Assembly: GCF_035083965.1 (NCBI RefSeq)
Contig: NC_089729.1
Coordinates: 14,682,964 to 14,746,963 of the forward strand
Length of the DNA stretch: 64,000 bases
From: Branchiostoma lanceolatum
Lineage: Eukaryota > Chordata > Leptocardii > Amphioxiformes > Branchiostomatidae
Reading direction: 5' to 3'
Below the pieces are notes generated by a model. The model was not told the origin of the DNA, made no database searches, and saw nothing but the letters and a program-made list of their open reading frames with translations. Each line of letters starts with the position of its first letter. Positions within the stretch are counted from its first letter, which is position 1. Positions 1 through 64,000 of the stretch are shown here, in pieces. The position numbers were made by a program, and so were the translations under genes.

Positions 1-2300
1 ACTCCTCTAGTTTTAAGCTTTTCACCAGCGTAAGAGAAACGATTTGTATGTTGTATTTTTCGAATATTGGAAGCAAGAATAGAAAAGTAATGTCCTTACC
101 TCCAGGTCTATGTCGTTCTTATTATACTGGTTGCCAAATGCTTTGACGTGCCGGCGATTGAGAATTTTAAACGAAACAATAAAATGCAGTTTCAGTGCAC
201 ATATGTTGACTTTGTTGTATCAAATGTGTGTGTTGATGTATTGCAATTCAGATTTGAAAGCAAAGCACTACTCAGTGTAACGCTACATTTCCTAATAGAA
301 TATGACAAACATTTTTGGACGGGTGACAAAAATGGCGCCGATGATGCCATCGTAACAGTAGCACATTGTTCTGCGCACGATTCAAGAAGCTCCATTGGAT
401 ATACAAATCGTATGCCAATATAAGACCATTTGTCACTGCGTCTTTTCCTTCGGTAAGCATACACAAATTACAAGTCAGCAGACCAATTAGTCTGTTTCTC
501 GGAGCGCTGCTAACAGTACTGTAGTCAAATGTCGCCATAGTGTCTGTCACACCATTGTGAGAATTCCACAGTAATAGAGCAATTATTTGCAGCATTAATG
601 CCCAAGGGAAATCAGACAAAAACAGTTTACGGACCCATCCTGACTATTTTTTTCCCATTTCCCACGGCTTCTTTTTCATAGTGTTATATTCCATCATTAT
701 TTTTCACTGTCATATTCCCTTTGTTAGGCCTAAGAAAAAATGTTGTGTTTACGGTTACGGTACTAAAACTGTGGTGTTGGTAGGTAGGGATTCTTTCTTT
801 TTTTTAAAAAAGCTTTCGGCCAAAGTGGTCTAACACATACAGTTTAACATTGCAAATTAGGAATGCATGAGGGTACTGGCATTTTCGATATCATATCGTA
901 TTTATACAGATATATACATTGCACAAGCACAGGTATGTCTATAAACTGAAGAAAGAAGCATAACTATATAATGACTACAAGTTCCTACTTAGACTGTTTA
1001 AAGCCTTAATCAGTTATCAGTGTGTACAATACAAGAAGTCTTCAAAAACATATGCAATACTTGTTGAAACTGTTAACATTCATCAACAAATCAATAGATA
1101 ATTGCAATGAAGAAAGAATCCCAGCCATAAACGTATGTGTGCAGTGACGACATGGAATTTGATGCATTACTTTAAATGACAATTTCAAATCAACTCAGAG
1201 TTCTCCAGTTTAATGGCTGTATTGACACAAGCGTATATATACCCTGTCAATGTATTTCCATTGCCCCAGTCGTCCACAATCTTTTGTGGCTCATTTGCGA
1301 GAAAAAATGATCTAACCCCAATAGCCAATTGTTACGCGTAGCCAACAACAATTTGCAGATTGTAAAAATATTACTATCAAATCAATGTACGGAATATCTC
1401 CAATACATTCAAGACATAGATTAAATCAAAATTATCATGTTAAGTCCGACTTTATATCAATTTCACCCTTTCCATACAAGGGAAGCGGTATTTATCAGTA
1501 GTGCGTGTAGCTAATATCCCCCAAGGGAGCATGAAACATATGTAGGGCACAGTCATATTAACGCGACAAGGTTGTTTGCTAAACTATCCTTCCATTGATG
1601 CAAATTTGTCGCACAATAGGGGCTATCAACACATTCAATGAGATACATATATTCTCGGTTTATGCAATACAGCTTCTACAAAATGTAGTACGATGTAGAA
1701 CGCTACATGTAAGTGTTGCTCGCATCGGCTAGTACGCTGAAATTCAATTTACAACGATAATGCAAGGTTGTAAAACAGGCATCTATTCCTTTGGGAAGTG
1801 GCGAATAAAAGATGATAGAATGATAAATTAGGATAGAAAGACGCCATGTTGTGGTCAAAGGTCAGCGAAAGCATCATAACGTACCGATTTGTCAACTATA
1901 AATCGGTACGCTATCTCGAATCTCGTATTTCATTTCTAATTTCAACAGTTTGAGCACAGAAAAAGACATAGAATTACAGTGCAGGCAAAACATTATACTA
2001 TGTTTAACGCAATTTCTGCACGGTGCATTTGTATGATCGAATTACCACTGGCCTTAATCAAATTTACTATTGATGTTCTCATGCAAATCCATTATCAGAT
2101 TCTCCGGAATCCAAACGTTAAATGGATCTCCTACCACCATTCCATTTCAGATTCCTTTCAGGTTTATCCCATTATGGATTTTTGTTGCTTCCGTTTTTCT
2201 TCGATCGCCCTTTCGTAATCTAGTAACAGAGTGGGAACATTTGCCCTTAGTTTGTCTTGCAAGGCCTGATTATTCGTTTTACCGATCCCCCCTCTCATAA
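1..2300. other. Non-coding stretch, no gene recognised
   Basis: AT-rich sequence with stop codons in all frames; the few open frames are under 120 codons and show no domain, signal peptide or matching splice sites. It holds a short perfect palindrome at 1880-1910. It could be an intron of, or intergenic sequence upstream of, the FBXL16-like gene whose last exons begin at 8711. Confidence 0.6.
1880..1910. repeat. Short perfect hairpin
   Basis: Two 11-base arms (CGTACCGATTT and its complement) around a 9-base spacer. No gene lies next to it; it may be chance or a relic of a palindromic element. Confidence 0.5.
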
Positions 2301-2309
2301 GATAGCATA

Positions 2310-2512
2310 AGCACTTTCACACTTCCAAGTACGCATGAGCGGCGACGAAATTATGGGTATATGTCATTGGTCAAGGCCCCTGAGACGTAAACAAAACCCA
2401 CTTGGACATGTTATGCAAATTGAGACAATGGTCATTAGACGAGAACTGTTTTCAAGCCAGGAGCCTTCACCTTTGACATATTAGCTCATGCGTACTAGGA
2501 TGTGTGAAAGCC
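2310..2512. mobile_element. MITE-like element with about 30-bp inverted ends
   Basis: The left end, reading GCACTTTCACACTTCCAAGT and on through a CATGAGC, is matched with few differences by the reverse complement of the right end at 2482-2511. The 200-bp body has no coding potential. A related body sequence (TTATGCAAATYGAGACAATR) and a similar right end occur at 31770-31890 inside an intron of the third ependymin-related gene, so this is a dispersed family. The transposase superfamily is not clear because no convincing target-site duplication is visible. Confidence 0.7.
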
Positions 2513-2924
2513 CTTGTTTCAGCAAGTTGCATTCACTTTTCAATTCCAAGCGTACTTCAAATTGTATAATCTGAATACCTTTGCTCTTCGAAGGGATACA
2601 TATTCTATAAATGAAAATAATCCAAGCTTTAAAAAGACACAATATTTATATACTAGTAGTTAGCTGAGATTAAGAAGAACCAATGACTAATAAACTGGTA
2701 AACTTGACAACTTATAAGTATCTGATACCAGCTCAGAAAATAACTACAAATAGTCATGCATTGACGTATCAGAGTTATCAACCTAAGATTGATGTGTTGA
2801 AAAAATCGTATTTTCTTAGAACTATCGTAGAATAGAATTCGTTTTTACCAAGCACTGTATCATCCTCACTAGATAGCTTTAAACAAGGGTTGTAGTTAGA
2901 TTGCAAAGGTTCTGTGTGACAAGT

Positions 2925-3050
2925 CGTTTAGTATAATGTAACCAGCTGCCATCGCGCCGCGTGCCGGCGAAGCTGGTGTGCTACGCCGAAGGGTGGTTAT
3001 ACCGGCTATATAGATACAGATACGGAAGAACAAGGCTATATTGATTTAGA
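2925..3050. repeat. Dispersed repeat, copy 1
   Basis: A roughly 110-bp block beginning with TAATGTAACCAGCTGC and containing GAAGCTGGTGTGCTACGCCG and GGTTATACCGGCTATATAGA. A clearly homologous block lies at 62060-62165. It is non-coding; SINE or MITE origin cannot be decided from two copies. Confidence 0.65.
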
Positions 3051-3059
3051 AAAAAAAAA

Positions 3060-4050
3060 GATACTTCGCGACTTTAATGCATGCATTGCATCAAAAGATT
3101 TAAAGTCAGCCATTTTCAAAACATAGACGTACTAAAAATTGATCCAAATACTTTTCAATACCCAACAACATAGTTGTACCCAGATAGCATGTTGCATTTC
3201 TTCACATTCGATCGTAAACAAAGTTGTTAACGGTGGCAGTAATGACACACACTAAAAGGAAATAAATGATCTCATTAAAGCTATATCTCCACGGCACTAT
3301 AGATATCTGCAGGCAAAATTATGAAGTACTAGTAGCTACCCCAAAAGATGACTTCATTCGAGCAAGGGGAGTAACACATTGTAAATAACCCATCTAATGG
3401 CACCAGCTAGCTCATTGACAATCCACGCACGTTCAAATATAGGTGGTGCCTTCATTTGCCTTCGGCATCGCCTGACCTTGATGGTCATAGGAGGATTACA
3501 AATCTGAAACTACTTTTACTGTCATTTTCTGCATAGCCTTATATAGTGCCTACTCATAATTTGGCTGTACATGTACATGTACATCATTTGGGTGAATGTT
3601 TGGCTTTAGGTTGGTATTAGAAATCGTAGCAGATAGAAACTAGCAAGGTATTTGAGGATTTCGAATATTTTACTAGGAACATCTGGTTTATGTGGTTTAT
3701 GATGGGTTATGATTCAAGATGGGAAAATATGCGCTAGTAATGTCATAAAAATAATGGAATACAGCAATAGAATAGAAGGCGATGGGACTAAGGCATTGAC
3801 AAAAAAGTATCGCATGATCCTGTATTCACAGCATAGCGGTAAACTTCAAAGAGGCATATCTATATTGGTTGATGTGGCTTACTGGTAGTTACATGTTGCT
3901 ATGAACAAACATTAAAAATGACAAAGATACGACCATTAACCTCATAAAAATATTTGCCTACAGCAATAAACTAAAAGGCAATGGCGCAAAGACATTGAAA
4001 TAATAGTTCCTCACGAACTTCCATGCAGTATAATCTACAACCCATAATAT
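3060..4050. other. Non-coding stretch
   Basis: No exon or RNA gene recognised. There is a short TGTACA run near 3568-3583. Confidence 0.5.
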
Positions 4051-4126
4051 CTATGCCTACCATTTGGTTTTTATGCTTCTGTTGAGTATCAAACATTTTG
4101 CTAACGTTTATGACATTAATATGTAA

Positions 4127-4475
4127 GTTCTATAGATTACATGTTGCACTAAAGATGGAGGACACATTGGCATAGAAGAAACTAGAAATCCCGCCATTTT
4201 TGTCCGTATGACTGGAATGTCTATTTTGCTAGTATCTATGATATTAGATACATTTTAAGTTCCATAGATTACATGTTGCACTAAAGATGGGGGACATATT
4301 GGCATAGAAGAAGGCAGGGAACTAGAAATCTCGCCATTTTTGTCAATGAATATCCATTCTTCTAATCATAAGTATGACATAAATATATTCTTTAGGTTAC
4401 ATGTTGCACTAATGATGGAGGAAGGCCAGAAACTCGAAATCCCGCCATTTTTTGTAGATATGAATGGAATGTTCT
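4127..4475. repeat. Three imperfect tandem copies of a unit of about 130 bp
   Basis: The anchor TTACATGTTGCACTAA followed by GATGG recurs at about 4137, 4269 and 4398. Each time it is followed by GAAACTAGAAATCCCGCCATTTTTGT or a close variant (written here as a family pattern). The third copy is shorter. Non-coding. Confidence 0.75.
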
Positions 4476-4484
4476 TGAATAAAC

Positions 4485-6315
4485 CATGACAGGAAGAGAG
4501 GCAGACGATGATTTAGTATAATTCTAGGCTCCATTAGGGACTCGTTCTCAGGGGACGACACAGGTCTTGTTCCCAGGGTGCAGTGTAAAATTTAATTTTC
4601 TCCCGGTTCATGGTCAAACAATGGGAGTCAGTGCCTAGTGCCTAGTTAATCAGGCGATACCTTTCTCATGACAAAGTGAGTCATGATAAAGTCACCCAAT
4701 TATCCTTTAAACGTCAAGGACAACAACTCATAAGCGCCATAGCACTACGTATATCATACACGTAACATTAGATTCTATTTGCAATATTATACAATGGGAT
4801 GCAAGAACTAGTAATGGCAGTACATGTATTCTTGCGGACCACCGTTTACATTATATAGCGCTGGAAGCAAAAACATTTATACCTTTTGGAGACCCATGGT
4901 CAAAAGCGTTGATGTCATTTTAAAGGAAGTCGTTATTTTTCACTGTGTTTGCTTTATATACCATCAAATCAGATTCTGATCTCAACTATCATAAATCATC
5001 AAATTGCCACATCATCTTGCACTGATTTATCATTATCTAACATTTTCAGATCGCCCCTCCCCACTGTCGTTTGAAATTGACTCGTCCTAATGTCATTTGA
5101 GTCGTGACAAATGACAGTGTAAAGGAACATGACCCGGTGTGTCACTGTGGAATAGATTGCAGTGTAAATAGTATAAGCCTCGGCGCCGGATGACGCCCCG
5201 TCCCTGGACGATTCCCGCCATCATTTTCTCCCATTAACGACGTTAGGGAATTGTGAGAAATTGGAATGCGCTCCACTTGTTGCGAACGAGCTTCCCAAAC
5301 GCCCGCGAATTACTCATTTTAAAAATAATCTTTTATATTTCATTTCACAGTAAATTGAATCTGAAATACGGTAGAGGGTTATTAGCAATTGGCCAAGCGC
5401 CTGACCATGAATTTACAAAAAAACAACAGTCTCTGGAAAAGAAGGAGATGAACTAAAAAGAAAATGGTATCTTTTTCTCAATAACAAATATTTCAGTTCT
5501 TTTCTTCAGCTAAAGCAAAAAACAACCACACACACACAGAATTCTGGGGCATTTTGAATTGAAAATGACCGTCATTATAGTTTTTATTGAGTTATTTTAT
5601 AGACAATACTAACAACTGTGCAGCTTATTGCTGCCGATTCCGCACTTATTCTGAGATCTGTAAGCTTTCTATTATTGAATTCCGAACAGTGTTACCAATC
5701 TAATCGTCTAAAAGTGCAAAATTCAATACCCTGTCCATGATGATTATATATTCATGTTGCATATACAGCACTAATACAATAGGTTTTACACGTGCGAAAT
5801 ACGTATGGGGACAAGCAGTATCATATTGATAGGATAACAATATTCCTTTAAAGCTTAATCTTGAAATGTCACTTTTGAGTCGACGGTTGTTGTCAGCCAC
5901 CTAACGTTACATCTGTTTACGGCTCTGTCAACTTAACTGATCAACCTTAATACATTGTAAACGTCTGCCACACACGAAACACTCAAGTACGAGCCCTTGC
6001 ATCGTGATTCTGTGATAACATTCGACCTAAATTTCACTGTCTGGTAATATAACACGCATCGTTTTTTTCTATTATTGCATGTTCTAAACCTGCTAGGGTC
6101 TTTACACCTCTTAGTTTTATCAGGATGTTTTGTGTGGATTTATCGCAAAGATCATTTCCATCATGATCTAGATATTTTCTCATGATGTTTGTTTTTGTTT
6201 CCATAGTTTCATAGCTATAGTCTGCGTTAGGTCAAGTAATACCATGCTAGTATTGAACCAACATTGCTATACTTGAGTACAAATTGTGAGACCATCATAG
6301 CTTTATTCTGAACGA
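4485..6315. other. Non-coding stretch
   Basis: No exon, RNA gene or clear repeat recognised. A short GC-richer patch at 5175-5250 has no open frame with homology. Confidence 0.5.
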
Positions 6316-6319
6316 GACA

Positions 6320-6535
6320 GCCAACAGGAAGTTCCACTGTAGTACCGTAACAAGCCGCTAGGGGGCCCAGAATCTAATAAATTTCAGGTCTCATCAAGAT
6401 CTACCCACCTACCAAATATCAAGATAATCCATCCAGGCCTTCTTCAGTTATTCTGCTTCTTTACATACACACACACACACATACAAACACTACCCTCTGC
6501 ATAACCTTCTCGGCGAAGGTAATGACCATAGGAGC
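6320..6535 (-). repeat. Dispersed repeat with microsatellite core, reverse copy
   Basis: Read on -, it runs from a CCTTCGCCGAGAAGGTTATG block, through a TG-type microsatellite and a block like GGATGGATTATCTTGATATT, to a TACGGTACTACAGTGGAACT block. The same order is seen on + at 45145-45440 and 53230-54120 and on - at 57483-57800. Confidence 0.7.
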
Positions 6536-6539
6536 ATGT

Positions 6540-8100
6540 CCTTGTACACCTAAGAGACCTTAGATCAAGAGAAAACCCTCGATTTCGTACAAATCACAAC
6601 CTGCACTTAGAAGCACACAGCGAGCCCACCTCTTATTTATTAACCTCTAACGGGGTCACAAGAGAGAGCACTTAACTACCAGCCATGCTCGTAGAGATTT
6701 GCATGCATCCAAAGTGCTCGATCGAAAGTTTCGACCGGTGCGTTACAGAGTATAATCAGGCTAAATTTAGACCCAGGATGTAATGTGGGCACTGACAGAT
6801 CTGATTTAGCGTGTGGGGGTAGAGCTGGAGTTGAGTAAATCGTATCAGTCGAGGCCATGGCACGCTGACTGTGTGTTGTATATTTTGTTATGCCGAGACA
6901 AGAAACTGTCCACATCACTTTGAGTTCTTATGGATAAGAAAAATATGAACACAAGGATAACTCTTCAGGGGATTTGATTTCGCGGTGGGGAGAAAATGGA
7001 GTGTTCGCGGTGGTTTTAATGTCGTGGTCGAAACAAGGAGGTTTTTGGACAGAATACAAAACATAAACTTTTTTTTTTTTTGTGTTCGTGAAGAGCTCAC
7101 CTCGAAACCCGCGAATATGAAACCACTGCGATCATTTCTTCTTTCACATTATGTGTCAGATTTGTATGTATGCAGTTTGCAGACACACAGAAACAGAGTG
7201 AAAGAGAAATACTAGTAGATACATAACGATAGAAACAGCGGGCTGGAGAAAAATACGCACAAAAGTTGGAGACGCACCAGATTCGTAGATCTTTCAAGAT
7301 CAAGAATCCGACTTTGAAGTAGAAAAGCAAACAAAGCTGTTTAAATGACCCATAATGGGACTAGATTTCTTTCCCAAGCCGTTACTATTCACGAAGAAGG
7401 ACGATTAGAAACTCCCGACGTCGCCATATCGATTTTCTTACAGTGACTGGTCTCTTGGGATACATCGCAATATTACACCGCCCTACTTTTCCCAGACCTT
7501 GATGATCAATTGCTGACGAATAGTATTGATATACACATTGTGTATGCTCCTGTGGGCTTCTTTACACAAATTGATTAAGAAATATTGATGTACGACACAA
7601 GAAGTATTGGAGCCCAGTAAAAAAATGGCGATCGGAACTAGCCATATTGAGCTCGATATTTGCAAACTCTGATTCGATTAGATCAGCAAAAATCACCATA
7701 AAAGTCCTAAAATTATAGTAAAAACCTCTGAAAGGTTAATATTGACTAGCAACAGTACTAGTAAATCAGTATAATGTTTAAATATTGTTTCCCTCAGCCT
7801 TTGTTAGGGTATGCATGTGCTGACAACACCGGTAACAAAATGCTTATCTCTCGTATGCCGATGGCCTCTCAACCGTAATGCGCGCCTCATATCTCAAGCC
7901 GACCGTACAGATCAATATTCCATTTCTTTCGCAACTCAACAGTCAATTTACGCTCCTAAAGCGCTCTTTTGGCCAACGCCTGTCAATTTGAATGATGTTC
8001 GCGAAAGCATGAGAATTGGTTTTGCCCCAGAAAAACGTCACCCAACTGTCGCGACCTAAATACAATCGAGCGATGTCTGTGGCCAGTTGGATAAAAGGGT
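6540..8100. other. Non-coding stretch
   Basis: Short open frames (up to 82 codons) lack recognisable domains or plausible splice sites. No gene supported. Confidence 0.5.
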
Positions 8101-8106
8101 CATTCA

Positions 8107-8383
8107 TCGAAAATTCTCCTACTCAGAGCCTCACCGCACTCTATACAATATACTTTGGGCCTTGCTAAACCGGGCTGAGGTTTCCACTTTTATGGGCGTG
8201 GCCTCTAACCAGCTGTCAACCAATCAGAGAATCAGTTTTACCTAAAGAAAACATGAAGGCGATTCTCTGATTGGCTGACAGCTGGTTAGTGTCCATGTTT
8301 CCAAAAGTGTAAACCTCAGCCCGGTTTAGCAGAGCTTCTCCAGGGTATATTGTGTAGGCTCTGCGTAGGAGAATGTCTTCGAC
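8107..8383. mobile_element. Palindromic (foldback) element with arms of about 125 bp
   Basis: The left arm (8107-8236) and right arm (8262-8383) are reverse complements with scattered differences. They share AACCTCAGCCCGGTTTAGC-type and CCAATCAGAGAATC-type blocks, leaving a spacer of about 25 bp. There is no coding potential. It sits about 330 bp upstream of an FBXL16 exon, so it is intronic. Confidence 0.8.
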
Positions 8384-8710
8384 AAGTTTCAACGTACGAT
8401 GTTCAACAGGAAGTTTTGTGAACTGACCGCAGCTCAATAATTTGCCTATTCTATTTCTTCATATCTATTCCATGCTAATCGATCTGTTGCATCAACATTC
8501 AAACATTCTTATACTAAATATATTCGTACATCATATATTTGGTGCAGGCAATACTGATCTACTTTTGAAATGCGGACTGCAAATGTGCTTTCAAAGTTTA
8601 AGTTATTATCCCAAAATAAGCAAAGGACACACTCCACTAGATATCCATGCTTGTGACACTTCGACCTTCGTCAAGTCGAATGACCCACTGTCCATGTGTT
8701 TTTTGTTCAG

Positions 8711-11191
8711 GTGCGTACGTATCACGGACACCGGGCTGGGTTTTCTATCTACCATGACGTCACTGACGGCTCTGTACCTCCGCTGGTGCTGTCAAGTGCA
8801 GGACTTCGGCTTGCAGCACATCTACAGCATGAAGAAGCTCAGGGTCCTCTCATTGGCAGGTCAGCTAATTAATTTATCACGTTAATATTACTTATATATT
8901 ATAAATTATTAGGAGAGAGGTCAAAGCAGCTGTTGCATGGCTATTCTTTTACAGCCATAAAAAAACAAGAACAGTTTGTCTGCGTAACAATCGGCCTTTG
9001 TACAAGCCTAATGTCGGTGTGTCAGCAAAACTTTAAAAGCCAGCCCAACCCGGCATCTACTTAATTTAGTAGGAATTTAAGAGGCCGAAGTTGCAGTATC
9101 AAAAACACGAAGGACATTAAAACAACTACACAAACAAGATGCTTGGAGAACGTGATCATGTCTTGAGCGTGCTTGAACGTAAGCGACAGTATTGATCGAT
9201 GAGCTTATCATGAGGCTGACACCTTCAGTTAAAACATACCCGTTGGGGCGTTTTGGTTCGAAGATTTCTGTAATTTGATCACATATTATGCTTAGATCCC
9301 AATTGCGTCGGTACACATAGGGGGTAGGCCAGGCCAGGCCCCGAAGCCCAAGATTTGTCCTGGTGGACTGCCGGGTACCGGCGGAGTACCTCCCGGTATT
9401 CGCACGGTTACCTCACGACGTATTTTTGTTACCGGGTCCCGCGTTGATTTTAAATCCGAGTTAAAATGATTAGGGGTCCCGACCGGGCCCAAAGATAGTC
9501 TAGTAGCCGCAGGTTGTTTCACGGGACCACGCAGGGGCCACGGCTGAAAGTGCCAAAAAACAGTCAACTACCCGGCGGGGCCCCTTATTTCCATTGAGAA
9601 CTAAGCATTAGTTGTTATAGATACAGGCCACACATCAAATAACACCAACCTTTTCTGTGACTGGATTAAGAACTGCATGTGTGGGTGGGTTATTGTGGGT
9701 GGTCGGTGATATCAAACACGTGAAGAAAGCACAAAACAAACGAGGTATATGCACATTGTCAGTGCGAATGTCAGTGTTACTATAGTGACGTCCAGATACA
9801 TTGAAAACAAACATTAAAACCAAAGCCACGGTAAGCCGTAAAATGTACAAACAGTACGACCATAAGAAATTAGTTGTCGTTGTTCTTTGATCGATTTTCG
9901 CACAAGGCAGCAGTAATTTTGAAAAGATAACACAAGCAGAGAAAAGGTCACGGTACATTGCTGTGGAAGGATAACATGGCAAAATCATTTAACAGTGAGA
10001 GAGAACAGCTATGATCCAATTTGATTCTATTTCGCAGAGTAGTAGCTGAATGTCCTTGGTGCTGATACTAGGGATGTTTTGCACAGAACATTTATCACTA
10101 GAAAACATGTTTATTACATGTAGAAAACAATAAACCTGACAAGATTTTAAGCATAGTTGTAACACTATATTTTTTTTAAGGACATCAAACGAGGATTTTT
10201 TGTGTCTTTCCATCCGTTATAATCAAGATTAATGCTATCCATCCTCACGAGTACAACGATATTTACTATTAAAAAAAATGGCCACCCCTCTGTTACTTTG
10301 AAAATGGTATGAGCTTAAATGTGTTGAGACCTCTTCGACCTCTACAAGACAGAGATGGCCTATCTTTCTTGAGTCCCATTAGACACAGCACTTTCCACCG
10401 CAGATGTCAAAAGTATATTTCATGTTTTGAAATGCATACTTTATAGTGCAATAAAGAACCCTTTGACGCGAATATCATTTTATAGCTGGTCGCTGGTGCC
10501 AGTATTTTTGCTTTGATAGCTTTGCAGCGCAGAGTTCAATAAGACAGGTCGTTCGGTGATTTTTCAAGGGCACTATAGCTGCATAAAACCGTATGAAAAC
10601 ATGCGTTATAATAACACCAACGCATGCATTCCTTACATATTACAATCTTTGCAATTGAAACTCTCACAATTCACTGCAAAAATAGAGATAACCCTTATCA
10701 AACCAAACTTTTGTAGACAAAGAACAGAATTAGGCCTGCTATGGCTATATATCTTTTTATCGTGGATTTCTCATCAAAGTTTTTAAGTGCGAAACATGTG
10801 TCATACATAACATGATGAAAACGTGGGCGTACCGCGTGATACGCATCCTTTTATGATATAATATGAAATGATTATAGCATTGGCGGTTTTTTTATTAAGA
10901 GCACAAAATCAAACACATCCTGTCAGGCGAAAGTCATGCTCCAAGAAACCACCTAGCTTCAAACCTTAGTTTGTTAATTCAAGATAATCATGTCAATATT
11001 ACCAATTTTATCATATTTTTACTCGCCCCCCTCCCCATTTAGGCTGCCCTCTACTGACGCCTGCGGGATTATCCGGATTGGTGCAGCTGAAAAATCTAGA
11101 GGAGCTGGAACTGACAAATTGCCCGGGAACAACCCCGGAGCTGTTCCAGTACTACGCACAGCACCTGCCTCGCTGCATGGTCATCGAGTGA
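8711..11191 (+). CDS. FBXL16: FBXL16-like F-box/LRR protein, last two coding exons (5' part outside the window)
   Basis: Two coding exons, 8711-8859 and 11043-11191 (149 nt each), joined in phase by GT-AG sites (acceptor TTGTTCAG, donor GCAG|GTCAGC, acceptor CCATTTAG) and ending at a TGA at 11189. The first encodes leucine-rich repeats with [12 protein letters not shown] and [16 protein letters not shown]. The second gives [32 protein letters not shown] and the terminus LPRCMVIE. This closely resembles the C-terminal LRRs of vertebrate FBXL16 as I know it, including the stop position. Family knowledge: F-box proteins link substrates to SCF ubiquitin ligases through SKP1; FBXL16 is reported to bind PP2A and to be a weak or atypical SCF member. 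The F-box and earlier LRRs must lie upstream: no matching exon was found in 1-8700. Confidence in orthology is high, in function moderate. Confidence 0.9.
9290..9580. repeat. GC-rich insert inside the FBXL16 intron
   Basis: A sharply GC-rich block in an AT-rich intron. On - it has an open frame of 91 codons (9292-9567) without a recognised domain. Composition and abrupt borders suggest an inserted repeat, but no terminal repeats or target duplications were found. Confidence 0.4.
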
Positions 11192-12560
11192 AATGCATCA
11201 TGGGAACCAGCCGGCCAAATCCGTCCGCCATATTGGAAATGGCATGACGAGGACCCGTGCTCACCATCATCATCATCATTGCTTCCGTTACCCAGAATCG
11301 CTTGCATTTTGAAATCTGCAAGACCTGAAGGAATCAGAGCGTAATGAAACATGATGGTAGTTTGGTAGTTATGACGTAGGTATTGTAGAAAGTCTGATTG
11401 GATAAAGTGCAATGACTTCACGATTTGAACAAGATGCATCACTCTCACCGCAAGCGATTATGGGTAAAATGGTTATAAAAACCTGTGCTGTACGAGTGTA
11501 AAGCGTCATGCATACGCTGACTCCGTACAAGAATTACGAGAAAAATATGAGTTGCTTGTTGGTGAATGATTTTAAGACCACGACGAAGAACAATTCGTCA
11601 AAAATGATGTTCTTAATGTGTTGAACAAGAGACTGGTAATATTTTCTGTTTACATTTGATTGAACTAAAGTGATAACAAAGAATTGGGTATAATTCACAA
11701 CGTGCTTGTTGTATCCATTGCCTTTGTGCATGAATGAACAGTTATATGGCGTCAACTCAATCTGGGATTATCATCTATGACGCTTTCGCATTCCGCAGCG
11801 TATTTTTTGCGTGTCTTGCGGATTTTGGCGATATTGAATATCAGTATGAAGAAACGTTACCGTCAGTGCTAAAAATTGATTTATGATGTACATTCAATGT
11901 TCCATAACTGCATTTTTGTCACTGCCAGAAGAATTTCAATGTGCAATTCAGACAAATACCAAAGGTTGACTGAACATTAAGTTCCTTTCTTCTTCAGCGA
12001 GGTGTAAAAGACGGCATGGTGTATGGACATGATTGCCACTAACGTTAACATTTTTCGGGAATCGGCCCGAAAGATCCTTTTTTTCTGCATTGAGCATTTG
12101 TCTAAGGGTACACTATGACCGATTTAGTTCGAACCTCCACCAATACACAAAGTCATTATAGCATTTCTATTTCTTCTAGTCTTTATTTTATCAGCTTTTA
12201 CAATATTATTTGTAGCGTTAACTTGAACAAAATATAAGTCACTGTTCAACCGTAAGAGACGATGGAATACAGTGTACATATGACATTTTGTTATCACTCA
12301 AGTATTTGATATTTTATTGAGTGTATTTCATTGTTTGTCTCAGTATTGCCTAAGGAGAAAATTGAACGGTGGAAATGTTGCTTTTAACAGAAGTGCAATA
12401 TTTGACATTTTTGGCATGTAAAAATGCCTGGAATACGCCAGCCCGGTTGCCCACATTCTGTGGGTTGATTTTTGATAACTTTGAAGTTAAGACGCCACTT
12501 TAATATGTTTGAAGTTATGGCCTGTCTCCGCTGAAGAAGTCAATAAAGAATACTAGTTAA
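11192..12560 (+). other. Probable 3' UTR of the FBXL16-like gene
   Basis: Non-coding sequence following the stop codon, with a CAT-trinucleotide run at 11262-11280. A good AATAAA polyadenylation signal lies at 12542-12547. Where the transcript ends is an inference. Confidence 0.4.
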
Positions 12561-13489
12561 GTACAGTATAGTACAGTGAAGTACATTGCTGGCACCTATT
12601 CAATGTTTAAATCAAAGTGTACAATGTTTGTTTTGAACAGCGTAAGAGAAGAATCTTAAGTTTGTACATATTGAAATAATGAAGCCACAGTAAAGTTTTG
12701 TTGCGATGATTCGCATTTCATCTTGTGTTTTTCTATGTTCCAGAATTATGTGGGTGTTGAATTTATTGCTATTGAAATAGAAGATCTAAGAGAAGTCCTT
12801 GTAGAAAGGTTTAATGGCCCGATGCTGTTGTACCTCAGGATAGATGATCTGGTTATAAAAAAGACATTAACCAATATTTCAGAGCAAACCTCCGGTCCAC
12901 TGTAGTGCTCTATTCATATCCTACTTTAAAAACGCTTAAATATTGACTCCATCTTTTGAAAAACGTGTTAACGCGAACTAATATTTTGCTTGTTTTTCAA
13001 TCAAAACGTCTTTTCAACAGGGTAATAAAAATAAATCATTTTTTGCAGCCTATACAGCAATCGTTTGATAGAAAAGAAAATTAGCACGGCGTTTGGAGAC
13101 GTTTGATCACGCGCGCTTTATAAAGTGCATGGTTCCAAAGATAATTACAACGTGGGCGTTGAAAGATAGGTTTGCTGTTGGAAAGCTAGGATGAACGTAG
13201 GAAGAAAATGAATATTCCTTACAAAGGGAAGACGCTCAACAAAGCGGGATACACAGCAGGCAAGTCTGTGCCAAAATGATTAGAAGGTATGTGTCGAGTC
13301 TTTTGAATAAAAGATGAAACGCTCTTGGCGTTCATCTTCCCAATATAGTTGCTTTCAACACTTGAAAGAATACATAAGAGGGACGATTCTCTTGGCAATC
13401 AATTACCGGCAATATTTTGCCTTGGACCACCTGTGTCATTTTCGCCCGACAATGCCCATTTTCAGCTGGTTGGGAATGGAGATTGAAGA

Positions 13490-13607
13490 AGAGTATTATC
13501 CAAGCAGAGGTTTCGGTCGAGAAGGGTAGGAGTGTCCAGAATATTTTACGTCGGTCTCCCTTAAAAAATCCCGGACACTCCTACCCTACTCGACCGAAAC
13601 CTCTGCT
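13490..13607. mobile_element. Palindromic element A of the CAAGCAGAGGTT family
   Basis: The left arm, beginning CAAGCAGAGGTTTCGGTCGA and running on to AGGAGTGTCC, is repeated as reverse complement at 13571-13605 with about one mismatch in 36 bases. The loop is about 40 bp. Its terminal 13 bases recur in the separate element at 14370-14503. Confidence 0.8.
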
Positions 13608-14369
13608 TTGAGAATAGAAGGAGAGGGATAGGCTTCACCTTCCAGTACCGTGCCCTAGACACAGTGGATAACAACCCACTGCCATCAGAAAGGCTATGGG
13701 ACCTTTATCTTTTTAATAGGCTATTTTGTGGGCTTCTTTATTGTGACACATGACTCCTAAATACCTGAAAATACAATATTCCGACTTTGCTGATCTCTCT
13801 ATATGCAATACATAGGAAAAAGTATAGATCGTCAAAAAAGTGTATGGTTTGATATAGGCATTCTTTCATTTTAAAGATTTTATTGAATTGATGAGAACTG
13901 ACACAATGGCTATTCTAAATCTATGAAGATACATCTGAGCTGCAATGGTTTCATAAAAGGGCGCTAATAAACTAATTACAGCTCGATCGATTCTTCTAGA
14001 AATTGTGAAGAAAAACACAATTGAGAACGACAGCATGTTAATACATTTTACATATTGAATATAATCATAATTAGGATGATTATAATCCTACGTTTTTAAT
14101 GGCTTTGCAACTATGGTATCCGAAACTATCCATAACGAGTTATCTTTATCATATCTTAATTCAGTTATTGTAGACATTCAAGGCCCCGTACGGTTTTATC
14201 AGTGACGTAATATCCGCTAATTACCTTGGATTATCTTGACCATCTAAAGAGGGTTTATTCCTACTATAATCGCTCAAACGTCATTTCCGCCCAATGTTTA
14301 CCGTGAACGTTACTTCCATTTATGTTTTGTGACTATTTTGAATAAACTGACTCTAGTAACTCTCGATTT

Positions 14370-14503
14370 CCAAGCAGAGGTTGGTGGAGAAGATTTTATT
14401 TTTGTATCATATACTACGTTTTCTGTCGGCACTCTCCACCAGACAGAGACCGAGGCATAGCACAGAAAGGTCACAATCTTCTTCACTAACCTCTGCTTGG
14501 AGA
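14370..14503. mobile_element. Short element B of the CAAGCAGAGGTT family
   Basis: Ends CCAAGCAGAGGTT and AACCTCTGCTTGG are perfect inverted repeats around about 105 bp of unrelated interior. It shares its ends with the palindrome at 13490-13607, as expected of non-autonomous elements moved by one transposase. No clear target-site duplication. Confidence 0.7.
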
Positions 14504-15199
14504 GAAATGATATATAACGTGTGTAATATTTTGCAGGGAATGTATCGAAACAAGAAGAGCCATTCGCCTCATCCATGTAGATGATAAACTATCTGGGACA
14601 AACAAAATCGTTATCTCGACACCATGACCTTGCTTAACCTTGGGCGATGCAAAATAATGACTCTGTCAGCTCATGATAATAGTTGTGTGTTTCCTGTTCA
14701 TAACCGGGAAACTGCAACCTCTATTACCGATCGAAGCCTAGCGTTGGCGGTGTTCCAGTATGTACATTATACGGTGACAGGAGCACATATTGAAAGCTGA
14801 TTATAATTCATTTGTGCGAGAGACAACTAAGCGGAAATCTGGCACCAAGCCGATTGTAACGCCGCCATTTTGTTTTTTCCGCCTTGCTGACAGGCGACCG
14901 TACATGGTGACAATCTTGTGCGGAATGTCGTCTGATTCTGACGTAAAGAAGTATAGGCCATTTATTTCTCATGAGTTGTCAATGAATCGTACAAAATCAA
15001 GCCTTTTATCTGTGACCCGGGGCCTTTGTATGCAGAAGAATCTCTCAGGTCGTTTAGATTTGCTTTGCAAGCTTAAAGGCTGGCAATTAACGATTGGTTC
15101 CATCGATTTACTGTCAGCAACGGTTACAAAATACCCGAATAAACTATTCAGAGTCAAGGGGAAGTTCATTCATGGTGGAGTTGGTAGGCTAGGCTCCAA

Positions 15200-15410
15200 A
15201 TAGAGTCACAGTTCTCTTTTTGAAGCTTGTGTTTGCATGTTAACTACTTTAACAACACTCTTTTGATGTCATTATCCCAAAATAATTATAGGAACAGAAT
15301 AGGGTCATACTATAATTAAAACGGTTGAGTTTTTACTGGTAACTTCTTATTGGATCTTAGTCATTTGATTACAGCCATCTTCGTCTTCGAAGGACTACTA
15401 AGACTTAGGA
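15200..15410 (+). repeat. Upstream block of an ependymin array unit (copy before gene 1)
   Basis: Contains GGTCATACTATAATTAAAAC and a TTTTTACTGGTAACTTCTTA-type block. Matching sequence, in the same order, lies at about 24060-24380 upstream of ependymin-related gene 2. This puts the left edge of the duplicated region near 15.2 kb. The retroelement fragment at 15418-16090 sits directly after it. Confidence 0.6.
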
Positions 15411-15417
15411 CTATAGT

Positions 15418-16090
15418 TTGCCTGTTCCAGTTAGACTTGTTAACACGTACCCAGAACCATTGACTTTATTCCGAGGGACTAAAGTTGGCCAACTGACCTC
15501 CATACTGGTGGGAGGAGACACTGAAGTGATGCATAATGTGGCTCAGCTGCCACCGGGTAGAAGCAGTACTAAGCGACGGCCCAAAGTCGCGAGAGTTCTT
15601 AGGCGGAGGGGAATAACCTTTGTCTCATCTGTTCAAGCCAGAGAAGCTCTGGAGGGTATGAAGGATGTTTGTATCATCCGAGAGTCATCCTCACCCTGGG
15701 GAGTGCCCATGGTGCTAGTGAAGAAACCAGACAACAGTAGCAAACACGCACAAGGAGGAACTGACGATGGCCTTCAAGAAGATCAAGGAACACTCGACTA
15801 CATCACACAAAGGACAGAAAGACGTGTGCGACAGGAAGTGTAACGGAGAGGGTTTCTCGGAAGGAGATAGAGTATGGCTGTCAGTACCTGTTGCACTCAG
15901 AGGAGTTAGTAAGGAACTGTACTCTAGGTGGCAGGGCCCATACAGGGTTGTGAAGAAAACCTCACATGTCACATACAGAAGAATCCAGCATAAGGCATCC
16001 AACAGAAGACGAGTGGTCGTGCACTTCAACAGGCTAAAACCATGTACACCACAGGTGGAAGACGGAGGACTGAACGTGTATGTATTTTAA
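15418..16090 (+). pseudogene. Ty3/gypsy-type retroelement pol remnant, internally deleted
   Basis: Two overlapping open frames. The first, 15418-15843, carries a segment typical of the region between protease and reverse transcriptase (VRLVNTYPEPLTLFRGTKVG) and then the first RT motif (IIRESSSPWGVPMVLVKKP). It loses similarity after about 15735. The second, 15767-16090 in another frame, encodes an integrase C-terminal end (FSEGDRVWLSVP, SRWQGPYRVVKK, VVHFNRLKPCTP). Most of RT, all RNase H and the integrase core are therefore missing, and the frame changes at the junction near 15740-15770. Gag and flanking LTRs were not found. This is a dead fragment inserted upstream of the first ependymin-related gene; the assignment rests on motif recognition only. 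Confidence 0.8.
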
Positions 16091-16234
16091 AGCAACTTTT
16101 GCAGCGTCCTAGCGATGGAATATTACGGCAATAGCTAAGCTAGCAAAACTACTCTAAAACGAATGCTGTATGGGGAAGTACTACTATGTGCACAGTGCCA
16201 TGCCCTAGGATGTACTCGGTTGACGGAGAAAGAT

Positions 16235-16339
16235 TAGCCTGGAGTCCAGCCTTCTTAGGTTTAGTACGCTACCCAAGCTCGCTCCTCGCCAAGAAGCGTG
16301 GGTAGCGGACTAAAGCTTAGAAGGCTGGGCTCCAGGCTA
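16235..16339. mobile_element. Palindromic insertion with a 9-bp target-site duplication
   Basis: The arms TAGCCTGGAGTCCAGCCTTC and its near-complement ending in CTCCAGGCTA form a hairpin over 105 bp. It is flanked by the direct repeat GAGAAAGAT (16226-16234 and 16340-16348). The homologous segment upstream of ependymin-related gene 3 (near 28920-28930) has a single GAGAAAGAT and no insert, giving an empty site. A 9-bp duplication fits Mutator-like elements, among others. Confidence 0.85.
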
Positions 16340-17137
16340 GAGAAAGATAGGGAAGTACGATTCAGTGAGCAAACTAAGGTGACTTGTACGTCTACATGTA
16401 TTCATCTTAAAGTATGTATAACACATCAGGGGTTCGTTTATTTGTCGAATTCAGAAAGCTAAATTATATACTTGTTGCCAAAGCTGATATTGTTTTAGAT
16501 ATTTGATCTTAGGAAGTCACACATCCTCACATTTGAAACTAAAAACGATCGTAACATACATAGCAAATGAAATGTAGCGTATCTGTAAATGATTGCCGTC
16601 AGTAAACGTGTATTATGCACGTATTACTTATCACATATCTAGTTGCATCTAAGCATACACAAGTAGTTGATGACTAGTCTGAAATCTTGATTGCAAAGGT
16701 CGACACGCCATGGTCTGCTGTAAATCTAGCAACATACAAACATGGACAATTGAGATGCGACCTAAGGTGTGCTGGCCAACTTGCTCTGCTGAAAGTCAGA
16801 TACCCGCTTCTTTTTAGTTGAAATAAGAAGGGAATCTTCATCAAACATTTTGAAAATGTCTTCGGAGATTTTATTCCAATTCTTGGCCCGAGGAACTCGA
16901 CCCACGCATCTCTGATCAGAGTTCAACATTCAACATCACTCACCTACTAGTTTTCAAATAGAAGTCGACTAAAAAAATATTAACCAGAATAATTTGAAGT
17001 TTGGTGGATATTGCTAAAACATTTCATACTACATAATAATGCCCCGAAATTTGAGATGTGGACCTTATTTCTGGGTGAGGCCGAGGACTCATTGATCACC
17101 CCTCGTACAAAACATACGAGGTCTTGTTTTCATTGGT

Positions 17138-17330
17138 ATGTTTACCATGTGTCACAGAGTATTCAAGGCAGAACGGTTCAAACAGGTGACCTCAAACAGT
17201 CACTCCCCCTGAGTCAATGCTAAAACAAAAGACTGTGCGTTTACCAAGCGTCACAGCGTATTCAGGGCAAGGTTCAAACAGATGACGTCAGATAGTCTCA
17301 CCTCCTGAGTCAGAGCTAAAAGAAAACCCG
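17138..17330 (+). promoter_or_regulatory. Duplicated promoter module of ependymin-related gene 1
   Basis: Two copies of a module of roughly 100 bp lie in tandem upstream of the first ATG. Each contains GTTCAAACAG, then TGACCTCA (17187) or TGACGTCA (17283), then TGAGTCA (17210 and 17306) and GCTAAAA. TGACGTCA is a consensus CRE and TGAGTCA a consensus AP-1 site. Gene 2 has one copy (25107-25190). A core region resembling gene 2's TATA-like box lies near 17379. Binding is not shown by sequence alone. Confidence 0.55.
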
Positions 17331-17449
17331 ACTCTTTAGAAGCTACCAGATTTTTCAAACTTTGCGCTTAATCGATAGGGTATTAAGTATCTAGACGTAC
17401 GTCACTTGCTTTATTTCACCTCACCAACTCGCCAGAACCTCCCGACACT

Positions 17450-20400
17450 ATGTTGACCTTCGTGGCAATCGGTAAGCATGATCTTCTTGTTCTTTCCTCA
17501 AAGAACTGTAACTATGTTGTCTACTACTGGCCGGTCGCTAAGGTAAGGTCCCGTCCACAAAGGGCCGGGGTTATCGGGTTACCGGAGGCCTTCGCGGGCT
17601 CCCGTGCGCCAATGCCTGCCAGCCTGTGAATCTGTTCAACCTGCCGTCAGAGGACACATTGAAACAGTCCCGTCCATTTTTACATAGTTATCACCCTCTC
17701 CTAAACAACAGACTGTCTTCCCCATTCAGCAACCACTTTTTTGCAAGCCCAATGGGGCATTCACCCTCCCCTTAACAACCAATTAGATTGACAGCAGCTA
17801 GCAGCCATTTTGAATGAGAATTTCTGCAGGTACAGTCCCCCTATGCCTCTTTTGTTTGGACAGTGACATCCAAACAAGCAGTGGCCTATTCAAAATGAGG
17901 ATTTCTCCGAGCTCGGCCATTAATTTCATTTTAATAACAGGATCAGAAACAAAATTCTGATACTCATATATATCACTATATTCCACAACAATACTAGAAA
18001 CACCATTGTAAAGATACATGCAGTTGAATAACAGTTCAAATCTGTTACTGTACCTTTTTTGTGTCATCAGTTGAAATCAGTGAAGCACATAAATGCTGTG
18101 CAAAGTAAAAATCGAACTAGTTGGAATTCTGATGTAAAGAACTGAATGCACTTTTTTGGCGGTAATAGGAAGTAGGAACAGACAACTAGTACCAAGAAAC
18201 ATATTTAATTGCTAGATAAACACATGTTCTGATGGTCAAACAATGGCACTGCGTAAAAGCGTTAAAGCTTGAAGAAATACACAGTTTCAAATTAAGAATA
18301 ACGGTTAAAAATAGGCAGAAACAGTTTGAAAGCAGGACAGTTCAAAGTTCATTTTCGAGGGTTTGTGTCGATTGCAAGCCTTTTTAAAACATACTACTCG
18401 TCAATGCCGTAGATTCATGTTGACTTAACCACGTAGAAATATGTATCTAAGTTTCATATTGTTCATATTTGTCTTTGTTTCCAAGCTTTCTTGCTAGGTG
18501 CAACGATCGCAGACCCTGTGGAGGACCCCGGTCCTTGTTGTACACCAAAGCAGTGGTCTGGCACTTTGAGTATTATTTCTGACACAGTAATCGATGGGAA
18601 ACTATGTAAGTTATCTTACAATCCTTCTTGTTTTCTGAGAAAATTGGCATGCATTAAGTAGTCATTTTAGCAATAAGGTGACGTGAATAGTGAAGCAGTA
18701 TTTCTAGAACTCTATTTTTTGTCAATGAGTAATTGGGGAGGGGTGTGGCTGCATGTACGAAATGATTTGACCTACGATAAACGATTTGTCAGCTGTTTTG
18801 GAAGATATGTCTCAAAGGACAACAGACTGAACTACTTTCTCTTGATTTTACAGCGACTACAAACCAGACCATGATGTACTATTATGATTACAACAACAAG
18901 AGAACAGCGACGGTGGGGGAATGGTTCAGAGTTGTGGAAGACTACAACAAGGTTCTTCTCCATTTTGTTACAATTTTGAATCCCGGAGGTGATTGACACT
19001 CGCAAGATACAAATGTGAGGCAAACACATATTACGTCACATGAAAAGATTTAAACAAATGATCTCGAATTTGTGTCAGGGACCACAATGCATCACGACTG
19101 CGCATTCGGAACCGGAAGGTGGCTCAACAATATTTGTTCGTTCGGATAGACTGGCCGCCATCTTGGATCAACATGGCGGCGCCGCGGCGATGACTATCCA
19201 ATCTATTAGTTGCTACACCATGTGTTGATACAGTATTTAACCTTGTCATTTTTTATTCATATAGATGGTGGCATACACCATAGCTGCAGGCACTTGTACC
19301 ACAAGGAAGTTGACGATACCTATATCGAACTGTGTACTAGGTAAGTGAATCAGAAAAGTATCAGAAATTACATCAATTTCTACTCTGAATCATGCAGTAC
19401 ATTAGATAATATTAGTACAGTTGAATAGGAGATGGTTATCATGAAGAAATTGTTTTTATGAGTGAAGTTTGCTATCAGATCATTTTGTATTGGTGTTTGT
19501 GCCAGCTTGGTAAATATATATGCCAACTTTTCGGTTTCTGTATGGCTAGAATGTCTGAATGTATGTCGCACTGCAGCTAGGTGGCGCTGCAGTTGGAAGA
19601 ATGCGGTCCCAAACGTGACTCAGCTTGCACCCCGAACCCTTTTCACGGTTTATGTCGGGTCAAGGAGGTCGTCATGAAACGTGATGAAGAAATGGGTGTG
19701 CGTGTGTGGGGGGGTGGTGATGGTGCAAGATAAGTCACGTTTGGGACCGCATTTTCTTACTGCAGCGACATCTAGCGGCAGTGGGAAGTAAAACCAGTTA
19801 GTGTCGCCTTTGGGGGATAACCGTATGGGGAGGTCGTGATTGAAGACACCTATGGCTAACATCCAGAGTTTACAGAAAATGAAGCATAGAGATATATAGT
19901 CGTTTCTGAAAACTTTAACGTATTACTTTTCACAGCAAAAGCCACTTTCCTTGGCTCCTACCAATATGGCGGCCCGCAGGGATTCAAGGTTAACGAGTAC
20001 TCTGACGAGTTCCCCCCTAACATCAAAAGAAGGAACTCCTTCACCGCTGACGGTTGTATTCCCGTTCGGGAGACCGGGTTTACCACCGGACCAAGTTAGT
20101 AAACATACTACAATTTGGTAACAATATTTCCAGACTCTGATTTACATGCTTCAACAGATGATTATTTTTAATCAATCCCTAGCAACAAATTACTCAAATC
20201 AGTAATGATATGTTTGCTATGATCCTTCAATTATTGGAAATATAGATCTAATTATGATCTTCTATACATTTCAGATGCGACTGCTTACTCTCAGGATTTC
20301 ATCGACATTGTCCCATCGATTGAGGACCCTTCCGTGTTCGATGTATCCAGTCCACCGTGCCAGGTGGACACAGATCTTGATCACGCTGTGGTAAGAACAT

Positions 20401-21038
20401 TCCCTTACTAGATAAAAATGGCTGAACATGAAAACCCCCACAAAGTCTTTCCTTCTTGGTTTTAATACACACAAGTTTCTTTGTTTTTTTTTGAAGAAGC
20501 TAAAAATTATTACAAGTTCTTTGGTGTTGTATGGATGGAGTGCTTGCACGTGACGTCACAGTCGCCATGTTGATTGGTTAAACCTGTAAGAGTCAGACCA
20601 ATGAGGTGCATGTTTATAATGTGCTTGCACGTGACGTCACAGCCGCCATGTTGGTTGGTTATCCTGTAAGGGTCAGACCTGTGAGATGCATGTTTATAAT
20701 GTGCTTGCACGTGACGTCACAGCCGCCATGTTGGTTGGTTAATCCTGTAAGGGTCAGACCTGTGAGATGCATGTTCATAATGTGCTTGCACGTGACGTCA
20801 CAGCCGCCATGTTGGTTGATTAGACCTGGAAGAGTCAGACATATGAAATGCATGTTTATAATGTGTTAACATATGGCATCACAGCCCGAACATTATCAAT
20901 TAAGATGAACAACGTTTAAAATAGTGTTTAAATGTGTTTACTTTTACTTGTTTATCTCTCCATTTTTTTTTTCAGACATTCGCCATGATAGCGAAGGTCG
21001 TAGTACCGTTCGTCCTTTATCTTGCCGGGGCATACTAG
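17450..21038 (+). CDS. Ependymin-related secreted protein, array gene 1
   Basis: Seven exons: 17450-17471, 18486-18605, 18854-18951, 19265-19340, 19936-20094, 20275-20390 and, less surely, 20976-21038. All have GT-AG borders and phases matching genes 2 and 3; total about 217 codons. The product starts with a signal peptide (MLTFVAIAFLLGATIA). It then shows PCCTPKQWSGT, the sequon NQT, a YYYDYNNK block, RVVEDYNK, TCTTRKL, an FLGSYQYGGPQGFKVNEYS block, GCIPV and IEDPSVFDVSSPPC. This is the ependymin/MERP (EPDR) pattern: small extracellular calcium-binding glycoproteins with conserved cysteines. Oddity: the acceptor used for the last exon in genes 2 and 3 is damaged here. The best remaining acceptor (TTTTTTTTTCAG, ending 20975) adds a hydrophobic tail with KVVVPFVLYLAGAY before TAG. 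A poly(A) signal is at 22696. Exons 1-6 are secure; exon 7 is uncertain. Confidence 0.85.
17528..18230. repeat. Extra sequence in intron 1 of gene 1, absent from gene 2
   Basis: Intron 1 is 1014 bp in gene 1 but 375 bp in gene 2. Similarity holds up to GTTGTCTACTA and resumes near CACTGCGTAAAA, with about 700 bp extra here, including a GC-rich patch at 17545-17635. No terminal repeats were found, so insertion in gene 1 and deletion in gene 2 are both possible. Confidence 0.5.
19572..19790. mobile_element. Inverted-repeat element in intron 4 of gene 1
   Basis: The left arm holds CTGCAGCTAGGTGGCGCTGC and then ATGCGGTCCCAAACGTGACT. The right arm is its imperfect reverse complement (AGTCACGTTTGGGACCGCAT). 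Gene 2 keeps only the right arm, near 26922-26980. A further left-arm-like copy (CTAGGTGGCGCTGCAGTAAG) lies at 56927-56970 in the GPCR intron, so the family is dispersed. Confidence 0.75.
20541..20870 (+). repeat. 80-bp minisatellite with CACGTGACGTCA cores in intron 6 of gene 1
   Basis: Four copies start near 20541, 20622, 20702 and 20783, with a decayed fifth at 20863. Each has GCACGTGACGTCACAG followed by CGCCATGTTGGTTGGTTA and a GTCAGACC block. CACGTG (E-box) and TGACGTCA (CRE) overlap in every copy. Gene 2 intron 6 has two copies (27775-27950) and the fossil unit has one (23865-23950). Confidence 0.85.
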
Positions 21039-21266
21039 TCCCGCCAGGATACATCTTTGCTCGTTTGCCCTGATCTGGCTGAAGTGATTCGTGGAGACAC
21101 AATGTATTGTAGAACATAGTTATAGATATAGAGTCACGTAGAAGCCATCAAGGGTATTGCTACCGATGTTTGCACCTAGCTGAATTTCTAGATCCTATAC
21201 AGACGAATATTTGTGCCAGTTTCTTAGAGGACTCAACAACAAACGCTAAAGAATTATTGATGAATA

Positions 21267-22365
21267 ACGGGGGGTGCCCAAATATCGGACGTTTTTTTAC
21301 GCGCTGGAACTCGCGGCGCTCCATTGCTGGTTGCCAGAGAATGGTCATGTTTTAATGAATGAATTTTGAACACATTCATCTAAAGACCATACTTGGACAA
21401 AAAATGTATTCATACTGTTCATGGGCCCTTCATGCTCCGCGTTACATGCGGAAGACGCTGTGAGACATTTTCACGAATGTACCTTCTGATTTAGTGCTAC
21501 GCCAGATAGTGTGCCTAACTTCCTACGCTTTGGTAATTTTGCTCTTTTCGGAAGTTAGTGATGAAGTTAGGGAAATGTAAATTAGGCTTGAAGTCTGCTA
21601 TATTCTAGCTTTCTTTTGACCGGAAAATTTTGACTGTGTGCACTTCTCACGTCATGTGAGAAGGGCTATATCTAGCGCATCCCAGTTCATGTTTCCACGG
21701 GAAATAGGCTACTACGCGGCCCGACGTACGTATTGAATACGGCCCGACTTACGAAATCATTACGAATAAACGACACCGCTGACATCAACAATACTCCGTC
21801 TACTTATTGGGAAATATCTTCGCCATCTCTGTATTCAGTTTCCTTTTCATAGACGGTACCAATCACATGTTAGAGCGTAACAAAACTGTGCGTTGAATCG
21901 TTTCGCCACCATCGCGGCCCCCAAAAATGGCGGGAAAACAACGTCGTCAGACGACAGCAATGTTTACGTTGTTTTTCTTTGGTCGGTTTTCTTCTCAACA
22001 AACACTTAAAGACCCAAATTTTTAGTGTTTTATGAAGTTATTTTTCTTATGTGTATGATAGCTGTGTGACTTATGTATCTGCTTTGCACAGGTCGTATAT
22101 TTAGGTGCCGGGCTGTCTAGCTACGCAGTGACCCTCTACTTAGCGCTACCATCATTATTGTCAAAATACTACTTTTCGACAAAACAAGAAATGAATATGT
22201 ACACATATGTTTTGAATGTAAATGACAATCATGTGCATGAACTTGGGTTATTTACCTTCCTTATCAGCTTAGTTATTGGACACAAACACGGCGTACTTAT
22301 GCAAAATAAGATCAGTAAAAAATCCGTGCGATGTTAGGGCGCGTCGATGTTCGGGCGCCCCCCGT
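21267..22365. mobile_element. 1.1-kb non-autonomous DNA element after gene 1, with empty site at gene 2
   Basis: The ends ACGGGGGGTGCCCAAATATC and its near-complement (GTTCGGGCGCCCCCCGT) form inverted repeats of about 25 bp flanked by TA. The paralogous sequence after gene 2 (about 28335-28345) runs straight from GACGAATA to CATTACAAGTTATC with no insert. The interior has no transposase-like open frame. TA flanks suit the Tc1/mariner type, but short termini and the ambiguous duplication leave this open. Confidence 0.8.
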
Positions 22366-22695
22366 TATACATTAAAAGTTATCAATTGCTGTCTTACAAA
22401 CGATATGTCGAAAAGACAGACTCTGAGGTTCTTGCAATTATGGAAATGCCGTCGTTATATTTACTCCATCTTACCTACATAAGAGACCGCAATATGTAGA
22501 ATACATCAAGGACTTAGTTTCTCCTTTTGAAACTATTACTAACGAAAAATATCGAAATCATTCAACGTTTATTTTCTTTTAAAAAGTAGTCTTCCTTTAC
22601 TTGTGTGTCTTTTATCAAACTCTGTTTCATTTCTCTTAGTCAAACGATATTTAGCTTGCTTTATACCAAGATAACTAGTGATCACGCGTGCACGA

Positions 22696-22701
22696 AATAA
22701 A
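22696..22701 (+). terminator. Polyadenylation signal AATAAA, ependymin-related gene 1
   Basis: Lies in GATCACGCGTGCACGAAATAAA followed by CGGTTCTTTC (pattern split here), and matches the AATAAA of gene 2 at 28595-28600 in the same sequence context. This supports a shared, conserved 3' end. Confidence 0.6.
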
Positions 22702-22869
22702 CGGTTCTTTCACAGCCTTCTCAATTTGTATGAATTTTGCAGCGATTTCATATTTGCTACATCATTCTTAGCGTAAGTGTATTACGTCTTTCGTGCGAAT
22801 ATTGCGGTAAGTCATATTTTAACTGTTAATAACTCTGCTAGTTTATGTTTACATACGCACGAATACTCA

Positions 22870-24000
22870 CATATTTGCTTGTATAGTATACACGAGGTGG
22901 CCATGGTTTTTGGACAATGCTGACAAATTGATTGCGAAGGTCGACATGTCATATGGTCTTCGGTAAACATATTAGGCCAAAGAGAATAATTGATGCAATT
23001 ACCAAAAATAACAGTAACTTACTACAATAGTTTTCCAGTTCTTTCATTTAGTCACTGACGAAAGATAGCGGATACTGTATGAAATGTCTGTTTCAAATTT
23101 TATCCAGTTGCATGAGTAACTGTCTTTTGGTGTATCTTATTACCTAGATGTCTAACTTTCATCGACGTAACAGTTACTATAAACGCATTCGAAACAACGA
23201 GGTGATGTTTTTTGGGCACAATATCAGTCGGTCTTACTCATCTGATTATGCGTTAGCTTTCACACTTGTGACGTATTAAAATAAACAAGCAAAATTTCAC
23301 ATATTCTGGACTCTTACAAACTCAAAGGATTACGTTTTTACTGCATCACTTATAAATAAAGTGCATCACTCATACAATCGTTACGCAATATTAAACAAAT
23401 AAAAAAAACACGTCAGATTCAACTAAATGTCTAACCAGCTTGTGAGGGGAGGGGTCAAATTTAACTTAGCTGATATAAACTTGAAGTTTAAATTCTAAAC
23501 GACATTTACAGTCATTATATTCAGTTACAATGACAATATATTCAGCAAAGAATTCCGTGTTTTTTCAAACATAAGATATGGAATATGGTCAGTATCGTAC
23601 GTTTATCTAAGCTCAAGTTACACTGAGAAACACTCTAGCCCATTGAGGTACTAAATATACCCAGTGCCCAAAGGAGACAGATCTAGATAACGTTGCGGTA
23701 AGGACATCACTTATTGGAACATTTGGGTGAATAAAAAGTCCCACATATAAGTCAGCAATGTCACCCTATTCTTGCTCTTTAAAAGTAGGATATTCTCTGT
23801 TTTTCTTGTTTGAATACGTTCGATATTGTTACATCTTCTTCCAACAAGTAGTATGGATGTTTCCACGTGACGTAACGGCAGCCATGTTGGTTAGTTAAGC
23901 CTAGAAGAGTCAGGCCTGTGAGACGTATGTTAATTACGTGTCTGCACGTGACTGTAATTACATGTACACATTCGATTTACCTGGCAACTGCAAAGTTTAA
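22870..24000 (+). pseudogene. Fossil ependymin-related unit: upstream region fused to a piece of exon 6
   Basis: From 22870 to about 23653 the sequence follows the upstream region of gene 3 (29170-29808), ending in GAAACACTCTAGCCC and GAGGTACT. It then jumps to the end of exon 6 (about 23655-23697: CCCAAAGGAGACAGATCTAG, donor GCG|GTAAGG) and on into intron 6 with one CACGTGACGT minisatellite copy. Exons 1-5 are absent. The exon 6 piece lacks 7 bases relative to gene 3, breaking the frame and deleting the PPC cysteine. It marks a fourth copy that has been gutted. Confidence 0.75.
23040..23170. mobile_element. Short dispersed repeat inserted in the fossil unit
   Basis: Contains AAATTTTATCCAGTTGCATG, AGTAACT and TTATTACCTAGATGTCTAAC. 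The same motif order occurs twice at 41815-42015. It is flanked by an approximate AACAGTTACT duplication, and the gene 3 upstream region (near 29305) has that sequence once with no insert. The pattern suits a SINE or LINE tail. Confidence 0.6.
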
Positions 24001-24420
24001 CCAAACAACATATTTCACAACATATTTTAAACTTTGTAGTTTTGAAATAGAATCACATTTCTCTTCTTGAAGGTTGTGTTTGCAACTTTGCATGTCAGCT
24101 ACTGTACTGTACAAAAGATGTAGGTTACTAACATTAAAACATTAACCTGTAGCCGGTTTATGTTTGATTTCATAGCAGCCTTTTTTCATTAAAGTTATAA
24201 ATTGTAATGAGATATTGGATGCAAACGTTGACATACAATATGCTTTGGTAAAACTTGACAGTTTGTTAAGAAATTTTTTGGTGTCATTACCACAAAGTAA
24301 TTATAGGGTCATACTATAATTGCAAGGATTGTGTTTTTACTGGCGAGTTATTATTGGTCATTCGATTACACGTCGCTTAGAGATAGGTGGCCCGTACACT
24401 TGTGTTGTAATGGAAAAAAA

Positions 24421-24902
24421 CACTGACGTCATATCCAAGTAAAAGTCTTACTGGTGTGGAGGTGTGCCGATTGGTTGTAGATAAACACTGATGTCATATC
24501 CAAGTAAAGGTCTCAGCTTATGTTGCGATAGGTTAAATGGTTAGGAACAAACAAACACTGGCGTAAAATCGAAGTAAAGATGTTGCCTGCGAAGAGGGGG
24601 GGGGGGCGAATGATAAGAGAAAACACTGATGTCATATCCAAGTAAAGATCTTATCAGCTTGACAATGTGCTGTGGTAGCTTAAATGGTTAGGAACAAACA
24701 AACACTGACGTAAAATCTAAGTAAAGATCTTGCCTGTGAAGGGGGAGGGGTCGAATGATTAGAGAAAACAATGATGTCATATCCAAGTAAAGGTCTTATC
24801 AGCTGGTGCTGTGGTGGTTAAATGTTGAATGGTCAGAAACAAACAAACACTGACGTCACATCTAAGTAAAAGTCTTGCTTGTGTGTGGGGGAGGGGGGGG
24901 GG
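24421..24902 (+). repeat. Minisatellite upstream of gene 2 with seven CRE-like half-units
   Basis: AACACTGAYGTCATATCCAA followed by GTAAAGGTCT recurs at about 24421, 24485, 24555, 24622, 24702, 24768 and 24847. The half-unit is about 65-80 bp and the higher-order unit about 146 bp, with G-runs between. Only a single related sequence is seen upstream of gene 3 (CACGTCATATCCAACTAAAG, 29580) and one in the fossil unit (23411). It was therefore amplified only in front of gene 2, ending about 370 bp before its ATG. Confidence 0.8.
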
Positions 24903-25106
24903 TTGAAAAGCTTACCTTACTTCATGTAATCAAATCAAATCAAATATTCAACGAGTTTAAAATATTGTTTTCCTTCATAACATATCAAGTGCAGACTACT
25001 ATTTGTCAAATATAACGTATTACAGGTGCTCAGTATCACAATTGTATCGTTTATTTGAACTCAGGTAACCTTAAAAAAAAACTCTAGCCCTGCGAGTTAA
25101 TGTTTA

Positions 25107-25208
25107 CCATGTCTCATAACGTATGTAGGGCAGTGTTCAAACATATGACCTCAGACAGTCCCGTCCCCTGAGTCAGAGCTAAAACAAGAGACTGTGTAGT
25201 ATTTAAAA
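25107..25208 (+). promoter_or_regulatory. Core promoter of ependymin-related gene 2
   Basis: TGACCTCA at 25146, TGAGTCA (AP-1 consensus) at 25169 and a TATTTAAAA TATA-like box at 25200, 70 bp before the ATG. The block aligns with the region upstream of gene 1, including a shared GACGT and a CTTGCTT-ATTTCACCTC stretch after the TATA box. Spacing would place transcription start near 25230. Confidence 0.6.
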
Positions 25209-25269
25209 GGCGAGACGTAAGTCTCTTGCTTCATTTCACCTCGCCAACTCAACAGAACCTCACGACAAG

Positions 25270-28145
25270 ATGCTGACCTTCGTGGCTATCGGTAAGCATC
25301 TCCTTGTTCTTTCTTTAAGGAATCAGACTGTAACCATGTTGTCTACTATAGACATCGTATTTCAAAATCACCACTACTACTACTGCCAATCAGTCTGTCT
25401 AGTAGTAAAGACCAGGACATTGTACTGCGTAAAAACGTAAGAAATTACACAGTTTCAAGTTAAGAAAACAGTTCGAAGTATTCAGAAAATGGTTTGAAAG
25501 TACAGGACAGCTCAATGTTCATTTTCGAGGGTGTGTGCCGACTGCATGTCGTCTGCGTCTTTGTGATCATATTATTACTCGTATATGTTACAGATTCATG
25601 TTGACCTAACCACGTAGAAATATGTACCTTAGCTTCTTATAATTTATGTATTCCTTTGTTTCCAAGCTTTCTTGCTAGGTGCAACGATCGCAGCCCCTGT
25701 GGAGGACCCCAACACCAGCCCTTGCTGTACACCGAAGCAGTGGTCTGGAACCATGGGTTCTATGGTTGACTCAGTAAGCGATGGGAAACTATGTAAGATA
25801 TCTTACATTCATTCCTGTGTTTCTGAAAGTTGCCAGACGAAACTGCCATGCATTTCTTGACTGGGATATTAACCCATAGACGTGAATAGATAATCGATAT
25901 TTCTCGTACTCTATTTTTGTCCATAGGTAATTGGCGTGGGGTGGGTGAATGGGTGCATGGTGGATACGTACTAAATGTTTCGACCTACGATAAACGTTAT
26001 GTCAGCTCTTTTGAAAGATATTTAACAAAGGGTAACGAGACTGAAATACACTCTCTTGATCTTACAGCGACGACAAACCAGACCATGATGTTCTATTATG
26101 ATTACAACAACAAGAAAACAGCAACGGTGGGGAAAGGGTTCAGAGTCGTGGGAGACTACAACAAGGTTTGCTTCTCCATTTTGTTACAATTCTGAACTCT
26201 AGTTACCCTGGAGGTGATTGATACTCACAGTATATGTTCTTTATTAGAGAGAAGTTTATTGCAAGTTCATGCCCGTGGGCTAATTGCAAATACATGATAA
26301 AAACATAGGAAAAAACATACATGCGTCAGTAAACTGTGTCTGACTTTGCTGTAACAATAGGTTACTGGTACTATATACATTTGTTGGCTATATCTAAATT
26401 AGCTGGGTTTGACTTCTTTTTTGGAATCAGTGGAAGACGAAAAGTCCCACTTTTTCTAGTATTTGTGGGTTCTGTGATTTCAAGAGAAAAGTATACGAAT
26501 GTGAGGCAAACACATATTACGTCACATGACAAGATTTAAACAAATAATCTCGAACTGTCAGTAGGGTGTTGAGAGTTTTTGGTGAGGCACCACAATGCAT
26601 CACGACTTCAAATGCGCACTGTGAGGTCGCTTATGCTGTTCGTTCTGAAGGACTGGCCGCCATTTTGGATCTGCTACATCAACATGGCGATGACTATTCA
26701 ATCTAATAGTTGTGACGCCATGTGTTAATACGATATTTATCGATGATCATAACCTTGTCTTTTTTTATTCATATAGATGGTGGCATATAACATAGCATCA
26801 GGCACGTGTACCACAAGCAAGTTGACGGAACCGATATTGAACTGTGTACCAAGTAAGTGAAAAAAGAAAAGTATCAGAGGATGGTGGGTGGTGGTGGGGG
26901 TTGGGAGTCGATACAAGACGAGTCACGTTTGGGACCGTATCTTTCTTATTTCAGCGAAATCTAGCTGCAGTGGGAAGTAAAACCAGTCAGCATTGCCCTA
27001 ATGAAGGTAACCGTCGACAGGTTGTGTTTGAAGAAACCTTTGGCTAACACCCACTGTTCACGGGTATTGGAGCAAAGAGATTGCTAAAAACTAACAACAT
27101 ATTGCATTCCACAGCGAAAGCAATTTTCCTTGGCTCCTACCAATATGGCGGCCCGCAGGGAGTGAAGGTGAACGAGTACTCTGTTGATGCGTTCGCTCCT
27201 AACATCAAAGGAAGGATTTCCTACACCGCTGACGGCTGTATTCCCGTCCGGGAGACCGTGGTTATCACAGGAGCAAGTCAGTAAACATACTACAATTTGG
27301 TAACAATATTTCGAGACTCTGATTTACATGCTTCTACTGATGTTTGTTTCTAATCAATCTCTAGTAACAAATTACCCAAATCATAATGACATATTTGCCA
27401 TGGCTAATTCTTAATTGTATTTTCTACTGACCTTGTTTCTTTTACACCATTTAGATGCGTCTGCTTACTCTCTTGATTTCATCGACATCGCCCTATCGAT
27501 TAAGGACCCTTCCATTTTCGATGTACCCAGTCCGCCGTGTCCAAAGGACACAGATCTGGACAACGTTGTGGTAAGAACACTCGCTTACTAGATACATATG
27601 GTTGAACAAATCATCATTTCAGGGTGTTATCCCCCCTTTGGAGGAAGCCCTTCCTTGTCAGACTCCTGGCTTTCCTCTGTCTAGCCGTTCTTGTTTTCAA
27701 TACACAAGTTTATTTTTTATTTTTTAAGAAGCTAAATATTGTTACACGTTTATCTGTCGATATGGTTGTATGGGGTGTTTGTAAGTAACGTCACAGCCGC
27801 CATGTTGGTTGGTTAATCCCTAAGAGTTAGACCAATGAGATGCATGTTTATAATGTGTTTGCACATGACGTCACAGCCACCATGTTGGTTGGTTAAACCA
27901 GGAAGAGTCAGACCAATGAGATGCATGTTTATAATGTGTTAACACATGATATCACAGCTCGAACATTATCAAGATGAACGACGTTTGAACATCTAAATGT
28001 GTTTTTTACTAGTTTATCTCGTTGTGCACTCATTCTTGTAATAGATTCACCATGGGAGTGAATGTCGCTTTACCAATTGCCCTTTATCTTATTTTTCCAG
28101 GACGTGCCAATGCCGCGAGGATCCACCTTTGCTCGTTTGCCCTGA
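25270..28145 (+). CDS. Ependymin-related secreted protein, array gene 2
   Basis: Seven exons: 25270-25291, 25667-25792, 26068-26165, 26777-26852, 27115-27276, 27455-27570 and 28101-28145. Together they total 645 nt (214 aa), with every border GT-AG. The product has a signal peptide (LTFVAIAFLLGATIA), a PCCTPKQWSGT block, sequons NTS and NQT, DYNNKKTATVG, TCTTSKL, FLGSYQYGGPQGVKVNEY, GCIPVRETV, IKDPSIFDVPSPPC and the end DVPMPRGSTFARLP. Length, cysteine spacing and block order fit the secreted ependymin-related (EPDR/MERP) family. The tail shared with gene 3 supports the exon 7 choice. It is closer to gene 1 in both exons and introns than to gene 3. Poly(A) signal at 28595. Family function (extracellular, calcium-sensitive, adhesion or regeneration related) is known only broadly; the specific role is unknown. 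Confidence 0.88.
27775..27950 (+). repeat. Two-copy CRE minisatellite in intron 6 of gene 2
   Basis: Two copies, and a decayed third, of the 80-bp unit seen in gene 1 intron 6. Each has AACGTCACAG or TGACGTCACAG followed by the CCATGTTGGTTGGTTAA block. Confidence 0.75.
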
Positions 28146-28594
28146 CCTGGCTGAAGAGATCCGTGGGGACCAAATGTATTGTAGAATTTAGTTTTAGATT
28201 TTGAGTCACGTAGAAACCATCAATGGTATTGCTACAGAAGTCTGCATTTATAGATCTAAATATTATACCAACAAATATTTGTGCAAATTTCGTAGATGAC
28301 TAAATCACAAACGCTAAAGAATAGCTGACGAATACATATACATTACAAGTTATCAGTCGCCATCTTACAATGAAAGTATGTGTTACAAACTATATGAGTT
28401 TCTTGCAATTGCTAGAATGCCTTCGTAACGAACTATCACTAACGAACGAAAATTAGAATTATCTATAATTACATTTCTTAAATTTGTTTTCCTTTATTGA
28501 AACATTTGTGCTTCTTTTATCAAACTCTGTTTCTTATATTCTTTGCAAAACGATGTCTATTTTTCGTTTATGCCAGGATGCCTAGTGATCACAA

Positions 28595-28600
28595 AATAAA
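28595..28600 (+). terminator. Polyadenylation signal AATAAA, ependymin-related gene 2
   Basis: In GATCACAAAATAAACGTTTC, 450 bp after the stop codon, and conserved with gene 1. Confidence 0.6.
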
Positions 28601-30028
28601 CGTTTCTTTCCCAGCTATCTTGAATTGTATGTATTTTGTAACCATTCATTCCTAGCGTAACAGTATTACGGTTGTAGCTAAGCCGGCCGAGTCGGCTGGA
28701 AATAGTTGAAATTGGCCAAATAGCTGCAAACTGTACTGCTATAGCGGACTAATTCCACTAGCCTGTTATCCGTCTATTTGGACCATTACACTCTTTTCAG
28801 CTGCCTCTTGAGCCCGGTAGCGGCTAGCTAAGTCTTGCAAAACTACATATAAACGAAGATGTATGGGAAGTGTTATTTGTGCTGTACCATGAACTAGTCC
28901 CTATTAGACTGAGTGACAGAGAAAGATCTAAAGCAGAGGATTCCTTTTTCTGTCGAATTCAGAAGGCTAGTATTCTATCCTAAACCACTTGTTGCCAAAG
29001 CTTATATCTTTCGAGGTTATTGATCTTAGGAATTCATTCAGCCTGACATGTGAAAAATGAAACGATCGTAACATACCCATTGCAAATGCAAATAGGTTTC
29101 AACTGTAAAGAACTGCCGTCAGTAAATGTGTATGCTAATGTTTAAATACGTGTGACTTTACATAATTTATATTTGATTGTATATCATACACGAGATAGTT
29201 TATGGACTATGCTGAAATCTTGACTGCCATGGTCAACGTGTCATGGTCGTCGGCAAACATATCACCCAAAGATAATAATTTTTCATGTAATTACTAAAAA
29301 GGAACAGTTACTATAAAGTCTTTCAAAACAACGAGGTTATGTTTTACTGGTATAATATCAGTCGGTCTTACTCATCTGACTATGCCTTTGATATACTTGT
29401 GACGTATCTAAACAAACAAAAACGTCACATCCAAGAAGATCGTAGACTCTTACAAACTTAGAAGATTTCTATTTTACTGCCATGTGATCATCAGCAGATC
29501 TTAGCCATTAGTGATTCTGCATCACTTATCATCAGGTGGCATGGCTTATACGCTCGTTACGCAATAAAACAAGCAAACACGTCATATCCAACTAAAGGTT
29601 TTACAAGCTTGTAAGGCCGAGTGGTTGACCGGTCAGCTGATGTCCCCTTGGCGTTTGCATTTCACACGAAAGAATCATTATATTCAATCACAATTGAATT
29701 GTGTTAAGAGTAGAATATTGTGTTCTAAAATGAAAAATTATGGTCAGTATCGTATCGTTTACTTAAACTCAAGTAACCCTGAGAAACACTCTAGCCCTGT
29801 GAGGTACTGTTTACCTTGTGTCCTCTCAGTGACCTCAAGGTGACTATTACCTCACAAGGCAAGGTTCAAACAAACAAGGCAAAGTTCAAACAAACAACCT
29901 CGTGCAGTTCCGCCCACCCCCTGTCAGACAGCTGTATTAAAAGACTGCGTAGTTGTTTAAAAAAACAAAACAATTCAGCCTTAAATCTGTTCTATTTCTT
30001 TCCGCGAACCCTAGAAACCTTCCCCAAG

Positions 30029-32502
30029 ATGTTGACCTTCGTGGCAATCGGTAAGAATGATTTGATTTTTCTTTCATGAAGAATATAACTATGTTGCCTC
30101 AATGATATCCTTCGACCCTACAAAGTACAAATATGTATCGTAGCCTTATAAGGTTTATGTGCTTCTTTGTTTCCAAGCTCTATTGCTAGGGGCAACGATC
30201 GCAGACCCGGTTGAAGACTCCAACCCCAGCCCTTGCTGTGTACCAAAGCAGTGGTCTGGGACGATGGGTATTGTCAGTGGCTCAGTAAGCGGTGGAAAAC
30301 CATGTAAGACATGTTACATTCTTTTTTTGGCGACACCACAGGGGCGAGCTTAATGGTATAGCAGTGTGTGCAGTGGTCTGCAAGAAGTCTAGGAATTGTA
30401 CAGGAATTTTGTTAACAGGAATTTCTGTCCAAAGGAAGTATTATTAGGAATTGTATGGTAGAAAGTGGGTCATGCTGGCTCACGGGAGCATTTGTCCTAG
30501 AAAACTGGGACAGTTGCCCATAAGTGTCCACCAGATGTAATAAGTTCAGTTGCATATACAGACAGACTTTGCACATTTGATCACTTGGATGTTTTGTTTA
30601 ACTTTATGCTGCCTGAAGTAGTCATTCATAACAACAACATGGCGACCTGAGCAGAATCATCTTTTAATTTGGGTGGGGGTATTGATGAGGCCGATTCCTT
30701 TTGACAAGTTTCTTGCTCTCTCGGAAGTAAATTGGGATATTTAGGTAAACATCTAGGAAAGGACGACAGATTTAAAAGAGCTATTTTTGAATCCTGCAGC
30801 GGCAAACAACCAGACCATCATGGAGTTTTATGATTATGACAAGATGAAAGTGGCACTGGTGGGGGACGGCTTCAGGATTGTTGAAGACTACAACAAGGTC
30901 GGTCTGTACATGTGTGATACGTTGTTTGCGAATGTTCTCCCTTACAAACCTGATCAGCTGACGTGGCGTGGCAAAATGGTTTTGTGAAGTTCATACATTC
31001 TAATGCTAACACAAAAAGCGAAAAGCAAAATAGTCATTAAGATAATTTGTACATATATATTTGTTTATGATTCTATTTTTCATTCCTGATTCTGCACGTT
31101 TGGAAACATGATCCAAGGATAGTTTTACAATATTATTACATCAAGAACATCTTTTTTTCAATTCTTGTTCGTATAGGGAGTGTCGTATTCAATAGTTTCA
31201 AACCAGTGCACCACGAGCAAGTTGACCAATTCTTTGTTCAACTGCATCCCTGGTAAGTGAAACGGAACGTCATTAGAAGTGAATGTGATGATTATCTCGA
31301 AATCACGTAGTATAACTTGAACCATACGTTGCAGATGACATGCTATATGCAGTTCTAAAAATGATTATCGTAAAAGATACTCTTTTTTTGTAACTTAACC
31401 TTAATGATGAACTCGAAATGAAATTTTTAAGTATTACTTCATATATAATCTGACCATATGTTTATGTAAATGTTTTTTTAGATTAGCCCTCAAAACTGAC
31501 ACTTTTCACCCCATGTAATAGCTAATGCCACATTTCTGGGATCGTACCAATACGGTGGCCCAAAGGGACTGAAAGTAAACGACTACTCAATCGACTCTTT
31601 TGCCCCTGGTCTCATCGGGAGGATTTCTTTCACCGCTGACAGCTGCCTTCCGGTTCTGGAGACCGTAGTCAATGGCGGAAATGGTGAGTAAGAAATATCT
31701 TTGTATCCTGTCTTATTTTCTACAAGGAGCAATACAGTAATAAAGCCCTTTAACTATTGACTAAAATAAGATCGTTCACACTTACTCTGGTCATTGTTAT
31801 GCAAATCGAGACAATAGTCGAGACGAGTTGATATGTTACCCACAATTGCTATCGGTGCGCATGCGTACTTGGAAGTATGAATGACCTTGATTATAAGAAC
31901 TAAGAATATATCTGTAACATTGTATAACAATTCAAACAGTATTTTATTATAAGCTGTCGTTACCATGATCAGAGTATTAAGATTGTTACTTTGCTGTTTT
32001 CTACTTATTTATGACGCTTCCCTCGATCGTTCGATTGTTTTAATTTTTCTTGACCGTTCTAAACAGAAGTACCACAATCAATAATGACAAAGTCGATATG
32101 GTGTCAAATGAAGTAATTCTAATATCCTATTTATACTCAATAGATCCGTACATTGATGCCATTGGATTCGTCAACATTGTCACGTCGATTAAGGACCCTT
32201 CCGTGTTCGATGTACCCAGTCCACCGTGCCCAAAGGACACAGATCTAGACAATGTTGTGGTAAGAACATCATTTTCTGGATAAATTTGATTGAAAAATAC
32301 CACATATATAAGTCAACAATGTTGCTTGTTGTTATCTTTATTTTCCCTAACACAGTGTCATAGCTTTATCCTTTATCTCATTGAGCACACATGTTCTAAG
32401 AGATTTATCATGCAATGGATGTTGTTTTACCAATTGCTCCTTATTTCATTTTACCAGGACATACCGATGAGGCAAAGATCCATCTTTGTTCGTTTGCCCT
32501 GA
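30029..32502 (+). CDS. Ependymin-related secreted protein, array gene 3
   Basis: Seven exons: 30029-30050, 30178-30303, 30800-30897, 31177-31252, 31522-31683, 32144-32259 and 32458-32502. Exon sizes are identical to gene 2 throughout (645 nt, 214 aa). Signal peptide LTFVAIALLLGATIA; then PCCVPKQWSGTMG, sequon NQT, FYDYDKMKVALVG, RIVEDYNK, QCTTSKL, ANATFLGSYQYGGPKGLK (a further sequon), SCLPVLETV, IKDPSVFDVPSPPC and the end DIPMRQRSIFVRLP. Coding identity to genes 1 and 2 is clear, but introns 2-5 are mostly unrelated to theirs, so this is the more distant sister. The promoter lacks the TGAGTCA site; its place reads CTGTCAGACAGC. Intron 5 holds a MITE-like element (31770-31890). Family role as for gene 2; specific function unknown. 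Confidence 0.88.
31770..31890. mobile_element. MITE-like copy in intron 5 of gene 3
   Basis: Related to the element at 2310-2512: it shares TTATGCAAATCGAGACAATA and a GCATGCGTACTTGGAAGTAT end, with a weaker left end near TTCACACTTACTC. Shorter than the other copy. Confidence 0.6.
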
Positions 32503-33139
32503 CTGGTCTGGCTGAAGAGAGTTGTGTGGACAAAATGTCTGTTAATACATAGTTTTCAAGTCACTTGAAAACTATAAAGAATATTGCGACCGATGTTTGC
32601 ACCTAACTTTATTTCTACTTTTGATAATTGAAAAGTCTAAAATCACAAAAAGAACACTGACTGAATACACCAAACGCCATTGAAAGCCCTTTTACAAATT
32701 ACATGTGGAATAGTCAGATTTTTTTAATTGACTAAATTTATAAAATGAGACCATTTACTTTACTGTATCGTGCGATACACACTGTATAGTATAAATTGTA
32801 CATCTACGCTAATACTATAGGTTCGTCTTTTGACAGTTATAAAGAAAAATCACAGCTATTCAACTACAGAAATTAATCATTTTCCTCTGCAGACACACAG
32901 CAAGAAATAAATAATCTACTTAATGTTTTTTTCGAATAACTTTCTAATATTTCCTTACTGTACGTGTAGACATAAAAATGTGAATGATGACTATTGCTGT
33001 ATCTATCGTAACCAGACAGAGCGAAGGTTAGAAAATGGCCCACGTATCACAAAATATAACTCTTATCAAATGCATACACACGGTGTGCCTCTTCAATCAA
33101 GTGCTATTTTTAGTTGTAAAGACCGACGGGGTTGTTAAA

Positions 33140-33305
33140 GTGCCATCAGACGGCTTTAGTCTTTCCGCAAACGGCTCATAAAGGTTTTGAAATTAAGACT
33201 GTGGTATTGAACGTGGCAACGGTGCCGTCAGCTGGTTTTAGCATTTTCTCGCAAACGGCAGGTAGACGGATTTTGAAATCTAAAATGTGGAATTGAACTT
33301 GGTAG
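33140..33305. repeat. Two-copy tandem repeat (about 85 bp)
   Basis: GTGCCATCAGACGGCTTTAG... and GTGCCGTCAGCTGGTTTTAG... start successive copies. Both contain GCAAACGGC and TTTTGAAAT blocks. Non-coding, after gene 3. Confidence 0.6.
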
Positions 33306-33409
33306 GGGATAGGTCAAAACCTCATGATCCGTCATCTTGTAATCCAGTTGTCATATATGAGTCAAATATAAAAGTCTTTCCCATTTCGTCGAACTGTTAC
33401 GTAAATGTG

Positions 33410-33830
33410 ACTGTTTGTCATTCACGATTACGCAAAGGTGTATGCCTGTCATTAACGGTTACGTAAAGGCGCTATCAGTAACGACACACTCTTGATTTCC
33501 TTCGTGATGTTGACCTCTTTGTTGGCAGTAACCCACCTTTGGGGTGTCCAGAGCTATTTACGTCTTCACACCTGTCAATCAAAGCTAGGTATGGTTTCAG
33601 ACGCTCCTCCTCTGTTTCAAGCAAAATATTTTGCCCGTCATTTACGGTTACGTAAAGGTGCTTTCTGCAATGACATACTCTCGATCTACTTTGTGATTTT
33701 GACTTCTCTGTTGGCAGCAACCCACCGTTGGGGTGTCCAAAGCTATTTACGTCTTCACACCTGTCAATCAAAGCTAGGGATGGTTTCAGAAGCTCTTTCT
33801 CCGTTTCAAGCAAAATCTGTTTTTGAGTTA
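33410..33830. repeat. Two copies of a 189-bp unit plus a partial third
   Basis: GTCATTWACGGTTACGTAAA starts copies near 33449 and 33637, with a decayed 5' piece at 33418. Each includes TTGGCAGYAACCCACCK and ACACCTGTCAATCAAAGCTA. Because 189 is a multiple of three, open frames run through both copies on both strands (33492-33998 on +, 33475-33837 on -); this alone explains their length. Confidence 0.8.
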
Positions 33831-34009
33831 TACACATTTGAATTGTTTCTCGTTTTTGGAAACCAGTTTTTATTTTTTCTTGAGAGTAGGATAAATCGTG
33901 ATCTTAAAATAAATCTTCTCTCACAACAGTATCAGTTTTTACGATTCATTTTTGATAATCATTCACATGGAAACAATGAATACGTCTGCAGGTTCTAGAT
34001 GTTTGGGTG

Positions 34010-34310
34010 AGGTGAAACTACCATAAAAGGCAAAAAGCGAAATTGTATGGGGAAGTACGATCCAGTGGGCAAACTAAAGTGACCTCTACCTCTTTACCCC
34101 TTACTATACTACATAACACATCAATGCTCCGTGTATCCGTCAGTTCAGAATGCCCCCGTGATAATATCTTATTCCCAACGTCTTGTTGCTTCAGTTGATA
34201 TTTTTTAAGAGATAGAATCGTAGAACATTACCCATCCTCGCCTTTGAAATTTAAAACAAATCGTGATATACACATTCAGGCATGCCATTGCTTTTGTTCT
34301 GTTGAAAAAC
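34010..34310 (+). repeat. Truncated start of another ependymin array unit
   Basis: GTATGGGGAAGTACGATCCA, GTGGGCAAACTAAAGTGACC, ATAACACATCA and AATTCAGAA-like blocks repeat the order seen at 16350-16570 (upstream of gene 1) and, less well, 28860-29100 (upstream of gene 3). No ependymin exon follows, so this is the right edge of the array. Confidence 0.6.
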
Positions 34311-35828
34311 AGTATCTAACTTCAATAGATTCAATTAATGCAGGGTGATTTAAACAAGGTGGTCGAAAAGTATGCCTTTGTTATACATGTTGTATTCACC
34401 AGCAAAAGATTTCGAAGGAAAACCGTTACAGTGGATAAATTTAAATTTAGGGTTGTTACTTGTAAATCGGCATAAATCCAAAGCCACCATTTTTGCTAGC
34501 CAAAACTGGTCGTTGAAAGTAAAGTCCCATATTGTAGACACTTAAGCTGAAGCGATTTTCTTTAATGACTATTTTAGGGCAGACCTGCGTAATTGGAGAG
34601 AAAATCAAAGAATGCGCAGGAGAGAACCGTTCATTGGCAGCCTTCTAATCAGCCCAATTAGGTTTAATTTGTGCACATTTATAACCCAGAAAACCAATTA
34701 AGGTAAAGTGGGCTCTTTTATCTTCGTTTTCAGCGTCTAAAGTCTTAGGCTCAGGAAGCCTTTCCGCGATTCCATTTTTATCTATTTGTTGGTTCCCTAC
34801 AATTAAAGAGCAGGGGTTACGTTGCCTAGAGAATAAAACGGCCAGCGCGAGCGCTCTGAAAAACATCTTTATCTTAATAATTTACAAGTTTTTGAATAAA
34901 TGTATATCCAATTTCCAGTATTTTGGCATTTTCTTTGCATTCCATACACGTTGTGTTTTCTATTTCAAGGTTAATGACAAACGCCCTTATATATAATGAT
35001 TCCTCTAATTACTCTTATGATTTATGTCGGTGTTTCAGATATATTTACCATATTCGTTTGCCCGCAAAAGCGAGTAATATAATTCTTTTATCACATAGAA
35101 TGGCTCTTCTAATTGAATGAATTGCCCCTGCTACCAAACTGGGTAATTGTTGTGGAATTTGGGAAAATATAGCCGAACGCCCAATTCAACCATTACCACA
35201 TCAGGGGGAGCTATTCATGCAAACGTTGTTCACATTGGCACTAACACAGTTAAAGAGGTATTAGCCCTTTATCACAAATATAGTGCAAGTAAATTGTAGC
35301 TGCAGGCTTGACTTTATCAGAGACAGGTCTCCTGTGCAGTTTCATCCGGCACGGTTACTCTTCCCGCTGTGGTAATGATATAGTGATGTTGCAGTTGACG
35401 CTTTAACGGCTATTACATTTTAGCCTTTGGTAAGTGAGATATATACTGGTAGACATCAATAGTTTAGCATTTACGTCTAGTTAGGGAGGACTTGTGTAGG
35501 TTGTTGCCCCCTTTTTTTTATATCTCATCGGCGAGGTACAGTTGGCTAAGTTTGGATTTATTGACAGGAGGCCTCCCCCCTTAGAGGGTTACAGCGGTCG
35601 TCTTTATTTAGGCATAACTCGGTGTAGCAATGTCTCCTATCGATAATATGGCAAATTGCAATTTACGGATGGTTAACGGATATTGGACGTTTGCTTGAAA
35701 AATCATGGCTAAGCCATGCCACCTTTCAGAAATCATGAGAACTGCAGTGCGGATACTGTTATCATGTGAAATCCACTTGTAACTGCATCGAATTAATACA
35801 TGTCTTTTATATATCAATCCTTATCAAG
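34310..35828. other. Non-coding stretch between array and repeat cluster
   Basis: Short open frames on both strands without recognisable domains. No repeat structure recognised. Confidence 0.45.
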
Positions 35829-37623
35829 TTATCTTTACCTCATGCTTGACAATTGGGTACACCTTTTATTCAGATGGCAAAAAAAGTATAATTTCTGGAG
35901 GTTATCCATCCTTGTGTATAATTCCATGTGACGATAACAGAAACATGATATCATAGCGCCATCGTCCATATTCATAAATGCTAACAATGCTAATCGCCTG
36001 TTACGATCACCATCTTAGCTATAGCTGCAAAATGAAAGGTCACCATTTCTCATGAATTAGAAGCACTGCTGGGTAAGCATGATAGAGTAACAGCATTTGA
36101 GAAAATAATCATACATGTACTCCAAAGATGAAAGACTTCCATCAAATTTCCTGTCTTTTTCAGACAGGAAATTGCACGTCTGGGTCCCAGAATAAAGAGC
36201 ATCATAATTATTGCACACAAACAAGTACCTGTATCCATGCATGTGTGGACATATAGACAATAGAGTTGTCACATTCATGAAAAAAGGGATACACAGGCAT
36301 AGGAACGCACAAATAATTTTATGGAACAAATTATAAAACACACATATACATAAAATGGTGAAAGCTTATTGAGCTTATACCAATTTTCCACCTGCCTTAG
36401 CGGGGTCTATATAATACCTTGCGTGTATTCATAACAACCTGATAAGAGTTTTCTATGATATGATATTTCCTTACACGGATTATGTTGTCAAGAAGAGACG
36501 ACCTCTGGTCTTTACATGCGTCGTAAGTAATACTTTAATTTCCTACACGTTGAGCTCACAAGGTAATTCCTGATTTTATGAGCTTCTCAATTTCAATAGC
36601 AAGTTTTATATTCATAAACATGGACGATGGCGCTATGATATCATGTTTCTGTTATCGTCACATGGAATTATACACAAGGATGGACAACCTCCCGAAATTA
36701 TACTTTTTTGCCACCTGAATAAAAGGTGCAACCAGTTGTCAAACATGGGGTAAAGATAATCCGTGACTGGACAGGACTCCCACTAGCGGAGTGCACCCAC
36801 AGAGCCAGAGACAGGAGAAAGTGGAGGAGGCTGGTACAGGACGCTACCATGGTCCCCGACCCTCAGGCATGAGGATGGGACTTGATATAGGTAAAGGTAA
36901 GGTATTGATCTGAGTTTCTTAAGTGCATGGTAAGAAATTTATTACATTTCAAGTATATAAACTGTGCGTATATGTGGAATCCAGAAAAGAAGCAGTTGTC
37001 ATCAAATGTGCCATATGATTTTGAATGTAGTTCTTTTCTGAGAATATAATGATAGCATACAACCGCAATGAACGATTCCAAATTAACCTTTTTCCTCCTG
37101 CCTAACTCTGTAACAAATAAACAAATGTGCCAGACGGCTACTTTTAGCGGGGAGAAGGTTAAAAACAAATGCAGGTGCTGCAAACAGAAATCAAATTATA
37201 TGCAGCTGCGCAGAAAAACATGTTCCCCCCCAAAATATACCCAATGTTGTTAGGTTTACACAAGATAATGCTTAATCATTTAATCTCGCAGTCATGTTAC
37301 AAATATGATATTTTCAATGGATAGAGATATCAATGAAGCAAAGCAAAGGATTTTGAAACTCAGTCTCTTTCAAATTTCTAGATAATTTTTATCATATTTT
37401 GAAGGTGGAAACATTTTCTTCATATCCGATTGTCTAATAATAAGCTCAATGTGACACAGATCAAAACTTGCTATTGAAATTTAGAAGCTTATAAAATCAG
37501 GAATTACCTTGTGAGCTCAACGTATTACTAGTACTTACTACGCATATAAAGGCCAGAGGTCGTCTGTTCTTGACAACATGATCCGCGTAAGGAAATATTA
37601 TATCATAGAAAACTCATATCAGG
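35829..37623. repeat. Two interlocking long inverted repeats
   Basis: Pair A: 35829-35979 is the near-perfect reverse complement of 36610-36760 (about 150 bp). Pair B: 36438-36607 is the reverse complement of 37463-37623 (about 165 bp). B-left directly abuts A-right, so the order is A, B, A', B', an interlocked rather than nested layout. Loops are about 0.6 and 0.9 kb with no transposase frame. They may be foldback-type elements that inserted into one another or were rearranged by inversion. Confidence 0.85.
36756..36905 (+). mobile_element. LINE 3' end (last 38 codons and tail)
   Basis: Open frame 36756-36872 encodes RDWTGLPLAECTHRARDRRK then WRRLVQDATMVPDPQA and a stop. This is like the C-terminal tail of many non-LTR retrotransposon polyproteins, where a tryptophan-rich WTGL...R.W motif closes ORF2. 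A GGTAAAGGTAAGGTA tail follows. It abuts the right arm A' of the inverted repeat. Confidence 0.65.
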
Positions 37624-37845
37624 CTTACGGGGAAATCCTTTGGGTGATTTGAATTGATACCAGACGTAGTGTCAGACAAAAGTTTGTGATTGCATTGCCA
37701 CGTTCAAAGCTGATTACCCCTCTGGCTTATGTGTGGTTAGAATATCTGCTATCAAAACATGAATTTGATTAGCTAGTTCTTGGCAAAATCCCTTCTTAGG
37801 CCGACATGCTTGTGTCTGTGTACACTCTAAAGCTAATGGGGTGAA

Positions 37846-39085
37846 AAGTTGAAAAGTCTTGACATTTCTGACGGCAGCATGTTGAAAAGGATTCAAGCCG
37901 GACATCAGTCACTTGTTCCTGATAACACTTCAGATTAGCTCGTAGAATAAACTATTTCGCACAGACAAACTTAGGTTATGTTCCTTTATCTTTAAAGGTG
38001 CCCTAAGCAGTACTAGGGCACTGAAAGTCACATATTCAAAATCAATCTTTTTCTGATTTCTATCCATTGTAAGTTTAGATAACACTATCCCATCGCATAT
38101 CGACCATCATGGAGCAAAAATGCAATGGCGTTGTGTGGTGGGAACTCATTGAAAATCGGAGCACTTGGAGGCCAGCCATCATTTCAAATCTTCCGAACAT
38201 GCACGATTCTGACCGATAAGTCCCGAACGCTTCCGAAGAAATAATCACGTGGTCATGGCTCAATGTGCTTGGGCATTGTGACATCACGCGGCCGGAAGTT
38301 ACCGAAAATTGTCGACAGAAAACGGTTACGGCTGGATTCTGGGCTGATTTGGGGGGGGGGGGGGAATAAATAAGATACTCCTTTTGTGGCTTGCTTCTGT
38401 GCTATGTTTTAACGCCCAAAGTTTGAAATAATGATGCAGATTTGCTAATATGGGGAAGTAAATGTCAATTTCAACTTCATCAAACAGAATTGTTTTCCCC
38501 AGAATATTTCACGTTTTATCCCCTGAAATCGCTTAGGGCACCTTTAACATATGTCTAAAATTGATGCTCTCAACTTTCTGGATCCTTCGATTTCGTCGGG
38601 ATCATTTTTGGAAACGAGTAAACTAGAATGTCGGTAGTTCTCTTTGAAAACTGCTGCTTCATTTCAGGTTGTTTGATTATATACGTGTGACGCACATCAA
38701 CATGCTTGTCTTGAGTTTAAAAGAGGCCAAGAGTCTTGACATTTTTGACAGCAACATTTCAGAAATGATTCAAGTAGGATACCAGTCGTTATTCTCTTCA
38801 TATATCATTTTGTATTTCGAGAACACAAAGACATGATACATTCACAGTGGTGCCGTGCTCAAGCCGAGAGCTTATATTTAGCTTTTATCTTCATATTAAC
38901 TTTTATTTCTAATAAGCTGCCTGTGAATCGCTGTAACATACCTGGGTATATAGACTCTTTCATATCTAGCGTGTGTCTGAAATTACTATATTAGAGGTAA
39001 AAAGCCTTGACATTTTCTGACAGCAAAATTTTAGAAGTAGCTCAAGCAGAATCCCGGCAGTTCCTTCTAAAAGCAGACTTAGCAT
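37846..39085. repeat. Three spaced direct repeats of about 80 bp
   Basis: Blocks reading TCTTGACATTTCTGACGGCA (37857), AGTCTTGACATTTTTGACAG (38730) and AGCCTTGACATTTTCTGACA (39003). Each is followed by an A-rich stretch and ATTCAAG/CTCAAGC...GGCAGT/AGTCGTT sequence. The middle copy lies beyond the MITE at 37996-38543. Weak open frames on - include FQHAAVRNVKTFQL; no family was recognised. Confidence 0.5.
37996..38543. mobile_element. 548-bp element with TTAA duplication (piggyBac-type MITE)
   Basis: The ends AGGTGCCCTAAGC and GCTTAGGGCACCT are exact inverted repeats flanked on both sides by TTAA (37992-37995 and 38544-38547), the hallmark of piggyBac-type insertion. The interior has a G-run (38350-38365) and no transposase frame. 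Confidence 0.85.
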
Positions 39086-39627
39086 GTCTAATAGGCTACT
39101 TCTCATGCACTCCCACATACAAAACACTCGAAAACGCTTTGATTTCATTTCTTAGTCTGCCATGAAAATGACTGTATGATCTTGTGCATATTCCGTGAAA
39201 TGTCATCTCTTTCATCTTCGAATTATAAACCTTGAAAAGGAAAAGACGTCGTCCGAAATATTTTCAAGATCCCTTCAAAACCAAAAAATACACGTCCACG
39301 CGGCTACAATAAGGTCACGAACCTGCGTTATGCATACAATTTTGATATGCTTTTTTAGCGAAGCTTTAGGAGCTGGGTATAAAGAAGAAAAATGTTTTTT
39401 TTTTCATCACACTTCCGTGACCCATGTGCGATGAAGATTCATAATTACGTGTTTGGCGTTGTGCAAATTTGTTTTGCTTCCGTTGCTAGGAAATCATGAT
39501 GGCAAGCTACGTGGATCATTTCCGCTGCGGCAAGGTGATTGCAGACTCGGCCCTCTGAAAATCATGAATTATTCATAAACGTGGTCATGGGACGCCTGTT
39601 TCATTTCTTCACCATTCATTTCCGCCC

Positions 39628-39860
39628 AAAGACGTGGTAGGGTGTTTAGCCCAGAAGGCAAAAGTCCTGGGTTCGAATGCCTGACATGCCCATAAGTTGT
39701 GACACCAGTTTCCTTACTCGACTCATGTGTACATCAGTACCTAGACAGGTTAGGTATGTCCCTCGGATAGGACGTTTAATGGAGGTCCCGTGTTTAACAC
39801 TCAAACACCAGGAGTGGATTTTGATGTGCCATTGGAACATAGTTGAAAAATTCCTTCCAT
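39628..39860 (+). mobile_element. tRNA-derived SINE-like element
   Basis: An A-box-like GTGGTAGGGTGTTTAGCCCA and a B-box GGTTCGAATGCC are spaced as in a tRNA head. A non-tRNA body follows, with GACGTTTAATGGAGGTCCCG. No intact cloverleaf, so it is not a functional tRNA gene. Confidence 0.65.
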
Positions 39861-40359
39861 GACTTTGTCAGTAGACATCTATTCTAACCTCTCCTAATTT
39901 TCGAGGGAGATTGACACAATACTGTTGACATTATAGAGGAAAGTCTGTTGAGTTCGACTTTTTTGACCCCAGCAAAAATAATGTGCTGTTTTTGAGACCT
40001 GCCCTCTGCAACTCCTAGACTAATTTTTGTATGACCACCAAATTTTCAGAGGATGATGCACATGTCAATTTTTATTACCATAACAAATTCGGACGCAGGA
40101 ATTCACTTGGGGCTTTCGGCGCCGTCGGCTTTCGAATAACCCGCTCGGGATATGCCCAGCCGCTTACGCCGATATTCCGATATGTATTCGGTATGCATGC
40201 ATATAGTACAAACACTCCGTGGCCTATAGCCTATGGTCAAAATAAGGATAGTTCGTGGTCCTTCTGATCTTTTTGCATAAGTTATGATAATATGATATTA
40301 CACCAAGTGGCAATAATAAAAAGTAGGGAGTAGACAAATAAGATTAAATGAGGCACGTT

Positions 40360-40990
40360 TCGTAATGTTACACATGCGTTGTGATCTATTTGTTTTATTT
40401 GACACTTTCAAGATTGTTGGGAAATTTTCAAAGTTATAAGAATTTGATATCGACCAAATTTCTCTTGTTTGGGTCCCTAATGTCTATAATAAGCTGATGA
40501 GTAAGGATGTTATGAATACGATAGGACAGGGTATAGGAAATGCTTTTAAAATGTAATGATATAAAAGCATCGTTGGCAGTTTATTGCGATAGCGTTAATA
40601 TAATTATCTTACTACTATGCACTACTAGTCACTACTAGACAAATTCACAATAAAAATTAAGTAAAAAACTGTTCCAGTGTTTACAATTTATCAATTTGTA
40701 GGGTTTCTAAGACCCCACAGTGTTAAATGATTAAACAGAAGTGTGGGAAGTTTATGCATCAGCCGACCACACTTAATGAATAAACAAAAGACAGTTGTTT
40801 TCCAGTTTAATGTAATGCATAATTATCTTTGCTCGTGTCCAGAAAATCTTATACAAGTAATCAAATAGGAAACCTTCGGTGGGGGTGACGTTTTTACGGT
40901 TCCTGCTTGAAATTCACGATGAAGCAGTTCATGATTGATTGCTGAATGCCTCAACAAACCGTTTTGCTAAGTCCTATTTGTTTCACACTC
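40360..40990. repeat. Segmental duplication, left copy
   Basis: Homologous to 42830-43700: shared blocks include GCTGATGAGTAAGGATG, CAGTTTATTG, GGGTTTCTAAG and CCCACAG, and TTTGCTCGTGTCCAGAAAAT. The copies are separated by a LINE fragment and a TA-flanked element. Confidence 0.7.
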
Positions 40991-41099
40991 ATTAACTCAT
41001 TGGAACAAATTAGATGTGGGAATACGAAGTTACAGCTACTCCAAGTTTCGGATGTACTTATTCAAATATGTACGACCCTCCAAACCTAGTTATTTTAGT

Positions 41100-41443
41100 T
41101 ATGGTCCCCGATATGCTTGTTCACTTTTTGGCACGTTTTCGGCTTGAATGACAATCTTTTCAGTCGTGGGCTAGTTGATAATCCGGCATGTTGCTGCGGG
41201 TGTCAATGCGAATCAATCACTCATTTCCTACTTCACTGCCTATTATATATCAATCAGCGTTTTCTTTTACTTGACAAACTTTCCAAAATTGCAGGACACA
41301 TTTTCGACATCAAATCACTTTCGGACGATGCTATCAAACACTTGTTAATCTACGAATCATCTCCTTGCTCCCCCAGTTCAAACTGTAACATAATGAGTTT
41401 AACTCAAGAATCTATTATACTGACGAAGCGGTTTTCACATTGA
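41100..41443 (+). pseudogene. LINE ORF2 C-terminal fragment
   Basis: The open frame 41117-41443 encodes LNDNLFSRGLVDNPACCCGC, then ESITHFLLHCLLYINQR. This cysteine/histidine pattern (C..C........H....C) closes the polyprotein of many non-LTR retrotransposons. Everything upstream is missing and the frame shifts near 41140. Confidence 0.7.
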
Positions 41444-41759
41444 AATTGGTACATCCCATCCTATCAGTTATATTTAGTTGGGGGGGGGGGTGCTTACTGG
41501 GAAACATATTACAACACATGACATAATGTATTGTATGCTTTCATTAATTGTTAACCTTTGTGTAGATAAGCATATAACTGTTTAAATCATATTCCTGTCT
41601 TGTATGATGGCGCGTTAATATAAGTTAACTTGATTGCGTTGCCATCTTGTCTGTATTTGTTATTTATGTTGTTTAATGAAAAAAAATCATGATTGTACTT
41701 AGTTTATTACATCAATCAATTTACGAAAATTAACACTTACTCAAGAATCTGGATATAGG

Positions 41760-42020
41760 TCTTGGGAACGGTCAGACGTTTCAAGTAGCATCAAATGGCT
41801 TTCATCAGGGACTGTTTCTAAAATATATCCAGTTGCTTGAGTAACTATAAGTTGAGTAACTATAACTTTGCGTGCCTTATTACCCGGTTGTCTAACCTTC
41901 AACGACGTGTGGATCAAATAAATATGTCCGGATATGCAACTTGTACTTTTCAAAATTTTATCCAGTTGCTTGAGTAACTATTTTTGGCTAATTTTACTAC
42001 CTGGATGTCTAACCTTCATC
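41760..42020. repeat. Dispersed repeat, two partial tandem copies
   Basis: ATCCAGTTGCTTGAGTAACT occurs at about 41827 and 41961. Each is followed by a TTACC-GG-TGTCTAACCTTCA block, as in the insertion at 23040-23170. The preceding CATCAAATGGCTTTCATCAG likely belongs to the same family. Confidence 0.65.
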
Positions 42021-42155
42021 AATGCAACTTATACTGTTCAGTACAATCCTGGTGTATACAAACAAACCAAAAAGCAAACTGTAAACAAAGAAACAAAACA
42101 AGAAGATAATACGAAACCTCGCTACAGACATGATATGGAAAAAGAAGCATCAATA

Positions 42156-42711
42156 CACTACCAAAAATCTTTTTTCTTATTCTTTCTTATTTTTGTTGTT
42201 TTCTTATGTTGAGAAAGATTTTCTTATACAAAGGAAAAACAAGAAAACTCAAGAAACCTTCTGGGAAGTCTGGTAAATGTCAATTCTTACACTTAGAATT
42301 TTTTTCAAAAGTTAACTTATATCAAGAAAGTTCAAGAAAGTATTTCTAGCATGCTGTTTTCCAATAAGAATTTTCTAGAAAAATAAGAAAAAAATGCTTT
42401 CTCTGGCTTAATATAAGATTTGTTTTTTGTTTCCTCAAATTTGTATTCTTACAGATTCTTCCCATAAGTTATTTTTTCGAGAAAATTTGATTCTGCTAGA
42501 ATAATTTTCTTGAACTTTCTCGGTTTAAGTTAACTTAAGAAAAAAATTCTTAGATGCAATTCTTGTTTGTGCTGAAAACAGGGATTCTTGTTTGTGCTTG
42601 ATACAGGAATTCTTGTATACAGAATAACATTCTGGCTGACACTTACAGACAGAAACATTTTCTTTGTAGAAGGAAAAACAAGAAAGATAAGAAAAATGAT
42701 TTTTGGTAGTG
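42156..42711. mobile_element. 556-bp TA-flanked MITE
   Basis: The ends CACTACCAAAAATC and GATTTTTGGTAGTG are exact inverted repeats that continue less perfectly into TTTTTCTTATTCTTTCTT-like sequence. They are flanked by TA on both sides, as in Tc1/mariner-type insertion. The interior is AAGAAA/TTTCTT-rich and non-coding. Confidence 0.85.
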
Positions 42712-42829
42712 TAATAAAACGTTGACTAATCTAATTACAATTCGCAGGGGGGGGGGGTCAAAGACGATTAAATTGGGCCATGGGCACGTTGATTCAATGC
42801 TACATAGGTGCACCGGTTTATTTGTTTTG

Positions 42830-44110
42830 TTTTTCACACTTTGAAGTATTTGTTGATATTGTTGGGTAATTTCTTAAGTTTGTGGTATGTGCCATTCTCT
42901 CTTATATGAAACCCTACAGCCTAAAATAGGCTGATGACTAAGGATGATGTATACATGTATAAGATATGACAGTGCATAGCAAATTCTTTAAAAATGTATT
43001 GATTTTAAAAGTATCGTTGACAGTTTACTGGATCGATAATCAGATATTGCATAATTGTAAATATAAGTGTAAATTTTAGATCTTAGTATCTGACCTCTCA
43101 ACTGTAGGATCGACATTTAATTTTAAGGTTTATTGTCTACATTACTAGTTGAATGTACCTTATCGCGTGGCCTAGCGATAATCCAAGAGAGCAAATGCGA
43201 CGTCGTTATACTGTACAAATGTGGTGAAAACCTGGAATTTGTTCACAAATCAGCTTTATCTTGATTTGAGTACCAGCCTAGCTCAACACACCGTACTTGT
43301 CGTCTTTAGGCTGTAGATACCCACTTCGAATGTGATCGGGTTTCTAAGAACCCACAGCGTTGGGAGGTTACATAAAAGTGTGGGAGGGTTATGCCCAGGC
43401 CGGCAACTCTTAATAAATAAACAAAAGAATGTTTTTTTCTGTTTAATGTGTTGCATAATCATAAAAGGAGCTTTGGACGGTTAGATAAAAGTGTAGGAGA
43501 GTTATGCGCAAGCCGACCACTCCAAATGAATAAACAAAAAAAGAAGGTTTTTTTTTCTGTTAAATGTGTTTGTTGCATAATCATCAGAGGAGCTTTGCTC
43601 GTGTCCAGAAAATATTATGCAAGTAATCAAAGAGGCAACGTTCGTGCGGGTAGCGCTCTTACGGTTACCGCCCAAAATTCGTACTGTCGGGTACTTATTT
43701 TATTACATCAATCAATTTACGAAATGTACCGTACAAATGTGTTGAAACCCTCAATTTGTTCACAAATCGGCTTTATCTTGATTTGAGTACCAGCCTAGCT
43801 CAACACACCGTACTGGTCGTCTTTAGGATGTAGATACCCACTTGGAATGTGATCGGGTTTCTAAGAACCCACAGCATTGGACGGTTAGATAAAGGTGTGG
43901 TAGGGTTATGCGCAAGCCGGCCACTCTTAATGAATAAAGAAAAGAAGGTTGACTCTCCTGTTAAATGTGTTGAATAATCATCAAAGGATCTTTGCTCGTG
44001 TCCAGAAAATCTTTCGCAAATAATCAAAGAGGCAACGTTCGTGCGGGTAACGTTTTTAAGGTCAGTGGTCAAATTTCGTACGGTAGGGTGCTTAGTTTAA
44101 TGCATCAATT
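42830..44110. repeat. Segmental duplication, right copies in tandem
   Basis: At least three successive copies of a block with TTTCTAAGAACCCACAGC, GCGCAAGCCGRCCACTC, TTGCTCGTGTCCAGAAAAT and GGCAACGTTCGTGCGGGTA, around 43340-43470, 43475-43700 and 43855-44090. A fourth lies at 40700-40930. Another shared stretch, CACAAATCGGCTTTATCTTG onward, is at 43246 and 43757. Confidence 0.75.
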
Positions 44111-44240
44111 AGTTTAAGAATTGCAGCCTGCTTTCGTTTTACAATCTGGCTTTGTTGCAGTAATAGTCATTATAAGTGTACAGCATATGTAAAATGATGA
44201 CAATGGATTAAAAGTTAATCTTTATCTTACAAAGATAAGT

Positions 44241-44565
44241 CTAAATTCCTGTCACACAGTCAGGACGTTACTACAACTTTCCCCCGACCACTCGAGCTAC
44301 GCACTCCCCAACCGACCGATGATGATGATGATGACTCCCCAACCAAGGTTCGGCCTGGGTTGGGAGTAGCCTGGAATCAATCCTGTTCTAGCTCCAGTTC
44401 GCTCCTCTGGTCGCATCTAAGCAGAATATCACTTTTCCGACTTTGATTTCGTTTAAAAATCCATAGCCGGCTGGTGCCGACGACTTTAAAAAGACTACTA
44501 GGCCACCTCGGTGACCAACTACCAACCACAGATGACTTTGCTTCCAATCATGATCTGGATAAAGG
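44241..44565. repeat. Dispersed repeat, copy 1 of a pair
   Basis: CCTGTCACACAGTCAGGACG, TAGCCTGGAATC, TATCACTTTTCCGACTTTG, GACGACTTTAAAAAGACTAC and a GACCAACTACCAACCACAGA block. All recur in order at 46945-47225. Confidence 0.75.
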
Positions 44566-45144
44566 CAGAGAGGCCATTATTGGCTAAGTGTGATAGGAGC
44601 TTCAGGGCATGATCTAAAAAACCTTTGTTATGCCGAAAATACGTTAGGGGTCATAACATTTTATTGGAGAGCAATGTAAAGATATATTAAAGGGTTCAGC
44701 AACATCAGTTAAAATCATTTTTCTTCAAGAATGTTATTGCAATAAAGCCATGTTTAAGTACAATATGTTTGTTATTAAATGTTGATGAACGTTGAAAGAT
44801 ATTTGTGACATATTTCTAATCAATATCTAACCAATGTTATGACTGTTTTATTTATTTTTTCTTATATTTCACGCACGGAAGAAAAGTATCATACACAGAG
44901 ATTTCATTTACACCCCCACAAACAGGAATGGACAGTTCCTGATGACGCACGGCGTTTCCAGCGGGCGTATTGGTTAGATGTATTCAAATACGTCACTTGA
45001 ATAGATTTGCAAGAGGAAGATATAAGGTTTTTACCGACTCAATCTTTCAAAGCGGCGTGGGTTCAACGGACAAGAGGTAGTACTCACCCCCGCACTACTC
45101 ATAAGGTAGGTTGAGAATGGGTTGCTACAGATTTCATTTGATAA

Positions 45145-45199
45145 TCAATCGCCTCTGCCAAGAAGATTATGTTTCGGTGCCGTCGATTTGTCAGTGCGC

Positions 45200-45244
<45 letters not shown>

Positions 45245-45262
45245 TGTGTGTTTGTGTGTGTA

Positions 45263-45302
<40 letters not shown>

Positions 45303-45440
45303 GTGTGTGGACAGCATAAGTCGAGAAGCTGTGGATGAATCTTCATCATATTTGATATGTGTTAGCTGTCGGCAATATATGTGTCTACTAGTGGCTTTCT
45401 ATGGTACTGCAGTAGAACTCCATATGCATATGTATATCTC
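45145..45440 (+). repeat. Dispersed repeat with TG microsatellite, + copy
   Basis: The flanks GCCAAGAAGATTATGTTTCG and GGTACTGCAGTAGAACTCC surround a long TG run at 45198-45302. Open frames of CVCVCV type across it are artefacts of the repeat. Confidence 0.75.
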
Positions 45441-46253
45441 TCTACATGATATGGTCATGTTTTTTTTCAATGTTGGCTTTCAATACTTCTCAGGTGTTTC
45501 CTTGATATCGTACATCAAGGAGAATCTCTTTTCCATCTATCATTTATGATTTTGTACCTTGCTCGGGTACACTTCGTAATAAGAGAGTATGCAAAATATC
45601 AGTTCTGAAACAGAACGTTACGAGTGACGAAAATCACATGAAATTCGATTTGTTAAGCTCATTTTGTTGTAATGATGGTCAAAGAGGTTTCATCTGGAGT
45701 TTGTATGGTCTAGTTATCACGAATTATGCCGCACGCTGGGTCCTTGACGCCCAATCATATGTGGTACTGCATAGAATGCTTTAAAAAAAAATGACAAAGG
45801 CGGTAGCGAACGATAGGAATTTATGATTATGAATGCTTTTATTCAATATCTACATAAAGCAAACAGCAATCATTGGTAACCTGAATTGCGCCGGAGATTA
45901 CATTCAGTTGTTCTAAAATCAGTTATGATTGGATGATTTTATATACGTACTCGCGTACAAATTCAATTGAAAGCATTTTCTCTAAAATTTCATTACTTAC
46001 ATCATTCAATTCAGACGGCAGTGAAATATCAATCTGATACAATAACACTAAATATCTTACAATTCGTTAAAAACATACAATTTCTTCTCTTGAATTGTCA
46101 AATTGAAGTCTGAAAATGGTCCTCTCGCTTCGCTCAACAGAAGGTAAAAGAAGGAAGGTTCTGCTCGAAACAGATATGTTCAATTGTTGCATTTTGATCA
46201 TCATATCATCAAACTGCGGTAAGAGTTAGATATATATGGGCAATGAAACCAAG

Positions 46254-46487
46254 ATGAGTGAATTCAAGTAGGTTCCACAGGAGCCGGAGGAAGAAAACGT
46301 AAAGGACCGATTACATTTTCGCTTGAAAATCGTTAATGTTCTTCGAGGGTCTTCAATCTAAAGTGCCACGGATTCGTAAGTATATGCTGACAGTTTGCTG
46401 ACATTTTAGTATCGTTTGAAATGGATTTGGCCTACACTCGAATAGATTACCTGGCTGTGAACTTATAATTGAAGAGAAGAAATGATT
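46254..46487. repeat. Direct repeat flanking GPCR exon 1, left copy
   Basis: Homologous to 48125-48340: shared GAAAATCGTT, GAGGGTCTTCAA, GCTGACAGTTTGCTGACATT, CGAAATGGATTTG-type and GAACTTATAATTGAAG blocks. The two copies bracket the first coding exon of the receptor gene. Confidence 0.7.
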
Positions 46488-46497
46488 GTGTAAGTAA

Positions 46498-46866
46498 TCA
46501 TCATCACGGGTACCCCCAGATAACCCCGCGAGGGGCAAAATAGGGGGGGGGAGGAGGTCCCAGGCTAAGGCGGGCAGGTCTTCAGCCTAGCACGGTATGA
46601 CTCAACGGTGGGAGCCGATACAACCGTGCCAGGCAGGGCGTTCCACTGTGGGATGGTGCATGGGAATAACGAATGTTTGTATGTGTCTGTCCGGGCGTTG
46701 AGAGTTTGAAATTTAAAATGGTGACTACCCCGGGTGCGCCCCTGAGCTGGTTTAAGTGGACTGTCTGCGTTTATATTGATATGATTATTAACGAGTTTGT
46801 AGCAAAAGGGGAGGCGGGCGTTCCTCCTCCTCAAAGTCAATATCTAAATGGAAGTACCTTCGGCTG
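46498..46866 (-). pseudogene. LINE ORF2 C-terminal fragment with trinucleotide tail
   Basis: Read on -, the frame 46840-46565 encodes LRRRNARLPFCYKLVNNHI, an RTRGSHHFKFQTLNARTDTY block, FPCTIPQWNALP and VSAPTVESYRARL. This is the typical end of reverse transcriptase polyproteins of CR1/jockey-like LINEs. After the stop, the strand runs to a GTGATGATGATTA tail near 46498. It is 5' truncated, as usual for LINE copies. Confidence 0.8.
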
Positions 46867-46944
46867 AAGGTTGAAAAATGGTTAATTTCAGACAGGCTGC
46901 CAGGTGTTATATGATCAGCCACCGCCGCGTCTTCAGCGTGAGTT

Positions 46945-47225
46945 AAGCCCTTGTCACACATTCAGGACCTTCCCACGAAATTTGATCCCGACCACTTCCT
47001 ATCCAAGGTCGGCGTTGGCGTAGGAGAAGCCTGGAATCCCTCAAATTCTAGCTCCATGGTTGCCGAATATGACTTTTCCGACTTTGCTTTCTCAAAATCC
47101 ATGGTCAGCAGGCGCAGACGACTTTTAGAGACTAGTAGGCACCCCCCCCCCCGACCAACTCCCAACCACAGACCACCTTACTCACTCCCAACCATGGTCT
47201 GGAGAAGTTCGGGAAGCCATGGTCG
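46945..47225. repeat. Dispersed repeat, copy 2 of a pair
   Basis: Matches 44241-44565 block by block; ends about 110 bp before GPCR exon 1, so it lies in the promoter or a 5' UTR intron of that gene. Confidence 0.75.
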
Positions 47226-47338
47226 GCTTTGTATGACAGATTCTTTATATTACATCAAGGGGCGGTTATGCTGGCTGACAAATCCAGATTCAAATCCATG
47301 GATAAGTGATTTCACGTTCTGATCCACAGATTCGTGCT

Positions 47339-58978
<11,640 letters not shown>

Positions 58979-60340
58979 CCGTCTTAGAATTATCTTAAAG
59001 GTATTAAGGAGTATGCAAGACCCTCACTTGCGATCTCAAATTATCATATGCATCAGATTAAAAAATGCCAGAGAGGTTGACATTTTTCGATTTACCAAAC
59101 GAAAGACCTGGCCATGACAATGCGCAGATAGCGATGAAAGCACACCGCCTGGCGAGAGTTTGCGGAAGTGCACCAGTATGGCGCTTGAGCCGAGAGCCTC
59201 GATTCTTGCTTTCATAAAATGAATGGGATGATTTTAATACTAATACAGATATATGCTTATAATCTAATTTTTGTAAATATCGGCACATGGTATTGCTGAG
59301 TGCAGGCATTGTATTCGGCAAAGTTCTTCAATTTAACCATATCATATCTAGGCTTTAAGAAATTCAGCACTGTGCTTTAAAGACATTTCTCACTTTCACT
59401 TAATGACTATCACTATCTGTTCAAAAAGATTCAATATGTTCCTATAGCAAAATAAAAGATCTTACAACAATGTAAAAAAAGTCTACATTTGAAAACCTGT
59501 TTAATGTATTGCTTGTTCTTATATGCTACAGCATTACGTCTTCAATCAATGTGCACTATAGAGTGTCAAAAGTGATGATTATCTTCTATTGTAACTTGCA
59601 TCTTCCGTTTGGACGACAGTATGTGTTGATATGACAACCAATGCTTCCTTTATTCTGGGTATCTCTCTGTTTTGTAATATCTTACAGAATATATTATGTG
59701 GATTTTGGTGAGTTCTAAATGAAATGTACTTGTTTTCTATAGTATATCCTATTTCTGTTATCGACAATATTGTTGCTGTGATAGAGAGCACCAAATATTT
59801 GCAATAGTTTTGTCTGATTGAAACAAGGATGATATCAGTAAATAAATTCATAAAAAATTTATACCAATTCTAACAGTTTCCCTTTGTTTTCATCTGTTGT
59901 ATTCATTTCAACTGTGATGTTACGTTAGCATCTACCCTTTACTCGTCCCTTCATGAAAACGAAGATTTACCATTATTTATTTGCTATGTATATGTATAAT
60001 TTTTATATACAACTGAATTCCATGTCACCTCCTAGGTTTGTATTCTGTATACCCGTCATATATAGTATCCTTCATTCGGCCGAAGGGACTAGACATAGTA
60101 TCCGAGATTGATTAATAGATACATACATTTTTATAGTACTGTATATATATACCAGACAAGCCGAACTTTATCATTCACCCTTTATTCCGAATAATGATTA
60201 CACAAATATCTCATCAATACTGTTCACTTAATACAACTTAACTTGATACACAATTACAATTGACACAAGAACTATGGCGCCAATTGTTCTACGAAATTAA
60301 CATATTCAAACGGCTTTGAAAAAAAAATAGAGTCGTTTAT
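58979..60340. other. 3' UTR of the GPCR and non-coding spacer
   Basis: AATAAA at 59451-59456 is a plausible cleavage signal for the + receptor. Beyond it the sequence is AT-rich without recognised features. Confidence 0.4.
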
Positions 60341-60527
60341 CGAAATCTTGTCTTTCCATCACAACAATAGTTATAATGGTTTTAAATGGTCAGAAATAAC
60401 CCGTGCAATTGCAGCCTTTCTAGTGCTGAATTGGTGCAGGGTTTACAATCACATAATACACATGGTCAACAGATACATATTTGCTCCAAACTTGCACTTG
60501 TCGCAATTGTCTGGGCGGCTGCCAGCG

Positions 60528-60673
60528 CCACCAGGTGATCTCAATACAACCTTATCCAACCGAAGTCAGGTACCATTTACACCTGAGTGCAGTGAGGAAA
60601 GTCGTGTCAAGTGCCTTTCCCAAGGGCACAACATCGAGGTTCTGGGCGAAACACCCTACCGATTGCGCCACAC
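60528..60673 (-). mobile_element. tRNA-derived SINE-like element
   Basis: On - it starts GTGGCGCAATCGGTAGGGTG (A-box-like), then TTGTGCCCTTGGGAAAGGCA and ACTCAGGTGTAAATGGTACC. I recognise these as a SINE body shared by many marine invertebrates. It abuts the LINE remnant that follows. Confidence 0.7.
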
Positions 60674-60699
60674 GAAGCGACACAAAATGCCACGTTACA

Positions 60700-61255
60700 A
60701 CAACAGTCATATATAACTACCTTAAACAAGAATTATAAGCAAGAAAATTACATTTCAAACATTAAGAGCCTTGACGTACGTAGGGCAATCCCAAAACTCA
60801 GAATTGGCTTTCATAAATTAAGTATAGAAACGAGGAGATTTCAAAAACTTCCTATCGACCAGAGGGTTTGTCCATTTTGTCCAGATGTAGTTGAAGACGA
60901 CTATCACTATTTGATTGTATGTCCCAGATATTTTGATATACGTAATTCACTATACTCAATGCTATCGTCGGATTTACCAGGATTTATCTCAATGGACTTG
61001 AATAGCAAATTTAAGTACATAATGACATGTGACAACCCATGCATGGTGTACATTGGGAAGTATATCAAAGAATGTATAGACGTTAGAAACTCCTCCAATG
61101 ATTGTAAAATCCCATTGTCATCCCATACTACTACATACACCATATTGTATAAGATAGACTGATTAGCCTAATAGAATGTTATCTATGTACCAGTGAATGC
61201 CATACCTTGTACCTTGTACAATTGTTGTGCAATAAAGTTATGTTATGTTATAACA
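60700..61255 (+). pseudogene. LINE ORF2 C-terminal fragment with 3' tail
   Basis: The open frame to 61162 encodes KLRIGFHKLSIETRRFQKLP, then RVCPFCPDVVEDDYHYLIVC and PRYFDIR. This is the C..C....ED..H.....C.R pattern ending many non-LTR retrotransposon polyproteins. After the stop there is a TTGTGCAATAAAGTTATGTT tail ending in ATGTT repeats (61230-61255). The earlier part of the element is missing. Confidence 0.75.
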
Positions 61256-61629
61256 GAGGACTCGAGATCAGTACAGCATTTAATGCAATGATATCTTTGA
61301 AAACAAGACCAAATGTGTTAAAGGAAACTGAAAGTAACGAATATAACACTCTTCACAAGAGAAGTACAGAAGTACATCTAAATATTCGAAGTAAATATAT
61401 GATACACCTATAGAATGATATACAGTATAATGTTCCCCATCAAAGAAAGAAAAGACAGTATAGACACTTACAAGTTACTAGTATCATAGGCAAAGCAATA
61501 GAACAATGTATTGGATGGAACTCGGTATATAGGATGACCTGTTTAACCTTTAATCTTTGTAGTTACGGTACCGCGTTCGTTTTGTAACTCTTCACACCAT
61601 TTCTATATTATTTATCAGATATTTAACGT

Positions 61630-61740
61630 GCTTATTGGGGGTTTGAACCTCGGTCTATCATTGAAATCATTAGATATGTATAAATAAGACCCCATATGGC
61701 GAGTGGTAAGCTCATTAATCACTACGCCACAGGGCTACCT
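61630..61740 (-). mobile_element. Possible tRNA-derived SINE head
   Basis: On -, TGTGGCGTAGTGATTAATGA resembles an A box and GAGGTTCAAACCCCC a B box. They are too far apart for a tRNA and no cloverleaf forms. Confidence 0.4.
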
Positions 61741-62059
61741 AATCACATTTCATGCTGCGGTTTCGCGGAAAAAGCATTTAGCATAAGGATTGTCCCATTT
61801 CAAATGTTATGCTTGAAATGAATCTCGTATAGTCGTCCTAAACACTTTTGCCCACAACCCCATTTAGGCAGCTACTATGAAGCTAAATGTATTGCTAACC
61901 GTAAATGCACATTAATTTCTACGTGTGTAGAATCTATAATGATTACGCAGAGAATAGCCTTAGAATTTTCAACTCACGATTTTTTTTTTATCGGACGTCA
62001 TTGGCCCCTCGGCTATACTTTGTTCGCAGCTAGATATACAAAGGTTAGGTATGTCAGGT

Positions 62060-62165
62060 CGTTCAGTGTAATATAACCAGCTGCTTTCACGCCGCTTGCC
62101 TGTGAAGCTGGTGTGTTACGCCGATGGGTGATTATACTGGATATACAAATGCAGATTCTTAAAAA
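62060..62165. repeat. Dispersed repeat, copy 2
   Basis: TAATATAACCAGCTGCTTTC, GAAGCTGGTGTGTTACGCCG and GATTATACTGGATATACAAA match the block at 2925-3050. Confidence 0.65.
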
Positions 62166-62169
62166 AAGC

Positions 62170-62897
62170 TTCTATAGGTACTTGATACTACCTACAGAAC
62201 TATGGTTCAAAAAGTAGATCAAAGCAAGTAAGAAGAAGCAAATAGATGTCAGCATTTACATGACACTACGTCAATGAGTTACATATGAAATATGATATGC
62301 TTTTACAAGGGGACCAGGTCAAATGAACGTTTCATGATATGCCTTTTGTACAATGTAGTTTTGTAGTTTTATTTATTTATTCATCTTTAGGGTAGTCCCT
62401 TCAGTTAACATTGTAACTGATTTCCAAGGGAGCCCTTAGTAGTGTAGTAAAGGCCACTCTGAAGGCGCAATCTTCACTATCACAGAAATCAATAAGAAGT
62501 TGTGATGATGGATCCGCTCTTTCATCTAATTCGCATAAAACATTGCGAATGATTGATATAAGTTGAAGGTCGTTTTAGAGTCGATTTACATGTCTCGAAC
62601 TTGGATGCATGATTTGAACTTGAGTCAGTCAAACCAACAACATTTCATTCAAAAACAGCGATGAATAAAATAAAAAGGAACTAGGAAAATCATTTGGCAA
62701 CAAGGATTTGTGGCAATGTGAGATATCTTTTTTAGAGTTTGTACAAGTTGTTTGATTTTGATATGCGTTTTGGAAGGAATAGATAAATGCCATTTGAAAT
62801 TTGAAAGATCACCAAGTCATTTAGATTTATATGTTTTGAAGGTGTGCGTGGCTCGGTCGCTATTGAGACTTCCTTTCGCCACATTGAATTTCTATTT
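62170..62897. other. Probable 3' UTR and spacer of the - strand GPCR
   Basis: Non-coding. On - a run of AATAAATAAA-type signals (about 62368-62382) could serve for polyadenylation of the receptor ending at 62898. Confidence 0.35.
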
Positions 62898-63854
62898 TTA
62901 TACCGTTCGGAAAGTAGAGGGAAATGCGACCATGGGCCTGTCTCTACCGAAGACGCTGTCGTTTCCGGCGGAGTAATACACAGCACCTCGGCCCAAGTTA
63001 AGATCTCTTAGCAAAATTGCATCATCTATCGGTGCAGGCAGGATACGTTGTTTCCTGCAATCTCTGCAGAACAGCATATCCACTGCGTGTTTTCTGAACT
63101 TGGCACTGAATGAGAGGTATATGAAGGGGTTAATGCAGCTGTTGGCATAGCCGAGGCAGATACTGACAAAGTAAGCCACGAGGAAAGCGTAGGAAGGACC
63201 CGAGCTCATCTGCATATTGACCAGCGCGATGACGTAATAGGGGAGCCAACACACCAAGAAAACAATGACCACCACCAGAACCATCTTAGCCACTTTCTTT
63301 GTTTTCTTTTCCGCGTTTGACGCCGCTGGGTTCACTACCTGTTTGAGCTTACGGAACACGTTGGCATAGCAAAAGGTGATGATGACAATAGGGATGGCGA
63401 AAGCCAGGATGAACTGGTAGATGGTGAACCAGTAGATGTCTTTAGCTTCGGGGAAACTGATCTCACAAACACGCAATCCGTTTGGGTAGGTGATCTGTCG
63501 AGCGAAAGCTAGGACGGGAGAGATAGAAGCAAGGGAGGCAACCCAAACGCCAATGTTGGTGATGATGGCTACCTTACGGGTGCGAAAGGATATGGAACGA
63601 AAGGGATGGCTGATGGCAAGGTAGCGGTCAATGCTCATGGTGGTCAGTATGTAGACACTAGCGAACTGGTTGTTGCTGTCTAAGGTGTAGACGATCTTGC
63701 ACATCGCCGAGCCGAAGGTCCACTCGTCCGAGATGAACTGTTGGGCGAAGAACGGGATCCCGATGAGGAAGAGCTCGTCAGCCAGGGCGAGGTTAAAGAT
63801 GAAGATGTCGGAGGGGGTGCGGAGCTTGGTGTGCCGAATCATCACGTACATCAC
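62898..63854 (-). CDS. MCH-receptor-like class A GPCR, last coding exon (5' part outside)
   Basis: One exon of 957 nt (318 codons) from within TM1 to a TAA. Read on -, it follows a good acceptor (ACAATTTTCAG at 63855-63865), so the GTG at its edge is an exon border, not a start. The N-terminus and first half of TM1 lie beyond the window. Landmarks by fragment residue: LALAD 22-26, Cys52 and Cys130 (disulphide), Asp59 in TM3, DRY 76-78, CWLP 202-205, NPFIY 242-246 and a basic third loop (NAEKKTKKVAK). It is closely similar to the + receptor at 47339-58978 (both have IFIFNLALADELF and WVAS), including MCHR-like WFTIYQFILAFAIP. Unlike that gene, it has no intron after TM1. Expected to be a plasma-membrane peptide receptor; the ligand could be of MCH, somatostatin or allatostatin-C type. 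Confidence 0.88.
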   Translation of the reverse strand: MMYVMIRHTKLRTPSDIFIFNLALADELFLIGIPFFAQQFISDEWTFGSAMCKIVYTLDSNNQFASVYILTTMSIDRYLAISHPFRSISFRTRKVAIITNIGVWVASLASISPVLAFARQITYPNGLRVCEISFPEAKDIYWFTIYQFILAFAIPIVIITFCYANVFRKLKQVVNPAASNAEKKTKKVAKMVLVVVIVFLVCWLPYYVIALVNMQMSSGPSYAFLVAYFVSICLGYANSCINPFIYLSFSAKFRKHAVDMLFCRDCRKQRILPAPIDDAILLRDLNLGRGAVYYSAGNDSVFGRDRPMVAFPSTFRTV

Positions 63855-64000
63855 CTGAAAATTGTCACAGGACGTTACGGCGATTGTTATCGAGAATATT
63901 TGACGAAAACATAATTATGAATCCTAATTCTTTAAAAGCTCAGGAAAAAAACGCGAAGACATTCTGAATAATGACACTTAATGTATAGCCTATAGGAGCA

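Follow-up and report, generated by a model that had tools for sequence, protein, structure and literature searches.

The window, by which we mean the whole 64,000-nucleotide stretch of Branchiostoma lanceolatum DNA that was analyzed, holds three tandem ependymin-related (EPDR) genes on the + strand, starting at 17450 (gene 1), 25270 (gene 2), and 30029 (gene 3). Do the three still end in the same way and, if gene 1 does not, how did its end change and what would the change do to the protein? We consider it probable that gene 1 is a tandem EPDR duplicate whose exons 1 to 6 are intact and whose last acceptor has moved 53 bases upstream.

The gene models were rebuilt from conserved exon borders. 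Each gene has six exons (22, 120-126, 98, 76, 159-162, and 116 bases for exons 1 to 6, with matching phases), followed by a short last exon. All three products score above the Pfam PF00811 cut-off of 32.3 bits (58.7, 62.6, and 56.1 bits for genes 1, 2, and 3). The match of gene 1 (8.5e-16) ends at residue 182 of a predicted 217, the family median being 213. Gene 2 matched four distinct sequences of solved ependymin-related proteins (best 7.5e-11), and its residues 25-188 match human EPDR1 (PDB 6E7O; phmmer, 7.7e-11). A script counted six cysteines in gene 2, including an adjacent pair, and our reading of the alignment places genes 1 and 3 on the same six columns. The N-terminal MLTFVAIAFLLGATIA, with a 13-residue hydropathy of 2.5, is a candidate signal peptide. 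By the sequence features tested, gene 1 is an ordinary member of the EPDR family. Synonymous divergence (dS) is 0.27 between genes 1 and 2, and 0.73 and 0.79 from these to gene 3. Thus, genes 1 and 2 are the closest pair, and whatever genes 2 and 3 have in common is likely to be the ancestral state. The features that bear on the end of gene 1 are as follows.

17450..17471, + strand: gene 1 exon 1, start of the putative signal peptide (MLTFVAI); matches exon 1 of gene 2 (25270) and gene 3 (30029)
18486..18605, + strand: gene 1 exon 2, remainder of the putative signal peptide and CC motif
18854..18951, + strand: gene 1 exon 3
19265..19340, + strand: gene 1 exon 4
19936..20094, + strand: gene 1 exon 5
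20275..20390, + strand: gene 1 exon 6, with the last conserved cysteine, a phase 0 end (DLDHAV), and donor GTAAGA
20497..20553, + strand: rival last exon of gene 1, acceptor TTTTTTTTTGAAG, tail KLKIITSSLVLYGWSACT and stop (from acceptor scores)
20540..20865, + strand: 81-base repeat, four copies, within gene 1 intron 6
20937..20955, + strand: branch-point-like YTNAY motifs; relative to the predicted new gene 1 acceptor, their A stands at -36, -30, and -22
20963..20975, + strand: T10 tract and CAG of the predicted new acceptor in gene 1 (from acceptor scores)
20976..21038, + strand: gene 1 last exon, predicted coding part, TFAMIAKVVVPFVLYLAGAY and stop
21025..21028, + strand: ancestral acceptor of gene 1, dead, CCGG versus CCAG in genes 2 and 3, with a 5-base deletion before it
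21029..21073, + strand: former last exon of gene 1, open frame GILVPPGYIFARLP and stop, now predicted 3' UTR
28101..28145, + strand: gene 2 last coding exon, DVPMPRGSTFARLP and stop
32458..32502, + strand: gene 3 last coding exon, DIPMRQRSIFVRLP and stop

The final acceptor of gene 2 reads TTATTTTTCCAG directly followed by GAC (TTTTTCCAG), opening an exon from 28101 and a product that ends in DVPMPRGSTFARLP. That of gene 3 reads TTCATTTTACCAG directly followed by GAC (TTTTACCAG), with an exon from 32458 and a product ending in DIPMRQRSIFVRLP. At the homologous site, gene 1 reads CTTGCCGGGGCATAC / CTTGCCGGGGC, where AG has become GG and the tract is 5 bases shorter. Both sisters carry TTTAC at -29, a motif missing from the old site of gene 1, which keeps only TTTAT at -10; these are branch-point-like by the motif YTNAY. 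Loss of the old acceptor in gene 1 is well supported by the sequence, given the AG to GG change, the shortened tract, the lost -29 motif, and the concentration of change at this place.

In gene 1, CATTTTTTTTTTCAG lies upstream of the old site, its last base being 20975; gene 2 reads TCATTCTTGTAATAG there. TTTAC, TTTAC, and TTTAT lie at -36, -30, and -22 of this putative new acceptor. The exon that would open at 20976 continues the frame of exon 6 (donor after 20390) and runs for 20 sense codons plus TAG (20976-21038; stop at 21036-21038). In the alignment, its first part (20976-21028) falls on the ends of the sister introns, and the frame of the new tail is also open across those ends (TMGVNVALPIALYLIFPG in gene 2, YHAMDVVLPIAPYFILPG in gene 3). 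Thus, a hydrophobic tail was probably latent before gene 1 changed.

A preliminary description of this locus had stated that genes 2 and 3 splice to a last exon opening with GAC while gene 1 is about 5 bases shorter there and lacks the AG, which is what the alignment displays. The upstream acceptor and in-phase exon that it proposed are also present. Its statement that the new exon equals the polypyrimidine tract of the sisters is too strong, as 38 of the 53 positions aligned there are identical between genes 1 and 2, and a "swapped" last exon is not quite the right picture. Because the old exon lies inside the new one and the ancestral frame is still open, the change is better described as an acceptor shift of 53 bases upstream, with a change of frame, than as an exon replacement.

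To choose among acceptors, we scanned the 38 AGs in 20431-21129 with a generic score and with a matrix built from 15 acceptors of these genes. Position 20976 ranks first of 38 on the generic score (7.0) and second on the matrix (7.0). The next best generic score belongs to 20497 (4.5; matrix, 6.7), and the top of the matrix ranking is 20500 (8.7; generic, -0.3). The generic score puts the assumed true sites of the sisters first (6.3 among 32 AGs in gene 2, 4.6 among 13 in gene 3). The matrix, which rests on only 15 sites, puts these assumed sites second in both sisters, with 27729 (10.3) above 28101 (8.9) and 32364 (5.3) above 32458 (5.1). The in-phase sites 21039 and 21048 (SRQDTSLLVCPDLAEVIRGDTMYCRT and shorter) are weak acceptors: 21048 scores -1.4 (generic) and -0.4 (matrix), and 21039 falls outside the five best on both scores. 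From these ranks, 20976 is likely to be the acceptor that gene 1 uses, with 20497 and 20500 (KLKIITSSLVLYGWSACT or one residue shorter) as real rivals.

We find that change specific to gene 1 is concentrated at this boundary. Across 20955-21028, 18 of 72 alignment columns differ in gene 1 only and 2 in gene 2 only, compared with 15 and 15 of 169 columns in the downstream former exon and UTR (Fisher test, P = 0.005) and with 38 and 29 differences in the coding exons (P = 0.007), values that are optimistic because the interval was picked post hoc from the alignment. Under six alignment settings, the boundary gave 16-18 gene-1-only versus 2-3 gene-2-only differences in 72-73 columns (P = 0.002-0.006, optimistic for the same reason), and the downstream part gave 11-12 versus 15-16 of 155. 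Genes 1 and 2 have an identity of 0.89 immediately upstream, falling to 0.52 in 20955-20975 and rising again to 0.72 in 20976-21028 and to 0.80 past it. For genes 2 and 3 the value is 0.50 immediately upstream, 0.76 and 0.79 in the same two intervals, and then 0.80 and 0.69. This profile suggests that the sisters keep the stretch as an acceptor region would be kept, while gene 1 has let it go. The crowding of change would be expected equally from relaxed constraint alone, on an acceptor that no longer works, and from the gain of a new exon.

The acceptor loss could be a step of decay, with gene 1 on its way to a pseudogene and its transcripts read through, mis-spliced at 21039 or 21048, or ended early. 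Read-through from 20391 would give only VRTFPY and a stop (read by eye). The branch to gene 1 carries 27 amino-acid and 11 silent changes (27/38), which is indistinguishable from neutral expectation (P = 0.25), versus 14 and 15 on the gene 2 branch (14/29; P = 0.0008 for constraint); the contrast between the branches has P = 0.08. As its amino-acid changes are not below the neutral expectation, gene 1 may be decaying. Against this, gene 1 has no stop, keeps six cysteines, and has canonical sequence at its other 11 splice sites. In a neutral simulation of 40 changes that begins from gene 2 and models no indels, the start, the absence of a stop, the cysteines, and the 22 splice bases all survived in 2.4% of 20000 runs (34% for the absence of a stop by itself, and 11% once the cysteines and start are required too). 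The coding indels, of 6 and 3 bases, are both multiples of three and preserve the frame, versus 6 of 23 short noncoding ones, a tally that may be off by one through an alignment artefact near 19295. An apparent 5-base coding indel at 19295 is that artefact: exon 4 has 76 bases in both genes, and the protein alignment is gapless there. Further, gene 1 gained a strong in-phase acceptor, and the two sites proposed for mis-splicing score poorly. Decay is unlikely on this balance, and we read the sequence of gene 1 as that of a working gene under relaxed or weak constraint.

If gene 1 used 20497 (or 20500) instead of 20976, its intron would measure 106 (109) bases and its product would end in KLKIITSSLVLYGWSACT (or the same tail less one residue). 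The site at 20497 has a T-rich tract, an in-phase frame, and a single YTNAY motif at -32, and both positions do well on the matrix. Gene 2 has a similar site, 27729, likewise in phase; there, however, it coexists with an ordinary last exon. Moreover, 20497 follows AAG rather than CAG, the generic scores of both positions are below that of 20976, and their use would leave the T10CAG near the old boundary unexplained. We regard this choice of acceptor as quite unlikely.

With 20976 as the predicted acceptor, the question becomes what the new tail does. The preliminary description had suggested that the product could be membrane- or GPI-anchored. We compared the tail with 2862 control tails of 12-40 residues, drawn from 6943 AGs on both strands, including AGs within genes and gene 1's own. 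The rough GPI rule is not a published predictor. On this rule the tail of gene 1 passes narrowly: D-H-A is a candidate omega site, 10 residues would serve as spacer, and a run of 13 uncharged residues has a mean hydropathy of 2.02, an arrangement that matches the usual GPI layout. Both sister tails fail, and the N-terminus of gene 1 is hydrophobic and signal-peptide-like. But 50 of the 2862 controls also pass at hydropathy of at least 2.0. Plain hydropathy at or above that of gene 1 is reached by 53 controls over the best 13 residues and by 102 over the last 14; among the 21 controls that follow a pyrimidine tract, 2 or 3 reach it.

The best 19-residue transmembrane sum of the tail is +2.6 kcal/mol, which is unfavorable (on a position-independent scale), and K and P lie inside the run. 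The hydrophobic frame was, besides, probably already latent in the sister introns. A 2007 family study (PMC1805737) describes ependymins, in the passages available, as mainly hydrophilic and without transmembrane domains, and titles and abstract openings of the literature matches joining ependymin with GPI-anchored include no anchored EPDR. Of the suggested anchoring, then, the narrow fit to a rough GPI rule stands, and the transmembrane energy and the frequency of passing controls speak against it; from the sequence, membrane or GPI anchoring is weakly supported. It is very unlikely that an upstream-slid acceptor, by turning a pyrimidine tract hydrophobic, made a secreted lipid-binding EPDR either membrane-anchored through a GPI signal or one whose tail plugs its own groove. 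That the new tail is specifically a GPI-attachment signal (or tail anchor) holding the gene 1 EPDR at the membrane is more improbable still.

Other origins of the pattern were rejected. There is no need to invoke import of the exon from another part of the window, as the segment 20930-21035 aligns with the sister intron ends and its other matches up to E = 1 are two short ones, of 17 bases (E = 0.075, in the corresponding intron of gene 2) and 12 bases (E = 0.30). An assembly error appears unlikely because the boundary holds 16-18 scattered gene-1-specific changes plus a deletion, not a single altered base. A second, cysteine-rich frame over the sister intron ends was set aside: by eye, the places where genes 2 and 3 differ follow no codon pattern.

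In gene 1 the old acceptor is dead, a strong in-phase T10CAG stands a short way upstream, and this boundary is where the gene has changed most. The spliceosome would probably join 20390 to 20976. The 53 added bases would shift the frame, so that the protein ends in TFAMIAKVVVPFVLYLAGAY and not in the polar ARLP ending, and the old exon would still be carried in the mRNA, out of frame, as 3' UTR. The changed part begins at residue 198, past both the end of the Pfam match (182) and the last conserved cysteine. The product would most likely still be a secreted six-cysteine EPDR with a changed tail that, taking human EPDR1 as a guide, would sit close to the rim of the lipid groove. That tail may alter contact with the groove or membrane, or, as gene 1 appears to be under weak constraint, be nearly neutral.

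If confirmed, gene 1 would be a case of a duplicate gene gaining a new protein end that can be read step by step: because the three copies adjoin, one can set side by side the acceptor that was lost, the one that was gained, and the hydrophobic frame that was open beforehand. It may also point to a general bias, in which upstream acceptor shifts tend to add hydrophobic residues because the sequence beside acceptors is pyrimidine-rich. As the changed part would sit at the groove rim of a solved relative, its effect is biochemically testable. Judged by its sequence, the event would be exonization, a known mechanism, acting here on the end of an intron in one of the copies, and gene 1 is a clean but fairly ordinary example of duplicates drifting apart. 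Titles and abstract openings of the matches listed for ependymin with amphioxus, Branchiostoma, or GPI anchoring, for duplicate exonization, and for acceptor tracts and exonized tails contain no account of the gene 1 case, although absence is not thereby proven, and the passages seen of PMC6280359 and PMC1805737 do not report it.

The three genes resemble cysteine profile 2 of McDougall et al. 2018 (PMC6280359), which in the passages available is defined by six cysteines with an adjacent pair: they share PF00811, six cysteines with CC, a length of about 214 amino acids, and tandem copies. The same passages describe big EPDR family expansions in several animals, including the amphioxus Branchiostoma belcheri. 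Gene 1 differs from its two sisters in its predicted hydrophobic tail past the last conserved cysteine, where the sister tails are polar.

In human EPDR1, according to the parts of PMC6363788 available, a C-terminal loop contributes to the rim of the lipid groove, the protein binds acidic-lipid membranes at acid pH, and the C113/C210 pairing is conserved in several EPDR clades. That loop differs in having an extra vertebrate-specific cysteine, C222. Those parts describe no hydrophobic terminal run of the kind predicted for gene 1, whose tail could, by analogy, touch lipid or the groove.

Exonization and pseudoexonization in duplicates form a class that a passage of PMC8998645 attributes to Xu et al. 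2012. As in that class, sequence that is intron in the sisters is predicted to become exon in one copy. Unlike it, as described in that passage, the gene 1 case lies at the last exon and consists of a 53-base acceptor shift with a change of frame.

A fourth copy of the ependymin-related (EPDR) gene appears to have left a remnant between genes 1 and 2 of the tandem array, as judged from sequence matches within the window:

23406-23941, remnant of a fourth EPDR gene copy

Its first part (23406-23652) resembles sequence upstream of gene 3 (29575-29808), and this stretch gives way at 23664 to a 3' portion of exon 6 (the last exon before the short terminal exon), which matches with E 8.65e-7 and still has its donor and the beginning of intron 6 behind it. 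The arrangement looks as if an internal deletion in the fourth copy had taken out the exons preceding the 3' part of exon 6. Farther along the remnant, 23858-23941 holds a unit related to an 81-base tandem repeat of intron 6, the intron that follows this exon:

20540-20865, gene 1, 4 copies of the repeat
27788-27958, gene 2, 2 copies of the repeat

The gene 1 consensus of this repeat contains CACGTGACGTCAC, which includes an E-box-like core and a CRE-like core.

Left unspliced, intron 6 leads to a stop after 6-7 codons in all three genes:

20391-20411, gene 1, unspliced end VRTFPY (read by eye)
27571-27591, gene 2, unspliced end VRTLAY
32260-32283, gene 3, unspliced end VRTSFSG

Judging by these reading frames, the read-through stop is a possible alternative protein end common to the three copies.

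The 3' region of gene 1 carries an insert whose ends are 16-base terminal inverted repeats, ATAACGGGGGGTGCCC, matching at 15/16 positions:

21264-22368, inserted element of ~1.1 kb

The AATAAA at 21765 lies inside this element and is its own; the gene 1 counterpart of the gene 2 AATAAA (28595) is probably that at 22696.

Domains were scanned in 10 long reading frames of the window, where two rhodopsin-type 7TM receptor frames and a retroelement remnant are found:

62901-63914, minus strand, 338-codon receptor frame (7tm_1, 1.1e-65)
57107-57502, plus strand, second receptor reading frame, partial (4.1e-19)
15722-16087, upstream of gene 1, remnant of a retroelement, recognised by an integrase C-terminal domain (1.8e-12)
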